A DNA stretch of 64,000 nt, from NCBI GenBank assembly GCA_026421245.1, contig JAPKDJ010000003.1, forward strand, positions 1 through 64,000, in the 5' to 3' direction. The notes beneath the pieces were generated by a model that was not told the origin of the DNA, did no database searches, and saw nothing but the letters and a program-made list of their open reading frames with translations. Position 1 is the stretch's first letter. Each line of letters begins with the position of its first letter. The translations under genes and the position numbers were made by a program. Shown here piece after piece: positions 1 through 64,000 of the stretch. This stretch comes from Akkermansiaceae bacterium. Its GTDB lineage: Bacteria; Verrucomicrobiota; Verrucomicrobiia; Verrucomicrobiales; Akkermansiaceae.

Positions 1-2
1 GT

Positions 3-290
3 AAACTCGGAAAGCTCGACGCCCGCTTCCGCGACCACACCATCAAGCTCTTCGCACGCCACGGCATCCAGTCCGTCGCTTACTGGCACCCCACCGACGA
101 ACCAGCTTCGAAGGACACCCTCGTCTACATCATCCGCCACGACAGCGCCGCCGCGGCCAAGAAATCCTGGAAAGCCTTCGGAACCGACCCCGCCTGGAAG
201 AAAGCCGCCCGCGAGTCCGGCGTCGGACGCCTCGCCACCCGTCCCGAATCCGTCTACATGACCGCCACCTACTACTCGGCAATTCGCTGA
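3..290 (+). CDS. NIPSNAP family protein, 3' part only
   Basis: The reading frame enters from the left edge and stops at a TGA ending at 290, so only the last 95 residues are present. They match the C-terminal half of NIPSNAP-type dimeric alpha-beta barrel proteins: a KLGKLDARFRDHT segment, GIQSVAYWHPTD, then DTLVYIIRH followed by an AAKKSWKAF helix, DPAWKKA and a terminal tyrosine-rich strand. Family members are small stress- or vesicle-linked proteins of uncertain function; in Planctomycetes and Verrucomicrobia they are often secreted. The start, any signal peptide and the operon context lie outside the window. Confidence 0.75.
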   Translation, partial: KLGKLDARFRDHTIKLFARHGIQSVAYWHPTDEPASKDTLVYIIRHDSAAAAKKSWKAFGTDPAWKKAARESGVGRLATRPESVYMTATYYSAIR

Positions 291-510
291 GAGCCTGGTG
301 ACCGGTTCGCGTGCCCAACACATCATGTCATATTGCCCCGGTTTCTTCGTCGTGCCCTCGTGATATATTGGGCGATATCCGTGCTCGAAAGGACTCCCCT
401 CTCCGATCCCCTCAAGCTCCCCATCCAAAAAGCAAATTCCTGCAATTGCTGGTTTAGATTCGCAGAAGGGGCTCCGGCATGCGAAGGAGACCCGTCGTCC
501 CTCCTGTATC

Positions 511-1845
511 ATGAACTCTCTACTATCAACCTCACTCCTCTTAGTCGCTCTCTCGGGCTCTGCCACTGCAGACGACTGGCCACAGTGGTTCGGCCCGCAA
601 CGCGACGGGGTTTGGCGGGAGACCGGGATTATCGACAAGTTTCCAAGTGACGGCCCCAAGGTTCTCTGGCGCACACCCGTCAACCGTGGATATGCCGGAC
701 CATCGGTCGCCGGTGATCGTGTTTTCGTCATGGATCGCAAGGCGCTCAACACTCCCGAAGCAAAAGCCGAGGGGGCGCGCACCGGAAACAAGCAAGGGAA
801 CGAGCGTCTTCTTTGTCTCGATGTAAGCACCGGCAAAGTGATCTGGGAAAAAGCCTACAACTGCCCCTACACCATGTCCTATTCGGCTGGCCCCCGGGTC
901 ACTCCGATTGTCGATGGAGACCGCGTCTACACCTTTGGCGGAGAAGGAAATCTCATTTGCCGCTCGACCAAGGATGGAGCAGAGAAGTGGTCTCACGATT
1001 TCAAGAAGCTCTTCGCGGTGACAACCCAGACCTGGGGATTCGCGGCAGCACCTCTCGTGTATGGCGATCTCTTGATCTGTCTCGGAAGCGGCGATGGCAC
1101 AACTGCCGTGGCTTTCCACAAGGTGACCGGCAAGGAAGTCTGGCGATCTGTTTCAGCCAAACATCCCGGCTATTGCCCGCCGCGCATCGTCAAGCATGCC
1201 GGCCGCGATCTCCTCATGATCTGGCATCCGGAGGCCGCCAATGCTCTCGATCCACTGACGGGAAAAATCTACTGGAGCATTCCCTGGAAAATTCGCTACG
1301 GCCTCACCATCGCAACTCCGCAGATGATTGACGAAGAGCATCTCTTTCTCTCCGGCTTCTACGACGGATCCATGCTCCTCAAGCTCCAGAAGGATGAATC
1401 CACCCCAGAGATCGTCTATCGCACGGAGCACGCCAGCGAAAAGAAGACGACCCACCTTCACGGCATCATGAACACACCCGTGTTGCGTGACGGTCATCTC
1501 TTCGGAGCCTGCAGTTACGGACAGTTCCGCTGCATGGAGGCTCTCACCGGGAAGCGGGTGTGGGAATCCCTCAAGCCCATCGCCCTTGAGAAACCCGTGC
1601 GCTGGGGCACCGTCTTTGTCACCCCTCATGAAGGCCGCTACTTTCTCTTCACCGAGAAGGGTGACCTCGTGATCGCGAAGTTTTCCGTGAAAGGCTACGA
1701 GGAAATCGATCGCGCTCACGTCATCGAACCCAATGGCCTCGATCTACGGCAACGCGACATCGTCTGGTCACACCCTGCCTACGCCAGAAAGTGCGCCTTC
1801 ATCCGCAACGACACCGAAGTCATCTGCATCTCGCTCGCGAAGTAG
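511..1845 (+). CDS. secreted PQQ-like beta-propeller protein
   Basis: A 444-residue protein with a Sec signal peptide of about 20 residues (hydrophobic core LLSTSLLLVALS, cleavage after SATA). The mature chain opens with DDWPQWFGPQRDGVW, typical of the large PQQ-binding-like propeller family of Planctomycetes and Verrucomicrobia. Blade signatures of the G-x-x-x-W type recur: GKVIWEKAY, GAEKWSHDF, GKEVWRSV, GKIYWSIPW and GKRVWESL. The fold is probably an eight-blade propeller like BamB. No heme domain or clear PQQ-dehydrogenase active site is visible, so a binding or scaffold role at the outer envelope is as likely as catalysis. It stands alone, with no close partner on its strand. Confidence 0.85.
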   Translation: MNSLLSTSLLLVALSGSATADDWPQWFGPQRDGVWRETGIIDKFPSDGPKVLWRTPVNRGYAGPSVAGDRVFVMDRKALNTPEAKAEGARTGNKQGNERLLCLDVSTGKVIWEKAYNCPYTMSYSAGPRVTPIVDGDRVYTFGGEGNLICRSTKDGAEKWSHDFKKLFAVTTQTWGFAAAPLVYGDLLICLGSGDGTTAVAFHKVTGKEVWRSVSAKHPGYCPPRIVKHAGRDLLMIWHPEAANALDPLTGKIYWSIPWKIRYGLTIATPQMIDEEHLFLSGFYDGSMLLKLQKDESTPEIVYRTEHASEKKTTHLHGIMNTPVLRDGHLFGACSYGQFRCMEALTGKRVWESLKPIALEKPVRWGTVFVTPHEGRYFLFTEKGDLVIAKFSVKGYEEIDRAHVIEPNGLDLRQRDIVWSHPAYARKCAFIRNDTEVICISLAK

Positions 1846-2062
1846 CGAAGAGCTAGCCGATGCATAGTGCAAAGGTGAATCCCCCCAATCCCAGTAACTT
1901 CAATGGTTCTACGGCGGGAGCATTTTGACGCAGAATTGGACCTTTTTGAGGCTCGTCGCCCTCAAGCGATCAACCCAAAAAGAAAATTCTTAGCCGCCTC
2001 CCTCCTAGGCGAGCCCGGGGAAAGACATCGATGAAACGGAGCACGGGTCTCCAGTTTCATAA

Positions 2063-2260
2063 GAGCAGGAACTCTACGACCTCAGTGAGGACATCGCCGA
2101 ATCCCACCTCCTCCTCAAAAAATCCCCCGATCTGGGCGACCCCCTCTACTCATTCCATTTTGACCCCCTCATTCCATCGGCCCCAAGCTCTCCTCACAAG
2201 GGAAAAGAAGAGGTTGATAGGTCAACGTTTCACTTCGGATTCCTGTCGTTTCTCAATTAG
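2063..2260 (+). pseudogene. sulfatase C-terminal relic
   Basis: A frame opening just after a TAA reads EQELYDLSEDIAESHLLLKK, which matches the conserved C-terminal signature of formylglycine sulfatases (LYDL..D..E..NL). There is no start codon, no upstream catalytic domain and the frame runs on to a TAG at 2258-2260. I take it as the remains of a sulfatase whose 5' part has been deleted. It lies directly upstream of a truncated SGNH esterase gene, and the same two domains are found fused in the intact gene at 60706-62883. Confidence 0.5.
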
Positions 2261-2281
2261 TCGTTTTACCATCCAATCACC

Positions 2282-2512
2282 ATGAACTCATCCATTCTCA
2301 AAGCACTCCTCCTGGCCGCACTGGTCGTTTCGCCACCCATTCATGCAGAAAACGCCCCCGCAAAGGCGATTCCCGTCAAGAGTGGTCAGAAAATCGCCTT
2401 CCTCGGTGATTCCATCACCGCCGCCGGAGCACGCGAAGGTGGCTACTGCCAACTCGTGATCGAGGGACTGAAGAAGGAAGGCATTGATGCATTGTCGGAC
2501 AACTTTACTTAA
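2282..2512 (+). pseudogene. truncated secreted SGNH/GDSL hydrolase
   Basis: The 76-residue frame begins with a clear signal peptide (cleavage near IHA-EN) and then has the block I motif AFLGDSITAAGAREGGY with the nucleophile serine in GDSIT. This is the N-terminus of a carbohydrate-esterase-like SGNH hydrolase, normally 200-400 residues. Homology stops after about residue 70 and a TAA follows; the later blocks with catalytic Asp and His are missing, so it cannot be an active enzyme. It is probably a deletion relic with its 3' part lost before serS. Confidence 0.7.
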
Positions 2513-2631
2513 TTGGTAAGGACAACACTCATTAGCTGAGTGAATGGGATCCTTCACATTCTGGCTTTGCCAGAACCGCATAAATCGGGTAAGCGCGGGG
2601 CGGATTCACAAACCATCTACCTCTTTCCACC

Positions 2632-3897
2632 ATGCTCGACATCAAAGTCATCCGCGAAAATTCTGAACTCGTCAAAGAACGCCTCGCCAATCGCCACGAT
2701 AGCTCGGCGGAGCTCATCGACGAAGTCCTCGCCTGCGACGAAACCCGTCGCAAAAACGAAACCGCCAAGCAGGCCCTCCAATCGGAGCGCAAAACCACCT
2801 CCAAGGAGATTGGAAAGCTTCGTGCCAATGGCGAAGACTCATCCGCCATCGAATCCGAAGTGAAGAAGATCGGAGAGACGATCAAAGCCCTCGATGACGA
2901 AGCCAGCAAAGCCGCCACCCGTCAGGAAGAGCTTCTCCTCAACATCCCCAATCTCCCCCACGAGGACTGCCCAATCGGTGCCGATGAGGAATCCAACCCC
3001 GTCATCCGAAATTGGGGCGAAAAGCCTGCCCTCTTGAACGCTCGAGATCACCTTGACCTGGCGGAAGCCAAAGGGTTCATCAGCTTTGATGACGGGGCCC
3101 GCCTCTCAGGTTCAGGCTTCGCCGTCTACCGCGGGAAAGGAGCCCGCCTCCAGCGTGCCCTCATTCAATTTCTCCTCGACCTTCAGTCCCGTGAAAACGG
3201 ATACGAAGAAGTCAACGTTCCACATGTCGTAAAGCGCGAATGTATGGTCGGCACGACCCAACTCCCCAAGTTTGAAGACGATATGTACGGCATCGAAAAC
3301 AATGAGATGTTCCTCATCCCGACTGGCGAAGTGCCCATCACCAACCTCTACCGTGATACCCTCCTTACAGAAGAAGACCTTCCCATCAAAATGACGGGTC
3401 ACACCCCTTGCTTCCGCCGTGAAGCCGGAAGTGCTGGTCGCGACAATCGTGGCATCATCCGCATGCACCAGTTTGACAAAGTTGAGCTCGTTCAAATCGT
3501 ACATCCCGAAACCTCGATGGATAAATTGGAAGAACTCACCGCCCATGCCGAATCCGCTCTTCAAAAACTCGGCCTCCACTATCAAGTCATCGAGCTTTGC
3601 ACTGGCGATGTCGGCTTTGGATCACAAAAGACCTACGACATTGAAGTGTGGGCACCCGGCCAGGGCAAGTATCTCGAAGTCTCCAGCTGCTCCTGCTTCG
3701 GAGACTACCAGGCCCGCCGCATGAAACTCCGCTACAAGGATGGCGACGGAAAAAACAACTTCTGCCACACCCTAAATGGATCCGGCACCGCCCTGCCCCG
3801 CCTTCTCGTTGCCGTCCTTGAGCAATGCCAGGATGCTGAAGGCACGATTGCCATTCCTAAGGCCCTCCAGCCATACTACGGCGAAGCGACCCTCTAA
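2632..3897 (+). CDS. serS: seryl-tRNA synthetase
   Basis: A full-length 421-residue class II synthetase that charges tRNA-Ser (and tRNA-Sec if present) with serine. Residues 1-110 form the antiparallel coiled-coil arm (MLDIKVIRENSELVKERLANR, then a long charged helix pair). Motif 2 is at about 260-285 (PCFRREAGSAGRDNRGIIRMHQF) and motif 3 at about 381-391 (NGSGTALPRLL). The TXE serine-binding loop reads IPTGEVPI. The ATG at 2632 matches the family N-terminus. Any SerS would also make the Ser-tRNA-Sec precursor needed for selenocysteine, which matters for the CPXCG gene at 30160-30330. Confidence 0.97.
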   Translation: MLDIKVIRENSELVKERLANRHDSSAELIDEVLACDETRRKNETAKQALQSERKTTSKEIGKLRANGEDSSAIESEVKKIGETIKALDDEASKAATRQEELLLNIPNLPHEDCPIGADEESNPVIRNWGEKPALLNARDHLDLAEAKGFISFDDGARLSGSGFAVYRGKGARLQRALIQFLLDLQSRENGYEEVNVPHVVKRECMVGTTQLPKFEDDMYGIENNEMFLIPTGEVPITNLYRDTLLTEEDLPIKMTGHTPCFRREAGSAGRDNRGIIRMHQFDKVELVQIVHPETSMDKLEELTAHAESALQKLGLHYQVIELCTGDVGFGSQKTYDIEVWAPGQGKYLEVSSCSCFGDYQARRMKLRYKDGDGKNNFCHTLNGSGTALPRLLVAVLEQCQDAEGTIAIPKALQPYYGEATL

Positions 3898-4694
3898 ACC
3901 CCTGATTCCAACCACTCTTCCAATACGGGATCCTCCGTAACCGGACGGGCCATTATTTTGACCCTGCTTTGAGAGAAGAGTCATCGCCCGCCTCCCGCCG
4001 CTCTGCTCTCGGTTAGGTCACCTGCAATCCTTTCTAACATGAGCTATCATGCCCAAATCCCGGACGAAGTGCGTTCGCGCCTAGCCTCACAAAGGCGAAA
4101 AACTGTCATGAGCAGATTTATCATCTGCCCAAATCTCCTCGCTTTTCCTTCTCTTTCTAGTTTTTAAAGTGATTTCGGAGCAGCACGAGATCGACGAACT
4201 TCAGATTATTTCAACAGATAACAAAGATTCCGAGCCGTTTATCTAGCCGAAGATCAGCGTCCACTAAAACCCTTCGCCACCCAGTCCACAGTCGACCCGG
4301 GTGATCGCCGCAAGATCTTTCTCCAACATCGCCGTTCCTGAAACGAGCCGCCAATCTGTTGATATCGGAACGGGAGACGTTCTTGGAGCTGACTGGGGCG
4401 TATCCACTGACTTCGATGGAGGGGGATTTGGAAAATCCTCCTCCAGGGTTTCGGAGGGCGTTGCAGCGCGACCAAGCGACAAGAACGGTTGAAGGAAGGA
4501 GTAGGAATTCCCAAGTGCAAAGTTACCATCCTCAAGGCTCTCCGCTAATTTTCAAAGCGCCCTAAATTCAGCGAAGAATGTATTGTTGGTTATATTTTCC
4601 CGTCTGCCAACGACTGACAAAGAGAGAACGTCCCGCGAGGAATCACTCAAAATACTTGCTTCCCCTCGATTCGTGGTTAAAACCGCCGCCCTGC
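3898..4694. other. long intergenic region with faint coding relics
   Basis: No convincing gene in about 800 bases. On the minus strand 3894-3953 reads MARPVTEDPVLEEWLESGV and stops, which looks like the tail of a lost protein. At 4359-4565 a plus-strand frame reads FLELTGAYPLTSMEGDLENP and GFRRALQRDQATRTVEG. This has coding-like composition but no recognisable family, good start or ribosome site. I cannot assign either. The hisG promoter should lie in the last part. Confidence 0.4.
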
Positions 4695-5570
4695 GTGTCA
4701 GACTCACTTAAAATCGCCCTCCCAAAAGGAAGCCTTCAAGAACCGACTCTCCGTCTTCTTGAAAAGGCTGGCTACAACATCTACACCTCTGATCGAGGCC
4801 TCCGCCCGTCATCCGATGACGATGGCCTCGACATTTATATGATCCGCGCGCAGGAGATTGCCCGATACATTGATCAGGGATTCATTGACTGTGGAATTAC
4901 CGGCTTGGATTGGGCTTACGGCCACGATGTTGATCTTGTCGATCTCGCCGAACTTCCTTACTCCCGCGCTTCAACCCGCCCTACCCGCTGGGTTCTCGTG
5001 GTCCCTGAAGATTCCCCCATCAAAACAGTTCAAGACCTTGAGGGAAAGCACATTGCCACCGAAGGCATCGAAATCACCAAGCGATACCTCGCCGAAAAAG
5101 GAGTCAACGCCCACGTCGAATTCTCTTGGGGTGCCACCGAAGTGAAAGTTCCTGATCTCGTCGATGCCATCGTCGATGTCACCGAAACGGGTTCTTCCCT
5201 CCGGGCCAACAAACTCCGCATTGTCGACGAACTCCTGTCCTCCTTCCCCCACTTCTACGCCAGCAAGGCAGCTTTCGCCGACGAATGGAAGAAAGGTAAA
5301 ATGGAGCGAATGGTCATGATGCTCAAGGGAGCGCTTGAAGCCCGCGACAAAGTTGGGCTTAAACTCAACCTCCCGGAAGCCTCTCTTGATGCCGTCCTGG
5401 AACGCCTCCCCTCTCTCCGCCGTCCTACCGTGGCAAAACTTACCGAAGAAGGCTGGCTTGCACTCGAGACCATTATCTGCGAGAAAGTCGCTAGGAACCT
5501 CATCCCGGACCTAAAAGAACTGGGTGCCGAGGGCATCATCGAATATCCACTCAACAAAATCGTTTCTTAA
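4695..5570 (+). CDS. hisG: ATP phosphoribosyltransferase, long form
   Basis: HisG condenses ATP and PRPP in the first step of histidine biosynthesis. I choose the GTG at 4695, giving MSDSLKIALPKGSLQEPTL, the standard HisG N-terminus; the open frame extends upstream but has no homology there. This gives 291 residues, the length of the long, HisZ-independent form. The PRPP loop is DVTETGSSLRANKLRI near residue 160. The last 75 residues match the ACT-like regulatory HisG_C domain that binds histidine, so feedback inhibition is expected. No other his gene is adjacent. Confidence 0.93.
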   Translation: MSDSLKIALPKGSLQEPTLRLLEKAGYNIYTSDRGLRPSSDDDGLDIYMIRAQEIARYIDQGFIDCGITGLDWAYGHDVDLVDLAELPYSRASTRPTRWVLVVPEDSPIKTVQDLEGKHIATEGIEITKRYLAEKGVNAHVEFSWGATEVKVPDLVDAIVDVTETGSSLRANKLRIVDELLSSFPHFYASKAAFADEWKKGKMERMVMMLKGALEARDKVGLKLNLPEASLDAVLERLPSLRRPTVAKLTEEGWLALETIICEKVARNLIPDLKELGAEGIIEYPLNKIVS

Positions 5571-5640
5571 ACGACACAAACACTTTAACGGAATTGCGGT
5601 TTCAGAAATCCGCAGAAAACCAAGCCAACAACTAATTATT

Positions 5641-5745
5641 ATGGGCAACCTCAAAAAGCGTCGGAAGACCAAGATCAGCAAGCATAAGCGCCGCAAGCGC
5701 ATGAAGGCCAATCGCCACAAGAAGCGCCTTCGTTACAAGTCCTAG
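5641..5745 (+). CDS. AURKAIP1/COX24-domain small basic protein
   Basis: A 34-residue, extremely Lys/Arg-rich protein starting MGNLKKRRKTKISKHKRRKR and ending KKRLRYKS. This is the AURKAIP1/COX24 domain, related to the mitochondrial small-subunit protein mS38 and present in Bacteroidota, Planctomycetota and Verrucomicrobiota. It probably binds 16S rRNA in the 30S decoding region. The frame is open upstream to 5524, but the conserved protein begins at the ATG at 5641. It is followed by a strong terminator and may share a transcript with hisG, 70 bases upstream. Confidence 0.85.
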   Translation: MGNLKKRRKTKISKHKRRKRMKANRHKKRLRYKS

Positions 5746-5797
5746 TGCGACTTACCTGATCCGGTCGGGCAGACCGTTTTACTCCTGCTCACCTCCA

Positions 5798-5827
5798 CCG
5801 CCGAAGTTCCTTCGGCGGTTTTCTTTT
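5798..5827 (+). terminator. rho-independent terminator
   Basis: A 9-bp GC-rich stem (CCGCCGAAG with CTTCGGCGG) with a short loop is followed by TTTTTCTTTT. It ends the transcript carrying the small basic ribosomal protein gene and separates it from the sigma factor. Confidence 0.85.
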
Positions 5828-5883
5828 GTCCGGTCACAAAAAATTGATTTTTTTTCCTTAATTAGTAGTAAAGTTGGAAACGT

Positions 5884-6750
5884 GTGCCAAAGTCCCGAAG
5901 AATGAACAAGGAATCGGATAGCATCCTGCGTGTCTACATGAACGAGATTGCCAAGACAGATCTCCTCACTATTGGGGAGGAACTGGAGCTTGCAGAGCGT
6001 ATCAAGGACGGTGACTCCGAAGCCCGCGATCATATGATCCGAGCCAACCTCCGACTTGTCGTCAAGATCGCCAAGGACTACTCAAACTACGGGCTGCCTC
6101 TCGCTGACCTCATCTCCGAGGGTAATATTGGCTTGATGAAAGCTGTCGAAAAATACGACCCCGAGAAAGGTGGCAAGCTCTCCACCTACGCCTCCTGGTG
6201 GATCAAGCAGTCGATCAAGCGCGCCCTCTCAAACCAGAGCAAGACCGTCCGCCTTCCAGTCCATATGGTCGACAAAATTGCCCGCCTTCGAAAAATTACG
6301 GTCTCACTCACCGAGGAACTTGGACGCGAGCCCAGCGATGACGAATTGAGCGAAATCCTCGGCATCCCCCGTAAGAAGCTCGCCTTGCTCAAGCAGGCCG
6401 CCCAGCGCCCTACTTCTCTCGACGCTCCGGTAGCCGAAGATGGCGCAACCACCTTCTCCGAGACAATCAGCGACTCCAATGCGATCGACCCATCCGAGGC
6501 TCTTACAGCCAAAGAGATGCACAATGAACTAGGCCCGCTTCTCAAGCTTCTCGATCAACGTGAAACAGCGATTATCGGTGCACGCTACGGCCTCAACGGC
6601 AAAAAGCCCCTCACCCTTGAAGAAATTAGTCGGGACTTTGGCGTCACTCGCGAAAGGATTCGCCAACTTCAAAATATCGCCCTCGAGAAGATGCACCGCG
6701 CCCTCGGCAAGAAGGAAAATCCCATTCCCGTTCTTTCCAGCGAAGCCTAA
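5884..6750 (+). CDS. sigma-70 family factor, RpoD/SigA group
   Basis: A 288-residue sigma factor lacking region 1.1. Region 1.2 is DSILRVYMNEIAKTDLLT, region 2 has IRANLRLVVKIAKDY and the -10 recognition helix GGKLSTYASWWIKQSIKRAL. Region 3 is around 130-190, and region 4 carries the -35 helix-turn-helix TLEEISRDFGVTRERIRQLQ. The spacing of regions 1.2 to 4 fits a group 1 or 2 factor rather than an ECF one. The frame begins at GTG 5884 (MPKSRRMNKESD); the ATG at 5902 is a possible shorter start. An AT-rich stretch at 5837-5875 probably holds its promoter. Whether this is the primary factor or a paralogue cannot be told here. Confidence 0.9.
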   Translation: MPKSRRMNKESDSILRVYMNEIAKTDLLTIGEELELAERIKDGDSEARDHMIRANLRLVVKIAKDYSNYGLPLADLISEGNIGLMKAVEKYDPEKGGKLSTYASWWIKQSIKRALSNQSKTVRLPVHMVDKIARLRKITVSLTEELGREPSDDELSEILGIPRKKLALLKQAAQRPTSLDAPVAEDGATTFSETISDSNAIDPSEALTAKEMHNELGPLLKLLDQRETAIIGARYGLNGKKPLTLEEISRDFGVTRERIRQLQNIALEKMHRALGKKENPIPVLSSEA

Positions 6751-6771
6751 TTAGCTCAGAACTTCAGTTTC

Positions 6772-6808
6772 AAAAGCGGATCCCTGACAACGGGGTATCC
6801 GCTTTTTT
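6772..6808 (+). terminator. rho-independent terminator
   Basis: A stem of AAAAGCGGATCCC with GGGGTATCCGCTTTT (one mismatch) and a 6-7 base loop runs into a T-tract. It terminates the sigma-factor transcript. Confidence 0.85.
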
Positions 6809-7151
6809 TAGGGCTTTGTCAGTTCACCCATCATCACCAATGCCTCTCCGTTGAACACGCATCCATCACCTCGTTTGCAAGATCCTCTTCATCACTGGTT
6901 TCGGGCTACTTGAAAACAAAGGCATATCCTTCCGTCTTCATCTCGACGAAAAAGCAGGAGAGAAGCACACAGCACAACGATCCGAACAGAGACACCTCAT
7001 GCCAACGTAGTTTCTCTGGAACGGGAACCCTCACCAAAAAATGGTGCCAGCTCTACCGGTCGACTATCGCCGTATTTGCACCAGCGCTTTCCACCCACAA
7101 AATCGGCGGAGCGATCCGGTGACCACTCCGCCGAAGAAGATCCAAGCCGTG
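6809..7151. other. intergenic region, nothing recognised
   Basis: About 340 bases between the sigma factor and the convergent OmpA lipoprotein gene. Short open frames occur but lack homology, starts or coding character. I see no repeat or RNA gene. Confidence 0.4.
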
Positions 7152-7820
7152 TCACATCAACGGAGCCAACTGAATCGTCACGCGACGATTCGCTTGCCGC
7201 CCTTCAGCGGTGCTGTTTGTCGCCGCAGGAGCATCAGGTCCTCGTCCGACAATCCGAAAACGCTGAGGGTTCACTTTCCCGTTTTGCAGGAATCCCGCCA
7301 CACTAATAGCGCGAGATTGCGACAGGCGATAATTGTAATCACGTTGCCCGACACTGTCGGTGTGTCCGGTGATATCGACGAGAGTCTTATCATACTTATT
7401 CAAGACCTTGGCCACCGACGTCAACGTAGGATAAAACTGCCCGCTGATGGATGCTCTGCCTGTTGAAAAAGTAATATCGCCAGGCATGATCAAATTAATC
7501 TGATTTCCACTCCGGCCAATCCCAACTCCGGTGCCCTCCAGCTCGCGGCGAAGCACGGCCTCTTGCTTGTCCATGTAAGCCCCGATCCCACCTCCCGCAA
7601 TCGCTCCGATTCCAGCTCCCAGAAGCGCCTTCTGACGCCGGTCGGTTCGATCATTTCCTGAAAGTCCTCCCGCCACAGCACCAATAAGACCTCCCATGAC
7701 TGCTCCGGTCATTGCCTTGGCGCGTTGGGCGTCCCTTGTGTAGGGATTGGCGGTTTGGCAAGAAGTTAGAATCAGGCTGCCGGATGCAACAAAAACCATC
7801 AGTTTGGAAATTATCTTCAT
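7152..7820 (-). CDS. OmpA-family lipoprotein with glycine zipper
   Basis: A 222-residue outer-membrane lipoprotein. The signal peptide ends in the lipobox LTSC with Cys21 as the acylated residue. Residues 37-85 hold two glycine-zipper segments (GAVMGGLIGAVAGGLSG and ALLGAGIGAIAGGGIGAYM), which probably insert in or oligomerise at a membrane. Residues 110-220 are an OmpA peptidoglycan-binding domain with the DITGHTDSVGQRDYNYRLS motif and the NRRVTI ending, resembling YiaD. It probably links outer membrane to the cell wall. It is divergent from the cupin gene, with a 59-base shared promoter region. Confidence 0.92.
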   Translation of the reverse strand: MKIISKLMVFVASGSLILTSCQTANPYTRDAQRAKAMTGAVMGGLIGAVAGGLSGNDRTDRRQKALLGAGIGAIAGGGIGAYMDKQEAVLRRELEGTGVGIGRSGNQINLIMPGDITFSTGRASISGQFYPTLTSVAKVLNKYDKTLVDITGHTDSVGQRDYNYRLSQSRAISVAGFLQNGKVNPQRFRIVGRGPDAPAATNSTAEGRQANRRVTIQLAPLM

Positions 7821-7879
7821 GTGAAATAAGACTGCCTCGGACCTTGTTTAATTCACCTAAAATATTTCGTCGTTCCCGC

Positions 7880-8389
7880 ATGGCTCATCTGACCTACCCT
7901 CCGGCTATGGCCAATGCCCTGCCCAATCCCTCCGGCGACGTTTTCATCTTGAACGAGTCCATTCTTTCCGACGGGAAACGAGCCTCCCGGGAAAGCCCTA
8001 GAAAGAGAATGATAATCCCTGTTCAAAGGAATCAGGATGCCTCGGTCCAACGGCTCCTCAACTTTCTCCAACCAGGCACCTACATCCGCCCCCACCGGCA
8101 CCCGCTCCCCCACGCCACAGAATCAATCTGCCTTCTTGAGGGGCATCTCGAAATCCTCATCTTTCACCCCGGAGGAAAGATCAAGGAACGACACCATCTT
8201 ACCCCGCAGTCTCCGCTTATCGACATCGAACCCGGAATCTGGCACGGGATGATTGTCAAAGCCCCCGACACCGTCATTTTTGAAGTCAAACAAGGACCCT
8301 ATGATCCCGGAGCCGACAAAGACTTCGCAGCTTGGTCACCTCTTGAGGACGCCCCGGAAGCGGAGCTATATCTCGATTCCCTTCAATAA
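7880..8389 (+). CDS. WbuC-family cupin metalloprotein
   Basis: A 169-residue single-domain cupin. The first motif TYIRPHRHPLPHATESICLLEGH and the second motif around IEPGIWHGMIVKAPDTVIFEVKQGPYDP fit the WbuC family, first seen in O-antigen clusters; its reaction is not established. I start at ATG 7880 (MAHLTYPP); ATG 7907 (MANALPNPSGD) is nearly as good. The frame extends further upstream but that part overlaps the divergent promoter. The 3' end overlaps the convergent sugar phosphorylase gene by 7 bases. Confidence 0.8.
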   Translation: MAHLTYPPAMANALPNPSGDVFILNESILSDGKRASRESPRKRMIIPVQRNQDASVQRLLNFLQPGTYIRPHRHPLPHATESICLLEGHLEILIFHPGGKIKERHHLTPQSPLIDIEPGIWHGMIVKAPDTVIFEVKQGPYDPGADKDFAAWSPLEDAPEAELYLDSLQ

Positions 8390-10104
8390 GGGAGATGTTT
8401 TCTTCGGTTCACCAACCAGTAGCACTGGTATGGGGAGAGCTCAATTTCCATCACCTCCGGATCAAGAGCCTCACCTGAAATCAGGTCGAACCAATCTTCA
8501 GTGACAACCAAATTGATACTGGCAACCGAGATGCGTTGCACCTCGCTTGACACATTGTGCAAGCAGAACACGTTCCGTCTCCGATCCACTGATTGACGCC
8601 AAAACGCGAAAATATGATCTCCGAGGTGCAACGTAAACTGCGCTGCATTTGGATGAAATGCGGGCTGATTTCTCCTCAATTTAATCAACTGAAGCAACTG
8701 CTTCAATACCCTTGCATGCGGAGACAGCTCATCATCTAGGATCTCGCCCAGCTCGTCAGCATCCCACCGACGACGATTAATGTGGCGATTCACACCGGTC
8801 TCCGAAACTCTCTCCAAATCGTTTCGAGTCCCTAATAAACTCTGAATATAGAAGGCGGGGATCCCTTCAAGCGAGAGGAGAATGGCGTGGGCACAGAGAA
8901 ACTTTTCTTCCGTCTCCAAAGCATCAAACAAGCTAATATTGATCTCGTAGGGGCGCTTGCTTCCATCCGGCAGTGTGCACTCGGAAATCAATCCACCGTT
9001 GGAGACCATTCTGTCCACAAGCGAGTCAATCTCCTCCAGAGACAACAAACCTTCCGCAGGTCTCAATCCGATCCCATCATGTGAAGCAATGAAGTTGAAA
9101 TACATCGTTCCCGGCTGGGCAGGCGGCATACGCCTCAACCATTGGATAAGGCAACGGCAATTTCCATTCGTCAACGCATAGAGTAATAGTGGCGGAAGCG
9201 AAAAATTATAGATTCCATGGGCTTCGTTTCCGTTCCCAAAGTAGGAAAGATTCTCCTGATTGGGGATATTGGTCTCGGTGATGATCACCGCATCGGGTTT
9301 GACATGCTCAACCAAAGCGCGGAAGAGCCTCACCAGCTCATGCGTTTCGGCGAGATTAATACATCCTGTTCCGATTTTTTTCCAAACAAACGCCACCGCA
9401 TCGAGCCGGAAGACGCCGACCCCGTAATCGAGGTGAGAACGGATAATCTTCACCAACTCGACCAGTAAATCCTTCTCTTTGAAATTCAGATCAATCTGGT
9501 CATGCCCGAACGTGCACCAGACATATTTGGTCCCCGCCCGGGTTTCGGTTTCGCGAAGCAGATCACTTGTCCGAGGCCTTACCACTTCACTCAAGTCATC
9601 ATCCGGCGAAGCCTCGAAAAAATATCTCCTGCCGGGCTCCTCGTTTTGTTCAAATTGCTGAAACCACTCGTGTGAAGCAGAACAATGATTCACCACCAGG
9701 TCGGACATGATCCGGTAATCTTGAGAAAGCGCTTCCAGATCGGACCAATCTCCAAGGGAAGGGTTCACCTCGTTGTAGTTCGAGACCGCGAAACCATCGT
9801 CCGAAGTCCAAGGGAAATAGGGCAGCACATGAACAATCGAGATCGCATCTCCAAGCCTCGTTGTTACGAACTCCTTCAATTCTGCCAGCGGAGTTCCCTC
9901 CTTTGGTAAAATCGTGTCACCATAAGTAATCAAAGCCACATCCTGCTCTGTCCAATGGTTGGCATACGGAACAGCATCGAAGAAATGCTCACGTAAGCGC
10001 ATGGCATCGACGAGACGCTCGGCAAGCCCGGAGTGATTTCCCTTCCCGTAGATTACAGAAAGATGGCCCTCAATTCTGAGAATGAGTTGATCGAGCGGGC
10101 TCAT
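8383..10104 (-). CDS. GH13_18 sugar phosphorylase, probable glucosylglycerate phosphorylase
   Basis: A 573-residue member of the sucrose-phosphorylase branch of GH13. Visible features are the VLPYFPWTSDDGFAVSNY substrate loop, VNHCSASHEWF, the nucleophile strand GVFRLDAVAFVWKK, the acid/base strand IITETNIPN and the FIASHDGIGLR motif. GH13_18 enzymes phosphorolyse sucrose, sucrose 6-phosphate, glucosylglycerol or 2-O-glucosylglycerate. The two upstream genes, three bases away in one case, make glucosylglycerate, so I infer glucosylglycerate phosphorylase, releasing glucose 1-phosphate and glycerate. It is the last gene of that operon. The sequence alone does not exclude sucrose as substrate. 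Confidence 0.85.
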   Translation of the reverse strand: MSPLDQLILRIEGHLSVIYGKGNHSGLAERLVDAMRLREHFFDAVPYANHWTEQDVALITYGDTILPKEGTPLAELKEFVTTRLGDAISIVHVLPYFPWTSDDGFAVSNYNEVNPSLGDWSDLEALSQDYRIMSDLVVNHCSASHEWFQQFEQNEEPGRRYFFEASPDDDLSEVVRPRTSDLLRETETRAGTKYVWCTFGHDQIDLNFKEKDLLVELVKIIRSHLDYGVGVFRLDAVAFVWKKIGTGCINLAETHELVRLFRALVEHVKPDAVIITETNIPNQENLSYFGNGNEAHGIYNFSLPPLLLYALTNGNCRCLIQWLRRMPPAQPGTMYFNFIASHDGIGLRPAEGLLSLEEIDSLVDRMVSNGGLISECTLPDGSKRPYEINISLFDALETEEKFLCAHAILLSLEGIPAFYIQSLLGTRNDLERVSETGVNRHINRRRWDADELGEILDDELSPHARVLKQLLQLIKLRRNQPAFHPNAAQFTLHLGDHIFAFWRQSVDRRRNVFCLHNVSSEVQRISVASINLVVTEDWFDLISGEALDPEVMEIELSPYQCYWLVNRRKHLPY

Positions 10105-10107
10105 GAT

Positions 10108-11328
10108 TTACGAGAATTCCTTGTGATCCTCTTCAACAGCCTCAACCAATCGCTCATAAACATCCGGCATGGCGCTGCACACCCGTGACCAGCTGGGAAT
10201 GAAGGGCTTTTCGTAAGGAGAACTCAGAAACATTTTTCCGGCCGTGATAATGTTCTCGGCAAAAAGCTCAACCGCTTCTTCCTCCTTGTGAACATCCAAC
10301 TCGAGACCATTAATGATGGCGTCGTTCTTATAACGTTCCACAAAATCCAGAGCATTCCGGAAATAGGAAGCCTTCAAAGTCCGGAACATTTCTTTACTGA
10401 ACACCGTCCCCATCACCGCCATTTTCCGGTAGACAAGTTTGCAAATATCGATCGACATCTTCGACAATCCTTTTGCCTGATCATCAACAGAAATATCCTG
10501 ATGCTTGTGATCATAGACCTCGGCAATGTCGACCTGACACAGCTTGTTATTAGAGTAATTACGGAACATCTCTGAGAGGGTTCCCATCTCGAGTCCCCAA
10601 TCACTCGGCATCCGAATGTCCGGAATCACGCCTATCCGAAAAGAGAACTCCCCTGCAAGCGGATAGCGGAAACCATCAAGATAAGAGAGATACTCGCTCG
10701 GCCCCGTTACTTGCTCCAGAGAGCGCAAGAGGGGCGCAATCAACAACCGCGTCACTCGCCCGTTGAGACTCCCGTTGGCAATACGCGGGTAGTAACCCTT
10801 CGCAAATTGGTAGCTGAACTGTGGATTCGCCATCGGATAAATCAGCCTCGCCAAGAGCGACCGATCATAGGTCACGATGTCGCAGTCATGGAGCGCAATC
10901 GCCTCCGCTTTGTCCGTCGCCAGCATGTAGCCAAGGCAATACCACACGTTCCGCCCTTTCCCCTCCTCCTCTGGAGCAAGCCCCTGCGATTTCAATTCGG
11001 CGTCCAGCGCCCGCAATCGCGGTCCGTCATTCCACAATACCCGGTGGTGCTGGGGCAGTTCTCCAAAAAACTTCAGCGCCTCCCGATATTGCCCTTCATC
11101 CGCCCGATCCAGGCCAACAACGATCTGATCTAAGTACGGGACCTGCTTTACTTCTGCCAAAATCCTCGGCATCGCCTCGGTTTCTAATTCCGAAAAAAGC
11201 GAAGGTAGCAGCAGACCCATCGGACGCTTTTTCGAGAAACCAACGAGCTCCGCCTCGAGCTCTACGAGCGGGCGCCGAGTGAGATTATGAAGAGTGGCGA
11301 CCGAGCCGCCTTGGTGAAAATCAGCCAT
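10108..11328 (-). CDS. gpgS: glucosyl-3-phosphoglycerate synthase
   Basis: A 406-residue GT81-type glycosyltransferase that joins glucose from a nucleotide sugar to 3-phosphoglycerate. The N-terminus MADFHQGGSVATLHNL is characteristic. GLLLPSLFSELE starts the Rossmann-like domain, GKGRNVWYCLGYML precedes the metal-binding ALHDCDIVTYD motif, and LAGEFSFR plus SDWGLEMGTL complete the acceptor site. The start overlaps the 3' end of the phosphatase gene by 8 bases and the stop is 3 bases from the phosphorylase gene, so all three should be co-translated. The product is the precursor of the compatible solute glucosylglycerate. Confidence 0.88.
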   Translation of the reverse strand: MADFHQGGSVATLHNLTRRPLVELEAELVGFSKKRPMGLLLPSLFSELETEAMPRILAEVKQVPYLDQIVVGLDRADEGQYREALKFFGELPQHHRVLWNDGPRLRALDAELKSQGLAPEEEGKGRNVWYCLGYMLATDKAEAIALHDCDIVTYDRSLLARLIYPMANPQFSYQFAKGYYPRIANGSLNGRVTRLLIAPLLRSLEQVTGPSEYLSYLDGFRYPLAGEFSFRIGVIPDIRMPSDWGLEMGTLSEMFRNYSNNKLCQVDIAEVYDHKHQDISVDDQAKGLSKMSIDICKLVYRKMAVMGTVFSKEMFRTLKASYFRNALDFVERYKNDAIINGLELDVHKEEEAVELFAENIITAGKMFLSSPYEKPFIPSWSRVCSAMPDVYERLVEAVEEDHKEFS

Positions 11329-12100
11329 CGTTTGTGTTTTTCTGCGATTGAGGAATTTGAAGTTGATCGAGAATCCGCGTCATCATTTCCGCCCATCCTC
11401 GCGGACCTGTTTCGGTGCTACGAAGAACATCATCGGCCTCCAGCACAAACCCATCGGGAGCGGCGATCACAACGCCAATATCAGCCGCCTTGAGCATCGC
11501 CAAATCATTCTGCCGATCGCCCAGCGCGATGATTGCAGCCTCATCCTTCTTTAAATGCGCCAGCGGCTTTCCCTTATCGGTCTGCCCCAGCACATGCAAA
11601 AATCTTCCTCCCTTAAACGTCATCAAACCACGCTCCACGAGCATTTCGCAAAACTCCTCCTCCTTCTCCGGAGTATCCTGCCACACCAAAGGTTCACTGA
11701 AATGCCGATTCGCTGATCTCTCCGCTGACTGCCGCCCCAGCCCCGTCCATTCCATGATCTCAGTCGCCGAAACGTCCGAATACCCCTTGAATTTAAACTT
11801 GGCTCGCAACGGTTTGAGCACACCGAGGATTTTGGCCCGGGGAGTCCCAAACACTGTGACGTTCTCGCCATCGTAGAGAGCCGACCCATTCTCCACGATA
11901 TACGGAGCTTCATTGCCAAAATCCCCCCGCATGGCCAACCACTCGGCACGCGTCTTGCTCGTGTTCACCACCATCGCAATTCCCGCCTCATCCATCCGAT
12001 CAAGAACCGGCAAAACCTCCTCAAACGAATAGTCATCGTGGTCCAAAAGCGTCCCATCCAGGTCGCTGACCACCAATAACTGGACTGTTTGCTCTGCCAT
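11321..12100 (-). CDS. HAD phosphatase for glucosyl-3-phosphoglycerate
   Basis: A 259-residue HAD-superfamily phosphatase of the mannosyl-3-phosphoglycerate phosphatase family. Motif I is VVSDLDGTLLDHDDY, motif II lies around MVVNTSKTRAEW, and motif III/IV is IALGDRQNDLAMLKAADIGVVI. The cap domain is of the Cof/C2B type. In this operon it should remove phosphate from glucosyl-3-phosphoglycerate (GpgP role). The ATG at 12100 is chosen because homology begins there (MAEQTVQLLVVSDLDG). A frame open to 12142 would collide with the promoter shared with the divergent fpg gene. First gene of the operon. Confidence 0.85.
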   Translation of the reverse strand: MAEQTVQLLVVSDLDGTLLDHDDYSFEEVLPVLDRMDEAGIAMVVNTSKTRAEWLAMRGDFGNEAPYIVENGSALYDGENVTVFGTPRAKILGVLKPLRAKFKFKGYSDVSATEIMEWTGLGRQSAERSANRHFSEPLVWQDTPEKEEEFCEMLVERGLMTFKGGRFLHVLGQTDKGKPLAHLKKDEAAIIALGDRQNDLAMLKAADIGVVIAAPDGFVLEADDVLRSTETGPRGWAEMMTRILDQLQIPQSQKNTNDG

Positions 12101-12170
12101 CCCCAAGGACGTAGCGCATCCCGTGCCAAATCCCGATTTCAAAATCCCAAAAGCCCCCTATCCTCCTCCC

Positions 12171-13001
12171 ATGCCCGAACTCGCTGAAGTCGAACTCGCC
12201 CGCCGCCAGTGGGCCGCATTCCACGGAGATGCCATCTCTTCCGTCGATGTCCACCCCAAGGCTCGCATCTACCGCGACTGCCCGGCTCCTGCCCTCAGGA
12301 TTCTCAAAGGGAAGAAGCTTCTCTCCTCAAAAGCCCACGGCAAACGCATGCTCTTTTCCTTCGGACCCGAGCTTCATCTCGAAGTCCATCTCGGCATGTC
12401 CGGCAAACTCTCCACCGCCCCGCGAAATCACGAGGAACACAAACACGATCATCTCATCATCAGGACCGACAAGGCCGCCCTCATTTTCAACGACTACCGC
12501 ATGTTTGGCCGGGTCATGCTCCACGACTGCACCGATCCCTGGGCGGAGCTCCCGCCCCAACCGCAAGATTCTAAATTCTCCCTCGCCCGCGTTCGTAAAC
12601 TCATCGAACGCCACCCCAAAAAGCCCCTGAAAGCCCTTCTCCTCGACCAAAACGCCTGCCCCGGTATCGGCAACTGGATGGCCGACGAAATCTGCTGGCG
12701 CCTCGGCCTCCACCCCGCCATTCCCACTGGCCAACTCGATCCCGCTCCTCTTCGAAAAGAAATTCGCTTCGTCACCCTCGGCGCCCTGAAACACGTCACC
12801 GAAAAAAACGAAACCGCCTCTGTCTACGGCTTCGCTCCCGGCACCTACGTCGCCAACGTCCCGCCCAAAACCTGGCTCTTCCAGCATCGGTGGAAAAAAG
12901 GCGGCACCTGCCCCAAGTGTAAAACCGATCTCGCCCGCGACACCATCGCCAGCCGCACCACTGCCTGGTGCCCCGCCTGCCAAGCCATGACCCCCTCTTG
13001 A
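12171..13001 (+). CDS. formamidopyrimidine-DNA glycosylase (Fpg/Nei family)
   Basis: A 276-residue base-excision-repair glycosylase/AP lyase. The ATG at 12171 gives MPELAEVE, so that removal of Met exposes the catalytic Pro with its Glu partner. The frame open from 12123 must be trimmed, because an N-terminal extension would abolish activity. A helix-two-turn-helix with QNACPGIGNWMADEICW follows, and the C-terminus has a zinc finger with CPKC and CPAC pairs. LHLEVHLGMSGKL is the conserved strand. Family members excise oxidised purines or pyrimidines. It diverges from the glucosylglycerate operon. Confidence 0.9.
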   Translation: MPELAEVELARRQWAAFHGDAISSVDVHPKARIYRDCPAPALRILKGKKLLSSKAHGKRMLFSFGPELHLEVHLGMSGKLSTAPRNHEEHKHDHLIIRTDKAALIFNDYRMFGRVMLHDCTDPWAELPPQPQDSKFSLARVRKLIERHPKKPLKALLLDQNACPGIGNWMADEICWRLGLHPAIPTGQLDPAPLRKEIRFVTLGALKHVTEKNETASVYGFAPGTYVANVPPKTWLFQHRWKKGGTCPKCKTDLARDTIASRTTAWCPACQAMTPS

Positions 13002-13154
13002 CCTCTCCAAGGAAAGACGGCTCTGGAAGCGCGCGTGCGCTTACCCCGACATCGACCTCAACGCGCCTAGCCCCAGCGTGGGCGAAAAGTTGAAACGCAA
13101 ACCTTGAATTTTCCCGAAACTCCTGCCATGGTAAGCGCTTCCCCGTTTTTTCAG

Positions 13155-14048
13155 ATGCAATTTCTCTCAATCGAAGAATCAAACGCCACTCACTTGGAGT
13201 CTCTCATTCATCTCGCCGCCGAGATGAAGTCGACCCGTGGTGCGCACTCGAATCTCCCACTCGCTGGCCAAACTTGGGCCATCATTTTCACAAAGGCCTC
13301 CACCCGAACCCGTGTCTCCTTCGAAGTTGGGATTCGCGAACTCGGCGGCAATGTCATGTTCCTTTCCAAGAATGACATTCAACTCGGCCGTGGCGAGCCT
13401 ATCAAGGACACCGCCCGCGTTCTCGGGCGCATGGTTCACGGGGCCGTCATCAGAACCTTCGCTCAACAAGACGTGGTGGACTTCGCCTCTTACTCAGGGA
13501 TTCCGACCATCAACGCCCTCACCGACGAGGAACATCCCTGCCAAATCCTTGCCGACCTTCTCACCATCCGAGAGAAGCTCGACACCTGGGCTGGGAAGAA
13601 AATCGTCTTCATCGGCGACGGCGATAACAACATGTCCCGCTCCTGGATGTGGGCTGCCAAATACCTCGGTTTCGAGTTAGTTGTTGCGGCTCCTGCGTCC
13701 TGCCTTCCTCAAAAAGATTTCATGGATCGTCTCGATGCTTCCAACGTCACCCTCACCATCGATCCTGTGGAGGCTGTCAAAAATGCTGACGTCATCAACA
13801 CGGATGTTTGGCTCTCCATGGGGCAGGAAGGGCAGGGCGAGAAAGAAGCCCTCTTCGGCGACTATCAAGTCAACGAGAAGCTTCTCTCCCACTGTGCCGA
13901 CAAGCACATCGTCCTCCACTGTCTCCCGGCCTACCGTGAGAAAGAAATCACCGAAAGCGTTCTGGAAGCACATGCCGACACCATCTTCCAGCAAGCGGAA
14001 AACCGCCTGCACGCTCAAAAAGCCGTCCTCGCAGCCCTTGTGGAATGA
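13155..14048 (+). CDS. argF: ornithine carbamoyltransferase
   Basis: A 297-residue transcarbamylase that makes citrulline from ornithine and carbamoyl phosphate in arginine biosynthesis. Carbamoyl-phosphate loop: KASTRTRVSFEVGIRELGG. Next come HPCQILADLLTI, the ornithine-side loop DVWLSMGQEGQ and the active-site HCLPAYREKEITESVLE. ATG 13155 (MQFLSIEES) fits the family N-terminus better than the ATG at 13128 or the longer frame from 13104. Its last bases overlap the GtrA gene (ATGA), so the two are co-transcribed even though their roles are unrelated. Confidence 0.93.
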   Translation: MQFLSIEESNATHLESLIHLAAEMKSTRGAHSNLPLAGQTWAIIFTKASTRTRVSFEVGIRELGGNVMFLSKNDIQLGRGEPIKDTARVLGRMVHGAVIRTFAQQDVVDFASYSGIPTINALTDEEHPCQILADLLTIREKLDTWAGKKIVFIGDGDNNMSRSWMWAAKYLGFELVVAAPASCLPQKDFMDRLDASNVTLTIDPVEAVKNADVINTDVWLSMGQEGQGEKEALFGDYQVNEKLLSHCADKHIVLHCLPAYREKEITESVLEAHADTIFQQAENRLHAQKAVLAALVE

Positions 14049-14542
14049 TCTCCCGAGAAATCAAAAAAGCCTGGGATTTTTTCCAGAACAAAGGCTTCAA
14101 AGAGACCTTACTTTCCCGTGACGCACCCTTTCTGATTCAGTTCGGAAAGTATGGCGCCTGTGGGGTGATTTCAGTCGTTGTCCTCGCCCTCGTCATCTAT
14201 CTTGGCGAAACTCTCTTTCCTCGCTTTTTCTCGGAAGATCTTCCTGATCACACCTTGGCATGGAACACCGCGGCTCTTCACTTCATCGCTTTTGTCCCCT
14301 CAAATTTTGTGGCCTACGGCCTCAATCGCTGGTTGGTCTTCACACCCGGGCGGCACTCGGCAAAGAAGGAACTCACCCTCTTCACCCTCATCTCTCTTTT
14401 GAGCTTCTCCTTAGGCGAAGTCCTTCCGTTCTGGCTCATCAACAACTTCGACCTACCCCGACCCGTTGTTCACTTTTCCTTCATCATCTCCTCTGCGATG
14501 GTGAACTTCGTCTGCCGGAAGTTCCTCGTCTTCGAGAAGTAG
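14045..14542 (+). CDS. GtrA-family membrane protein
   Basis: A 165-residue protein with four predicted membrane helices (starting near residues 32, 75, 108 and 137) and the PF04138 signatures QFGKYGACGVISVVV, FVAYGLNRWLVF and NFVCRKFLVF. GtrA proteins are thought to flip undecaprenyl-phosphate-glucose across the inner membrane. The start codon overlaps the argF stop. A GtrB-like glycosyltransferase and a polytopic protein lie on the opposite strand immediately downstream, so a complete Gtr-type system is present in convergent orientation. Confidence 0.88.
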   Translation: MISREIKKAWDFFQNKGFKETLLSRDAPFLIQFGKYGACGVISVVVLALVIYLGETLFPRFFSEDLPDHTLAWNTAALHFIAFVPSNFVAYGLNRWLVFTPGRHSAKKELTLFTLISLLSFSLGEVLPFWLINNFDLPRPVVHFSFIISSAMVNFVCRKFLVFEK

Positions 14543-14551
14543 TCCTTAACG

Positions 14552-15880
14552 TCACTCCTTCGCCGATTTCTCGAGAAAGTCAGGCTTCTTGGTGAGATAC
14601 TTTTCCATCACCATTTCGGTAAAGGGGTCAAAGGGTTCGTATCCGTCCTTGAAGTTTCGATTGAGGATAACCGCCTCAACCTCGCCCTCACTCCAAACAT
14701 AACTCAGGAGCGGATTCGTCCACCCCCAATGCTCAATGTCCCCGTGATCAGCAGGATTCACGAAGCCTTTTTCCTCCTGGAGGATCACTTTGAAATCACG
14801 GCGAAACTCCCACCAACTCTGGAGGTGCCTGACGTGAAGCAGTGAGACCGCCACGATCAAAACTGAGACCGAGAGCAACCAGTAGCGGGTCATTTCAAAC
14901 TCAGACAAACTGATGATCATGGTCGCCAACATGAGGAGAGGCAGGGCGGTGAGCGTCAGCGTCCGTGTCGAAAAAGCCACCCCTCCCCAGATCCCCGGAG
15001 AGAACAGTGAGATCACGCCAATGACCAAGGGAGTCGCCCAAGCGAGCATGAGGAGTTTTCGAGAAGACGTCACAACACCCCAGATATTCAAGACGACAAA
15101 GGACACTCCCAGCCAAGGATACGGATGCCCGAGCGAGGCGATGATGGAACCCAAAAAGCTACTGCGGTTGTCAGCATCGCGAGGAAAGAGAATCCAAGCG
15201 AGGGCGATTGCGACCGAGGCAAAGGCAAGCGATGCCAATGCCACACTTCCCCACCGTTCCCGAGGACGGCGGGCCAGCCAAGTCCGAAAACCGAAGAGAA
15301 CCGTGAAAATAGCGCCGGTCGCGACCGTGCTTTCGTAGAGCTTTAAATGCGCAATCAGAAGAAGAGCAGTGAGGACTTGCTCTAGAAGATTAAGAGGACG
15401 GCGGAGAATTCCGAAGTAGAAGATGGGCCAAACGAGCGAAAGCAGGACCATGTGTTCACCATAGAGGAGGTTCCAACCCGCCAGATTCAAACTCACGAGA
15501 GAGATCAGAAACAGGAAGATGAGTTCCGGACGCCCGCGGGTGGCGTAGAGCGAGATGACAAAGGCCAATAACCAAGGAAACCAGATCCCGAGACCGAAGA
15601 GATTTTCAAGCACCGTGAGATCGGTGATCCCTGATCTCACCCCTAGGACGAGGGGCCATTGCGTGAGAAATTCGGCATGCGCGCGGGAGGGCGCGATGTG
15701 GGTGAAGTTTCCGTTATCGAGAATGATTGCGAAGTAAAAAGATCCATCACTCCCGAAGTAGGTATCCACCGAAAAACCAATCCAGAGACAGCCGCTGATG
15801 ACTGCAAAAAGAACGATTGCGATCGCACGGAGCCGACCGGGGAGGATTTTTGAATCGAGCGGAGAACTCATAATAATCAC
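14552..15880 (-). CDS. polytopic membrane protein, possible Gtr-type glycosyltransferase
   Basis: About 440 residues with some ten hydrophobic segments and no family I can name with certainty. After the first helix comes a loop with a DTYFGSDGSFYF acidic pattern, as in lipid-phosphate-sugar-dependent GT-C enzymes and the serotype-specific Gtr proteins. The GTG at 15880 overlaps the stop of the GtrB-like gene (GTGA), and ATG 15871 is the alternative start. By position it should be the third Gtr component, which moves glucose from the lipid carrier to a surface polymer. That role is inferred from context, not from a motif. Confidence 0.7.
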   Translation of the reverse strand: MIIMSSPLDSKILPGRLRAIAIVLFAVISGCLWIGFSVDTYFGSDGSFYFAIILDNGNFTHIAPSRAHAEFLTQWPLVLGVRSGITDLTVLENLFGLGIWFPWLLAFVISLYATRGRPELIFLFLISLVSLNLAGWNLLYGEHMVLLSLVWPIFYFGILRRPLNLLEQVLTALLLIAHLKLYESTVATGAIFTVLFGFRTWLARRPRERWGSVALASLAFASVAIALAWILFPRDADNRSSFLGSIIASLGHPYPWLGVSFVVLNIWGVVTSSRKLLMLAWATPLVIGVISLFSPGIWGGVAFSTRTLTLTALPLLMLATMIISLSEFEMTRYWLLSVSVLIVAVSLLHVRHLQSWWEFRRDFKVILQEEKGFVNPADHGDIEHWGWTNPLLSYVWSEGEVEAVILNRNFKDGYEPFDPFTEMVMEKYLTKKPDFLEKSAKE

Positions 15881-16842
15881 TTTTCAAGGCCCACCTTTTC
15901 GGCGACCAAGAACTCAGGGCGCGCCTTCACTTCAGTGTAGATGCGATTGAGGTATTCCCCGATGACTCCGAGAAAAAGAAGCTGAACCCCGCCGAGAAAG
16001 AGAATGGTCACAATCGTAGCCGCGAATCCCGGCACGATGGGCAGTCCCATTTCCAGGAAAGGTCCCGGGTAAATCTTCTGGATAATGAAGAAAAACGCAC
16101 CCAGCGCTGAGAAAAACGACACCAATAACCCCACATACGACGCCAGACGGAGCGGCACCCCGCTGAAGGAAAAGAGCCCGTCACTCGCCAATCCGAGGAG
16201 CTTTCTAAAGGTATACTTCGGCTCTCCCGCGAAGCGTGCACTCCGTTCGTATTCCAGCCCAGTCTGACGGAACCCCGACCACGCCCGAAGACCTCGAAGA
16301 AAACGGTTCTTCTCCGGAAACGCCACCAGCGTATCGACGACCTTCCGGTCGAGGAGACTGAAGTCACCCGCATCGAGCGGAAAACCCTCGATCTCGGTCA
16401 TCGATTTCATCAGTCGGTAAAAACAAAAGTAAGCCGCCCTTTTAAAGATCCCCTCTTTGCGCTTCTTCCTCACCGCATAAACCACCTCAAAACCCTCGCG
16501 CCACTTTCCAATAAGATCCTTGATCAGCTCAGGAGGATCTTGAAGGTCAGCATCGATAATGGCAACGACTTCGCCAGTGGCCGATTCCAGCCCAGCCGAG
16601 ACCGCTGCCTGATGGCCAAAGTTCCGACTAAGGATCACGACTTTCCACTTAGAGTTGCGGGCATGTTGCTCGCGGAGGAGTTCGACGGTCTGGTCGCGGG
16701 ACCCATCATCGACACAAACCACCTCATAGTCTTCCGGCCACTCTGCCGCGACTTTCTCAATTCGCTCAAAGAGAGCCGGAAGCGATTCCTCCTCGTTGTA
16801 GCACGGGACGATCACGCTCAGTGATTTGGGACTCTCTTTCAT
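15877..16842 (-). CDS. GtrB-like family 2 glycosyltransferase
   Basis: A 321-residue GT2 enzyme of the DPM1/GtrB group. The catalytic domain has SVIVPCYNEEESLPALFERI, CVDDGSRDQT, VVILSRNFGHQAAVSAGLE and the metal motif IIDADLQDPPE. Two C-terminal helices lie near 235-255 and 270-295. Such enzymes load a sugar from a nucleotide donor on to undecaprenyl phosphate at the inner membrane. I use ATG 16842 (MKESPKSLSVIVP), the last Met before the fold. It is coupled to the polytopic gene by a 4-base overlap. Confidence 0.88.
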   Translation of the reverse strand: MKESPKSLSVIVPCYNEEESLPALFERIEKVAAEWPEDYEVVCVDDGSRDQTVELLREQHARNSKWKVVILSRNFGHQAAVSAGLESATGEVVAIIDADLQDPPELIKDLIGKWREGFEVVYAVRKKRKEGIFKRAAYFCFYRLMKSMTEIEGFPLDAGDFSLLDRKVVDTLVAFPEKNRFLRGLRAWSGFRQTGLEYERSARFAGEPKYTFRKLLGLASDGLFSFSGVPLRLASYVGLLVSFFSALGAFFFIIQKIYPGPFLEMGLPIVPGFAATIVTILFLGGVQLLFLGVIGEYLNRIYTEVKARPEFLVAEKVGLEK

Positions 16843-16888
16843 AAATGGGGCCGCATCCCTAACACTCCGTGGGACAACAGGCAATCCC

Positions 16889-19060
16889 TCACGGAGCCTC
16901 AATCACGAGGCTAAATTCAGAAAATAATCTCTCCGGCGCATCGGGAAACTTTTCAAGCAGAAGCTTTTGCCATTCGGCCGGTTCGACGGCCTCCATCACA
17001 CTCCCTTCAGGCCCGATGATGTCATCAAGGTGAATCTTCTCGGGTGGCTCATACGAAAAAGGATTCTCCCAACGAAATGTCGCCACCCAGTCATCTCGAT
17101 ACCAGGCCATACAAACCCCGCTCACTCCGGTATTGCAGGCAAAGGTTATCTGGGTCTGCTCCTCGTCAACGGCTTTCAATAGAGATTTCCCCGGAGTGCC
17201 TAGAACTTCCGGAAGACCCAAAATATCACGAAGACTCGGAACGAGATCCAGATGAGAAGCAGAAGGCTGTGGGGGAGCATTTGTTCCCTTCGGCCACTTG
17301 ATCAAAATTGGAACCTGGGTCTGAGCCGGGAGGAGCGACGAGCTATGAAACCAACTTCCGTTTTCATAAAACTCCTCACCGTGATCACCGGTCACCATGA
17401 TAATGCTGTCATCATAGCGACCCATTTCCTTGAGTCCGTTCACGAACTCCTCAACTTGATAATCCACCCATGCCACCGAATTGTGGTAGCGACGCTTGAT
17501 CGAGGCAATCTCCTCCTCGTCCGGGAAACTCGGCACACCGGCCCCGTCGTAATGATCCTCGTAAGGGACCTTGAAATCTTCCGGCCAGCGATATCCATAG
17601 TGAGTGGACTCAACCGCAATAAAGTGGAAATTTCCGCTCGAAGGCGAAACCTGCAGTGACTGAAGAGCTGAAGCAAACGATTCCTTTTCCCGGTCTGGAA
17701 TCTGTTCGTAATAATGCTGCCAATGAATCTCACCTTCCCGAGATTGTGCATAAACGTGGAAGAGATCCTCTTTCGAACCAAAGCTCGTCGCCCCCATATT
17801 CCGATAGGTGAGATCACAGACCGTCCGAATCTCCATACGATAGTCCGCACGCTTTAAAATATCGAACCAAGCGGGGGTTCCCAACTCCTTCTTGTCGACA
17901 AAGGAGGCTTTGTCACCCGCCCAAAAGACGGGAAGAACTCCGTGAAAAAGTCCGTACCATGAAAGCGCAGTGGAATTAGAAGTCGCCCAGGTTCTCCCGA
18001 GCTGCTGGCATTCGTTGTCGCGAAAATCAGTCAAAAACGGGGCATGTCCCGGAGCAATGGCATCCTGCCGCGTGCTCTCCATCATGATGATGAAAATGTC
18101 GGGCCGCTTGACGTCATCCGCCGGTTTCACCTCAGAATTTGGCACCGCCTTTGGGAAGAACTTCACCTGAAATTCCGCCACTCCCAAAGGAGGCTCCAGT
18201 CCCCGTGTCAGATGAATATCGTAAACGTTGTGCTCCCAGCGAAGGGCATTGCGAGACTTCCAACCGGTCCCAACTGCCTTCTCAGCCCAGACCCCGCCCC
18301 ACAAGCCAAGAAGGAAGACAACGAGAGCCCAGCGGGGCATTTTTAAGCGTGAGGCCCACTTACGGTCCGCCAGCCAATGGCACAGCAGATAAACTCCCCA
18401 CACGATCCCAAAAAATCCGACCACCACCACCCAGGGTGGAACTGCGACACCACTGGAGGCTAAATTTGCTCCCAGATCAAAACGTCCCATCTCATCAAGC
18501 TGATTGACCAAATTGATTACGGGATTCTTCCAAACAATAATTGCGATACAGTCTGCAACGATCACGAAGGGCAAAAACGCCGCAACCACCCAGGGCCAGC
18601 GGCGCATCCTCTTGGGCGCCAAAGCACCGGCCAAACCACACGCCAACCAGTAGCCCCCCACCACTACCGCTCCAGTAAGAATCCGGCCCAACATGGCGCT
18701 CATCTTTTCGAACCACGTGAAGGGAAAGCCATCGAGTACCAGATAATTGTGGAAGCCGAAAAAGCCCACCGACAAGATAAACCACATCCAGTGAAACTGA
18801 TGCTTCTCCGCGCACCATCGACGGAAGCTCCCCGCCATCGTCCGCCCCGATAGCTTCAACCAAACGAGTCCGCCCAGGGTCGCTCCCCCGAGCGCCAACC
18901 AAATCGCAAGAATGACATTTCCTCCAAAATTCCCGGCCCCCTTGACCCACGGAGCACGAGGTCCGTCAAAGGCAATCGCAATAAAGAAAGGAAGCAACAC
19001 AAGAACCGCCCCTCCCAACCAGAAGGGGCCGTGCCATCGATCACTCAGTTTTCGGTTCAT
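16889..19060 (-). CDS. membrane sulfatase/phosphoethanolamine-transferase-like protein
   Basis: A 723-residue inner-membrane protein of the alkaline-phosphatase superfamily (PF00884). Seven or so hydrophobic segments fill the first 300 residues. A periplasmic catalytic domain follows, with IFIIMMESTRQDAIAPGHAPF, where the Thr of EST is the likely nucleophile, and the metal site VTGDHGEEFYENGSW. There is no C-x-P-S-R, so this is not a formylglycine sulfatase but resembles LTA-synthase or EptA-type transferases that move a phospho-alcohol head group. ATG 19060 (MNRKLSDRW) is chosen; the upstream frame to 19210 lacks homology. It sits 46 bases upstream of the GtrB-like gene and may modify the same envelope glycan. 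Confidence 0.82.
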   Translation of the reverse strand: MNRKLSDRWHGPFWLGGAVLVLLPFFIAIAFDGPRAPWVKGAGNFGGNVILAIWLALGGATLGGLVWLKLSGRTMAGSFRRWCAEKHQFHWMWFILSVGFFGFHNYLVLDGFPFTWFEKMSAMLGRILTGAVVVGGYWLACGLAGALAPKRMRRWPWVVAAFLPFVIVADCIAIIVWKNPVINLVNQLDEMGRFDLGANLASSGVAVPPWVVVVGFFGIVWGVYLLCHWLADRKWASRLKMPRWALVVFLLGLWGGVWAEKAVGTGWKSRNALRWEHNVYDIHLTRGLEPPLGVAEFQVKFFPKAVPNSEVKPADDVKRPDIFIIMMESTRQDAIAPGHAPFLTDFRDNECQQLGRTWATSNSTALSWYGLFHGVLPVFWAGDKASFVDKKELGTPAWFDILKRADYRMEIRTVCDLTYRNMGATSFGSKEDLFHVYAQSREGEIHWQHYYEQIPDREKESFASALQSLQVSPSSGNFHFIAVESTHYGYRWPEDFKVPYEDHYDGAGVPSFPDEEEIASIKRRYHNSVAWVDYQVEEFVNGLKEMGRYDDSIIMVTGDHGEEFYENGSWFHSSSLLPAQTQVPILIKWPKGTNAPPQPSASHLDLVPSLRDILGLPEVLGTPGKSLLKAVDEEQTQITFACNTGVSGVCMAWYRDDWVATFRWENPFSYEPPEKIHLDDIIGPEGSVMEAVEPAEWQKLLLEKFPDAPERLFSEFSLVIEAP

Positions 19061-19165
19061 CACACATCCGCCTACGCGGTTTGCCGTGTTATCACGCTCC
19101 CCCTCTTTAAGCAACATTCTCGCCGTTGTATAAAAACACGGTGTTTGTAATCGCGGGGGAAGAAA

Positions 19166-19402
19166 TTGAATGCTCCCGAGGTAACCTATTGCTCGAAACA
19201 CCGAGCTCATTCAAACGGAGCGAATCCTGAAAGCGATTTTAAAGACCGCTCTTGTGACGGGCGTGAGTTAAATGATCGCTGTAACCATTGCAGCGCGCAT
19301 GGCGAGGCCATTTCATGCGCCGTTTATCACGGAGGGCTGATCGCTTTCATTCCCCTCACTGATCTGCTTCCTGCGAAAAGCTCTCCATCCCATCATGAAT
19401 GA
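19166..19402 (+). other. possible small Cys/His-rich open frame
   Basis: A 78-residue frame with a TTG start contains CSKHRAHSNG, DRSCDGRELNDRCNHCSAHG and ISCAVYH. The spacing of Cys and His could bind a metal, and the composition is coding-like, but I recognise no family and see no ribosome site. It could also be the tail of a lost gene. Confidence 0.25.
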
Positions 19403-19447
19403 GGAGATCGAAGAAATCATCGATAAAAACAGCAACCGCCCGGTAGA

Positions 19448-20572
19448 CTACTGGTCTTTTGCGGGCACCTTCACTTTTAAAATCGAAGCCGCAGCCGTTT
19501 CAGGATCCAATTGCTGTTCCAGAGACATTTTGATCGCCTCTGCAGTTCGAGGCACCACTGCATTGTGGACCTCTTTTCCGCCGACCATCACTTTGACTGG
19601 CTCATCCAGATTTAAAAGGTCATCACTCAGATAAAGAACCACCTCATCTTCTCCCGCGCCCGTGATGACGATGTCCTGCCCCTTCACTTCCGCTTCAATC
19701 ACTCCCTTCGGATTTCCGCCTAGCCAATAAAAACGATCCGATCGGTTGCCCGATTTCCCCCAAACCACCGTTTTCGGACAGGCCTTTCGCGTCTTGGTCG
19801 CCATCCAAGGAACGGCCTCGGCGTCGTTCTTGTTCATCCAGTGCCCCAAATCCGCGTAGATCGTCACCTTGTGTTCATAACCTCCCCGCTCCTTTTGAAG
19901 CTTTTCCAGTTTCGTTTTCCATTGAGCCGCCACTTCATTTCGTTTGTAGGCAGTATCTTTCCCCCCCATGTAGATTCGGAAGGGTAAATTGTAGAGTCCG
20001 TCGGCCGTTGCGTCGTTGGGATGACCCGCCATCATGGTTGCCGCTCCAAGTCGATCGGCCATTCGAGGAGCCAATTGGTAAACTCCATCACCTCCGGCGG
20101 AATACCCCATTAGGTAAACTCGGTTCGGATCGACTCCATGCTTGGCCACCATACCTTCGATGAGCTTCGAAAAAAGCTGATCAATGTGTCCCTCGTGCCA
20201 GAGATTCCACGTATCGGTTGGAGCACGCGGAGCGACATACCAACCCTCTTTCGGAGCATAGAGTTGAATTTGATTGTTCCACTGCTGGTCATTCACTTTG
20301 GCCGGAGCCCCGCCACCACCGTGCATTGAGATATAGAGTGGCCGTTCACCCGCCTTGGCTTCGCCATAGAGTTTACCAAGACATCGCATTGTTTTTTCAG
20401 CAGCCTTGATTTCAAAATACTTGAAGCCCTGCTTCACATCCCGCATTTCAAGGGATCGGCTCTCTGCCAATTTGGCATATGTTTCATCAATAAGCTTGGC
20501 GGCTTCGTCTTTGGTGAGACCCGCCATAGCCAACGTTCCTGCCATCAAAAAACAACAAAAGAAACTTCTCAT
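19448..20572 (-). CDS. secreted alpha/beta hydrolase, depolymerase/esterase-like
   Basis: A 374-residue protein with a signal peptide (core CCFLMAGTLAMAG). The oxyanion region YISMHGGGGAP and the nucleophile elbow VYLMGYSAGGDGVYQLAP define an alpha/beta hydrolase of the LpqC/PHB-depolymerase and acetyl-xylan-esterase-like group. The likely acid is in MGGKDTAYKR and the His in ADLGHWM. The last 100 residues form a small all-beta extension. Export and fold suggest hydrolysis of an ester in an external polymer; the substrate is unknown. It is transcribed divergently from the 20654 gene. Confidence 0.8.
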   Translation of the reverse strand: MRSFFCCFLMAGTLAMAGLTKDEAAKLIDETYAKLAESRSLEMRDVKQGFKYFEIKAAEKTMRCLGKLYGEAKAGERPLYISMHGGGGAPAKVNDQQWNNQIQLYAPKEGWYVAPRAPTDTWNLWHEGHIDQLFSKLIEGMVAKHGVDPNRVYLMGYSAGGDGVYQLAPRMADRLGAATMMAGHPNDATADGLYNLPFRIYMGGKDTAYKRNEVAAQWKTKLEKLQKERGGYEHKVTIYADLGHWMNKNDAEAVPWMATKTRKACPKTVVWGKSGNRSDRFYWLGGNPKGVIEAEVKGQDIVITGAGEDEVVLYLSDDLLNLDEPVKVMVGGKEVHNAVVPRTAEAIKMSLEQQLDPETAAASILKVKVPAKDQ

Positions 20573-20653
20573 GGAGATGAGACTGAACGAGCTTCGACTG
20601 GGATACCATATTTTTCCCTGTTCTCGTCAGACAGTTTGACCGATACTGGTCTC

Positions 20654-21004
20654 ATGAAATATCTCTCAATAGCCCTCACCGCGCTGATGGCAGGACTCGT
20701 CGCTTACTACGTTCAGGAAAGCCGAATCAAATCCCCCCAAGATGATCTCGTAAAAGCCAAAAACTCGTCGACCGCCCAAACAAACAAGCCACGTCGGGTT
20801 TCCCCGCCCGATCCTGTGACCAAATCAATCTCTGTGAGCGAAAGTCAAAGGCAACCCTCTGAAAGACCCGAAAAAGAAAACGACATAAAAGACGTCAATC
20901 CATTGCGCTTCGTAGCTGAAGTCATGCAAAGCGAGGCGGGGCGCACCATTCAGGCGTATCACTATAGAATGGACATGCAAATGATGGGCATGAATAAAGA
21001 GTAA
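20654..21004 (+). CDS. small membrane-anchored hypothetical protein
   Basis: A 116-residue protein starting MKYLSIALTALMAGLVAYYVQ, a single N-terminal membrane anchor or uncleaved signal. A charged, proline- and serine-rich linker with no predicted domain follows, then a short helix ending in HYRMDMQMMGMNKE. I recognise no family. It lies 22 bases upstream of galM and may be the first gene of that operon, though its composition is unlike its neighbours. The ATG at 20654 is preferred over one at 20636 because the hydrophobic segment begins there. Confidence 0.5.
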   Translation: MKYLSIALTALMAGLVAYYVQESRIKSPQDDLVKAKNSSTAQTNKPRRVSPPDPVTKSISVSESQRQPSERPEKENDIKDVNPLRFVAEVMQSEAGRTIQAYHYRMDMQMMGMNKE

Positions 21005-21026
21005 TTCCCTTCCTACGTGCGTATCA

Positions 21027-22094
21027 ATGCCCAGGATCACCGAATCAATCATCTCCGACTTCCCGGGAGGGAAGCCCGTTTCGGCTTGGACTCTGACCGG
21101 TCGCGATGGGCTCTCCATCACCATTCTCACCTTTGGTGGAATCGTCCAGAGCATCGTAGTGCCAAACGAGGATGGTGACTTCGTCGACATCGTTCTCGGC
21201 TTTAAAAACCCGTCCGACTATCTTGGCTCTCACCCTTACTTCGGGGCGACGGCTGGCCGCATTGCAGGAAGAGTGACTCGCGGAAAACTAACGATTGCGG
21301 GAGAAAGCTACCCGCTCCCCATTAATGATCCTCCACATCACCTCCATGGGGGGATCTGCTCAATCGATAAACGAATCTGGCAAGCCACTCTCCTCTCCCG
21401 CAAAGATGGTGCGCCATCCTTGAAACTCTCTCTCACCAGCAAGGATGGGGACAACGGATACCCGGGACGGGTTGATCTCACGGCCACTTACACCATCACG
21501 CACAACAACCGTTTCATTTTCGAGACCGAAGCACGCAGCGACCGCCCGACACCTGTCAGCCTCACCCACCATTCCTACTTCAATCTTGCTGGTGAAGGCT
21601 ATGGATCAACCGACGACCAAGAGTTAGAGATTTCATGCAACTCTGCTTTCGAAGCCGACGAATGGATGGGCTTGACCGGAAAATGTCACGACGTCGAGGG
21701 CTCTCTCAATGACGCCAGGTCAGCGAAACCAGTCGGGGAGTTTAGAAAGGGCCTTTGGAACGAACACGGAGACCTCTACTGGTTAGGCGAAAGTAATCAA
21801 GTCCGTCCGGTGGCCCGACTTCGCGATCCCCGATCGGGACGCACTCTCGAAGTCGCCACCGATTGTTCCTGCTTGCAATTCTACAGCGGAATCGGACTCG
21901 ACGGGACTCTGGTCGGCAAAAGTGGAACTTCCTATCTTCCAGGTGCCGGCGTATGTCTGGAGTGCGAGGGATACCCCAACGCCTTCGATGACGGAAAACG
22001 CTTTGGCTCCATCATCGTCGAACCTAACAAACCACAACGAACCCGAACCGAATACCGCTTCAGCAACCAAGCCTGTTCTCTAATTTCATCATGA
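21027..22094 (+). CDS. galM: aldose 1-epimerase
   Basis: A 355-residue mutarotase that interconverts the alpha and beta anomers of free aldoses. The sequence has FGGIVQSIVVP, YFGATAGRIAGRV, the substrate-binding DPPHHLHGG, the catalytic THHSYFNLAG and, near the end, the LPGAGVCLECEGYPNAFD segment where an acidic base is expected. It has no signal peptide, so it acts in the cytoplasm. The stop overlaps the start of the dehydrogenase gene (ATGA), which ties it to the sugar or cyclitol operon that follows. Confidence 0.9.
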   Translation: MPRITESIISDFPGGKPVSAWTLTGRDGLSITILTFGGIVQSIVVPNEDGDFVDIVLGFKNPSDYLGSHPYFGATAGRIAGRVTRGKLTIAGESYPLPINDPPHHLHGGICSIDKRIWQATLLSRKDGAPSLKLSLTSKDGDNGYPGRVDLTATYTITHNNRFIFETEARSDRPTPVSLTHHSYFNLAGEGYGSTDDQELEISCNSAFEADEWMGLTGKCHDVEGSLNDARSAKPVGEFRKGLWNEHGDLYWLGESNQVRPVARLRDPRSGRTLEVATDCSCLQFYSGIGLDGTLVGKSGTSYLPGAGVCLECEGYPNAFDDGKRFGSIIVEPNKPQRTRTEYRFSNQACSLISS

Positions 22095-23149
22095 GCGACC
22101 TTTCGTCCAATCCCCGCATCGGAATCATCGGCAGTGGCTTCATCATCAATGATTGCCATCTCCCGGCCTATCGCAAACAGGGATTCAACCCCGCCGCCAT
22201 AGCATCTCGCACAAAAGTCCACGCTGAAAAGGTCGCCTCGACCCATAACATCGCGACCGTTCACGATTCGATCGACAACCTCCTCGACAATCCCACCATC
22301 GAAGTCCTCGACATCGCCGTCCCTCCACAACATCAGCCCGCCCTCATCCGGGCAGCCTGCCAGCGAGGCACCGTCAAAGGAATCCTGGCGCAAAAACCTC
22401 TCGCGCTCGATTACGCCGAAGCCCTTTCGGTTGTCCAAGCCTGCGAGGCCGCCGGCATCATCCTCGCCGTGAACCAAAACATGCGCTTCGACCCTTCCGT
22501 CGTTGACGCTTCCACTTTGTTGAAAAGCGGGCGACTTGGCTCCCCCATCTTCACCACGATCGACATGCGCGGCATTCCTCATTGGCAACCATGGCAGGAG
22601 GAATTACAGAGCGCCACCCTCAAGATCATGTCGATTCATCACCTCGATTGCATTCGCCACTGGCACGGCGACCCCGAGGCCATTTACTGCAGCACCCGGT
22701 CCGATCCCCGCACCACCTTCCCCCATCACGACGGCATCTGCACCAGCATTCTCGAATACGCCAACGGCTTCCGAGCCACCATCATCGACGACGTCTGGAC
22801 CGGACCAGCCCATGAGGGCTGCCCCGGAGACATCCGTATCGAATATCGTATTGAAGGAACCGACGGCCTCGCCATCGGCGAAATCGGTTGGTGCCAGGAT
22901 CCTTACACCACCCCTTCTTCACTGCGGCATGCTGTCAAAGGAGATGAGGAATTCACCCAGGCGAAGCTCAAAGGCAGTTGGTTCCCCGATGCCTTTGGCG
23001 AAACCATGCGCGATTTGTTGAATGCTCTGGGCAACAGCACGACTCCCATGCTCAATGGGCGTGACAATCTAAAAACTATCGCCTTGGTCGAAGCCGCTGT
23101 GATTAGCTCTCAAGAGAAACGTCGGGTTCGCCTTGATGAAATCCTCTAA
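22091..23149 (+). CDS. Gfo/Idh/MocA family dehydrogenase
   Basis: A 352-residue NAD(P)-dependent oxidoreductase. The N-terminal Rossmann domain starts RIGIIGSGFIINDCHLPAYR, and the catalytic-lysine strand reads GILAQKPLALDYAEA, with Gln where most members have Glu before the Lys-Pro. The C-terminal alpha/beta domain contains SIHHLDCIRHWHGDPEA. Such enzymes oxidise sugars or inositols. MocA of rhizopine catabolism belongs here, and the downstream desaturase-Rieske gene strengthens that comparison. It overlaps galM by 4 bases and precedes the isomerase by 17. Confidence 0.88.
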   Translation: MSDLSSNPRIGIIGSGFIINDCHLPAYRKQGFNPAAIASRTKVHAEKVASTHNIATVHDSIDNLLDNPTIEVLDIAVPPQHQPALIRAACQRGTVKGILAQKPLALDYAEALSVVQACEAAGIILAVNQNMRFDPSVVDASTLLKSGRLGSPIFTTIDMRGIPHWQPWQEELQSATLKIMSIHHLDCIRHWHGDPEAIYCSTRSDPRTTFPHHDGICTSILEYANGFRATIIDDVWTGPAHEGCPGDIRIEYRIEGTDGLAIGEIGWCQDPYTTPSSLRHAVKGDEEFTQAKLKGSWFPDAFGETMRDLLNALGNSTTPMLNGRDNLKTIALVEAAVISSQEKRRVRLDEIL

Positions 23150-23166
23150 ACTGAAAGAATAAAATT

Positions 23167-23988
23167 ATGAAATTAGGCATCATTAACAGCGCCTTCGGGC
23201 AGGCCGGGGTCGATACTATCACTGGCCTCGAACACATTGCTCGAATCGGTTTCGATTCAGTCGATATCTTTACCGAACCTTCCATGATTTCTGCGGAGGA
23301 AATCTCCCAAATCAAAAAGGTCTGCGAAGCAAAGAACCTCCCTATCCTCTCCCTCCCGGTCGTGGCTATCGGCCTCATCGATTTTAACGATCCCGTTCGT
23401 GACTACCACATCGCCCGGTGCAAACAGTTCATCGATCTTGCCGAGCGATGGGGCTCCGACAATATTCTCCTCGTCCTTGGAGAATACCTCTGGCAGCGCG
23501 AAGTCATCCCTCCCGAAGAACAATGGCGATGGGGCATCGAATCCTGTCGCATTCTTGGCGACTACGCTGACAGCAAGGGGATCGACATCGCCCTGGAATT
23601 GGAGCCCTTCCGCCTCAGCATCCTCAACAGCATCGATGAAATGTCCCGCTTTGTCAGTGAGTGCGATCACCCGCGCGTCCGGGCGAATATTGACATCTCC
23701 CATCTCGTTCTCGCCGACAATGGTCCCGAAGAAGTTTCCAAACTCGCCGGCCAAGCCATCCACGTTCACATCAGCGACTGCGATGGCAAGGTCCACGGAG
23801 ACCTTCCTCCGGGCAGAGGTGTCGTGAAATTCGCCCCCTATCTGCAAGCCATCAAGGAGCTCAACATCGACGGTGCTGTTTCCATTGAACTCGAATACTC
23901 GCCCGATCCCGCCCGCATCGTCGAGTGGGTGGAAGAGGCCTACACTCAAACCGCCCGCCTTATGGATCAGGTCGGACTGCGAGGATAG
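23167..23988 (+). CDS. sugar phosphate isomerase/epimerase (TIM barrel)
   Basis: A 273-residue AP-endonuclease-2/xylose-isomerase-like barrel. Metal ligands are expected in IALELEPFRLS, RVRANIDISHLV, HVHISDCDG and SIELEYSPD, which match the Glu-Asp-His-Glu pattern of the family. IolE, IolI and MocC are relatives acting on inositol or inosose derivatives. Spacing of 17 bases upstream and 12 downstream puts it in the middle of the operon. No signal peptide is present. Confidence 0.88.
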   Translation: MKLGIINSAFGQAGVDTITGLEHIARIGFDSVDIFTEPSMISAEEISQIKKVCEAKNLPILSLPVVAIGLIDFNDPVRDYHIARCKQFIDLAERWGSDNILLVLGEYLWQREVIPPEEQWRWGIESCRILGDYADSKGIDIALELEPFRLSILNSIDEMSRFVSECDHPRVRANIDISHLVLADNGPEEVSKLAGQAIHVHISDCDGKVHGDLPPGRGVVKFAPYLQAIKELNIDGAVSIELEYSPDPARIVEWVEEAYTQTARLMDQVGLRG

Positions 23989-24000
23989 AACACCACTGCG

Positions 24001-25446
24001 ATGAGCGACACTCCCACCACCGAGTCGTCGGAGAAAATCTCTTTCCCTGATCCCTCGGTTTACCTTCTCAACCCCGGTAATTCGCGCAAGGCCATCGAAG
24101 CCGGGCTTGCCGAGGCGGACTGGTATCAGAGTCCGGTGCCTATAGAGAAATTGCGTGCGCTCCTCGTTCGCAAGGACGGCCCGGCCATTCGCGACACCCT
24201 ACTTTGGTTCGGTCTCATCTTCGGAGCCGCAGCCATCACCATCATTCTTTGGGGAACCTGGTGGGCCATCTTCCCCTACCTGATCTACGCCGCGCTTTAT
24301 GCAGGCAGTGCCGATGCCCGCTGGCACGAAGGATTACATGGCACCGCCTTCAAAACCGACTGGATGAACAATGCCCTCTACCAAATTGCTTCCTTCATGG
24401 TCCTCCGCGAAGGAACGGTCTGGCGCTGGTCGCACACCCGTCACCACAGCGACACCATCATCCTCGGACGTGATCCCGAAATCGCCGTCCCCCGTCCTCC
24501 TGACATCACCGGAATGATCAAGGGGCTTTTTGCCCTTCGCACTTATCCGGAATACTTCGGCAACCTAATCCGTCATTCCCTGGGGCAGGTTTCCGAACGC
24601 GAGCGTGAATTCATCCCTGAAAGTGAATTCCCCCGGATTGTTCAGACCGCTCGCATTCATCTCTCCATCTATCTCGCTACAGTCATCACGACACTAGTTC
24701 TTCAAAGTTGGCTTCCCCTCTTCTTCATCGGATTGCCCAACCTCTTCGGAACCTGGCTTATGTCTCTCTTCGGATTGACCCAGCACACCGGCCTTGCCGA
24801 GAACGTCCTCGACCACCGTCTCAACTCGCGAACCTTCCTGACCAACCCGCTCAATCGCTTTCTCTACTGGAACATGAACTACCACATTGAGCACCACATG
24901 TTCCCGCTCGTCCCCTACCATGCCCTGCCCAAGCTTCACGAGATCGTGAAAAACGACTGCCCTCCTCCCCACTCCAGCCTTTGGTCATGCTGGCAGGAAA
25001 TCATCCCTACCGTCGCCCGGCAAACCGAAGACCCCGGCCACCACGTCGAACGAACCCTTCCCAAATCTTGCCCGACGAAGAATATTACTCCGGCAAAGAT
25101 CGCTGCCACATTTCAACAGGACGGTTGGACTGAAATCTGCCCATCCGACGCCTTGCAAGAAAAAGACGTCCTCCGCTTCGATCAAGGCGAACAGACCTAC
25201 GCCATTTATCGCGACGAAGACGGAAACCTCTATGCCACCGATGGCATCTGTACTCATGGCCGCACCCACCTTGCCGGAGGACTCGTCATTGGCAAAATGA
25301 TCGAATGCCCCAAGCACAATGGCCGATTCAATCTCGAAGACGGAAGCCCGGCCCGCAAACCAGTGTGCAAGAGCTTGCACACTCACGACATCAAAGAGGA
25401 AAACGGAAAAATCAAATTCCGATCCCTGGTAGAATCATCGCTTTAA
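24001..25446 (+). CDS. fatty-acid-desaturase-like hydroxylase fused to Rieske ferredoxin
   Basis: A 481-residue two-domain protein. Residues 1-330 are a membrane di-iron desaturase/hydroxylase with His boxes HEGLH (109-113), HTRHH (145-149) and HIEHH (295-299), plus QHTG near 261, and hydrophobic segments around 65-100 and 215-260. Residues 370-475 are a Rieske [2Fe-2S] domain with CTHGRTH (C417, H419) and CPKHNGRF (C436, H439). The pair equals MocD plus MocE of rhizopine degradation, which with a reductase demethylate 3-O-methyl-scyllo-inosamine. I infer an oxygenase with a built-in electron donor acting on a methylated sugar or cyclitol. No reductase gene is nearby. The stop overlaps that of the convergent esterase gene. 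Confidence 0.88.
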   Translation: MSDTPTTESSEKISFPDPSVYLLNPGNSRKAIEAGLAEADWYQSPVPIEKLRALLVRKDGPAIRDTLLWFGLIFGAAAITIILWGTWWAIFPYLIYAALYAGSADARWHEGLHGTAFKTDWMNNALYQIASFMVLREGTVWRWSHTRHHSDTIILGRDPEIAVPRPPDITGMIKGLFALRTYPEYFGNLIRHSLGQVSEREREFIPESEFPRIVQTARIHLSIYLATVITTLVLQSWLPLFFIGLPNLFGTWLMSLFGLTQHTGLAENVLDHRLNSRTFLTNPLNRFLYWNMNYHIEHHMFPLVPYHALPKLHEIVKNDCPPPHSSLWSCWQEIIPTVARQTEDPGHHVERTLPKSCPTKNITPAKIAATFQQDGWTEICPSDALQEKDVLRFDQGEQTYAIYRDEDGNLYATDGICTHGRTHLAGGLVIGKMIECPKHNGRFNLEDGSPARKPVCKSLHTHDIKEENGKIKFRSLVESSL

Positions 25447-26372
25447 TGTGTCGCCTGCCTCAGAATGGGGGCAAGAAATTGGAAAAGGCGCGCGCCCGAA
25501 ATAGTGTAAGCCTGCTGGGTGGAGTGGCCACATTCAGGAATCAAGAGATGCTCATGTTTCACCCTGAGCGAATCTAGAAACTTGGAGTAAGCAACGTTAC
25601 CCTCCCAGTTGAAATCCTTCTTGCTGTTACCGCTGTAGAGCAAAACTTTCATCGGAAACTTCTTCATCCGTCCCGCATAAGTCGCGGCAAGAGTGTAAGC
25701 ATCATCACCGGGAGCAAACTGAAGATAATTACTCTCCTTGCCCCCATCCTGCTGGATCCGCCACTCGGTTGCCAATCCTGCTGATCCGGCTGATGCCGCC
25801 GAAAAAAGTTCCGGATAACAGAAAGCCGTCCGCAAGGTCCCCCGTCCACCCTGCGAATATCCTTCAACCACTCGCCCCTTGCGCTCGTCGATCGTTCGGT
25901 AGGTTTTGTCAATGTGAGGAATCAGCTCTTTCACAAAAGCGGTGTTCCCTTTTGTCTCAAAGTTCTCCCCCAAATGCTTCAACGGGGTGGGATAATCGTA
26001 GTGACTCACCGGCCCACCATTAACAAACACATAGATGGCAGGCGGAATGAGCTTCTTCTCGATGGCATCGTTGACGAAAGGCGCCATGCGAAGATGTTTC
26101 GCCTCACTCCCGGGGCGTCCTCCATGCAGGAGATACACAACGGGAAACCGCCGCTCTTTATCGTCATCGTAAACGACAGGGAGGAGGATGTTGTATCCCA
26201 CTGTCGTTTTGTTGGCCTTGCTCTCAAAGGTGCCGTGCCGCACGCGATCCTTCTCAAACTGCTCTGGAAGCGGGTGATTCCATCGAAAAGGCTCAAGATG
26301 CTTCTTGTTGACCTTTTTCTGAGCGTGAAGAAACGAAATCGAGAGGAAAAAAAGAAAGAGAGCGCATCTCAT
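25443..26372 (-). CDS. secreted esterase (XynZ/EstD-like alpha/beta hydrolase)
   Basis: A 309-residue protein with signal peptide MRCALFLFFLSISFLHA. The domain is of the putative-esterase family (PF00756): VGYNILLP, FPVVYLLHGGRPGSEA, the nucleophile elbow VVEGYSQGGRGTLR, Asp in the GDDAYTLA region and the His in PECGHST. Relatives are feruloyl and acetyl-xylan esterases. ATG 26372 is chosen because the signal peptide starts there; the frame extends to 26417 without one. Its last codons overlap the convergent desaturase-Rieske gene by 4 bases. Confidence 0.85.
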   Translation of the reverse strand: MRCALFLFFLSISFLHAQKKVNKKHLEPFRWNHPLPEQFEKDRVRHGTFESKANKTTVGYNILLPVVYDDDKERRFPVVYLLHGGRPGSEAKHLRMAPFVNDAIEKKLIPPAIYVFVNGGPVSHYDYPTPLKHLGENFETKGNTAFVKELIPHIDKTYRTIDERKGRVVEGYSQGGRGTLRTAFCYPELFSAASAGSAGLATEWRIQQDGGKESNYLQFAPGDDAYTLAATYAGRMKKFPMKVLLYSGNSKKDFNWEGNVAYSKFLDSLRVKHEHLLIPECGHSTQQAYTISGARLFQFLAPILRQATH

Positions 26373-26435
26373 GACTATCGATTTCCTAACAGGATACATA
26401 TAATCTCTCAAGTTCATTTCCAGAGAACCAGCGGA

Positions 26436-28547
26436 TCATTCTCGTTTCAAAAACGGCCAGTTTTGGATCAGATCAGCCGGCGCACCGAACTGCGGCGGGA
26501 TCGGGAATTGCTCACCATCTTTTTCTTTTCCCAAAACCCGCATCTGCCAGTTCCCATCCAGCGGCGCAACTTTCCCGTTCCCCTCCAACATCGGGGGCTT
26601 TTGTCCGAAATTTGTCAGCGATTTCGCACCGCCATAAAACCGGATCGCGACGAGGTTAAGCCCGCCCGCTTTCCACAACTTTAATGGAGCCTGGTAGGCA
26701 CCGACCTCTTCCGTCTCCAGAATTTCCCCATTCAGATAGACGTCCGCTGCCTTTGGGCAGTCGATCGTCCATCCGCCCCCTTTCAAATCCACCGGCGCTT
26801 TGATCAAAGTCCGGACCCAAAACGCCGAACCCTTTTTTCCTGCTGGCAACTTTGAGTAATCCGCTTCCACGTCCGCCGTCGCAACCGGGCTCCATCCCTC
26901 TCCCCATCGCCTGTGATTCGGGTCTTCTGTCAGCTTTTCTGGTGCCTCCAACCCTGCCGCCCAGTATATCGCATTCACCAACAACCGTTGAAACTTCCGA
27001 TCCTCAAAATCATCCACGTGACCGAGCGAGGTGTAAAAGGAACGCCCGCCGTCCTTCCTGACATACGTCCATGCCAGCGGCTCTGCCGGTTCCCGACCTT
27101 CCACCTTCCCCATCACCAGCACATTTGCCCCCGTGACCAGAGGGGATGTTTTGTAAAGCCACGAGGTCGTCTTCCACTCTTCCTCCGGCATTCCTTTTAC
27201 CACCGGATGCCCCGCGGCCTCTTTCGCTACCCAACTGAAACTCTTCGGCGACCCAGCCTTCTTATTTCCGTGGTGCCCGGTGTAATTCCCTCCAAAAACA
27301 TCCGGGTCAAATGTCATCCACGCCTCGTGGCCATCCGGCAATTCCTCTTTTGGCGCGAACGCGTGATTCGATGTCCTGATCCCAAGCACCGGCTTCCCCA
27401 ATTCCACAAAGCGCCGGATCCGCCCGATGTTCTCAGCGCTCAGTCCACGTCGCCTAACACTCACCAAGAGAAGATCTGCGTCCTCGATCGCCCGCACCCC
27501 AGGCATCGCGTTCCGATTATCCTCCGCCGCGAAGGCAACCGTCACTCGAAAGTCCCCGCCTAGAAATCGCCGTGCGAATTTCGGCAACGATTTTGCGGTT
27601 TCATATTCCTGTTCGCCTATCAAAATCGCGAGATGCGGCCGCCTGTCGTGAGAGAAACGGAAAGGTTCCCCGCCCATGAAATGGTCGCTCGCTACCGTAG
27701 GACAAACGTGCGCTTCAATGTAGTCTAGGATCAGATCAAGCCCCGTGAAATGGCTCACGTAGGGCCATCGCTCTGGGTTGTACATCAGGTCCGTACAATC
27801 GCGCACCAGCACCGTATCCATCCCCGCTGCCACCATCCGGCGCAACCCAAATGGCCTCCCTAACACGCACATATTCGTGTGCACGCCCGTGAGCGCCACA
27901 TGCTCGACCCCCTCGTATTTCAGAATATTCCAAACAACATCGCCCTCCGCCGCGATGTAATCGCCAGCCTCAATTTCAAGCGCCGGGTTCTGCGCCAGCC
28001 ACGGTGTTCCCGGAGTCCGGCCCTCCGCTTTGAGCGTCGCGTTCCACTGCGCATTCTCCCAGGCACTCTCGTCCTCGCCCCCGTCCGATTGATCTAACGG
28101 ATACTGCGCCTCTTCCTCAGCTGGAATTCGATAACTCCAGGCTGCGATCTCGTCGGGGGATTCTTTGGCCGCTGGCACACCCAACGCCCGGACCCGCGCA
28201 GCGTGTTCTTGGTAAAGCTCCATACAATCACTTGGCGCGTGGATGATCGTCGCCCCGCGCCTCCGTGCCGCTTTGAGGAGGTCATTCAGATGTGGCGCCA
28301 ATTCGTTGACCCGACGCACTGCCGTGACCGAGTGATGGGAGTCCCACATGTCGCAGACGATGACCGCCGTTTTCTTAGGCTCCCAATCGACCTTCTTCCA
28401 AAACGTATGGTAGCGCCCCGTATTCTCTCCGGTTTCCGAGCGGTAACGAAGATCCAGAGAAAACGGTTCATCGGCACTGGCGGACATGAGGATGACGAAG
28501 GAAAGGCAGATACCAGCGGTGCCGGAAATAATACGGAGGTGGGGCAT
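26436..28547 (-). CDS. secreted isochorismatase-ThuA-beta-sandwich fusion
   Basis: A 703-residue secreted protein with at least three modules. After the signal peptide (cleavage near SASA-DE), residues 50-285 are an isochorismatase/cysteine-hydrolase fold: TAVIVCDMWDSHHS with the catalytic Asp, and VALTGVHTNMCVLGRPFG with the nucleophile Cys. Residues 305-540 resemble a ThuA/GATase1-like domain (HLAILIGEQEYETAKSLPKF, then GHPVVKGMPEEEW and GRSFYTSLGHVDDF). Residues 565-690 are a beta-sandwich with DVYLNGEILETEEVGAYQ. The combination suggests modification of an extracellular amide or sugar; I cannot name a substrate. Confidence 0.82.
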   Translation of the reverse strand: MPHLRIISGTAGICLSFVILMSASADEPFSLDLRYRSETGENTGRYHTFWKKVDWEPKKTAVIVCDMWDSHHSVTAVRRVNELAPHLNDLLKAARRRGATIIHAPSDCMELYQEHAARVRALGVPAAKESPDEIAAWSYRIPAEEEAQYPLDQSDGGEDESAWENAQWNATLKAEGRTPGTPWLAQNPALEIEAGDYIAAEGDVVWNILKYEGVEHVALTGVHTNMCVLGRPFGLRRMVAAGMDTVLVRDCTDLMYNPERWPYVSHFTGLDLILDYIEAHVCPTVASDHFMGGEPFRFSHDRRPHLAILIGEQEYETAKSLPKFARRFLGGDFRVTVAFAAEDNRNAMPGVRAIEDADLLLVSVRRRGLSAENIGRIRRFVELGKPVLGIRTSNHAFAPKEELPDGHEAWMTFDPDVFGGNYTGHHGNKKAGSPKSFSWVAKEAAGHPVVKGMPEEEWKTTSWLYKTSPLVTGANVLVMGKVEGREPAEPLAWTYVRKDGGRSFYTSLGHVDDFEDRKFQRLLVNAIYWAAGLEAPEKLTEDPNHRRWGEGWSPVATADVEADYSKLPAGKKGSAFWVRTLIKAPVDLKGGGWTIDCPKAADVYLNGEILETEEVGAYQAPLKLWKAGGLNLVAIRFYGGAKSLTNFGQKPPMLEGNGKVAPLDGNWQMRVLGKEKDGEQFPIPPQFGAPADLIQNWPFLKRE

Positions 28548-28947
28548 TTCACGACCATGGGGAATCTCCGGCTTTCCTGCAAGTCCTGGAATCGTCCTCG
28601 TCGGACTGCAGAAAAATTAATTTGGGAGATTCAATTTGGTAGCGGAACAGTGGGTTACTCGAGGTATTCCCCATTTGGGGTGGCCTAGTCGAGTGTCTTT
28701 CCTCGGCTGATGTCAAGAAAGCTTGGGACTCTCAATCCATCGGCATCAGTGAATTCTAAAAAGTCGGACTTCCCCGCAACTTGAATAAAAATCCGGAAAT
28801 GCACGAATTGGTTTCAAATGGGAGCCAGGAGTCCGCTTGCACCAGCACTGGTTCCAACAATCACAACCAAATCAGCAGCTCCTGAGCTACCCCTGTGAAA
28901 CAGAGTGAAGGCATTCGTCTTTCTCAGCCTGGGCAATTTAGGAGATG
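28548..28947. other. intergenic region, nothing recognised
   Basis: Four hundred bases upstream of the fusion gene and downstream of the tRNA terminator. No gene, repeat or RNA is recognisable. The promoter of the minus-strand fusion gene should lie at its left end. Confidence 0.4.
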
Positions 28948-28972
28948 AAAAAACCGCTCAATTAGAGCGGTT
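28948..28972 (-). terminator. rho-independent terminator of tRNA-Pro
   Basis: Read on the minus strand, AACCGCTC and GAGCGGTT form an 8-bp stem around a 5-base loop, followed by TTTT. It lies 28 bases past the 3' end of the tRNA. Confidence 0.8.
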
Positions 28973-28999
28973 CTTCATTTCTCGGCAAGTGGATAGTAT

Positions 29000-29076
<77 letters not shown>

Positions 29077-29161
29077 TCACTTGTAAGGGCGGGAACCTGT
29101 TTCAGGATTCGATCAATGGCAAGTCGAAATCGATGCGGATTCTCCATTTTTTCACCAAAGC

Positions 29162-30160
29162 TCAGCAGCAACACCAAAAATCCACACCTTCCCGATACCT
29201 CTCTCGTTGTGCCAGCGCTCGAACCTTGTCGCGCCCACCTACAACTCCGACAGCCGAAAGCAAGGTCGCTCCTCTCCATTTTTTCCCGAATTCCTCCAGC
29301 CCGACGATCGGGGCCCCCTGACAAGAACTTCCCACTCTCTTTGGATTTACCTCAAAATAGCCATGCACCATGATCCCTCTCGCAATCAATTCTCTCCCAA
29401 GAACCTTGCCGATAGGACCTGCTCCGGAAATCGCGACCCCTCCATTTTGGATCAGCGGCATCCGGGAAAGGGCATGGGCCTTCAGTTCCAGCATCTTCTT
29501 TTGTCCAAACCTGGGATCACTTCGAGTGAGACGGTCACCTCGATCATGCCATTGATAGAGCTTCTCCGGCACCTTCCCAAAACGAGCTCCTTTTTCCAAA
29601 AGACGGAGCCACAGGTCATAGTCCTCCGCAAAGCCATTCCGCAAATACCCGCCGGCAGAAAGAAGAAGCTCTTTCGACATCATCACGGTAGGCTGTACCA
29701 CAGGACTTTCGACGAATCTCTCCTGCGAAACTTTTTCCGGGCTATCCAAATCATTTACCCAATCAACATATCGATACATTCCATCCCCGAGCCCGCCGAT
29801 TAGCTCGATGCCGCAGCTCACCACCTCGCACTCCCTGGAACAAAGGAACTCAACCTGACGCTCGATCCGTGACGCCTCGCACCGGTCGTCAGAATCCATC
29901 CTCGCCAACCACCGCCCCGTACTACGATTCACTCCAACCTCCAACGCACTCAGCAATTGTGGATCTTCGCCAAGGTCGATTACGATGAGCCTGGCATCTC
30001 TTCTCCCCAAAAACTCGTCCCTAACTTTCGCAAGACAGCCATTGAGGACTGCCATAATTTCTAAATCTCCCCAACTCTGGTTAAGAAGATCATCCAAGGC
30101 CAATCCTGCATCCTCCACACCCGGCCCCACTGGAAATACGACAGAAACTTTTCCGGCCAT
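29162..30160 (-). CDS. family 2 glycosyltransferase with C-terminal Rossmann-like domain
   Basis: A 332-residue protein. Residues 1-230 are a GT2 domain: VSVVFPVGPGVEDAGLALDD, the DXD-like RWLARMDSDDRCE, PVVQPTVMMSKELLLSAGGY and the catalytic GFAEDYDLWLRLLEKG. Residues 245-332 form a second small domain starting GVAISGAGPIGKVLGRELIARG, a dinucleotide-binding-like pattern, ending in three cysteines (DFWCCC). The ATG at 30160 follows directly on the stop of the CPXCG gene (TGATG), so the two are translationally coupled. The sugar donor and acceptor are unknown. Its 3' end is about 85 bases from the tRNA-Pro gene. Confidence 0.85.
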   Translation of the reverse strand: MAGKVSVVFPVGPGVEDAGLALDDLLNQSWGDLEIMAVLNGCLAKVRDEFLGRRDARLIVIDLGEDPQLLSALEVGVNRSTGRWLARMDSDDRCEASRIERQVEFLCSRECEVVSCGIELIGGLGDGMYRYVDWVNDLDSPEKVSQERFVESPVVQPTVMMSKELLLSAGGYLRNGFAEDYDLWLRLLEKGARFGKVPEKLYQWHDRGDRLTRSDPRFGQKKMLELKAHALSRMPLIQNGGVAISGAGPIGKVLGRELIARGIMVHGYFEVNPKRVGSSCQGAPIVGLEEFGKKWRGATLLSAVGVVGGRDKVRALAQRERYREGVDFWCCC

Positions 30161-30330
30161 CAAAATCCTCCGGTAGAAGTTATTCCGCCATTCTCATCGA
30201 CCATGAGCAGCATTGGCCGTCAACAAACCTCGCAATCATAATCCAGTTGCGTCCCGAAGTCTTCGGGAGCAATAGCAGCTACCTCAAACCATTCCCCACA
30301 TGAAGGGCACTGAACCTGACGATCGCTCAT
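30160..30330 (-). CDS. CPXCG-type cysteine-rich protein, probable selenoprotein (in-frame TGA)
   Basis: A tiny protein of 56 codons from ATG 30330. It begins MSDRQVQCPSCGEWFEVAA, with the CPXCG knuckle at 8-12, and continues to YDCEVC at 31-36. Codon 37 is TGA (30222-30220) and is followed by RPMLLMVDENGG and a second TGA at 30162-30160. In the CPXCG family the corresponding stretch is DCEVCCxP, so TGA replaces the second of two adjacent conserved cysteines. A SECIS-like hairpin follows the TGA, and the longer frame ends in a TGATG overlap with the glycosyltransferase gene. I read codon 37 as selenocysteine; a nonsense mutation or read error is the alternative. An in-frame TTG six codons upstream is a less likely start. 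Family function is unknown; the Cys residues probably bind zinc or act in redox. Confidence 0.72.
30187..30222 (-). promoter_or_regulatory. SECIS-like stem-loop at in-frame TGA
   Basis: Reading the minus strand from the TGA at 30222-30220, 17 bases precede the 5-base loop GGTCG (30202-30198). The loop is closed by a perfect 5-bp stem, CTCAT with ATGAG. An outer 4-bp stem, GCCA (30217-30214) with TGGC (30190-30187), encloses an internal loop. The E. coli fdhF SECIS also carries GGUC in its loop at nearly the same distance from UGA. This is the expected geometry for recruiting SelB with Sec-tRNA. Confidence 0.65.
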
Positions 30331-30372
30331 CTCCTCATTCTGCTCCAAAAACAATCCCAAGCAACGTTTTGA

Positions 30373-30657
30373 ATTTTATATTTAATACCCCTTTCAGGCA
30401 TTGAGGAACTTAGTGAATTTTATGAAAACAGTTGGCCGTGGCGTGATTTTACGCCGACTTTCGTTACGTTTGAGAGGGGATCTCTCTCAGCAACCCTTCA
30501 TGCTCCGCGGCAATCCGGACAACCGTCAGAGCCACGGGTCCAGAAAGTCAAACCCGACGGCACCTTCGGAACCGTAACCTACTCCAGTGACAACTGGTCT
30601 ATGAACTCGGCACAAAGTAATGCCTTTAGGGTTTCCCTAGACCGCATTAGGGGCTAA
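30373..30657 (+). pseudogene. open frame without start codon, possible gene tail
   Basis: A 94-codon frame from just after a TGA at 30370 to a TAA at 30655 reads IEELSEFYENSWPWRDFTPT and later KPDGTFGTVTYSSDNW. It looks coding but has no ATG, GTG or TTG start before 30601, and I recognise no family. I take it as the 3' relic of a deleted gene. The rest of the space between the CPXCG gene and the isomerase gene must hold both of their promoters. Confidence 0.3.
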
Positions 30658-30666
30658 TTCACCTCC

Positions 30667-31539
30667 ATGTATCTCACCGGATTCGCCGACGAAGCGGCAC
30701 GCGACCTCGAAACACAAATCAAAGCCACCAAGGAAATCGGGTGGACGCAAATCTCGGCTCGAGGAGTTAACGGAGCCAACATCCACGAACTCCCGCAGGA
30801 AGAATTCGACAAAGTGGCCGACCAACTCGACGAAGCAGGCATTACCATTCCTGAATTCGGTTCACTCATTGGCAACTGGGGCAAAAAAATCACCTCAAAT
30901 TTCGACATCACGATTGCCGAAATTGACCGCGCCATTCCCCGCATGCAGCGTCTCGGTACCAAGCTCGTCCGAATCATGTCATTTGCCCAAGAGCCTTGGG
31001 GCGATGACCAGCACGAGGAAAAACGCTTCCGCCGCGTCCGCGAAATCCACGCACGCTTCGCCGACGCAGGGCTCCAGGCCATCCACGAAAACTGCATGAA
31101 CTGGGGTGGTTTCTCACCCGACCACACCCTCCGTCTCATCGAAGAGGTTCCGGGCCTCAAACTCGTCTTTGACACCGCCAACCCGGTTTTCCAAACCGAT
31201 CGATCCAAGCCTGAGCCCTTTCCTTGGCAGGACCCAATGGAGTTCTACCAAAAGGTCAAGGAACACGTCGTCCACGTCCACATCAAGGACTGTATCAATC
31301 CTCCCGCCGGTGAAACCGAACCTGAAAAATACACCCTCCCAGGGGAAGGCCAGGCCAAGGTCCGGGAGATCATTGCTGAACTCAAAAAAGACGGCTACGA
31401 CGGCGGCCTCGCCATCGAGCCCCACGTCGCCACCGTCTTCCATGCTTCCGATGGCGAAGAGCCAAATTGGCAGCAGTGCTACGATTCCTACGTCGAATAC
31501 GGCCACGCCATGAACAAACTCATGGAAGAGCTGGGCTAG
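30667..31539 (+). CDS. sugar phosphate isomerase/epimerase (TIM barrel)
   Basis: A 290-residue cytoplasmic xylose-isomerase-like barrel. Likely metal ligands lie in GLQAIHENCMNWGG, LKLVFDTANP, HVVHVHIKDC and GLAIEPHVA. The start MYLTGFADEAARDLETQI and the length fit the hydroxypyruvate-isomerase/IolE-like group common in Verrucomicrobia. No partner gene is adjacent on its strand, so the substrate cannot be inferred. It is only distantly similar to the barrels at 23167 and 40357. Confidence 0.88.
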   Translation: MYLTGFADEAARDLETQIKATKEIGWTQISARGVNGANIHELPQEEFDKVADQLDEAGITIPEFGSLIGNWGKKITSNFDITIAEIDRAIPRMQRLGTKLVRIMSFAQEPWGDDQHEEKRFRRVREIHARFADAGLQAIHENCMNWGGFSPDHTLRLIEEVPGLKLVFDTANPVFQTDRSKPEPFPWQDPMEFYQKVKEHVVHVHIKDCINPPAGETEPEKYTLPGEGQAKVREIIAELKKDGYDGGLAIEPHVATVFHASDGEEPNWQQCYDSYVEYGHAMNKLMEELG

Positions 31540-31812
31540 ATTTCAAAGGCTTTCGTCACGCCCTCCTCGGCCGGTCTCACCTGCCAGAGTTCCTCACCCA
31601 CTCATGGATGCCCGTCGTAGATTTCGCCGTCGCAGACCGCAAAATCTATCCTGAAAATTGAAAGCGCCAGAAGAGCCTCCAATACGATAATCACGAGAGC
31701 TAAAAACGATCCCATACCGGAACCCGAAGCGAAAAAGTCCAGATCCCAATATCTTTGTTTATAACTGAACTTGATTCCCAGCTCTCAATAGGGAGAATTC
31801 TCCCATCAACCT

Positions 31813-34578
31813 ATGACCGAGGATCGCTATGAAATCCGTAGTAAGATTGGCCAAGGAGGTGTCGGTGCAGTCTACCGGGCCTTCGATCGCCATCTGAATC
31901 GCGAAATTGCGATCAAGCGGGTCCTTGCAGACGGTGGCTACGAAAACCAGGAAGAGGCCACCGAAGCCATGCTTAAGGAGGCCACCGCCCTTTGCTCGGT
32001 CCAGCACCCCCACATCGTAACTGTTTTCGATGCGGGGGTGGATAAAGATGGTCCCTACGTCGTCATGGAACTTCTCTCCGGTCGCACCATCGATGAAATG
32101 ATCGAACGCGGCACGCTCACCTTTGAGGACTTCCGCGAAGTTGCCGTGCAAAGCCAGGAAGCCCTCATCGCCGCGCAAGCCCTCGACCTTGTCCACCGTG
32201 ACATCAAGCCCACCAACCTCATGGTGACCTGGCTACCCAGCGGGCGTTTTCAATTGAAGCTGGTTGATTTTGGCCTCGCAAAATTTTCCCCAAAGCCCTC
32301 GCTCCAAACCATCTCCCATAGCGACGCCGTCTTCGGCTCTATCCACTTTATGGCGCCCGAGCAATTCGAGCGTATCCCTCTTGATAAGCGCACCGACATG
32401 TATTCGATGGGCTGCGTTTACTACTACGCTCTGTCCGGGCGCTACCCCTTCGATGGCAAAACCGCTCCGCAAGTGATGAACGCCCACCTCCAGCACGAGG
32501 TCATTCCTATCTCCGAACTCCGCCCTGATCTTCCGGCGTGGGTTTCCGACTGGGTCATGTGGCACATTGCCCGCCCAATGGAAGATCGACCCGGTGATGC
32601 CCGTGAATCTTTAAAAAAATTCCTTATGAGTGAAAACAACCCCACAGACGGAACTCCCGAGGTTCCCTCAGATCCTTCTCAAGCAGCCCCTGCTCCCGAA
32701 TCCGGCACCCCTCTGGTCAATCCCCAGGGAGTAACCGGACCGGTGAATACGACGACTGCTCCACAGCCCATTCAACCGCCCGCCGGTCAGGCTCCGTCCA
32801 TCCATACTGCAGCCCAACAGGTCCAAGCCACTCCAGCTGCACCCCAAGCCACTCGCCCCAAGCTACTCATCCCCGGACAGGCGCCAGCACCTGCGGCCCC
32901 CGCTCCCCTCGCCCCTCCACCTGAAGCAGCCGCTCCTGAGCCTGTGGCACCAACTCTGGTTCAACGTGCCGCCCCAGCACCCATTGCCCCAGCCGCCAAC
33001 CCTCTTATAATACCAGTCACACCAGCACCAGCACCAGCACCAGCACCCGCTCCAGCACCCGCTCCAGCACCCGCTCCAGCACCCGCTCCAGCACCCGCTC
33101 CGGTTCCCGTAGCTCCTCCGGCCGCGGCACCTCCAGTCCAATCTGTCGTCCCCGCGCCGCAGATCACTGTCCCTTTGATCGGAACTCCAGCCGTTCCGCC
33201 TCAACCCGTAGCTCCCGCTGCCCCAGCCAATCCTCTCTTGGTTGCCAGAGCCGCGCCTTTGGCTGCCGCTCCACCAGCCCAACCGGCCGCTGCCCCTGTT
33301 TTCCCACTCGGTGCCCCTCCTCAGCCAGCCCAACACCCAGCCGGTGTCGGAAATGTTGGTGGAGTAGGCGTAGGCTCGCTTTCCCAGTCTGGACAAGGAA
33401 AGAGCATGAGCAATGCCGTCAAAGGAATGATCGCGGCAGCTCTTGTGGCCGGTCTCATCGTTGCGGGAGTCATCTACGCTGGCAAATCAGCGACAAACGA
33501 CCAAATCAAACGTCTCAACGAGATTACCGCCGTCTTTAAAGATAAAGACAATCCTCCCGAGGAAATCGATCTTTCAGGCGACGACGTTCAGATGCTTCTT
33601 GATAGTCTTTCCACCCTCGGAGCAAAGGAGAAAGGTGAACGTGCCACCTATCTCCAAGCTCTCAATATCGGAAAAGCAACCGACGGCACTGACATCAGCG
33701 AAAAGGTCGCATCCTATGCCAAGGACATATCCATGGATTCCGGCCTTCGTATCAAGCTGTTCCAGCTTGTCGGAGCAAGGGGGGATGAAAGCGCTTTGTC
33801 CTCGCTGATCGAATACGCCAGCAAAACCGATGAATCCGGGCCCGGCCTAGCCGCTCTCAACGCAACCAAGAAAATGGCCTCGACTTCAAACTTCGAAAGC
33901 CTTCTTTCCATCATTACGACATCTTCCAATTCCTCGATCAAAAACTCGGCGGTGGGCATCTTAAGCAACGTGGTCCGCAAATCGGAAAACCCTTCAGCCT
34001 TTTCCAAGGGAATGGTCGGAACTTATAAAAACACTTCGGATGAAGACTCGAAGGTCGCACTCCTTCGCCTCATGGGATCCGCGGGTGGCGACGAGGCAGC
34101 CTCGCTCGTAAAGGTAAGCCTCGAAGGAGACAATCCCAAGATGAAAGTCGCTGCGGTCTATGCCCTCCGTAACTGGCCCGATGATTCCCAATTCGACACC
34201 CTCTTCGAATACACCTCTGAAGAGGAAGACGACCGCCTCCGTCGCGAGGGGTTCACCGCCCTCATCGAATTCCTCAAGGACGGACCTAAAATGGACGAAG
34301 ACGACCTGGCGATCTACTGGAGCGACGTCGCCGGAATTGCCACTGGAGATACCGAGCAACGGTTCGTCATCGACTCCATGGTTTCACAAAACGGAGCCTG
34401 GGCCGACGATATCCTCGACTACTTCATCGAAGATGGTGACTCCGAAAGGGTTCAAGCCCGTGCCGAAGACGCCAAGGATAAGCACGCCGAGCGAATGACA
34501 CGAGCCAAGCGAAGCGGTGCTTCTTCCGATGCCGAAGATGCCCCCGAAGAAGAGAAGACTTCAGACGAAGACGAGTAA
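31813..34578 (+). CDS. transmembrane Ser/Thr protein kinase with HEAT-like sensor domain
   Basis: A 921-residue Hanks-type kinase. Residues 1-275 are the kinase: glycine loop IGQGGVGAVYRAF, ATP lysine in EIAIKRVL, catalytic loop DLVHRDIKPTNLM, DFGLAKF, and MAPEQFERIPLDKRTDMYSMG. Residues 280-530 are a low-complexity Ala/Pro linker. A single membrane helix (MIAAALVAGLIVAGVIYAG) lies near 540-560. The outer part, 565-890, is alpha-helical with HEAT-like repeats, and the tail is acidic. The helical domain may sense a ligand or partner. The lipoprotein gene after the terminator repeats its first 75 residues or so. The spacer upstream (31540-31812) shows nothing recognisable. Confidence 0.9.
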   Translation: MTEDRYEIRSKIGQGGVGAVYRAFDRHLNREIAIKRVLADGGYENQEEATEAMLKEATALCSVQHPHIVTVFDAGVDKDGPYVVMELLSGRTIDEMIERGTLTFEDFREVAVQSQEALIAAQALDLVHRDIKPTNLMVTWLPSGRFQLKLVDFGLAKFSPKPSLQTISHSDAVFGSIHFMAPEQFERIPLDKRTDMYSMGCVYYYALSGRYPFDGKTAPQVMNAHLQHEVIPISELRPDLPAWVSDWVMWHIARPMEDRPGDARESLKKFLMSENNPTDGTPEVPSDPSQAAPAPESGTPLVNPQGVTGPVNTTTAPQPIQPPAGQAPSIHTAAQQVQATPAAPQATRPKLLIPGQAPAPAAPAPLAPPPEAAAPEPVAPTLVQRAAPAPIAPAANPLIIPVTPAPAPAPAPAPAPAPAPAPAPAPAPAPVPVAPPAAAPPVQSVVPAPQITVPLIGTPAVPPQPVAPAAPANPLLVARAAPLAAAPPAQPAAAPVFPLGAPPQPAQHPAGVGNVGGVGVGSLSQSGQGKSMSNAVKGMIAAALVAGLIVAGVIYAGKSATNDQIKRLNEITAVFKDKDNPPEEIDLSGDDVQMLLDSLSTLGAKEKGERATYLQALNIGKATDGTDISEKVASYAKDISMDSGLRIKLFQLVGARGDESALSSLIEYASKTDESGPGLAALNATKKMASTSNFESLLSIITTSSNSSIKNSAVGILSNVVRKSENPSAFSKGMVGTYKNTSDEDSKVALLRLMGSAGGDEAASLVKVSLEGDNPKMKVAAVYALRNWPDDSQFDTLFEYTSEEEDDRLRREGFTALIEFLKDGPKMDEDDLAIYWSDVAGIATGDTEQRFVIDSMVSQNGAWADDILDYFIEDGDSERVQARAEDAKDKHAERMTRAKRSGASSDAEDAPEEEKTSDEDE
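33019..33107 (+). repeat. in-frame short tandem repeats (Ala-Pro)
   Basis: Within the kinase gene, 6-base units CCAGCA pass into five copies of the 12-base unit GCACCCGCTCCA, encoding an uninterrupted Ala-Pro run. The near-identical copies suggest slippage and variable linker length. Confidence 0.9.
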
Positions 34579-34603
34579 CTCCATCCTATCACACCTTCTA
34601 AAG

Positions 34604-34631
34604 AGGCGGCCCTCATCGGTCGCCTTTTTTT
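34604..34631 (+). terminator. rho-independent terminator
   Basis: AGGCGGCC pairs with GGTCGCCT (one G-T wobble) around a 6-base loop, followed by six T. It ends the kinase transcript before the lipoprotein gene. Confidence 0.8.
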
Positions 34632-34655
34632 ACTAGCTGTGCTTCACTCCTGATC

Positions 34656-35096
34656 ATGAAAAAAATCATCATTCTCCTGCCCTTGATCGCAAGCTTATCA
34701 TCGTGCCAACCTGAGGAGAAAAATGCCCAGTCAAACGAACAGGAGAAATCCAAAGCAACACCGGATCCCGATCCGACCTCTCGTGATGGCATTGCCAGAC
34801 TTCGGGCAATCAATGAGGCGGCCCAGGAATCTTCCACCTCCTCAGTGGGAGTTCTTTTTTCAAAAGAGGACATCCAGCTGATCCTGATAACGCTTCAAGA
34901 GAAAGATCTCCAGGCTCTTTCCAAAAGTGACAAGGTGACCTTGCAACAAGCACTCTTCCTTGGAGCGACCACCGATGGGAGCGACTTGGATCAGATCCTC
35001 CTCGACAAAGTTCGCGACTCGATAGACGCCGATCAATCCTACCGAACCATGCTCCTTCAAATCATCGATGCCCGGAAAAAGCTAAACAAAGAATAG
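34656..35096 (+). CDS. lipoprotein paralogous to the kinase outer domain
   Basis: A 146-residue lipoprotein with signal KKIIILLPLIASLSSC (lipobox LSSC). After a charged, disordered linker, residues 68-143 align with the kinase segment just outside its membrane helix. DIQLILITL matches DVQMLLDSL, LQQALFLGATTDGSDLDQ matches YLQALNIGKATDGTDISE, and TMLLQIIDAR matches IKLFQLVGAR. It is therefore a membrane-anchored copy of the first repeat unit of the sensor. It ends 6 bases before nhaC, so it is probably co-transcribed with the antiporter. Function unknown. Confidence 0.75.
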   Translation: MKKIIILLPLIASLSSCQPEEKNAQSNEQEKSKATPDPDPTSRDGIARLRAINEAAQESSTSSVGVLFSKEDIQLILITLQEKDLQALSKSDKVTLQQALFLGATTDGSDLDQILLDKVRDSIDADQSYRTMLLQIIDARKKLNKE

Positions 35097-35102
35097 ATCG
35101 TC

Positions 35103-36587
35103 ATGGCTGAATTCATCCCCCTCATTCCCCCGCTTGTCGCGCTGGTTCTGATCTTGATCACGCGACAGGCCGCGCTTTCTCTTTTCGCTGCAACCCTCGC
35201 CGGCGCCTTCCTCCTCGCAGGTCCCTCCCCCATTCTCGCCATCCGGTGCCTCTTTGAGGATCACCTTTTTCCAAAAATTGGAAACAGTAGTTGGAATCTG
35301 AGTGCCATCATCTTCACGTTTACTTTGGGAGCCTTTGCCACCCTCCTTGAAAAAGGAGGAGGCTTCACCACCATCCTCAATCGCCTTCTTGCCAAAGAAG
35401 GCCGTGACCCAAAAAAGAAGCTCCTTTTTGGAGTGTATGGCCTCGGCCTCCTTTGCTTTTTCGACGGCCTCGCCAATGCCGTCCTTCTCGGAAGGGTCGC
35501 TCGCCCCCTCACAGACACATTAAGAATCTCACGTCAATTTTTGGCTTACGTCATCGACTCAACCAGCGCCACCGTCGCCTGTGTCGCCTTCATCTCAACC
35601 TGGATCGCCACCCAACTGTCTTTCATCAAAGATAGCCTCGTTGACGCCCCTTTTGAGGTCAACCCCGCCGCCCTTTTCTTCAACTCGATTCCAGCAAATC
35701 CATACTGCTTACTTAGTCTTCTCCTGATTCCTCTGGTCATTTTCAAAGCTTGGCACCTTGGCCCCATGAAGAATGCTCAACCGGTGCCTCTGGATGATTC
35801 CCACAATATGCCCGAAGCAGGCTCGCCCTTTCTAGCCTTGATCCCTCTGGCTGTCCTGGTGCTCACCCTTCCAGCCTTTATCTACCTCTGGCAAGACGGT
35901 AGCGATTGGTCCTGGCAGAATGCCTTCACCTCAGATGGCGTCCCCTACGCCATGGTCGCAGCAGGATTCGTGGCACTCGCCGCAGCCTACCTTTGCTTTC
36001 CAAAAAGGCGACGAAAGGAAGCCCCCCAGCACATGCTCGACGGCGCGGCCTCTCTCTTTCCTGCCCTCATTATTTTGATCTGTGCCTGGACTCTCGGGAG
36101 TATGTTCAACAGCCTTGGCACTGCTGATCTCCTTAAGCAGATGCTCGGAGATGAAATTAGCCCTTTTTCAGTGCCACTCGTGATCTTCCTGATTGGTGCC
36201 GTGATGTCGTTTATGACCGGAACCTCCTGGGGAACATTCGGGCTTCTCATGCCAATGGCGCTTCCCCTCGTCCTTCGACTGGGTGCGGATCTTCCTGAGG
36301 CCGAGTTAATGAATCTCATTTCCATGACAATCGGAGCAGTCTTCGGCGGTGCAGTTTTTGGAGATCATTGCAGCCCTTTCTCAGACACCACCATCGTTTC
36401 TGCGCTCGCCTCCGGATGTTCTCCGACCTCACATGTCGCAACGCAACTCCCCTACGCCCTCATTACCGCCACTGGCGCAGCAGCGGCCTATACTTTAATG
36501 TGGGTGGGAATCTCCTCGTGGCTCTCGACTCTAATCATCGCTGCCCTACTTGCCGCCTTGGTTCTCGCGCGCAAGAGTAAGTCATGA
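35103..36587 (+). CDS. NhaC-family Na+/H+ antiporter
   Basis: A 494-residue polytopic transporter with about eleven membrane segments. Family signatures include GLLCFFDGLANAVLLGRVARPL, YVIDSTSATVACVAFISTW, FMTGTSWGTFGLLMPMA and FGDHCSPFSDTTIVSA; the last is the hallmark of NhaC-type exchangers with transport-linked Asp and Ser. It should move sodium (or an organic cation or anion) against protons in the inner membrane. The ATG lies 6 bases after the lipoprotein stop. The stop overlaps, as ATGA, the start of a truncated exported-protein gene. Confidence 0.88.
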   Translation: MAEFIPLIPPLVALVLILITRQAALSLFAATLAGAFLLAGPSPILAIRCLFEDHLFPKIGNSSWNLSAIIFTFTLGAFATLLEKGGGFTTILNRLLAKEGRDPKKKLLFGVYGLGLLCFFDGLANAVLLGRVARPLTDTLRISRQFLAYVIDSTSATVACVAFISTWIATQLSFIKDSLVDAPFEVNPAALFFNSIPANPYCLLSLLLIPLVIFKAWHLGPMKNAQPVPLDDSHNMPEAGSPFLALIPLAVLVLTLPAFIYLWQDGSDWSWQNAFTSDGVPYAMVAAGFVALAAAYLCFPKRRRKEAPQHMLDGAASLFPALIILICAWTLGSMFNSLGTADLLKQMLGDEISPFSVPLVIFLIGAVMSFMTGTSWGTFGLLMPMALPLVLRLGADLPEAELMNLISMTIGAVFGGAVFGDHCSPFSDTTIVSALASGCSPTSHVATQLPYALITATGAAAAYTLMWVGISSWLSTLIIAALLAALVLARKSKS

Positions 36588-36661
36588 GAGCCCTGACTGG
36601 GATTCTTTTCTTACTCACCCTGACCACCCAGGCCGAACCGAAAAAGATCATCGTGATTTGA
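36584..36661 (+). pseudogene. truncated secreted-protein gene after nhaC
   Basis: A start coupled to the nhaC stop (ATGA) gives MRALTGILFLLTLTTQAEP, a good signal peptide, then KKIIVI and a TGA. One base later another frame reads DDSQSEG, so IIVI..DDS could be a shifted SGNH block I. A gene once co-translated with nhaC has evidently been broken and mostly lost. Confidence 0.5.
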
Positions 36662-36999
36662 CGATAGCCAAAGTGAGGGATCCCGCTTTCACCGCCCAAA
36701 CTTCATTTCTTCGCCTCGATTTTTCACTCCTCAATAACTCGAGCCCGACACGTGAAAACAGGCGAACGTAAAAAAAAGCTGTTCATCTATCACCAGCGGC
36801 GGCTTGAAATCTAAAACCCCTCGGCATGTCGTCGGACCCGATGAGATTGCCATTCAAAAGAAAGAAAAACCCCATCATCTCTGTAGACATTGAGCCAAAG
36901 GTTACTTATCCCACCTAGAGTTTTAAAAGAGACGAAGGCCGGATTTCAACCGATTGACTTTTTGCGATTTCGTTGCTGGGAAATCCTCAGTCAAGCCCC
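36662..36999. other. intergenic region, nothing recognised
   Basis: About 340 bases after the truncated gene. No coding continuity, terminator or repeat is recognisable. It may be the decayed body of that gene. Confidence 0.4.
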
Positions 37000-37977
37000 C
37001 TACTTCTTAAAGCTCGCCTCACGCTTTTCGTCAACTCGCGCCGGCTTCAGTTTCTTCCAATTCTCTGGGTTAGGCAGTTTCAGATGCCGCTTCCCCTTCC
37101 CGTATTCATCGAGGTTTGCATTCAATTCTTCCTCACTCAGCGAATTCGATTTCACTCCACCTTCGGGCACCTTCATGCCCGCCGACCACACAATCGCATT
37201 CAAGACCACCGTGCGGAATCCATCGAGGGCCCATCCATGATGATAGTGACCACCGGTGAAGCCCACTCCACGACCTCCGTTTGGACGCTCGTAACCCCAC
37301 ATCAGGGCCTGCTCTTTGTTCAGCCCATCGACTCCGTGCTGATTCCAAAGATTGATGTACTTGTGCATGTTCTCACGTGTCGGAGTCGCAGTCACCAGAT
37401 CGAGCACTTTGTCACGATCATCAACAAAGCGCATGTTGTAATAAAACTCATCCAGACAAGTCACAGTCTCCGGCACGCCATTCCCGACCTCGTGGTCCTT
37501 CATCACCTTCATATCAGCCACCCAGTGTGGGTTCACCGACCAGCCTGACTCCATCGCCCCGCCAATCCAGGGCTGGTAATATTTTTTCCCATCCGCCGGG
37601 TTGGGATGCACCGCATAGTGCATGAAGGTGAATCCCACGCCCTTCTTCGCGAGGCCGTCGAGATAGTCCCACTCCCCCGCAATTCCACTCGTTCCATCGG
37701 CGAAGATGAAGATGGCATCGGCCTCATCGAGCACCGACTTATCCTTCTTCCAATCCCTATCAACGACCACAGCTTCCACATCCAGGCCGCTCTGCTCATT
37801 GAGGACCTTCGCCAACAGCATGCATCCTGCGCGGAATTCGTGCTCACCCGAGGCGTGGCTCCTACTCCCCGCAATTAAAACAATCTTCTTTTTCTTAGCC
37901 TCCTCTTTCTTGGCAGAAAGGAAGAGCGGACTGAAAAGAGCAAGGACAAGAGGCAGGATCAGGGCAAAACGTTTCAT
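37000..37977 (-). CDS. secreted ThuA-domain protein
   Basis: A 325-residue protein with a signal peptide (ILPLVLALFSPLFLSA) and a ThuA/GATase1-like fold. It has KKIVLIAGSRSHASGEHEFRAG, DAIFIFADGTSGIAG, GVGFTFMHYAVHP, ERPNGGRGVGFTGGHYHHGW and FRTVVLNAIVWSAGM. This subgroup is common beside sugar-related genes in Planctomycetes and Verrucomicrobia; ThuA proteins have been linked to 3-keto-disaccharide metabolism. It is a full-length, stand-alone gene. A similar domain is embedded in the fusion protein at 26436-28547. Confidence 0.88.
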   Translation of the reverse strand: MKRFALILPLVLALFSPLFLSAKKEEAKKKKIVLIAGSRSHASGEHEFRAGCMLLAKVLNEQSGLDVEAVVVDRDWKKDKSVLDEADAIFIFADGTSGIAGEWDYLDGLAKKGVGFTFMHYAVHPNPADGKKYYQPWIGGAMESGWSVNPHWVADMKVMKDHEVGNGVPETVTCLDEFYYNMRFVDDRDKVLDLVTATPTRENMHKYINLWNQHGVDGLNKEQALMWGYERPNGGRGVGFTGGHYHHGWALDGFRTVVLNAIVWSAGMKVPEGGVKSNSLSEEELNANLDEYGKGKRHLKLPNPENWKKLKPARVDEKREASFKK

Positions 37978-38032
37978 AGCTGGACCAAATGATACGCGTT
38001 TATTATCGCTCCCTTACATCTCAAAAGTCAAT

Positions 38033-38217
38033 TCACTCCACTTCCAACATCCCCTCCAATTCCTGCTTCAACTTTGGGAAGTCACACGCAGCGGCCTCCA
38101 CCCTTTCCCACAAGGGCAGCGGTAGCTTTTTCATCGCCCCTTCAAATGCACCTTCAATTCATCAGCCATCGCCAAACTCGTAACACCAAACAATCGAACC
38201 AAGCTCAACACTTTCAT
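38033..38217 (-). pseudogene. two overlapping micro-ORFs, probably one frameshifted relic
   Basis: On the minus strand ATG 38217 opens MKVLSLVRLFGVTSLAMADE and stops at 38131. ATG 38134 overlaps that stop (ATGA) and encodes MKKLPLPLWERVEAAACDF followed by PKLKQELEGMLEVE. The upstream frame stays open without a start (GEPLNDESQYRLDARVK). Both parts have strong helical coding character. The simplest reading is one small protein split by a frameshift; coupled micro-proteins are the alternative. I recognise no family. The rest of the interval 37978-38323 shows nothing else. Confidence 0.35.
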
Positions 38218-38323
38218 TTTCACTCTGGCATCAAGCCGATATTGGGATTCATCATTCAGTGGCTCTCCCGCAATCCATCCTCATCTTCATTGTGATTTCA
38301 TTCATTCCCGCTACCACTTGGCA

Positions 38324-39082
38324 ATGATCTCCAAAAAGACCTCCCTTCTCCTCGGTCTCATCTTGTTCCTGTCCTCCTCTGCATTCGGACAAAAAAAATC
38401 CGAATCCCCAACCTCTGCGAAGCCAAAAAAAATCCTCTTCATCGGCAACAGCTATACTGGTGGCATTCGCAAAACCGTCATCGCTCTCATCAAATCTTCC
38501 CCGCACTCCAACACCCAAACCACCTTCATCAACCCCGGAGGGAAAACCCTCGCTTTCCATCTCGCTGAAAAAGAGACCGTCGATAAAATTAAATCCGGCG
38601 AGTTCGACTTTGTCGTCCTTCAAGATCAAAGCCAAACCCCCGCACTTTTCCCGGACCGTTTCAAGAAAGCCGCCGGTGGCCTCGATAAAATTATCGACGC
38701 ATCCGGAGCCCAAACCGTCTTCTACCAAACCTGGGGCCGCCGCGATGGCGACAAACAAAACAAAACGCTCTTCCCCACCTACGACTCCATGCAAAAAGCT
38801 CTCAGTAAAAGCTACGCTTCCACTGCCAAAACCTGTAATGCCACCCTCGCTCCCGTCGGTGATATCTGGAGTATCCTCCGAAAGAAAAACCCCGATCTCG
38901 GCAAAGATCTCTACGCAAAGGACGGCAGTCACCCCTCCAAAAAAGGGGCCTACCTCGCCGCCTGCGTCTTCTACGCCACCTTCTTCAAAGAAGACCCTCG
39001 CAAGCTGACCTTCACCGGAGGCCTCGCCGACTCCGAAGCAAACCTCATCCGCGAACTCTCCTTCTCTCACTCAAAGAAGTAA
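38324..39082 (+). CDS. secreted SGNH hydrolase-type esterase
   Basis: A 252-residue exported protein (signal LLLGLILFLSSSAFGQ). Block I is KKILFIGNSYTGGI with the nucleophile Ser near residue 43, block II is around FINPGGKTLAFH, and VVLQDQSQTP follows. The catalytic Asp and His are in KDGSHPSKKGAYLAA near residue 200. The GNSYT variant resembles the DUF4886-type SGNH group. Presumed substrate is an acyl group on an exopolysaccharide. ATG 38324 is used rather than a TTG two codons earlier. The metalloprotease gene starts 6 bases downstream, so the two form an operon. Confidence 0.85.
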   Translation: MISKKTSLLLGLILFLSSSAFGQKKSESPTSAKPKKILFIGNSYTGGIRKTVIALIKSSPHSNTQTTFINPGGKTLAFHLAEKETVDKIKSGEFDFVVLQDQSQTPALFPDRFKKAAGGLDKIIDASGAQTVFYQTWGRRDGDKQNKTLFPTYDSMQKALSKSYASTAKTCNATLAPVGDIWSILRKKNPDLGKDLYAKDGSHPSKKGAYLAACVFYATFFKEDPRKLTFTGGLADSEANLIRELSFSHSKK

Positions 39083-39088
39083 GACGCC

Positions 39089-40198
39089 ATGAAATCCCTC
39101 CTCTCCATCTGCCTCACCCTCCTTGTCACCACGGCACTTTCATCCGCCGCTCCCAATGATCGCTTCGCGCAAATCATTCTCTTTGTCGAGGAGGGCGCCG
39201 AACCAGCTGCGAACTACAAAAAACGCCTCAATTCACTGGCACTCCGAACAGAGGCCTTCTTCACCAACCAACTCAAACGCTGGAACCGCCCCGTCGAGCG
39301 AACCCAAATCTTCGCTCGTAACGAAAAAGGGAACGTTCAAATCTCTGTTGTCAAAGGCAAGCTCCTCAACCCTGCCGGTCGGGCCGCCCTCCCTAAACTC
39401 AACACCATGGCAATCAATGGTGCCGCCAAACAACTCGATCTCAAAAAGAGCGGACCACCCGTCGTCTTCTGGATTTTCTATGATTACCCGGGCGTCAAAG
39501 GTTTCCAAGGGGGTGCCCGAAAATCGGGCGGCGTTGCCGTGAATAAATATCCCGCCGCCGAAACGCTCATCCACATCAAAGCCGACCTCGCCTCCCCTGC
39601 TCTCAACGAGACTGCCATCAAGGGAACCATTCACGAATTCGGCCACGCCCTTGGGCTCCCCCACATTGGCCCACGCCCCAGACGCAAGCTGGGCAACACC
39701 CTCATGGGCCCCATCAACAAGGTTTACTGGCGTCGCACAAAAACCGAGGACCCGCGCGTTTTTCTAAGCGAAGCCTCGGCGGCCGCCCTTTGGAAGCACC
39801 CCATCTTCAAAAAAGAATCTTCTCCTAACCCCAAAATGCCCGCCAAGGTCGATATCGAAAACCTCGCTACCACTTCGTCGGACGATCAGCAAAAAATCAT
39901 CATCACCGGCAAGCTGAATTCCGACCAAAAAGCCCACACCGTCGTGGCTCTCGATTCCGAGCGCGGCAAATTTGGCGACTACTGGGAACGACCCTACGTC
40001 GCAGGGCTCGATCCAGAAGGGAACTTCAAACTCGAAATCAACGCCCCCCGGACTCAAGGCACCATCTTCCTCTCGTTCTCCTTCGAAAACGGCATCAACA
40101 CCAGCGACGGGAAAAAAACCTTCCAGCAAAACAGCGCGATCTCCCGCAGCTACTCCACCAAGGAGGGAAAACGTGTCTTCGCTGACCAAAATCAGTAA
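39089..40198 (+). CDS. secreted metzincin-like zinc metalloprotease
   Basis: A 369-residue exported protein with signal SICLTLLVTTALSSA. The extended zinc motif HEFGHALGLPH at about 182-192 is the full HExxHxxGxxH of metzincins, and NTLMGPI about 18 residues later fits the Met-turn. Residues 25-160 form the upper part of the catalytic domain. A C-terminal beta-rich region (250-340) may bind substrate. No Cys-switch or propeptide is obvious. It may cleave external proteins or peptides. It is co-transcribed with the SGNH esterase. Confidence 0.82.
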   Translation: MKSLLSICLTLLVTTALSSAAPNDRFAQIILFVEEGAEPAANYKKRLNSLALRTEAFFTNQLKRWNRPVERTQIFARNEKGNVQISVVKGKLLNPAGRAALPKLNTMAINGAAKQLDLKKSGPPVVFWIFYDYPGVKGFQGGARKSGGVAVNKYPAAETLIHIKADLASPALNETAIKGTIHEFGHALGLPHIGPRPRRKLGNTLMGPINKVYWRRTKTEDPRVFLSEASAAALWKHPIFKKESSPNPKMPAKVDIENLATTSSDDQQKIIITGKLNSDQKAHTVVALDSERGKFGDYWERPYVAGLDPEGNFKLEINAPRTQGTIFLSFSFENGINTSDGKKTFQQNSAISRSYSTKEGKRVFADQNQ

Positions 40199-40356
40199 AC
40201 TCAAATACCCCTCACTCCCCCTCCAAAAACCAAGCCTTCCACCCTCCGGACACACCGCATCTGCCCCGAGGCTGCTACCGAACGCGACCTCTTCAACGCC
40301 TTGGGATTCCCCCGCGTTCGTCTCGCCGCCCAGCTCGACTATCGCTAGACACAAAG

Positions 40357-41274
40357 CTAAGCAAAGTGTTTCCGCAAGAGTTCCAGGCTCTTGGGCACTG
40401 CTGTCATGGGATCTTCCAATCCTTCGAATTCCAGCGAGACATACCCTTTGTAATTCGCCTTCTTCATAATCTTTGCGATGCGTTCGTAATCCAGATCAAG
40501 AGTGTACCAACGGCCTTTCCCGAAATAGGTCTTGGCTTGAAGCAGGACTGTCTTAGACGCCAGCTTCTCAAGTCTCGCATAGGGATCTTCGAGAAAATTC
40601 CCGGTATCCAATGTCACTTGCAACCAAGGTGAATTCACCGCATCCACCACTTTCATCACTCCCTCCGGCGTCAGGCCAAGGCCCCAGTGATTCTCCAACC
40701 CCAGCACTACGCCGCACTTCTCGGCATATGGCACCAGCTGCTTCATCGATTCAATCACCCACTCAAATCCTTCATCTTCGGTGTGCCCCTCTAACACGGG
40801 CTCGATCCCCCGGTTCGCCATGAGAGCATCAAAGTCCTTGCTCGTCCCCCAGCGCCCAGTGTTGATACGCAGGGTGGGGATTCCCAAAGCATACGCTTGC
40901 TCAATATAGGTGATCGTCTGCTCAACATTGCGACGCCTCACAATTTCATCCGGATCCACAAAGTCCTGATGCGTCGAAAAGCCCATCAAGTCCACTCCCG
41001 CCATAAAAGCCTGGCGTTTAATTTTTTGTAATGCCGAAGGCGAAAAATCCTCCATTTGGATCTGCAAAATCTCCACTCCGTCAAAACCCATCTTGGCCGC
41101 CAAATCGATGCACTTCCCGATGTCGCGCAGTTCATCCCGCTGAAACCCCCAAAAACTATAAGTCGAAACTCCGATCGGATTACGGTGTCTTTTCTCCTGT
41201 CCAAGTCCGGTCAAACAAGCAGCGGAGGAAAGTGCCAGGGAGGAGATCATCTTACGTCGGGAAAAATCTTTCAT
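40357..41274 (-). CDS. Tat-exported sugar phosphate isomerase/epimerase
   Basis: A 305-residue TIM-barrel isomerase with a twin-arginine signal (FSRRKMISSLALSSAACLTG). The barrel shows ISTYSFWG-like first-strand features (IGVSTYSFWG), FDGVEILQIQMEDF, CGVVLGLENHWG, LQVTLDTGNF, and SLEFEG near the end, matching the Glu/Asp/His/Glu metal ligands. Tat export implies folding with the metal in the cytoplasm and action in the periplasm. Its substrate is unknown. No close neighbour shares its strand. Confidence 0.87.
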   Translation of the reverse strand: MKDFSRRKMISSLALSSAACLTGLGQEKRHRNPIGVSTYSFWGFQRDELRDIGKCIDLAAKMGFDGVEILQIQMEDFSPSALQKIKRQAFMAGVDLMGFSTHQDFVDPDEIVRRRNVEQTITYIEQAYALGIPTLRINTGRWGTSKDFDALMANRGIEPVLEGHTEDEGFEWVIESMKQLVPYAEKCGVVLGLENHWGLGLTPEGVMKVVDAVNSPWLQVTLDTGNFLEDPYARLEKLASKTVLLQAKTYFGKGRWYTLDLDYERIAKIMKKANYKGYVSLEFEGLEDPMTAVPKSLELLRKHFA

Positions 41275-41311
41275 CGCGTTATCTTACAAATTTACGGCAA
41301 GATGCGAGACT

Positions 41312-41774
41312 TTGATCTCTACAAAAACAGATCTGTCTGACATCCATTCCAATCTCATATTTCTAAAAGTCACTTCAAAATTATCCCAAACCTCCGTCGC
41401 CCCCCGCCAATACCTGGCTTTCTTCATCCGTCGATTCTCCTATCAAGGGGCCATCATCATTGGGCTCGCCCATTACGCCATCGGCGCACTCCTTGCCATT
41501 CCCGCCAACCTTGACCTCTCTTTTCCCATCTGCGTCTTGGGCCTCACACCTCATCCCCTGTGGACTCGCTTTCCTCATCATAGCCATCGTGGGAGGAGCC
41601 ATTGGCACGAAATTCAGCTCATTGCGGTTAAAACCTTCGATGAAGCTCTGGCCATGGTATCCCACGAAAAGAAAGAAGCTCTTCAAACCACTCTCGCTGG
41701 CTTTAACATGGTTCAGAAAGCGCATTTCAGACGATGAAAGGGCGGACCTTGGCGGGCTCACCACCACCCCGTAA
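41312..41774 (+). pseudogene. frameshifted small membrane protein
   Basis: Frame one reads QYLAFFIRRFSYQGAIIIGL and AIGALLAIPANLDLSFPICV, then loses coding character near 41550. From there another frame continues with SHLIPCGLAFLIIAIVGGAI and LRLKPSMKLWPWYPTKRKK. Together they would make a protein with two membrane helices of about 140 residues. A single frameshift near 41545 explains this. I recognise no family. The region 41275-41881 holds nothing else beyond the promoter of the prepilin-like gene. Confidence 0.4.
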
Positions 41775-41881
41775 AGCGAGGCTGCTAGGATTCAAAACAA
41801 TAAGGAAATTCAAGAAGATTTACTCAAAGAGTGAAATCTGCTTGATCGAACCGCCCAGCAGTTCAACTTTATAAAAACCGT

Positions 41882-42652
41882 ATGAAAACTCACTCTCTCT
41901 CATCAAAACGCCGGGGATTTACCCTCGTTGAGCTTCTTGTCGTCATTGCCATCATCGCGGCCCTTGCCGGACTCGCCATCACCGGTGTTCAATCCGGACT
42001 CAAGGCTGCAGATGCGGCAAAAGCCACCAGAAACATGAAGGAGATCTACGGCGCCCTCTCCTCCCTTCAAACCGAAGGAGTCAACACCGGCCTTCACGCC
42101 CCCAATACTTTCCCTCCCTACAAAGGTAGCCTGCAGGACGGGCAAAAGGCTTCATTCGTCTGGTGGGACCTTGTCGCCGAGACGCTTGATCTCGCGAATC
42201 GCGACCAAGGTCGCTTTCGCTGGACCACGCCTCCCTCGGAGACCCTCCTCCAGAATCCTCTCTCGAAAAAAGTCCTTGGAGAGGGGCAAACCACGTATGA
42301 CTCACTCTACAATGACCCGGACATCAGCCACGGCAGCTTTGCCTTCAATGCTGAACTCGGTGGCGACGTGAGTTCAACCGCCCAGGAGGAAAATGCCTAC
42401 ACCGTGCGACTCAGCCGCGTTGAAGATCCTCCAACCACCATTTATTTCGGCGAAGCCGATGACGACCAAAAGACAGCCGGTTGGGTCTTCAAAAATATGA
42501 AAAATGCGCCTCAGGGAAACCACAAAGACAGTGCCCACTGCTGCTTTATTGACGGTCACATCGAGTTCATCAAAAACACCCATTTAAAGGAAAAACAGTC
42601 CTACGATTATTTCACCCAAATCAAGGACAAGAACTACTCCAACAAGCCGTAA
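41882..42652 (+). CDS. prepilin-type N-terminal methylation domain protein
   Basis: A 256-residue type IV pilin-like/pseudopilin protein. Residues 11-40 carry RRGFTLVELLVVIAIIAALAG, the prepilin peptidase site (cleavage after Gly, methylated Phe) and hydrophobic helix. The C-terminus has the H-X9-DG signature (HKDSAHCCFIDGH) typical of the very large prepilin-like families of Planctomycetes and Verrucomicrobia. Its role may be in a type II secretion-like system or a surface fibre. It is monocistronic, followed by a terminator. Confidence 0.9.
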   Translation: MKTHSLSSKRRGFTLVELLVVIAIIAALAGLAITGVQSGLKAADAAKATRNMKEIYGALSSLQTEGVNTGLHAPNTFPPYKGSLQDGQKASFVWWDLVAETLDLANRDQGRFRWTTPPSETLLQNPLSKKVLGEGQTTYDSLYNDPDISHGSFAFNAELGGDVSSTAQEENAYTVRLSRVEDPPTTIYFGEADDDQKTAGWVFKNMKNAPQGNHKDSAHCCFIDGHIEFIKNTHLKEKQSYDYFTQIKDKNYSNKP

Positions 42653-42683
42653 TCTTTCCGACGGCTCTGTTCCCCGAATTCCC

Positions 42684-42715
42684 AAGAGGCGGCTTTTCAA
42701 AGTCGTCTCTTTTAA
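42684..42715 (+). terminator. rho-independent terminator
   Basis: GAGGCGGCTT pairs with AAGTCGTCTC through two G-T wobbles around a short loop, followed by TTTT. It ends the prepilin-like gene. Confidence 0.7.
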
Positions 42716-43408
42716 TTCCTCCTGAGACCTACGATCGCCTCCGCGAAAGTCAGTTTCAACACCGGCCTCCTCCCCTTCTCGATCTCGAGCCCCAGCCCTT
42801 CAAAACCGGCTCCCACCAACGCGCCGCCTTGGATCAACTGTCCTTTCTCGACGGCCAACACGCAAAAAACCATCCCGAGCACGCTGACCTCGCCGCCCGT
42901 ATGGAGTCCTACGAACTCGCCTACCGCGTGCAGATGGAAGTCCCCGACATCGTCGATCTCGACGGCGAATCCGAAAAAAACCCGCGCAATGGATGGCATG
43001 GACGACAAGGTCACCCACGACTACCTCGAACGAGGCCACTCATCCCGCATCGCGGCCGTCGACAAACCCTGGGCCGCCCTCAAACAACGCGGCATGCTCG
43101 ACGACACCCTCGTCATCTGGAACGGCGAATTTGGCCGCACCCCCGACAACAACAAACGCGGCGGAGTTTACTCAATTGGCCGCGGCCACAACGCAGATGC
43201 CATGACCATCATGATGGCCGGAGGCGGTGTCAAAAAAGGTGCCATCGTCGGAGCTACCGACGACATCGGCGCCCAAGCCATCGACTTCCACTGCACCCTC
43301 CTCCACCTCCTCGGCCTCGACGATAATAAGCTCACCTACTTCCACTCCGGTCGCTACAAACAACTCTCCCAATTTGGCGGCACCGTGATCAAGGAACTCA
43401 TCGGCTGA
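42715..43408 (+). pseudogene. DUF1501 protein relic with internal deletion and frameshift
   Basis: From about 42718 one frame reads ETYDRLRESQFQHRPPPLLD and DQLSFLDGQHAKNHPEHADL, up to VPDIVDLDGESEK, a middle section of a DUF1501 protein. Another frame from 42989 then gives KQRGMLDDTLVIWNGEFGRT, IMMAGGGVKKGAIVG and LLHLLGLDD, its C-terminus. A normal protein has about 450 residues. The N-terminus and some 100 residues in the middle are missing. The usual DUF1549/DUF1553 partner gene is also absent. DUF1501 proteins are exported members of the alkaline-phosphatase superfamily. Confidence 0.75.
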
Positions 43409-43598
43409 TCCCTTCAAAGCTAGTTCCAAGTAGCCGAAAGTTCCAGCTTTTGGACCACAGTCCAAGGCCCCACTCCCCTCTCCAGTAGTTCATGCCCAGC
43501 TTTTAGCATTTCGCGCGTAAATCCCTCCCTTTCTCCACTTGTAATTAGAAACCTGAGACTTATTCTGGTTCCACGCCCGCTGGGTGATCACGTGAACC

Positions 43599-44291
43599 AT
43601 GAGTGCTTCTTCCTGTTCCCTGTGCGCCTTTGTTAAATCCTCCATTGGCCGTAAAATTATCGTGGCCCTGACCGGTCTCGCTCTTGTTCTTTTCCTTGCT
43701 GGTCATTTGACCGGCAACCTCCTGATCTACGCTGGCCCCGACGCCTTCAATGAGTATGCCCATTTTCTCCACACCTTCCTTCATGGCATGGGGGTCTGGA
43801 TTGCCCGCATCGGCCTCCTCGTCTGCCTGATACTCCACGTTTGGTTCACCATTCTCCTGACCAAGGAAAATAAAGCAGCGCGTCCGAAGTATGCCCATGA
43901 CGCCACCGTGCAGGCACCAAAATCCTCCCGCATGATGATCTGGAGCGGACTCACCATTCTCGCTTTTATCGTGTATCACCTCCTGCACTTCACCATTCGG
44001 ATTGATTCAAACCTCGCCAAGATGGGAGAGACCAGCCCTTGGCACATGGTGATCGAAGGATTCCAAAATCCCCTCGTTGTCATCTTCTACGTCATCGCCA
44101 TGACCCTCCTCTGCTCTCACTTGAGCCACGGCGTCGCCTCCATCTTCCAGACCCTCGGCCTTCGTTCCAAAAAGACCGCCGGCCCCATCAAGTTTATCTC
44201 CAAGGCCTACGCCGGCATCGTCTACCTCGGCTTCATCTCCATCCCTCTCGCCGTCCTTCTCTTCGGATTCGGCTGCGAGGCTTGCAAATAA
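43599..44291 (+). CDS. sdhC: succinate dehydrogenase cytochrome b subunit
   Basis: A 230-residue membrane anchor with five helices and the b558 family signatures SIGRKIIVALTGLALVLFLAGHLTGNL, GMGVWIARIGLLVCLILHVWF, IVYHLLHFTI and LCSHLSHGVASIFQTLG. Conserved His residues in these helices ligate two hemes b. This is the single-anchor type B complex of Bacteroidota and Bacillus, usually menaquinone-linked. It is the first gene of sdhCAB, 12 bases before sdhA. Confidence 0.93.
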   Translation: MSASSCSLCAFVKSSIGRKIIVALTGLALVLFLAGHLTGNLLIYAGPDAFNEYAHFLHTFLHGMGVWIARIGLLVCLILHVWFTILLTKENKAARPKYAHDATVQAPKSSRMMIWSGLTILAFIVYHLLHFTIRIDSNLAKMGETSPWHMVIEGFQNPLVVIFYVIAMTLLCSHLSHGVASIFQTLGLRSKKTAGPIKFISKAYAGIVYLGFISIPLAVLLFGFGCEACK

Positions 44292-44303
44292 CTTTCCCGA
44301 CCC

Positions 44304-46274
<1,971 letters not shown>

Positions 46275-46277
46275 GCC

Positions 46278-47039
46278 ATGCCTTTACTCAACCTAACTCT
46301 CAAGGTCTGGCGTCAGGAAAACGCCAACTCCGAAGGCCGTATCGAAACCTACGAGGCGAAGGAAATCCCAACTTCAGCCTCGTTTCTCGAGATGATTGAC
46401 ATCGTCAATGAGCGCCTCATTAAAGACGGACAGGAGCCCATTCATTTCGATCACGACTGCCGCGAGGGCATTTGCGGAATGTGCTCCATGACCATCAATG
46501 GGATTCCTCACTCCAAGGAACGCGGGATCACGACCTGCCAACTTCACATGCGCAAGTTCTCCGATGGCGAAACCATCTGGATCGAGCCCTTCCGCGCCAA
46601 TGCCTTCCCCGTCGTCAAGGACCTCGTCATCGATCGATCGGCCTTCGACCGCGTCATTGGCGCCGGCGGCTACATCAGCGTCCGTACCGGCTCTGCGCCC
46701 GATGCCCACGCCATTCCCATCCCTAAGAAAGATGCCGACGCCGCCTTCGACGCCGCCGCCTGCATCGGCTGTGGAGCCTGTGTCGCCGCCTGTAAGAACG
46801 CCTCCGCAATGCTCTTCGTCTCAGCGAAGGCCTCCCACCTCAATCACCTCCCGCAAGGCCAAGTCGAGAAGGACCAACGCGTCCTCGGCATGGTCCGCCA
46901 GATGGACGAAGAAGGCTTCGGAAACTGCACCAACCAGTTTGAGTGCGAAGCGGTCTGCCCAAAGGAAATCAGCGCCGACCACATCGCAAAGCTCAATCGC
47001 GACTACCTCGTCGCGAGCGCCCGCGACGCCACTTCATAA
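46278..47039 (+). CDS. sdhB: succinate dehydrogenase iron-sulfur subunit
   Basis: A 253-residue electron-transfer subunit. The [2Fe-2S] ligands are in [12 protein letters not shown] and the later ITTCQLH. The [4Fe-4S] cluster is bound by [13 protein letters not shown], and the third cluster uses [15 protein letters not shown]. It passes electrons from SdhA to the membrane heme subunit. It closes the sdhCAB operon and is followed by a strong terminator. Confidence 0.96.
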
Positions 47040-47064
47040 GGACACCACCGTCCCCTTTCTCTCT

Positions 47065-47098
47065 AAAAGCGTCCTCTTCAAAAAGAGACGCTTTTTTT
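47065..47098 (+). terminator. rho-independent terminator
   Basis: AAAAGCGTCCTCTT pairs with AAGAGACGCTTTT apart from one bulged base, followed by a run of T. It ends the sdhCAB transcript. Confidence 0.85.
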
Positions 47099-47110
47099 AT
47101 TTCCAAGGAA

Positions 47111-47130
47111 GGACGCTCTCCAGAGCGTCC
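47111..47130. repeat. REP-like palindrome
   Basis: GGACGCTCT and AGAGCGTCC form a perfect 9-bp inverted repeat around CC, with no T-tract after it. The CTCTCCAGAG core is shared with the palindrome at 62927-62949, suggesting a dispersed intergenic repeat family. Confidence 0.6.
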
Positions 47131-47270
47131 CCCGCAGCTCCCATGATGTATTTTGACGTAACATGAGTGGCCGTGGCTGGGAGAGCATTCCAAAACACTT
47201 TTCTAAAAACATCTTTTGGTTCAGGTCTCTTAATCACTTGTTTTTCTAAAAAAATAACCCAATCTCCTGC

Positions 47271-50200
47271 ATGCGTTGCTTTCACCCTTCGGCGCTGTTA
47301 AAAACTTTCGTGGGAACCGGCATGGCGGGGTCCCGGATTTTAGCAGCCTTGTCTCTCGCCTTTGCCAGCTCATCTGCCGCAATTGAGACAATCCAGCTTC
47401 CCTCCACCCAATCCATCACACCCGATGGAAAAACCCTCGTTTTCGCGTGGGCCGGCGATCTCTGGACATCATCCATCAATGGCGGAGAAGCAGAGCGGCT
47501 AACTCACCATCCCGCCCCGGACGATCACCCAAAAGTCGCGCTCGACGGAAAATCAGTCTTTTTCAACTCGGAACGCACCGGATCCAAACAGGTCTTTCGA
47601 ATCCCAATTCAAGGTGGCCCGCCCAAACAAATCACTTTCCATTCCGAAGGGAGCTTTCTGGAAGATCTGCACCCGTCCAAGCCTCTCATTCTGGTGAGCG
47701 GAGAACGCGACCATGCCGGACGGCGGCCAAGCCGGCTGATTGAAAAAGCGATCGATCCCACGCGTGACGAGCGCATCCTCTTTGATGCCACCGGCCGGGC
47801 AGGACGTTATTCTCCGGACGGTAAGAAGGTCCTCTTCGTCCGCGGAGGAGCACCCACCTATCGCAAAGGATACAAAGGAGCCCAGGCTGCCCGCATTTGG
47901 CTCTACGATCTCGAAAAGAAATCCTTCATCGAACCAGTCAAGGATGAACGCGGATGCCGCTACCCGCTCTGGGCTCCCGATGGTAAATCTTTCTATTTCG
48001 TCACCGGGCGATCCGGCGCCTTCAACATCTGGCAACATCGCTTTGGCCAAAAGGACGACCGCCAATTGACCCGCTATCCTAACGACAGTGTCTTTTCCCC
48101 CACGCTCTCAAAAGATGGATCAACCCTCGTCTACCGCCACCTTTTTGCTCTCCAGCAACTTTCGACCAAGCCCGGATCGAACCCGTCGGAGATCCCGCTC
48201 TATCACCGCACCACTCTCACCCACCCGGCCAATGAAACCCTCACTCTCAAATCCACCCGGGATGCCACCGTGACTCCCAGCGGCCTGGAATGGGCCTTTG
48301 AATTAGAAGGTGAAATCTGGGCCATGGACACCGTCCTCAAAGAGCCCCACCGACTTACCGAATCTCCGGCCCACGAATCAGATCTCCACTTCGCCAAAGA
48401 CGGCAAATTCCTCTACTACCAAAAAGACAACGGGGTCAACGTAAACTACTGGCGCATGTCCAAGACCAACCCTAAGGACTTTTGGTGGACTACCGACCAA
48501 TTCCACCACGAACAGGTCACCAAGGGCCCGAAGGAAAAATGGGGATTCAGCATCAGCCCGAAGGAAGAACGCATCGCCTACGTCGAGTATCCCGGCACCC
48601 TGTGGATCGCCAAACCCGATGGCTCCGAACCCCGTAAACTCATCGAACGATGGGACTCCCCCTACTACGTCTGGTCACCCGACGGGAAATACCTCGCCTA
48701 CTCGGCCCAGGACACAAACTACAACAGCGATGTCTACATCATTGCCACCAACGGAGAGGTCGACCCCGTCAATGTCTCCCGTCACCCGGACAGCGACATG
48801 GCCCCCCGCTGGTCACCCGATGGCAAAATCCTCGCCTTCGTGGGGCGTCGTCATTCAACTCAAACCGATCTCTTCTTCGTCCATCTCAAACGCGACAGCC
48901 ATTTCAGAAGCGATCGCGACTCACGCATCGAATCGGCCCGCCTCGCCATGGGCCAGGATCCCAATTACAAATCTGAGAAAAAGAAAGAAGCTCCCAAGGA
49001 GGAGAAAAAGGAGGACGGGCTGGGTGAGGAAATCCTTAAGGGCCTCGGTCTTGCTTCAAAAAAGAGCGACCCAAAAGTCCCCGATATTGACTTTGAGGAC
49101 CTGCACAAACGGATCCAGCGCATCCCGATGAACGGCATGAGCACCTCTCAACTCCACTGGATGCCGGACTCCAAAAGCCTCATCTTCCAATCAAGCGGCA
49201 ATATCTATCGCGTCGCCGCAAAGGCTGGCGCAAAAGCCGCCGTCATGACAAAGGCCACTGGGTCGATTGTCCGCTATCGCGACAACGACAAACTCTATCT
49301 CGTTTCAGGCGGAACCCCCGCCTTCCTGACCAAGGGCCGCTTAACCACCTACCCTTTCAGCATTCCTTTCAGCCGTGACCGAGCCCACTACCAGCGCATG
49401 GGCTTCCGTCTTGCCTGGCGGATTTTACGCGATCGCTTCTACGATCCCCGCTTAAACAACCGTGACTGGGATGCCATTCGCACCAAGTACGAACTTGCCG
49501 CAGCCCAAGCCCCAACCAAGATCGGCTACGCCCGTGTCATGGCCCTTCTCCTAGGAGAGCTTAATGCCTCCCACATGAGATTCTATCCCAACAACTTCCC
49601 CAAGGAGTGGCAGTTCAACGAAGCCTGGCGCAGCGACACACCTCATCTCGGAGTTCGCCTCGACCACACCCGGCGCGTGACCTATATTCATCCCAACGGC
49701 CCCGCCGACCGGCCTACGAACCGGTTGAACCTTGGCGACCTGATCACCCAGGTCGATGGACAGGTTCTCCGCCCGGACATCTCGCTAACCCAACTTCTCA
49801 ACGGTCGTCTCGACCGCGACATCATCCTCACCGTCAAAGGCACGGACGAGGAAGAAGCCCGTGAAGTCACGATCCGCCCCATCAGTCACGGACAGGCTCG
49901 CTCCCTCGCTCATACCGCCCATCTTGATCAACGCAACACCATGGTCAAAAAGGCCACCGAAGGAAAACTGGGCTACCTCCACGTCGCCCGCATGATGTGG
50001 GACGAGTTCGAAAAATTTGAGCATCACATTTACGAACGTGGATCCGGCAAAGACGGACTCATCATCGACGTTCGGGACAACGGTGGCGGATTCACGACGG
50101 ACCACCTTCTCACCGTTCTCACCCAGCCTCTGCACGCCTACACCGTGGGGCGCAACGGTGACATCGGTTACCCGCAGGACCGACATGTCTACGCCAGCTG

Positions 50201-50573
50201 GACCAAGCCGGTCGTCGTTCTCTGCAACGAAAATTCCTTCTCCAACGCCGAGATCTTTTCCCACGCCATCAAGACTCTGAATCGTGGTAAAGTCGTGGGA
50301 ATCCCAACCGCCGGAGGAGTCATCTCGACGGGTTCGGCCAACATCCTCGATCTCGGCCGTATGCGTCTCCCTGGCCGCGGCTGGTTCCTCCCTCAGAATG
50401 GTGAAGACATGGAACTCTACGGAGCAGTCCCTCATGTCATCATCGATGTCGCCCCCAATGACCTTCCCAACGGGAAAGACCCCCAACTGGAAAAAGCAAT
50501 CGAAGTTCTCAAGAAAGAGGTCAAAGAACGAAGCCAAAAAATCACCCCGCCGGTCTACAGTTCGCAACGCTAG
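47271..50573 (+). CDS. Tricorn-like S41 protease
   Basis: An 1100-residue exported protease. Residues 1-37 hold a signal peptide (ILAALSLAFASSSAA); ATG 47322 is a second possible start. Residues 40-330 and 340-680 form two beta-propellers of WD40/PD40-like repeats (for example ITPDGKTLVFAWAGDLW and YVWSPDGKYLAYSAQD). A charged Lys/Glu insertion interrupts the second near residues 565-590. A PDZ domain lies near 780-850. The C-terminal S41 core has GLIIDVRDNGGGFTTDHLL and the nucleophile segment CNENSFSNAEIFSHAI. Tricorn proteases trim peptides fed through the propellers. It is monocistronic. Confidence 0.92.
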   Translation: MRCFHPSALLKTFVGTGMAGSRILAALSLAFASSSAAIETIQLPSTQSITPDGKTLVFAWAGDLWTSSINGGEAERLTHHPAPDDHPKVALDGKSVFFNSERTGSKQVFRIPIQGGPPKQITFHSEGSFLEDLHPSKPLILVSGERDHAGRRPSRLIEKAIDPTRDERILFDATGRAGRYSPDGKKVLFVRGGAPTYRKGYKGAQAARIWLYDLEKKSFIEPVKDERGCRYPLWAPDGKSFYFVTGRSGAFNIWQHRFGQKDDRQLTRYPNDSVFSPTLSKDGSTLVYRHLFALQQLSTKPGSNPSEIPLYHRTTLTHPANETLTLKSTRDATVTPSGLEWAFELEGEIWAMDTVLKEPHRLTESPAHESDLHFAKDGKFLYYQKDNGVNVNYWRMSKTNPKDFWWTTDQFHHEQVTKGPKEKWGFSISPKEERIAYVEYPGTLWIAKPDGSEPRKLIERWDSPYYVWSPDGKYLAYSAQDTNYNSDVYIIATNGEVDPVNVSRHPDSDMAPRWSPDGKILAFVGRRHSTQTDLFFVHLKRDSHFRSDRDSRIESARLAMGQDPNYKSEKKKEAPKEEKKEDGLGEEILKGLGLASKKSDPKVPDIDFEDLHKRIQRIPMNGMSTSQLHWMPDSKSLIFQSSGNIYRVAAKAGAKAAVMTKATGSIVRYRDNDKLYLVSGGTPAFLTKGRLTTYPFSIPFSRDRAHYQRMGFRLAWRILRDRFYDPRLNNRDWDAIRTKYELAAAQAPTKIGYARVMALLLGELNASHMRFYPNNFPKEWQFNEAWRSDTPHLGVRLDHTRRVTYIHPNGPADRPTNRLNLGDLITQVDGQVLRPDISLTQLLNGRLDRDIILTVKGTDEEEAREVTIRPISHGQARSLAHTAHLDQRNTMVKKATEGKLGYLHVARMMWDEFEKFEHHIYERGSGKDGLIIDVRDNGGGFTTDHLLTVLTQPLHAYTVGRNGDIGYPQDRHVYASWTKPVVVLCNENSFSNAEIFSHAIKTLNRGKVVGIPTAGGVISTGSANILDLGRMRLPGRGWFLPQNGEDMELYGAVPHVIIDVAPNDLPNGKDPQLEKAIEVLKKEVKERSQKITPPVYSSQR

Positions 50574-50653
50574 GAGCCGGAGTCGAAAGAGCCCGCTTTT
50601 AATTCCGCAGCCTGACCACCGCCCCAAAAGCAGGAGTTTGCGGCCTCTTTCCC

Positions 50654-50688
50654 AAAAAAGCCCCGTTCGCTTTCACGAACGGGGCTTT
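50654..50688 (-). terminator. bidirectional-looking terminator downstream of ppdK
   Basis: A perfect 13-bp stem AAAGCCCCGTTCG/CGAACGGGGCTTT has a 6-base loop. On the minus strand six T follow, which fits termination of ppdK; on the plus strand TTTGAAGTTTT gives weaker termination for the protease gene. Confidence 0.88.
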
Positions 50689-50709
50689 GAAGTTTTATTG
50701 AGTTAGCGT

Positions 50710-53481
50710 TTAGCTCATCTCACCGCGGGCCATTCCCTTTTCCTCGAGAGCGGCTTGCGCGGCGGCAAGACGGGCAACCGGGATACGGAAGGGTGAACAG
50801 GACACGTAGTTGAGTCCGGTGCGGTGGAAAAATTTCACCGAATCAGGATCTCCGCCGTGCTCGCCGCAGATACCGATCTTCAGCTTGGGCTTGGTCTTGC
50901 GACCACCTTTGACACCCATTTCAACAAGTTGGCCGACACCCTCTTGGTCGAGAGCGGAGAACGGGTTGTTGTTGAGCACTTCCGCATCCTGGTAGGTTGG
51001 GAGGAAGCTGGAGGAGTCATCACGGGAAAGGCCGAGGCCGGTCTGAGTGAGGTCATTGGTTCCGAAGGAGAAGAACTCAGCGTGCTTCGCCACTTCAGCG
51101 GCAGTGAGGCAGGCGCGGGGGATCTCCATCATGGTTCCGACGGTGTACTTAAGTTCGGACTTCTTGAGACCGAGCTTCTTACGGACATCAGCGGCGGTAT
51201 CGTCGATCACCTGCTTCTGGAGCTCAAGCTCACGGGCGTAGGCGACGAGTGGGACCATGATCTCTGGGAGAACTTTGGTGCCCTTGGCCTGAACCTCTGC
51301 GGCTGCTTCGAGGATGGCCTCGACCTGGGTAGCGGTAACAGCCGGGTAGCTGATGCCGAGACGGCAACCACGGTGACCAAGCATGGGGTTCTCTTCGTGA
51401 AGAGCGTGAATACGCTTGGTGATGGCAGCGGCGCTCATGCCGATCTTCTTAGAAAGGTCCTTCTTCTGAGCGGCATCCATGGTGCCGATGAACTCGTGAA
51501 GGGGTGGATCAAGGAGACGGATGGTCGCCGGGCGACCGTCGAGTGCTGCGAAGATGCCGATGAAGTCCTTCTTCATGAAGACCTTGATCTTCTTGAGTGC
51601 CTTGGCGCGACCAGCATCGTCGTCAGCGAGAATCATCTCACGGACAGAGTCGATGCGGTTACCCTCGAAGAACATATGCTCCGCACGGGTAAGACCGATT
51701 CCTTCAGCACCGAACTTGATCGCTTGGCGAACCTGCTCAGGAGTGTCGGAGTTGGTGCGGACACCGAGAGTCCGAAGCTTGTCGGTCCAAGTCATGAGCT
51801 CCATGAACTTCTTGTAAGTATCAGAGCGCTTAGCAGCTGGCTTATTCTCGATGAGTCCCTGGATGACCTGGGAAGGAGAAGACTTAATACCGCCTTTGTA
51901 AACGTTTCCAACGAATCCGTTGAGAGAAAGCTCGTCGCCTTCCTTGAGAGTCACGCCGTTTCCAGAGAGAGTCTTTTTCGAGTAATCGATGCTCATTCCG
52001 TGTGCACCACAGACGCAAACCTTACCCATCTGGCGGGCAACGAGTGCCGCGTGTGAGGAAGCACCACCCTCGGTGGTGAGAATTCCATCAGCCGCGATCA
52101 TTCCGCGAAGGTCCTCGGGAGAGGTGGCCTGGCGAACAAGAATGACGGACTCACCTTTGGCAGCGGCCTTAACGGAATCTTCAGCGGAGAAGTAAATCTT
52201 ACCGGAAGCCGCACCAGGACCAGCGGGAAGACCATTGCCAACTTTCTTGGCAGCCTTCTCAGCTTTGGAGTCAAAAATCGGAGCAAGAAGGTGGCTGAGG
52301 TCATCAGCAGGAATGCGAAGAATCGCCTCTTCCTTTTTGATGAGACGCTCTTTCACCATGTCGAGAGCGATGTTTACGGCAGCGAAACCAGTGCGCTTAC
52401 CATTACGGGTCTGCAGCATCCAGAGTTTGCCTTCTTCAATCGTGAACTCAACGTCCTGCACATCGCGGAAGTGCTTCTCGAGCTTCATACGAATGACGAG
52501 AAGTTCCTTGTGTGACTTGGGAAGGTCCTTGGCCATCTTGGCGATCGGCTTCGGGGTGCGAACACCGGCGACGACGTCCTCACCCTGCGCGTCGATGAGA
52601 TACTCACCGTAGAACACGTTTTCACCGGTAGCCGGGTCACGGGTGAACGCCACTCCGGTTCCGGAGGTCCTACCGGTGTTACCGAAGACCATGGCCTGAA
52701 CGTTCACGGCAGTTCCCCAAGCGACAGGGATACCATACTTCTGACGGTAGACGGTCGCGCGATCGTTCTGCCATGAGTTAAAGACAGCGTTGACCGCTCC
52801 TTTGAGCTGGGCACGTGGGTCTTCCGGGAAATTTTTTCCGGAGCGTTTCTTGATGAGTGCTTTGAACTCAGCAACAACCTCGCGGAGTGCTTTTTCATTG
52901 AGACCGGAGTCGTCCTTCACCTTGGCCTTGGCCTTGGCTTTATCGAGGATGACTTCGTAAGGATCGTGGTGCTCGCCGGCTTCGGCTTCCACTTCCATGA
53001 CAACGCTTCCATACATCTGGAGGAAACGACGATAGGAGTCCCAAGCGAACTTAGGGTTTCCGGTCTTCTTGGAGAGAGCTTCAACAACTTCGTCGTTGAT
53101 GCCGAGGTTAAGAATGGTGTCCATCATTCCGGGCATCGACTCACGAGCACCGGAGCGGACGGAAAGGAGAAGTGGGTTCTCGAGATCACCGAACTTCTTA
53201 CCCATCGCTTTTTCAACCTTGGCGATGTTCTCTTCGATATCCGCATCGAGAGTCTTGGGATACTTCTTAGCGTTGTCGTAGTAGTGAGTGCAAACTTCGG
53301 TGGTGATGGTGAAACCAGCTGGAACTGGAACACCGATGCTGCTCATCTCGGCGAGGTTCGCGCCTTTACCTCCGAGGAGGGCTTTCATCGAACCATCTCC
53401 GTCGCATTTTCCTGCGCCGAAGTAGTAGACGTTTTTCTTTGTCTTAGAGGCCTTTTTAGCAGCCTTTTTTTTGGTAGCCAT
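50710..53481 (-). CDS. ppdK: pyruvate, phosphate dikinase
   Basis: A 923-residue enzyme interconverting pyruvate, ATP and phosphate with PEP, AMP and pyrophosphate. The ATP-grasp domain starts at [28 protein letters not shown]. The phosphohistidine swivel domain has [23 protein letters not shown]. The PEP/pyruvate barrel contains ARLNSD-like [22 protein letters not shown], and the terminal [17 protein letters not shown] and [11 protein letters not shown] 53481 gives a Lys-rich leader ([16 protein letters not shown]); the frame open to 53700 overlaps a corA relic and is not used. It may run glycolysis with pyrophosphate or serve gluconeogenesis. Confidence 0.95.
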
Positions 53482-53617
53482 GGTCGTATTCTCTTGAGGA
53501 GTTTTTTGATCGAAATTCACGAAAGGGTTGCGTGTCAGCCCGTCCGGAAAGGCGCGCACTCTAGCAACCAATCCCACCGTGTCAACTGCGTTGCTTGGGA
53601 GAAAAACGCCCCTATTT

Positions 53618-54212
53618 CTAGAGCTGCTTTTTCTTCCTGAAAAGAAAAACAAGCCCTCCCGACCAGGAGAAACACCGACCAGAGGGCCGGATAAGCCCAC
53701 AGGATTTCCAACTCCGGCATCCGATGAAAATTTATCCCGTAAATTCCGACGAGAAATGTCAGCGGAAGAAAGGTGGTCGAGATGCAGACCAGCACCTTCA
53801 TGACAATGTTCATGCGCTGGTTAAGTTCCGCGAGCAGGCATTCTCGAATCCCAGCAGCATACTTCGCGAAAGGCATCGCACTCATCGAAAAGCGCCATGC
53901 TGGGATCTCGAAGGTCATCGAGAAAAGAAGCAAGATCTTCCGGTTGGGGCGGGACACCTGCTGAATGGCCCAAAGGAGGCAATCACACCCTCGGTTTGGC
54001 AGCCGGCCTTTTGCATTTTAAAGACATCGGAAGATTGGATCAAAAACGCGGGTCTCCGTTTCACCAAATGTCACGACCGTCTTCTCACTAAGCAAAATCG
54101 AGAACTGCTGGAGATCGAGTGCCCCTACCCCTTTCAACTCCTCAAAAATCTTAATTTGGCCAAAACGGCCTCTTTCACCGGCTCCATCTTGGGACGCCCT
54201 CCCGCATTCAAG
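53618..54212 (-). pseudogene. degraded corA magnesium transporter
   Basis: The N-terminal part shows GGRPKMEPVKEAVLAKLRFL in one frame and ALDLQQFSILLSEKTVVTFG plus RVFDP in another. After a gap that does not read through comes [39 protein letters not shown] and, after another shift, [12 protein letters not shown] with a TAG at 53620-53618. These are the N-domain, the last two helices and the tail of CorA. The GMN selectivity motif reads GIN here. At least two frameshifts and a deletion of over 100 residues make it non-functional. Confidence 0.75.
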
Positions 54213-54295
54213 ACACGGTGGATTCAAAGAGCTACGGAATATGGAGGTGGGGTCTTTTTCTTTCTGATCTCTGGTTGTTATTGTTAGGCTCTCTT

Positions 54296-54364
54296 CGCGG
54301 AATTGCGAGACGTAATGGCGGGGCGAGCGTAGCGAGGCCAGGAGTGGAGTCTCGCAATTCCGCG
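54296..54364. repeat. 16-bp perfect inverted repeat with 37-base spacer
   Basis: CGCGGAATTGCGAGAC at 54296-54311 is perfectly repeated in inverse at 54349-54364. The 37-base spacer is GC-rich and contains GCGAGCGTAGCGAGGC. There is no T-tract, so it is more like a mobile or regulatory palindrome than a terminator. It lies about 100 bases before the dehydrogenase start. Confidence 0.8.
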
Positions 54365-54465
54365 ATGGCCGCGCCTCAGGAGGGGGCCACGATAATTAAA
54401 TTCCCCCGGAAAGAAAGCGCGACAACAGCTTGTGTTTTCGCGGTCAAAGACAGAACCTCGCAATC

Positions 54466-55848
54466 ATGTCAGCAGAATACGATGTGATCGTCATTGGAGG
54501 AGGCAGCGGAGGATATGCCGCCGCCAAGAAGGCTTCTAGCCTGGACCTAAAAGTTGCCGTCATCGACGGGGCCAAGGAACTGGGAGGCTTGTGTATCCTT
54601 CGCGGCTGCATGCCCACCAAAGCCCTTCTTGAAACCTCCAGCCGCATGCGCGCGATTCGCGAAGCCGGAGAATTTGGAATCAAAATCGGCGGACCCATCG
54701 TCGACATCGATGCTCTTCGTGCTCGAAAATCACGTCTCATCGATGACTTCCAACACTATCGAATCAAAGGACTGGAAAAAGGTGACTTTGATCTCATCCG
54801 GGGATGCGCGAAATTCACTTCCTCTCATGAGGTGGAGGTCGAAGGATACGGGACCTTAAAAGGAAAGACCTTCGTTGTTGCGACAGGCTCGGTCGAAAAA
54901 ATCCCGCCCATCGAGGGCCTAGCTGATTCCCCCTACTGGACCAGCGATGACATTGTCGACCTCCCCCGCCTCCCAACGTCTGTCGTGGTCGTCGGCACCG
55001 GCGCGGTCGGGATGGAGTCCGCCTTTCTTTTCGAGGGCCTTGGCTCCAAGGTAACCATCATTTCCCGAAGCCGGCCGCTCATTGCCGGCATCGATCCATC
55101 CATCTCGGAAGCAATGGAAGCCCGCTGCCGGGATCTCGGAATCGACATCATCTTTGAAAAATCTCTCACCAAGGTTGAGCACACCGAGTCAGGCTTTGAT
55201 CTCACCGTGGGCGGCGACACCCACCTTTCCTGCGATCAACTCGTCATGGCATCAGGCCGCAAGCCCAATCTCGCCGAATTGGGATTGGAAAATACCGGCT
55301 TCCCCTCAGACCTCGCCCGCCTTGAAATCAATGAGTTTTGCCAGACTTCACAACCTCACATTTTCGGAGTGGGCGATGTTTCTAGCCCCCTCGCCGTCGT
55401 CCACCTGGCTGTCATGCAGGGCGAAGCCGCTGGAGAAAACATTGCGTCCCTTTTAAAGGGCGAAAATCTCGAAGCTGCCTGGGATTCCCGCCTCAACATC
55501 TTCGGCATCTTCACCGATCCCGAACTGGTCGAACTGGGCTGGAACGAAAAAGAAGCCCTCGAAAAGGGCTTCGACCCTGTCACCGCCTCGTATCGCTACG
55601 ACGATCAAGGCAAGGGAGAGATCGTTGGCGAGAAACACGGTCTCGTCACTATCACCGCCGACCGCAAAACCGGCAAAATTCTTGGCGCGGCTGGCATGGG
55701 CCCTCACGTCATCGATTATGCCCACACCATGATGGTGGCCCTTCACCAAAACCTCACGGTTGCCGAATTTCTAAAAATCCCCTCCTATCACCCCACTCTT
55801 GGCGAAATTTGGACCTACGTGGCTGAAGAACTCATTGAAAAACTTTAG
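54466..55848 (+). CDS. dihydrolipoamide-dehydrogenase-type flavoprotein
   Basis: A 460-residue pyridine nucleotide-disulfide oxidoreductase. FAD binding is YDVIVIGGGSGGYAAAKKA, the redox disulfide is GGLCILRGCMPTKAL (Cys-x4-Cys), NAD binding is SVVVVGTGAVGMESAF, and the second FAD contact is PHIFGVGDVSS. The C-terminal catalytic motif reads SYHPTLGEIW, in place of the more usual HAHPT. No 2-oxoacid dehydrogenase genes are adjacent, so it could serve such a complex in trans or reduce another substrate. ATG 54466 (MSAEYDVI) fits the family; the frame is open to 54430. Confidence 0.88.
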   Translation: MSAEYDVIVIGGGSGGYAAAKKASSLDLKVAVIDGAKELGGLCILRGCMPTKALLETSSRMRAIREAGEFGIKIGGPIVDIDALRARKSRLIDDFQHYRIKGLEKGDFDLIRGCAKFTSSHEVEVEGYGTLKGKTFVVATGSVEKIPPIEGLADSPYWTSDDIVDLPRLPTSVVVVGTGAVGMESAFLFEGLGSKVTIISRSRPLIAGIDPSISEAMEARCRDLGIDIIFEKSLTKVEHTESGFDLTVGGDTHLSCDQLVMASGRKPNLAELGLENTGFPSDLARLEINEFCQTSQPHIFGVGDVSSPLAVVHLAVMQGEAAGENIASLLKGENLEAAWDSRLNIFGIFTDPELVELGWNEKEALEKGFDPVTASYRYDDQGKGEIVGEKHGLVTITADRKTGKILGAAGMGPHVIDYAHTMMVALHQNLTVAEFLKIPSYHPTLGEIWTYVAEELIEKL

Positions 55849-55892
55849 CAGAGACCAACTCAAACCAATTTAACAGAAGGTAATCCGATGCT

Positions 55893-55988
55893 ATGAAATT
55901 CATGTTTCTCCTAATCGCGTGAGCTGGTTTTGGTCTCGCTTCCTGCATGCCCACTTCGCCCCCACTCGCCCCACCTCCTGGAGATTAA
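55893..55988 (+). pseudogene. tiny lipoprotein with in-frame TGA
   Basis: ATG 55893 opens MKFMFLLIA, then TGA at 55920-55922, then AGFGLASCMPTSPPLAPPPGD and a TAA. Across the TGA the sequence is a continuous lipoprotein signal with lipobox LASC and a short proline-rich tail. I see no SECIS-like hairpin after the TGA, so a nonsense mutation (for example Trp to stop) is the simplest reading. Confidence 0.4.
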
Positions 55989-56036
55989 AGTTTTCTGGAA
56001 TAAGGAGCTCCCCACCATACGCTCACCATCACTTCT

Positions 56037-56114
56037 ATGACGAAAAACATAAGGCGACTCCTCGCCGGAGCACTTCTCGGACTGTCGTCGTGCGCTCCTT
56101 CACCTCCTGCCTGA
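56037..56114 (+). CDS. possible 25-residue micro-lipoprotein
   Basis: ATG 56037 encodes MTKNIRRLLAGALLGLSSC followed by six residues (APSPPA) and TGA. The signal and lipobox LSSC are convincing but no good ribosome site is seen. It lies just after the interrupted lipoprotein at 55893 and ends in the same proline-rich style, so the two may be duplicates or both relics. Apart from these, the interval 55849-56288 holds only the rplS leader. Confidence 0.35.
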   Translation: MTKNIRRLLAGALLGLSSCAPSPPA

Positions 56115-56288
56115 GGAGCAACCTGAGGGGGCACTCCCTAAATCATCCGTGTGATGATTCACTTTGACCGGGCCGAGATCAACAATACCGGCCTTTTTTG
56201 CCTCAAACCCGTGTCATTCATGAAAAAACGTTTGCATTCGTGATGCGATTCCCGTAGTTCCTCCGCCCCGCCAACCCAACTTACGACC

Positions 56289-56633
56289 ATGGATATCATC
56301 AACAAGATCGAGAAAGAGCAAATGAAATCAGACGTCGCCGACTTCAATGTCGGTGATACCGTCAAAGTTCACAACCGCGTGGTTGAAGGTGGCAAGGAGC
56401 GTATCCAGATTTTCCAGGGCATCGTTCTCGCCAGAGGCGGAAGCGGTATCAACCAGGCCTTCACCGTCCGTAAGATCTCCTACGGAACGGGCGTTGAGCG
56501 TGTTTACTCCGTCCACAGTCCCCGTATCGCTAAGGTCGAGGTGGTTTCCCGCGGAAAAGTTCGTCGCGCCAAGCTTCATTACCTCCGCGACCGTGTTGGC
56601 AAGCGCGCCATTCAGGTGAAATTAGCGGATTGA
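56289..56633 (+). CDS. rplS: 50S ribosomal protein L19
   Basis: A 114-residue full-length L19, located at the 30S-50S interface. It reads [19 protein letters not shown], then [59 protein letters not shown] and [17 protein letters not shown], all conserved. The usual trmD-rimM-rpsP neighbours are absent, so it is expressed alone, ending at a terminator. Confidence 0.97.
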
Positions 56634-56665
56634 TCTTCTCTGAATATCCGAAGTTTAAATTTTCA

Positions 56666-56705
56666 GGGCCGCTGAGAGGATTTTCTCTCCGCGGCTCTTT
56701 TTTGC
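56666..56705 (+). terminator. rho-independent terminator
   Basis: GCCGC and GAGAGGA pair with TCTCTC and GCGGC around a short loop, with small internal mismatches, followed by CTTTTTT. It ends the rplS transcript. Confidence 0.8.
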
Positions 56706-56744
56706 ACTTCACCTGGCCCCTTCCCTCTCCCACTCTTATTAGCC

Positions 56745-57704
56745 GTGCGAATCCACTGGGCCATTATCGTTTTAGCCGTGATCGGGACCATCCTGCTCAC
56801 CTGGCACATTCGTACCAAGGATTTCGACTTTATGAGTCCACAGGGAATCACCCTTCCTCCCGAAGATGATGGTTCGGACCTCGCCGTGGGAGCAGCCGTT
56901 CTCCAACCCAAGATCGAAAAGAACCCAAGAGTCGCTGAGGTCCTTGGAAATCCAGAGGAATCAGAAGAGCCGGAAATTCCAGAGATCTCTGATCTCGACC
57001 TCGGAGACCTCGATTCCAGCCCCGGACTCGATAGTTACCGTGATTTCGCACAAAACAATCCCCCGGACCGCCTTTTCGAACTCTCCTCCACTCTCCGGGC
57101 CAGAGGACAGTTCCAACGAGCCCTTCTCGCCTTCGAACGGGTGATCGATACCAGCAAAGCTGACTCCAAGGCCCTCGACGAAGCTTCCAAGGGCATCTCC
57201 ACTCTTTCCCCGACCCTCCCCCGATGGAACATTGACTCCACCAATGAAATCCCGCTAACTCTGCATCTTGGAACTACCCGTCTTGCCGACGACTCTCTTA
57301 AGGCCGCCGCGCTTGAAGTTGCCACCATCATCCGAAAGTCCTCGGGCGACCAGCTCGAGATCATGCCAAAGATCACCAGCAGCGGTAGCAAGGAAGCCAC
57401 AGCAGACGGCCCTGTCGCCTTATGGATTTCGACCGGAGGAAAAGACCCAACCTCCTCCGCAGTCCTCACCCTCCGCATGGCTGATGATAAAACAACTGCC
57501 CTCACCGAAATCTCCCTTGCTGTCTTTCAAGCTGTCCGCGGACACCTTGGCAAGCTTGGGTATCCCCTCCCTCCGCCTCTTCAGGCCAACAGTCGGGAAC
57601 TCCTGTCCATCCACATCACCCGTCTCATGTGGCGGGACTTCGCCCGATCGCTCCACGCACAACGAGATGCCACCGAAGCTGAAGAAGAAACAACCGAAAA
57701 TTAG
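56745..57704 (+). CDS. membrane-anchored hypothetical protein with TPR-like segment
   Basis: A 319-residue protein with a GTG start and an N-terminal helix (HWAIIVLAVIGTILLTWHI) that anchors it to the inner membrane. An acidic linker rich in Glu, Pro and Asp runs to about residue 100. A TPR-like pair follows (PPDRLFELSSTLRARGQFQRA then LLAFERVIDTSKADSKALDE). The rest is an alpha/beta domain I do not recognise. It is the first gene of a three-gene run, 45 bases before the YdjY-domain gene. A role in envelope assembly is possible but unproven. Confidence 0.65.
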   Translation: MRIHWAIIVLAVIGTILLTWHIRTKDFDFMSPQGITLPPEDDGSDLAVGAAVLQPKIEKNPRVAEVLGNPEESEEPEIPEISDLDLGDLDSSPGLDSYRDFAQNNPPDRLFELSSTLRARGQFQRALLAFERVIDTSKADSKALDEASKGISTLSPTLPRWNIDSTNEIPLTLHLGTTRLADDSLKAAALEVATIIRKSSGDQLEIMPKITSSGSKEATADGPVALWISTGGKDPTSSAVLTLRMADDKTTALTEISLAVFQAVRGHLGKLGYPLPPPLQANSRELLSIHITRLMWRDFARSLHAQRDATEAEEETTEN

Positions 57705-57749
57705 TTCCTAAGAAATTTTCTTAGAAATCGTTCTATTACCTGCAGAACC

Positions 57750-58526
57750 ATGCTCAAAAAGTCCCTCTTCCTCTCAATTCTCTTCTCACTGCCCGGATTT
57801 TGTGAAGAGGAGGCCACAAAGACGCCTCCAAAGCCCCAAATCAAACGGATCAACGATAACGAGTATCAGATCGGAAAAATCCAAATCGACAAAGAAAAAC
57901 GCCAGCTCAGCTTTGGAGCCGGCGTAAACATGACCAAGGGTCTCATTGAATACTGTCTCGCCACGACGAAGAGCGACAAAGTTCATGAAACCCTCTTTCT
58001 CACCGATGTTTCACCTCTCAACATCAACATTGCAATGAAGCTCCTTGGCATCAAGGAATCGAAAGAGCTCTTCGAAATTATCGACGAAGATTCATGGAAA
58101 CCCTCCGGTAAATTCCCCGAAGTCACGCCCGAGATCCACGCCGCCTCCCTCGTTGAGATCATCATTGAATGGAGTGAGGGCGATCAAAAGAAAACCTTCC
58201 CTGTCAACGAACTCATCCATCATATCAACTGGCCCAAGGAAACCGAAACTCCAAAACCCAACCAGGAAGTCAAAGCGGCCGAAGCCACTCTCAGCGTGAT
58301 GCAAAAAGGTCCTTGGCTAACCACCGGGTCCTACATCCATGAAGGCCGCTTCAAAGCCGAGGTCGGTGGAATCATCTTCGGCATCTACACCAACGAACAG
58401 GCGGTCGTAAACTTTTCTGGAAAAGATCGTCAACTGGGTGACGTTTGGATACCAAACGAAAAAGTCGTCCCAGCCGAGGGAACTGTCGTGAAAATCATCG
58501 TCAAACCTCACACTCCAAAGAAATGA
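57750..58526 (+). CDS. secreted YdjY-domain protein
   Basis: A 258-residue exported protein (signal FLSILFSLPGFCEE). Residues 40-170 match the YdjY domain: IQIDKEKRQLSFGAGVNMTKGLIEYCLATT, KVHETLFLTDVSPLNINIAMKLLG, then a beta-rich region. The biochemical role of YdjY is unknown. Its stop overlaps the start of the prenyltransferase-like gene by 4 bases (ATGA), so translation is coupled. Confidence 0.72.
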   Translation: MLKKSLFLSILFSLPGFCEEEATKTPPKPQIKRINDNEYQIGKIQIDKEKRQLSFGAGVNMTKGLIEYCLATTKSDKVHETLFLTDVSPLNINIAMKLLGIKESKELFEIIDEDSWKPSGKFPEVTPEIHAASLVEIIIEWSEGDQKKTFPVNELIHHINWPKETETPKPNQEVKAAEATLSVMQKGPWLTTGSYIHEGRFKAEVGGIIFGIYTNEQAVVNFSGKDRQLGDVWIPNEKVVPAEGTVVKIIVKPHTPKK

Positions 58527-59668
58527 AGAAGCTCATCGTCTCCGCTCTATTTGCGGTCACCGCCATCTCCGCAACTGCTCAGAAAAAAGCCGGTAATCCT
58601 CATCTTTCCTTGAAGCTCGAAGCTCAGGAGACCATTCACAAGGGAAACAAATTCCTCCTCGGGCAGCAACACGCTGACGGATCCTGGGGTGACCCAAAAC
58701 TCCCCGCTTTCACCGCTTATGTGCTTCGTTGCCTCCTTCTTGACCCAGCTTACGATGTCAAGGCACCCGCTCCCGCTCCCGTCAAAAAGGGACTTGCTTG
58801 GCTCGTCGCCCAACAAAAAGTCGATGGCGGAATTTACGGAAAAGGCATGGCAACTTACTGCACTGCCTCCTCCGTCATGGCACTCTACGTTGCCGACCCC
58901 CAGAAATACAAAGAGACCATCATCAAGGCCCGCGGCTTCCTCATCAACCAGCAGACCGACTGGGGCGTAAAAGGGGCAGACGACACCCAGTTTGATGGCG
59001 GCATCGGCTACGGGGGCACCTACGCCCACTCCGACCTCTCCAATACCCACCTTGCACTCGAGGCCCTCTACCACACCCGCGCCATCGCCACCGATACCGG
59101 AGACAAAAAGGTTCAGGATCTCGACTGGGGCGCCGCTCTCGCTTTCGTTTCCCGTTGCCAAAACCTTCAGGAAACCAATAAAGGTGAAAAAGTCGGCAAT
59201 GACGGAAGCTTCGTCTATTTCCCTGGCAATTCGAAAGCTGGTGAAGCTGTCGACAGCAAAACCGGTCGCATCGCCCTCCGTGGTTACGGCTCGATGTCCT
59301 ACGCCGGACTTCTCTCTCTCGTCTACGCCGACCTCGACGCAACCGACCCGCGCGTCAAGGGAGTCACCACTTGGATCAACGAAAACTACACCCTAGAGGA
59401 AAACCCCGGCCTCGGAGGCCAGGGGCTCTACTACTACTACCACGCTATGGCCAAGAGCCTTGTCGCTGCGAATATCCCCGAGCTAAAAGCCGAAAATGGG
59501 CTCAAAATCGACTGGCGCACTGACCTCGCCGCCAAAATCATCAATGCCCATCGCGAAGACGGATCATGGCTCAACACTGAAGCCAGCCGCTGGATGGAAA
59601 ATGATGCCATCCTTGTTTCCAGCTACGCCATCATGACCCTTCAGCAGATCCACTCTTCGCTGCAGTAA
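58523..59668 (+). CDS. secreted prenyltransferase/cyclase-fold repeat protein
   Basis: A 381-residue exported protein (signal KLIVSALFAVTAISATAQ) built as an alpha/alpha toroid of prenyltransferase/squalene-cyclase-type repeats. Examples are NKFLLGQQHADGSWGDPKL, GLAWLVAQQKVDGGIYG, FLINQQTDWG, and HREDGSWLNTEASRWMENDAI. The QW-like motifs are kept, but I see no DxDD of squalene-hopene cyclases. With a signal peptide, a protein- or glycan-binding role is as likely as terpene chemistry. ATG 58523 overlaps the YdjY gene stop. Confidence 0.78.
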   Translation: MKKLIVSALFAVTAISATAQKKAGNPHLSLKLEAQETIHKGNKFLLGQQHADGSWGDPKLPAFTAYVLRCLLLDPAYDVKAPAPAPVKKGLAWLVAQQKVDGGIYGKGMATYCTASSVMALYVADPQKYKETIIKARGFLINQQTDWGVKGADDTQFDGGIGYGGTYAHSDLSNTHLALEALYHTRAIATDTGDKKVQDLDWGAALAFVSRCQNLQETNKGEKVGNDGSFVYFPGNSKAGEAVDSKTGRIALRGYGSMSYAGLLSLVYADLDATDPRVKGVTTWINENYTLEENPGLGGQGLYYYYHAMAKSLVAANIPELKAENGLKIDWRTDLAAKIINAHREDGSWLNTEASRWMENDAILVSSYAIMTLQQIHSSLQ

Positions 59669-59716
59669 TCGTCCCTCCCATCCCCATATCGCAGACAAAA
59701 GCTGAATCAAAATTTC

Positions 59717-59747
59717 AACCCCACATGTCGTGTGGGGTTTCTTTTTT
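59717..59747 (+). terminator. rho-independent terminator
   Basis: AACCCCACA pairs perfectly with TGTGGGGTT around a 5-base loop, followed by TTCTTTTTT. It ends the three-gene run starting at 56745. Confidence 0.9.
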
Positions 59748-59865
59748 CTCTCACCCCGGTAGATCAAAGGCCAATCTCGTGAATCGCAGAGGGGAGGAAA
59801 CATCCCGGCAAGTGACTTGCCAAAGCCCTGGTAAGCTACCATCCAGCCCCCACTTCAAGTCCTCC

Positions 59866-60606
59866 TCAAAACAGCCTGCCCTGCTCCCCATCGTTAACCT
59901 CTGGAGCAGGCATCGGCGACCTCTCCCTCCTCGCTCCCTCCTCCTTCACTCCCAAGGTTGCAATCTCATACACCACCCGCTTCCTCCCCTTCCCTGTCGC
60001 AATTTCATTGCGAACCACCTTGGTTCCCAAAAGCTGCTCCAGTAGTTGCACCTCCATACGAGCGGCATTGGGATACTCCGCGTAAATTTTCGTCATCGGA
60101 CTGTGAAATTCCTCGATCCGGAATCCCGTCGAAGAATCATAGTGGCATTTGCTGAACCAACCCGATTTGTCCCGCACATCGGCCAACCGCGTCGCCTTTT
60201 CCACCATCGACTTTCCCGCCCGCACCTTCGGCTGCCATTGATCCCGAAGCAGCTGGAAATGGTGAAACAGTAATTTCTCCGGCGCTGAATCACCATAAAT
60301 CTGCCTCACCCCCTCCAGCACCGCCAATGTCAATCCGACCCCGGCTTCGGGAAAGAGCCCGTCGCATTTTGGAGTGAGACGATAAAGCTTCTCCGGCCTC
60401 CCCACTTCCTTCTTTTCACGTGGCACCCGCCATTCCTCCAAAAAACCCAACTCGGTCAGCTTGAGACAATGCTGCTTCACTCCCATGTAGCTCATCTTTA
60501 GTTCCCGCGCCAAATCCGACACCGGCATCCCTTCAGAAACCTTGATGGCTTCCAAAATGGCCGCCCAAGAAGCCCGCATCGTCTCTCTGTGAACATCTGA
60601 AAACAT
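59866..60606 (-). CDS. winged-helix transcriptional regulator (SufR/DeoR-like)
   Basis: A 246-residue regulator. Residues 10-85 form a winged helix: ASWAAILEAIKVSEGMPVSD, ELKMSYMGVKQHCLKLTELGFL, and a wing REKKEVGRPEKLYRLT. The arrangement resembles SufR-like repressors that bind an iron-sulfur cluster, but the typical C-terminal Cys set is not evident; only a lone Cys near residue 152 (KCHYD) is seen. Residues 90-210 may bind an effector or dimerise. It is divergent from the sulfatase gene with 99 bases between starts, so it could control that gene. Confidence 0.75.
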   Translation of the reverse strand: MFSDVHRETMRASWAAILEAIKVSEGMPVSDLARELKMSYMGVKQHCLKLTELGFLEEWRVPREKKEVGRPEKLYRLTPKCDGLFPEAGVGLTLAVLEGVRQIYGDSAPEKLLFHHFQLLRDQWQPKVRAGKSMVEKATRLADVRDKSGWFSKCHYDSSTGFRIEEFHSPMTKIYAEYPNAARMEVQLLEQLLGTKVVRNEIATGKGRKRVVYEIATLGVKEEGARRERSPMPAPEVNDGEQGRLF

Positions 60607-60705
60607 AAGCCCGGAAAGGTTGAGATTACTCGGTCGATCTCTTCACGGGAATCTTAATTTTAAGATCCCAAGTCCCGACACCGTAACCTACCTTCACAAA
60701 AATAC

Positions 60706-62883
60706 ATGAAACACTTCTTCGCTCTCACAACCGGCCTCACCATGGCCCTATCCGCAGCCGACCGGCCCAATATTCTCTTTATCTTCTCGGACGACCACGC
60801 TCCCAACGCCATCTCGTGCTACCCCGGCGGACTCTTTGACGACATCGCCCCGACTCCCGGCATCGACCGCATCGCCAAAGAAGGCATGCGCTTCGACCGC
60901 TCTTACTGCACCAACGCCATTTGCGGCCCCTCCCGCGCCTCCATCCTCACCGGTCAGCATTCCCACCTCAACGGCTTCATCGATAACGAATCATCCTACT
61001 TCGATGGCCTCCAAACGGCCTTTCCAAACCTCCTCCGCAACGCCGGCTACACCACTGCGATGATCGGCAAGTGGCACCTCCACTCAAATCCTGTCGGATT
61101 CGACTATTGGGAAGTCCTCCCAGGGCAGGGCGCCTACTACAATCCCGACTTCATCCAAATGGACAACAAGCGGAAAAAATTCCCGGGCCACTGCAATGAT
61201 CTCGTCACCGAAAAAGGCCTCGCCTGGCTCAAACAGGCTGCCGACTCTAACAAGCCCTTCATGGCTATGGTTCAATATAAGGCCCCCCACCGTAATTGGG
61301 CCCCCGCCTTCCGCCATCTTAACACCTTCGACGACATCGAGATGCCCGAACCCGAAACCCTCTTCGATGACTACTCCAACCGCTCTTCCGTTCTCAAAGA
61401 ACACGCCATGGGCATCCAAGGCCACATGTCTTGGAGTCACGACATGAAATTCCAGGGCCCAAACCTTTTCCCCAGCCACTTTACCGGGGGACATAAAGAC
61501 CACCAGCTCAACCGTCTCTCCGAAGAAGACCAAAAAACCTACGTCGCCGCCTACAACGACGAAAACCAAAAATTCATCACCGACATGCGCGACGGCAAGC
61601 TCGATCAAAAAGCCATCACCAAGTGGAAATACCAGCGTTACATCAAAGACTACCTTCGCGTCATCCGTTCCATGGATGAGGGCATCACCAAGATTCTTAA
61701 GCACCTCGATGACACCGGCCTCGCCAAAAACACCATCGTCATTTACTCCTCCGACCAAGGCTTCTACCTCGGCGAACACGGATGGTACGACAAACGCTGG
61801 ATGTTTGAAGAATCCCTCATGATGCCCTTCGTCGTCCGCTGGCCCGGAAAAATCAAGCCCGGCTCCGTTTCACAGGCCATGATCCAAAACATCGACTACG
61901 GCCCAACCTTCCTCGACCTTGCCGGCGCCGAAATCCCAGCCTCCATGCAGGGAAAGTCCCTCGTCCCGCTGTTCAAAACCTCCGGCGAAGCTCCCACAGA
62001 CTGGCGCGACTCCATCTACTACCGCTACTCCGGCGAGCGCACCCACAACGTTGCAGCCCACGACGGCGTCCGCACCACCGAACACAAACTCTTCTGGGTC
62101 CCAAAAACCAAAGAATACCAGCTCTTCGACATGAAGAAGGACCCGCAGGAAATGAAGTCCGTTCATAAGGATCCTGCCTACACCAACGTCTTCGCTGGGA
62201 TGAAAAAAGAACTCGATGATGCTCGCAAAAAATACCGCGTCCATTCGGCCATCATTGGGCAACCAAAGGATCAAGACTGGTGGAAAAAACGCCACGCCGC
62301 CATGAACCAAAAGGCAAAAAAACCCCACGACCTCCTCTTCATCGGAGACTCCATCACCCAGGGGTGGGAAGGTTCGGGTAAAGGAACCTGGGACAAATTC
62401 TACGGCAACCGTAAAACTCTCAACCTCGGCATCTCCGGCGACCGCACCGAACATGTCATCTGGCGTCTCGACAACGGAAACCTCAAAAACCAAAAGAAAG
62501 CCAAAGTCGCCGTCATCATGATCGGCACCAACAACACCGGCCACAAACTACAAGACCCCACCGAAGTCAAAGACGGCATCGGACGCATCATCTCAACCGT
62601 CCGAGCTCGCTGTCCACAAGCAAAAATCCTTCTCCTCGGCATCTTCCCGCGCGGCGTCAACCCGGACGATCCCAAGCGAAAAAACAACGTAGAGATCAAC
62701 GAACTCGTCTCAAAATTCCACAACGGCGAACGCATCCATTACCTCAATATCTCGGATAAATTCCTCACCAAGGAAGGCGTCCTCACCAAGGAAATTATGC
62801 CCGACGCCCTCCACCCAAAACAAAAGGGCTACGAGATCTGGGCCGAAGCGATCGAACCCAAACTCAAGGAGTTAGGGCTTTAA
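60706..62883 (+). CDS. sulfatase fused to SGNH/GDSL hydrolase
   Basis: A 725-residue exported bifunctional enzyme. Signal peptide 1-18 is followed by a formylglycine-dependent sulfatase (20-500). It has NILFIFSDDHAPN for calcium, CGPSRASILTG with Cys73 as the residue oxidised to formylglycine, MIGKWHLHS, and VIYSSDQGFYLGEHGWYDKR. The C-terminal 180 residues are an SGNH esterase: LLFIGDSITQGW near 546, NLGISGDRTEHV, MIGTNN, and the Asp-His pair in DALHPKQKGY. It may remove both sulfate and acetyl groups from an algal polysaccharide. Formylglycine also needs a separate maturase. Confidence 0.92.
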   Translation: MKHFFALTTGLTMALSAADRPNILFIFSDDHAPNAISCYPGGLFDDIAPTPGIDRIAKEGMRFDRSYCTNAICGPSRASILTGQHSHLNGFIDNESSYFDGLQTAFPNLLRNAGYTTAMIGKWHLHSNPVGFDYWEVLPGQGAYYNPDFIQMDNKRKKFPGHCNDLVTEKGLAWLKQAADSNKPFMAMVQYKAPHRNWAPAFRHLNTFDDIEMPEPETLFDDYSNRSSVLKEHAMGIQGHMSWSHDMKFQGPNLFPSHFTGGHKDHQLNRLSEEDQKTYVAAYNDENQKFITDMRDGKLDQKAITKWKYQRYIKDYLRVIRSMDEGITKILKHLDDTGLAKNTIVIYSSDQGFYLGEHGWYDKRWMFEESLMMPFVVRWPGKIKPGSVSQAMIQNIDYGPTFLDLAGAEIPASMQGKSLVPLFKTSGEAPTDWRDSIYYRYSGERTHNVAAHDGVRTTEHKLFWVPKTKEYQLFDMKKDPQEMKSVHKDPAYTNVFAGMKKELDDARKKYRVHSAIIGQPKDQDWWKKRHAAMNQKAKKPHDLLFIGDSITQGWEGSGKGTWDKFYGNRKTLNLGISGDRTEHVIWRLDNGNLKNQKKAKVAVIMIGTNNTGHKLQDPTEVKDGIGRIISTVRARCPQAKILLLGIFPRGVNPDDPKRKNNVEINELVSKFHNGERIHYLNISDKFLTKEGVLTKEIMPDALHPKQKGYEIWAEAIEPKLKELGL

Positions 62884-62926
62884 GGGAACCGCGGCACCCC
62901 CGCCGCTTCGCAAGCCTCCACAGAAA

Positions 62927-62949
62927 CGCCACCTCTTCCAGAGGTGGCG
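62927..62949. repeat. REP-like palindrome between convergent genes
   Basis: CGCCACCTCT and AGAGGTGGCG form a perfect 10-bp inverted repeat around TCC. There is no T-tract on either side. The core resembles the palindrome at 47111-47130. Confidence 0.6.
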
Positions 62950-62982
62950 CAACGAAAGGACGAGACCTTCCTCTCAAAAGAA

Positions 62983-64000
62983 TTAACGTCCCGGGCCTCT
63001 TCCTCCACCGCGGCCACCGCGTGAGGCGTCTTCGATGACTTTTTGTTGGGCTTCTTCGGAGAGTCCGCTTTTTGGGAGCCATTCTTTGGCTTCTTCGGAA
63101 TTGCTGCGCAGCCATGAGCGCGCCACAGATTCCATCGTATCGCTACGCGTTTCCTCATCATTGATGGACCCTGCCCACTCGGCAGCGAGAGCCGGATCTT
63201 CACGGTCAAAAGTGCGAGCAAATGAACTCACGGCTGCATCACGCGCCGGTGACACTGACATTGAAGTCAGGTATTCGCCGGCCGCGGTCGGGTCTTCACG
63301 AGTCCACTGCTCCATGGCCGTGCGCATCGCGCTCGCCTGACTGGCTTCGGGAAGTTCTTCAGCCCAGCTCACGGCAGATGCGGGGTCTTTGCGGGCTAAT
63401 TCCTCGGAAATCTCGCGCACCGCACGCTCGGCATAATCTTGATCGGCATGCGCCTTCACCCACTCCGCAGCTTCCTCCGGACTATTGCGCGCAAAGCCCT
63501 CGGCAACACGGTCAAAGGCCGCAGACTTAATAGAGCCATCAGGAAGGCTTTCAGCCCAAGCAGTCGCCTCTTTCATACCACGCTGCATTTGGGCTTTTGC
63601 AATGGCCTCCATTTGGCGGTCCACTGCAAAACCTCTCCAGCGGTCATCGCTACCACCCTCTTCGCCCGAAGCGCGCTGCTCTGCATCAATCGCCAGGACA
63701 TAGGCTGTCGCGGCCGATGGATCAGTGGAGGCCAGACCACTCACCATTCCCTGCACCAACATCGATTTTTCAAATCCGTTCTCAAGACCTTCGAGGTGAG
63801 CCTTGGCAGCCTCGGGGTCGGTGCTCGCCCAGCCCTTCATCGCTGCGATCGAAGCGAAGCCTCGGCGTCTTCCGTCACCATCCATTTCACCCACCGCCAT
63901 AAGTGCGGCCGCACCATCGATTTTGCCCCAAGCTTCAAGAAGCAAGCCCATTTGCTGTCCGGTGTCGCCCCCATTTTTCCCCTTCTCAAGAAGGGCCTCG
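62983..64000 (-). CDS. alpha-helical repeat protein, 5' end outside the window
   Basis: The frame is open to the right edge, so at least 338 residues and an unknown N-terminus. The protein consists of degenerate helical repeats of about 30-35 residues built on the pattern DP..A..W...L, for example STDPEAAKAHLEGL, KDPASAVSWAEELP, EDPTAAGEYLTSM and EDPALAAEWAGSI. It ends in a Gly/Arg-rich tail (GGRGGGRGPGR). Such repeat proteins are frequent in Verrucomicrobia and usually exported; the function is unknown. It converges on the sulfatase-SGNH gene across a palindrome. Confidence 0.7.
   Translation of the reverse strand, partial: EALLEKGKNGGDTGQQMGLLLEAWGKIDGAAALMAVGEMDGDGRRRGFASIAAMKGWASTDPEAAKAHLEGLENGFEKSMLVQGMVSGLASTDPSAATAYVLAIDAEQRASGEEGGSDDRWRGFAVDRQMEAIAKAQMQRGMKEATAWAESLPDGSIKSAAFDRVAEGFARNSPEEAAEWVKAHADQDYAERAVREISEELARKDPASAVSWAEELPEASQASAMRTAMEQWTREDPTAAGEYLTSMSVSPARDAAVSSFARTFDREDPALAAEWAGSINDEETRSDTMESVARSWLRSNSEEAKEWLPKSGLSEEAQQKVIEDASRGGRGGGRGPGR

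Follow-up and report, generated by a model that had tools for sequence, protein, structure and literature searches.

A selenocysteine-containing CPXCG protein predicted in one genus of the Akkermansiaceae

A small gene of the Cys_rich_CPXG family (PF14255) was found to carry an in-frame UGA, codon 37, that genome data very strongly predict to be decoded as selenocysteine (Sec). The gene lies in a 64,000-nucleotide stretch of DNA from an Akkermansiaceae bacterium, referred to here as the window. Because CPXCG/PF14255 is absent from the 119 prokaryotic selenoprotein families and subfamilies catalogued in a 2026 review (PMC13188914), and because a literature search found no paper joining selenoproteins with CPXCG or PF14255, we call the family new; an earlier note on this DNA, which knew of no CPXCG selenoproteins, is in agreement with the catalogue. 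Sec-containing CPXCG is thus probably a new selenoprotein family using a known decoding mechanism, although the metagenomic candidate GOS_A, compared by its text description, may be the same family. If the Sec decoding is true, it stands as one family more beside the roughly 119 listed.

Gene structure and family assignment

The coordinates of the features are given in Table 1. The earlier note had proposed a selenoprotein gene at these coordinates, which were retained; the minus strand, left unsaid there, is added here. Translation from the ATG at 30330–30328 gives MSDRQVQCPSCGEWFEVAAIAPEDFGTQLDYDCEVC-U-RPMLLMVDENGGITSTGGF, with the motif CPxCG...DCxxC-U-RP. The protein, scored with the TGA read as Cys, matches PF14255 with an E value of 9.4e-9 and 35.5 bits, over the curated cut-off of 25.2, and is the sole PF14255 match in the source genome. 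No NCBIfam match to it was obtained at E <= 1. The PF14255 alignment comprises residues 6–46 and so spans the TGA.

Table 1. Features on the minus strand of the window
Feature	Position	Strand	Description	Basis
Predicted Sec-containing CPXCG gene	30160..30330	-	56 residues, Sec at 37; stop TGA 30162-30160	Reading frame, PF14255 match, homologues
In-frame TGA, codon 37, predicted to be read as Sec	30220..30222	-	Second Cys of DCxxCC	TGA in 16/23 genus homologues, TGC/TGT in 7/23
bSECIS-like hairpin CUCAU-GGUCG-AUGAG	30193..30207	-	Apical loop 30202-30198	Comparison of TGA forms, folding
Glycosyltransferase family 2 gene, next after CPXCG gene	29162..30160	-	Adjacent to the Sec as well as the Cys forms of the genus	PF00535, E 8.4e-11

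The terminal TGA overlaps the ATG of the glycosyltransferase gene (30160–30158) as TGATG. This overlap, which is indeed present, had been said in the earlier note to make sense only if ribosomes pass the first TGA; we regard it as suggestive and not as compelling, because in other TGA homologues the terminal stop is TAG or lies clear of the next gene. Elsewhere in the window, an Ala/Pro-rich low-complexity repeat (32863–33396) lies within a Ser/Thr kinase-like ORF (31813–34578), the opposite strand of which has long spurious ORFs.

Selenocysteine machinery of the genome

The source genome (93% complete) contains selA (E 8.7e-122), selB (C-terminal wing, E 6.6e-17, within a 648-aa frame), a tRNA-Sec scoring 55 bits, above the Rfam cut-off, and annotated by ARAGORN as tRNA-SeC(tca) with anticodon UCA, and selD (E 4.7e-116). 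All four genes that the earlier note had named for searching, selA, selB, selC and selD, are therefore present. The selD gene (G000:C68:142009-142938, minus strand) has one in-frame TGA of its own, in the motif SSCGG-U-ASK, with a hairpin ACGCAA-GUC-UUGCGU 33 nt downstream. Given this set of genes, the organism very probably makes one or more selenoproteins of an established type, selD being very probably a second selenoprotein gene of the genome.

The selA gene was found in 70 of 260 genomes of the family and in 25 of the 27 genomes of the genus. Three genomes of the genus (G391, G401 and G407) have selA, with no CPXG gene detected, which suggests that other selenoproteins account for the retention of their Sec machinery.

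Exchange of Cys and Sec among relatives

Homologues of the CPXCG gene were identified in 23 of the 27 genus genomes; at the identical codon, 16 have TGA and seven have TGC or TGT. The 16 TGA-form genomes gave 16 distinct CPXCG sequences. At family level a homologue was present in 149 of 260 genomes and, among the matches listed, which took in all but a few weak ones, the TGA form occurred only in the source genus. No further TGA form appeared among the matches listed for the class sample or in the phylum sample, and neither a tblastn search of plasmids nor a scan of viral contigs returned relatives. Cys occupies the codon-37 position in 37 of 37 readable class and family homologues (38 others in total). 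The claim that the TGA falls on a conserved Cys is borne out by these counts.

Within the genus, most Sec forms and Cys forms are followed by the same glycosyltransferase gene and are therefore positional orthologues. On a SelA tree, used as a proxy for the species, the Cys and Sec states need at least three changes, the tree being poorly resolved within the genus and giving a minimum count of changes, not their direction. All seven Cys-form genomes retain selA, so the exchange is not explained by loss of the machinery.

The first CxxC of the Cys forms of the genus (L056–L061 and L063) reads CPTCFE or CPTCHE, not CPSCGE. The Sec or Cys state is thus also accompanied by a difference next to the first metal motif.

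The hairpin downstream of the UGA

Hairpin positions were numbered from the first base past the TGA. The window copy (CTCAT-GGTCG-ATGAG in DNA) starts 12 nt past the TGA, with its loop 17 nt past the UGA. The consensus stem pairs positions 12–17 with 23–28 about the loop GGUCG (18–22); in the window the outermost pair, 12–28, is a G-A mismatch and the stem has 5 bp. All 16 TGA forms share the GGUC loop without variation, and codon +7, which supplies it, is GTC in 16/16 TGA forms versus 0/7 Cys forms, a hypergeometric probability of 1 in 245,157 that assumes independent sequences and is made weaker by their relatedness. The hairpin with a GGTC loop at SECIS spacing, as described in the earlier note, is hence retained where the codon is TGA and lost where it encodes Cys.

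The helix is 89% paired, versus 22–47% when slid. In L064, the most divergent TGA form, the stem is kept through two double changes, one replacing G-C by C-G and the other A-U by G-C; the covariation is thin, both compensatory changes being in this single sequence. In the simple register the hairpin is weak in L049, L053 and L055. A GGUC tetraloop with a bulged U gives a better fit in L044, L045, L049 and L055, and L049 and L055 pair better in this arrangement.

Synonymous change points to the same element. In the TGA forms pS is 0.16 at codons +5 to +9, compared with 0.81 upstream of the TGA and 0.74 further downstream, and with 0.67 for the Cys forms at codons +5 to +9. This drop at the hairpin codons, found in TGA forms but not in Cys forms, indicates an RNA constraint that exists only with the TGA.

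The hairpin is short (5–6 bp). Folded alone, the window copy reaches about -4.8 kcal/mol, against a published bSECIS limit of -7.5 kcal/mol or lower; the 45 nt past the TGA fold at -10.2 kcal/mol in the window and at -7.7 to -17.5 kcal/mol across the TGA forms. In stem, loop and spacing the element conforms to the published bSECIS model, in which the spacing is 16–37 nt (PMC13188914). A covariance model of the element found a single significant site in the genome (E 8e-15; next best 0.14). Its weak matches L104–L106, L108 and L114 were inspected and did not resemble the element. No SECIS family of Rfam matched the region.

Decoding of codon 37

The machinery genes, the Cys/Sec exchange and the hairpin support the assignment of codon 37 to Sec made in the earlier note. 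That note had held that missing machinery, or relatives with random stops and no hairpin, would speak against it; the machinery is present, and relatives have the hairpin and TGA at one codon. By homology to the known pathway, SelB-GTP with Sec-tRNA(Sec) would be recruited by the downstream hairpin, and Sec would be inserted at UGA 37, where relatives have an invariant Cys.

Hairpins located 3' of stop codons can promote readthrough, and the UGA could in principle be read by a near-cognate tRNA, for example that for Trp or Cys, with the hairpin as stimulator and no Sec involved. We consider this very improbable, since TGC/TGT are the only codons that alternate with the TGA, at a position where Cys is otherwise invariant, since the genome has the full Sec machinery and an in-frame TGA in selD itself, and since a GGUC loop at a spacing of 17 nt agrees with the published model (PMC13188914).

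A smaller probability still is given to a genuine stop. TGA is an ordinary stop in table 11, and the gene might be decaying or encode a truncated CPXG protein of 36 residues that still has the four likely zinc Cys, the downstream similarity being a relic. Against this, 16 separate genomes retain TGA at one codon, and the hairpin is constrained in the TGA forms only. Past the TGA, RPMxLMVDEQGG is conserved in the TGA forms, no other disruptions occur and pN/pS is 0.30 (codons +1 to +11), so that coding constraint continues; together with the PF14255 alignment to residue 46, this upholds the continued reading frame claimed earlier. An error of sequencing or assembly, or an artefact turning TGC into TGA, has a negligible probability: metagenome assemblies make up many of the genomes, but the TGA is found in 16 genomes with 16 distinct sequences and is tied to GTC at +7.

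Protein structure and possible role

The predicted Sec-containing protein has two conserved CxxC pairs, Cys8/Cys11 and Cys33/Cys36, and Sec37 adjoins Cys36. An AF2 model of it is fairly confident (pLDDT 84.7) and has a small, mostly beta fold. The best PDB fold match, a weak one, is LysW (Foldseek E 0.28, TM 0.53), and a PDB sequence search returned zinc fingers and LysW only. The two CxxC pairs suggest a zinc-ribbon-like protein in which Cys8, Cys11, Cys33 and Cys36 are predicted to bind zinc.

Sec usually takes the place of a redox-active Cys. The second Cys of DCxxCC is for this reason a likely reactive residue in the widespread Cys_rich_CPXG family. Tentatively, Cys36-Sec37 may be a putative redox or metal switch, in which formation of a selenenylsulfide would release or regulate the metal. 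It is conceivable, if rather doubtful, that the selenoprotein family arose in one verrucomicrobial genus by a Cys-to-Sec change beside a zinc-ribbon ligand, forming such a switch, and that Sec and Cys replaced each other repeatedly among congeners in which the Sec machinery is retained.

The genus, in which a single syntenic site holds Sec as well as Cys orthologues and nearly all genomes have selA, offers a natural system for studies of Cys/Sec exchange and of SECIS gain and loss. Such genes will probably be cut short at codon 36 by gene finders.

Comparison with known systems

As in bacterial SECIS elements, the hairpin is directly 3' of the UGA within the coding region, its loop starts with GG and its spacing of 17 nt is in range; the E. 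coli fdhF SECIS also has a GGUC apical loop. The window copy differs in its shorter upper stem (5–6 bp) and low stability. By sequence the CPXCG protein is a member of PF14255, over the Pfam cut-off and with every motif Cys present, but the window gene has TGA, predicted as Sec, at a position that is Cys in the remaining readable members from the class and family. LysW (PDB 3wwn_B and 5k2m), a small zinc-binding ribbon, is the best lead by fold and sequence profile, although the matches are weak and membership is without basis.

GOS_A, a hypothetical protein proposed as a metagenomic candidate in 2008 with two Sec and 155 Cys sequences (PMC2398784), may be the same family as CPXCG, the comparison being with its text description only. 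The FmdB-family (TIGR02605) and dual-CXXC (NF041197) proteins are, like the CPXCG protein, small Cys-motif proteins predicted as selenoproteins (PMC13188914). They are other families, and the Sec motif of the CPXCG protein is C-U after CxxC, not UxxU, RxU or GxU.
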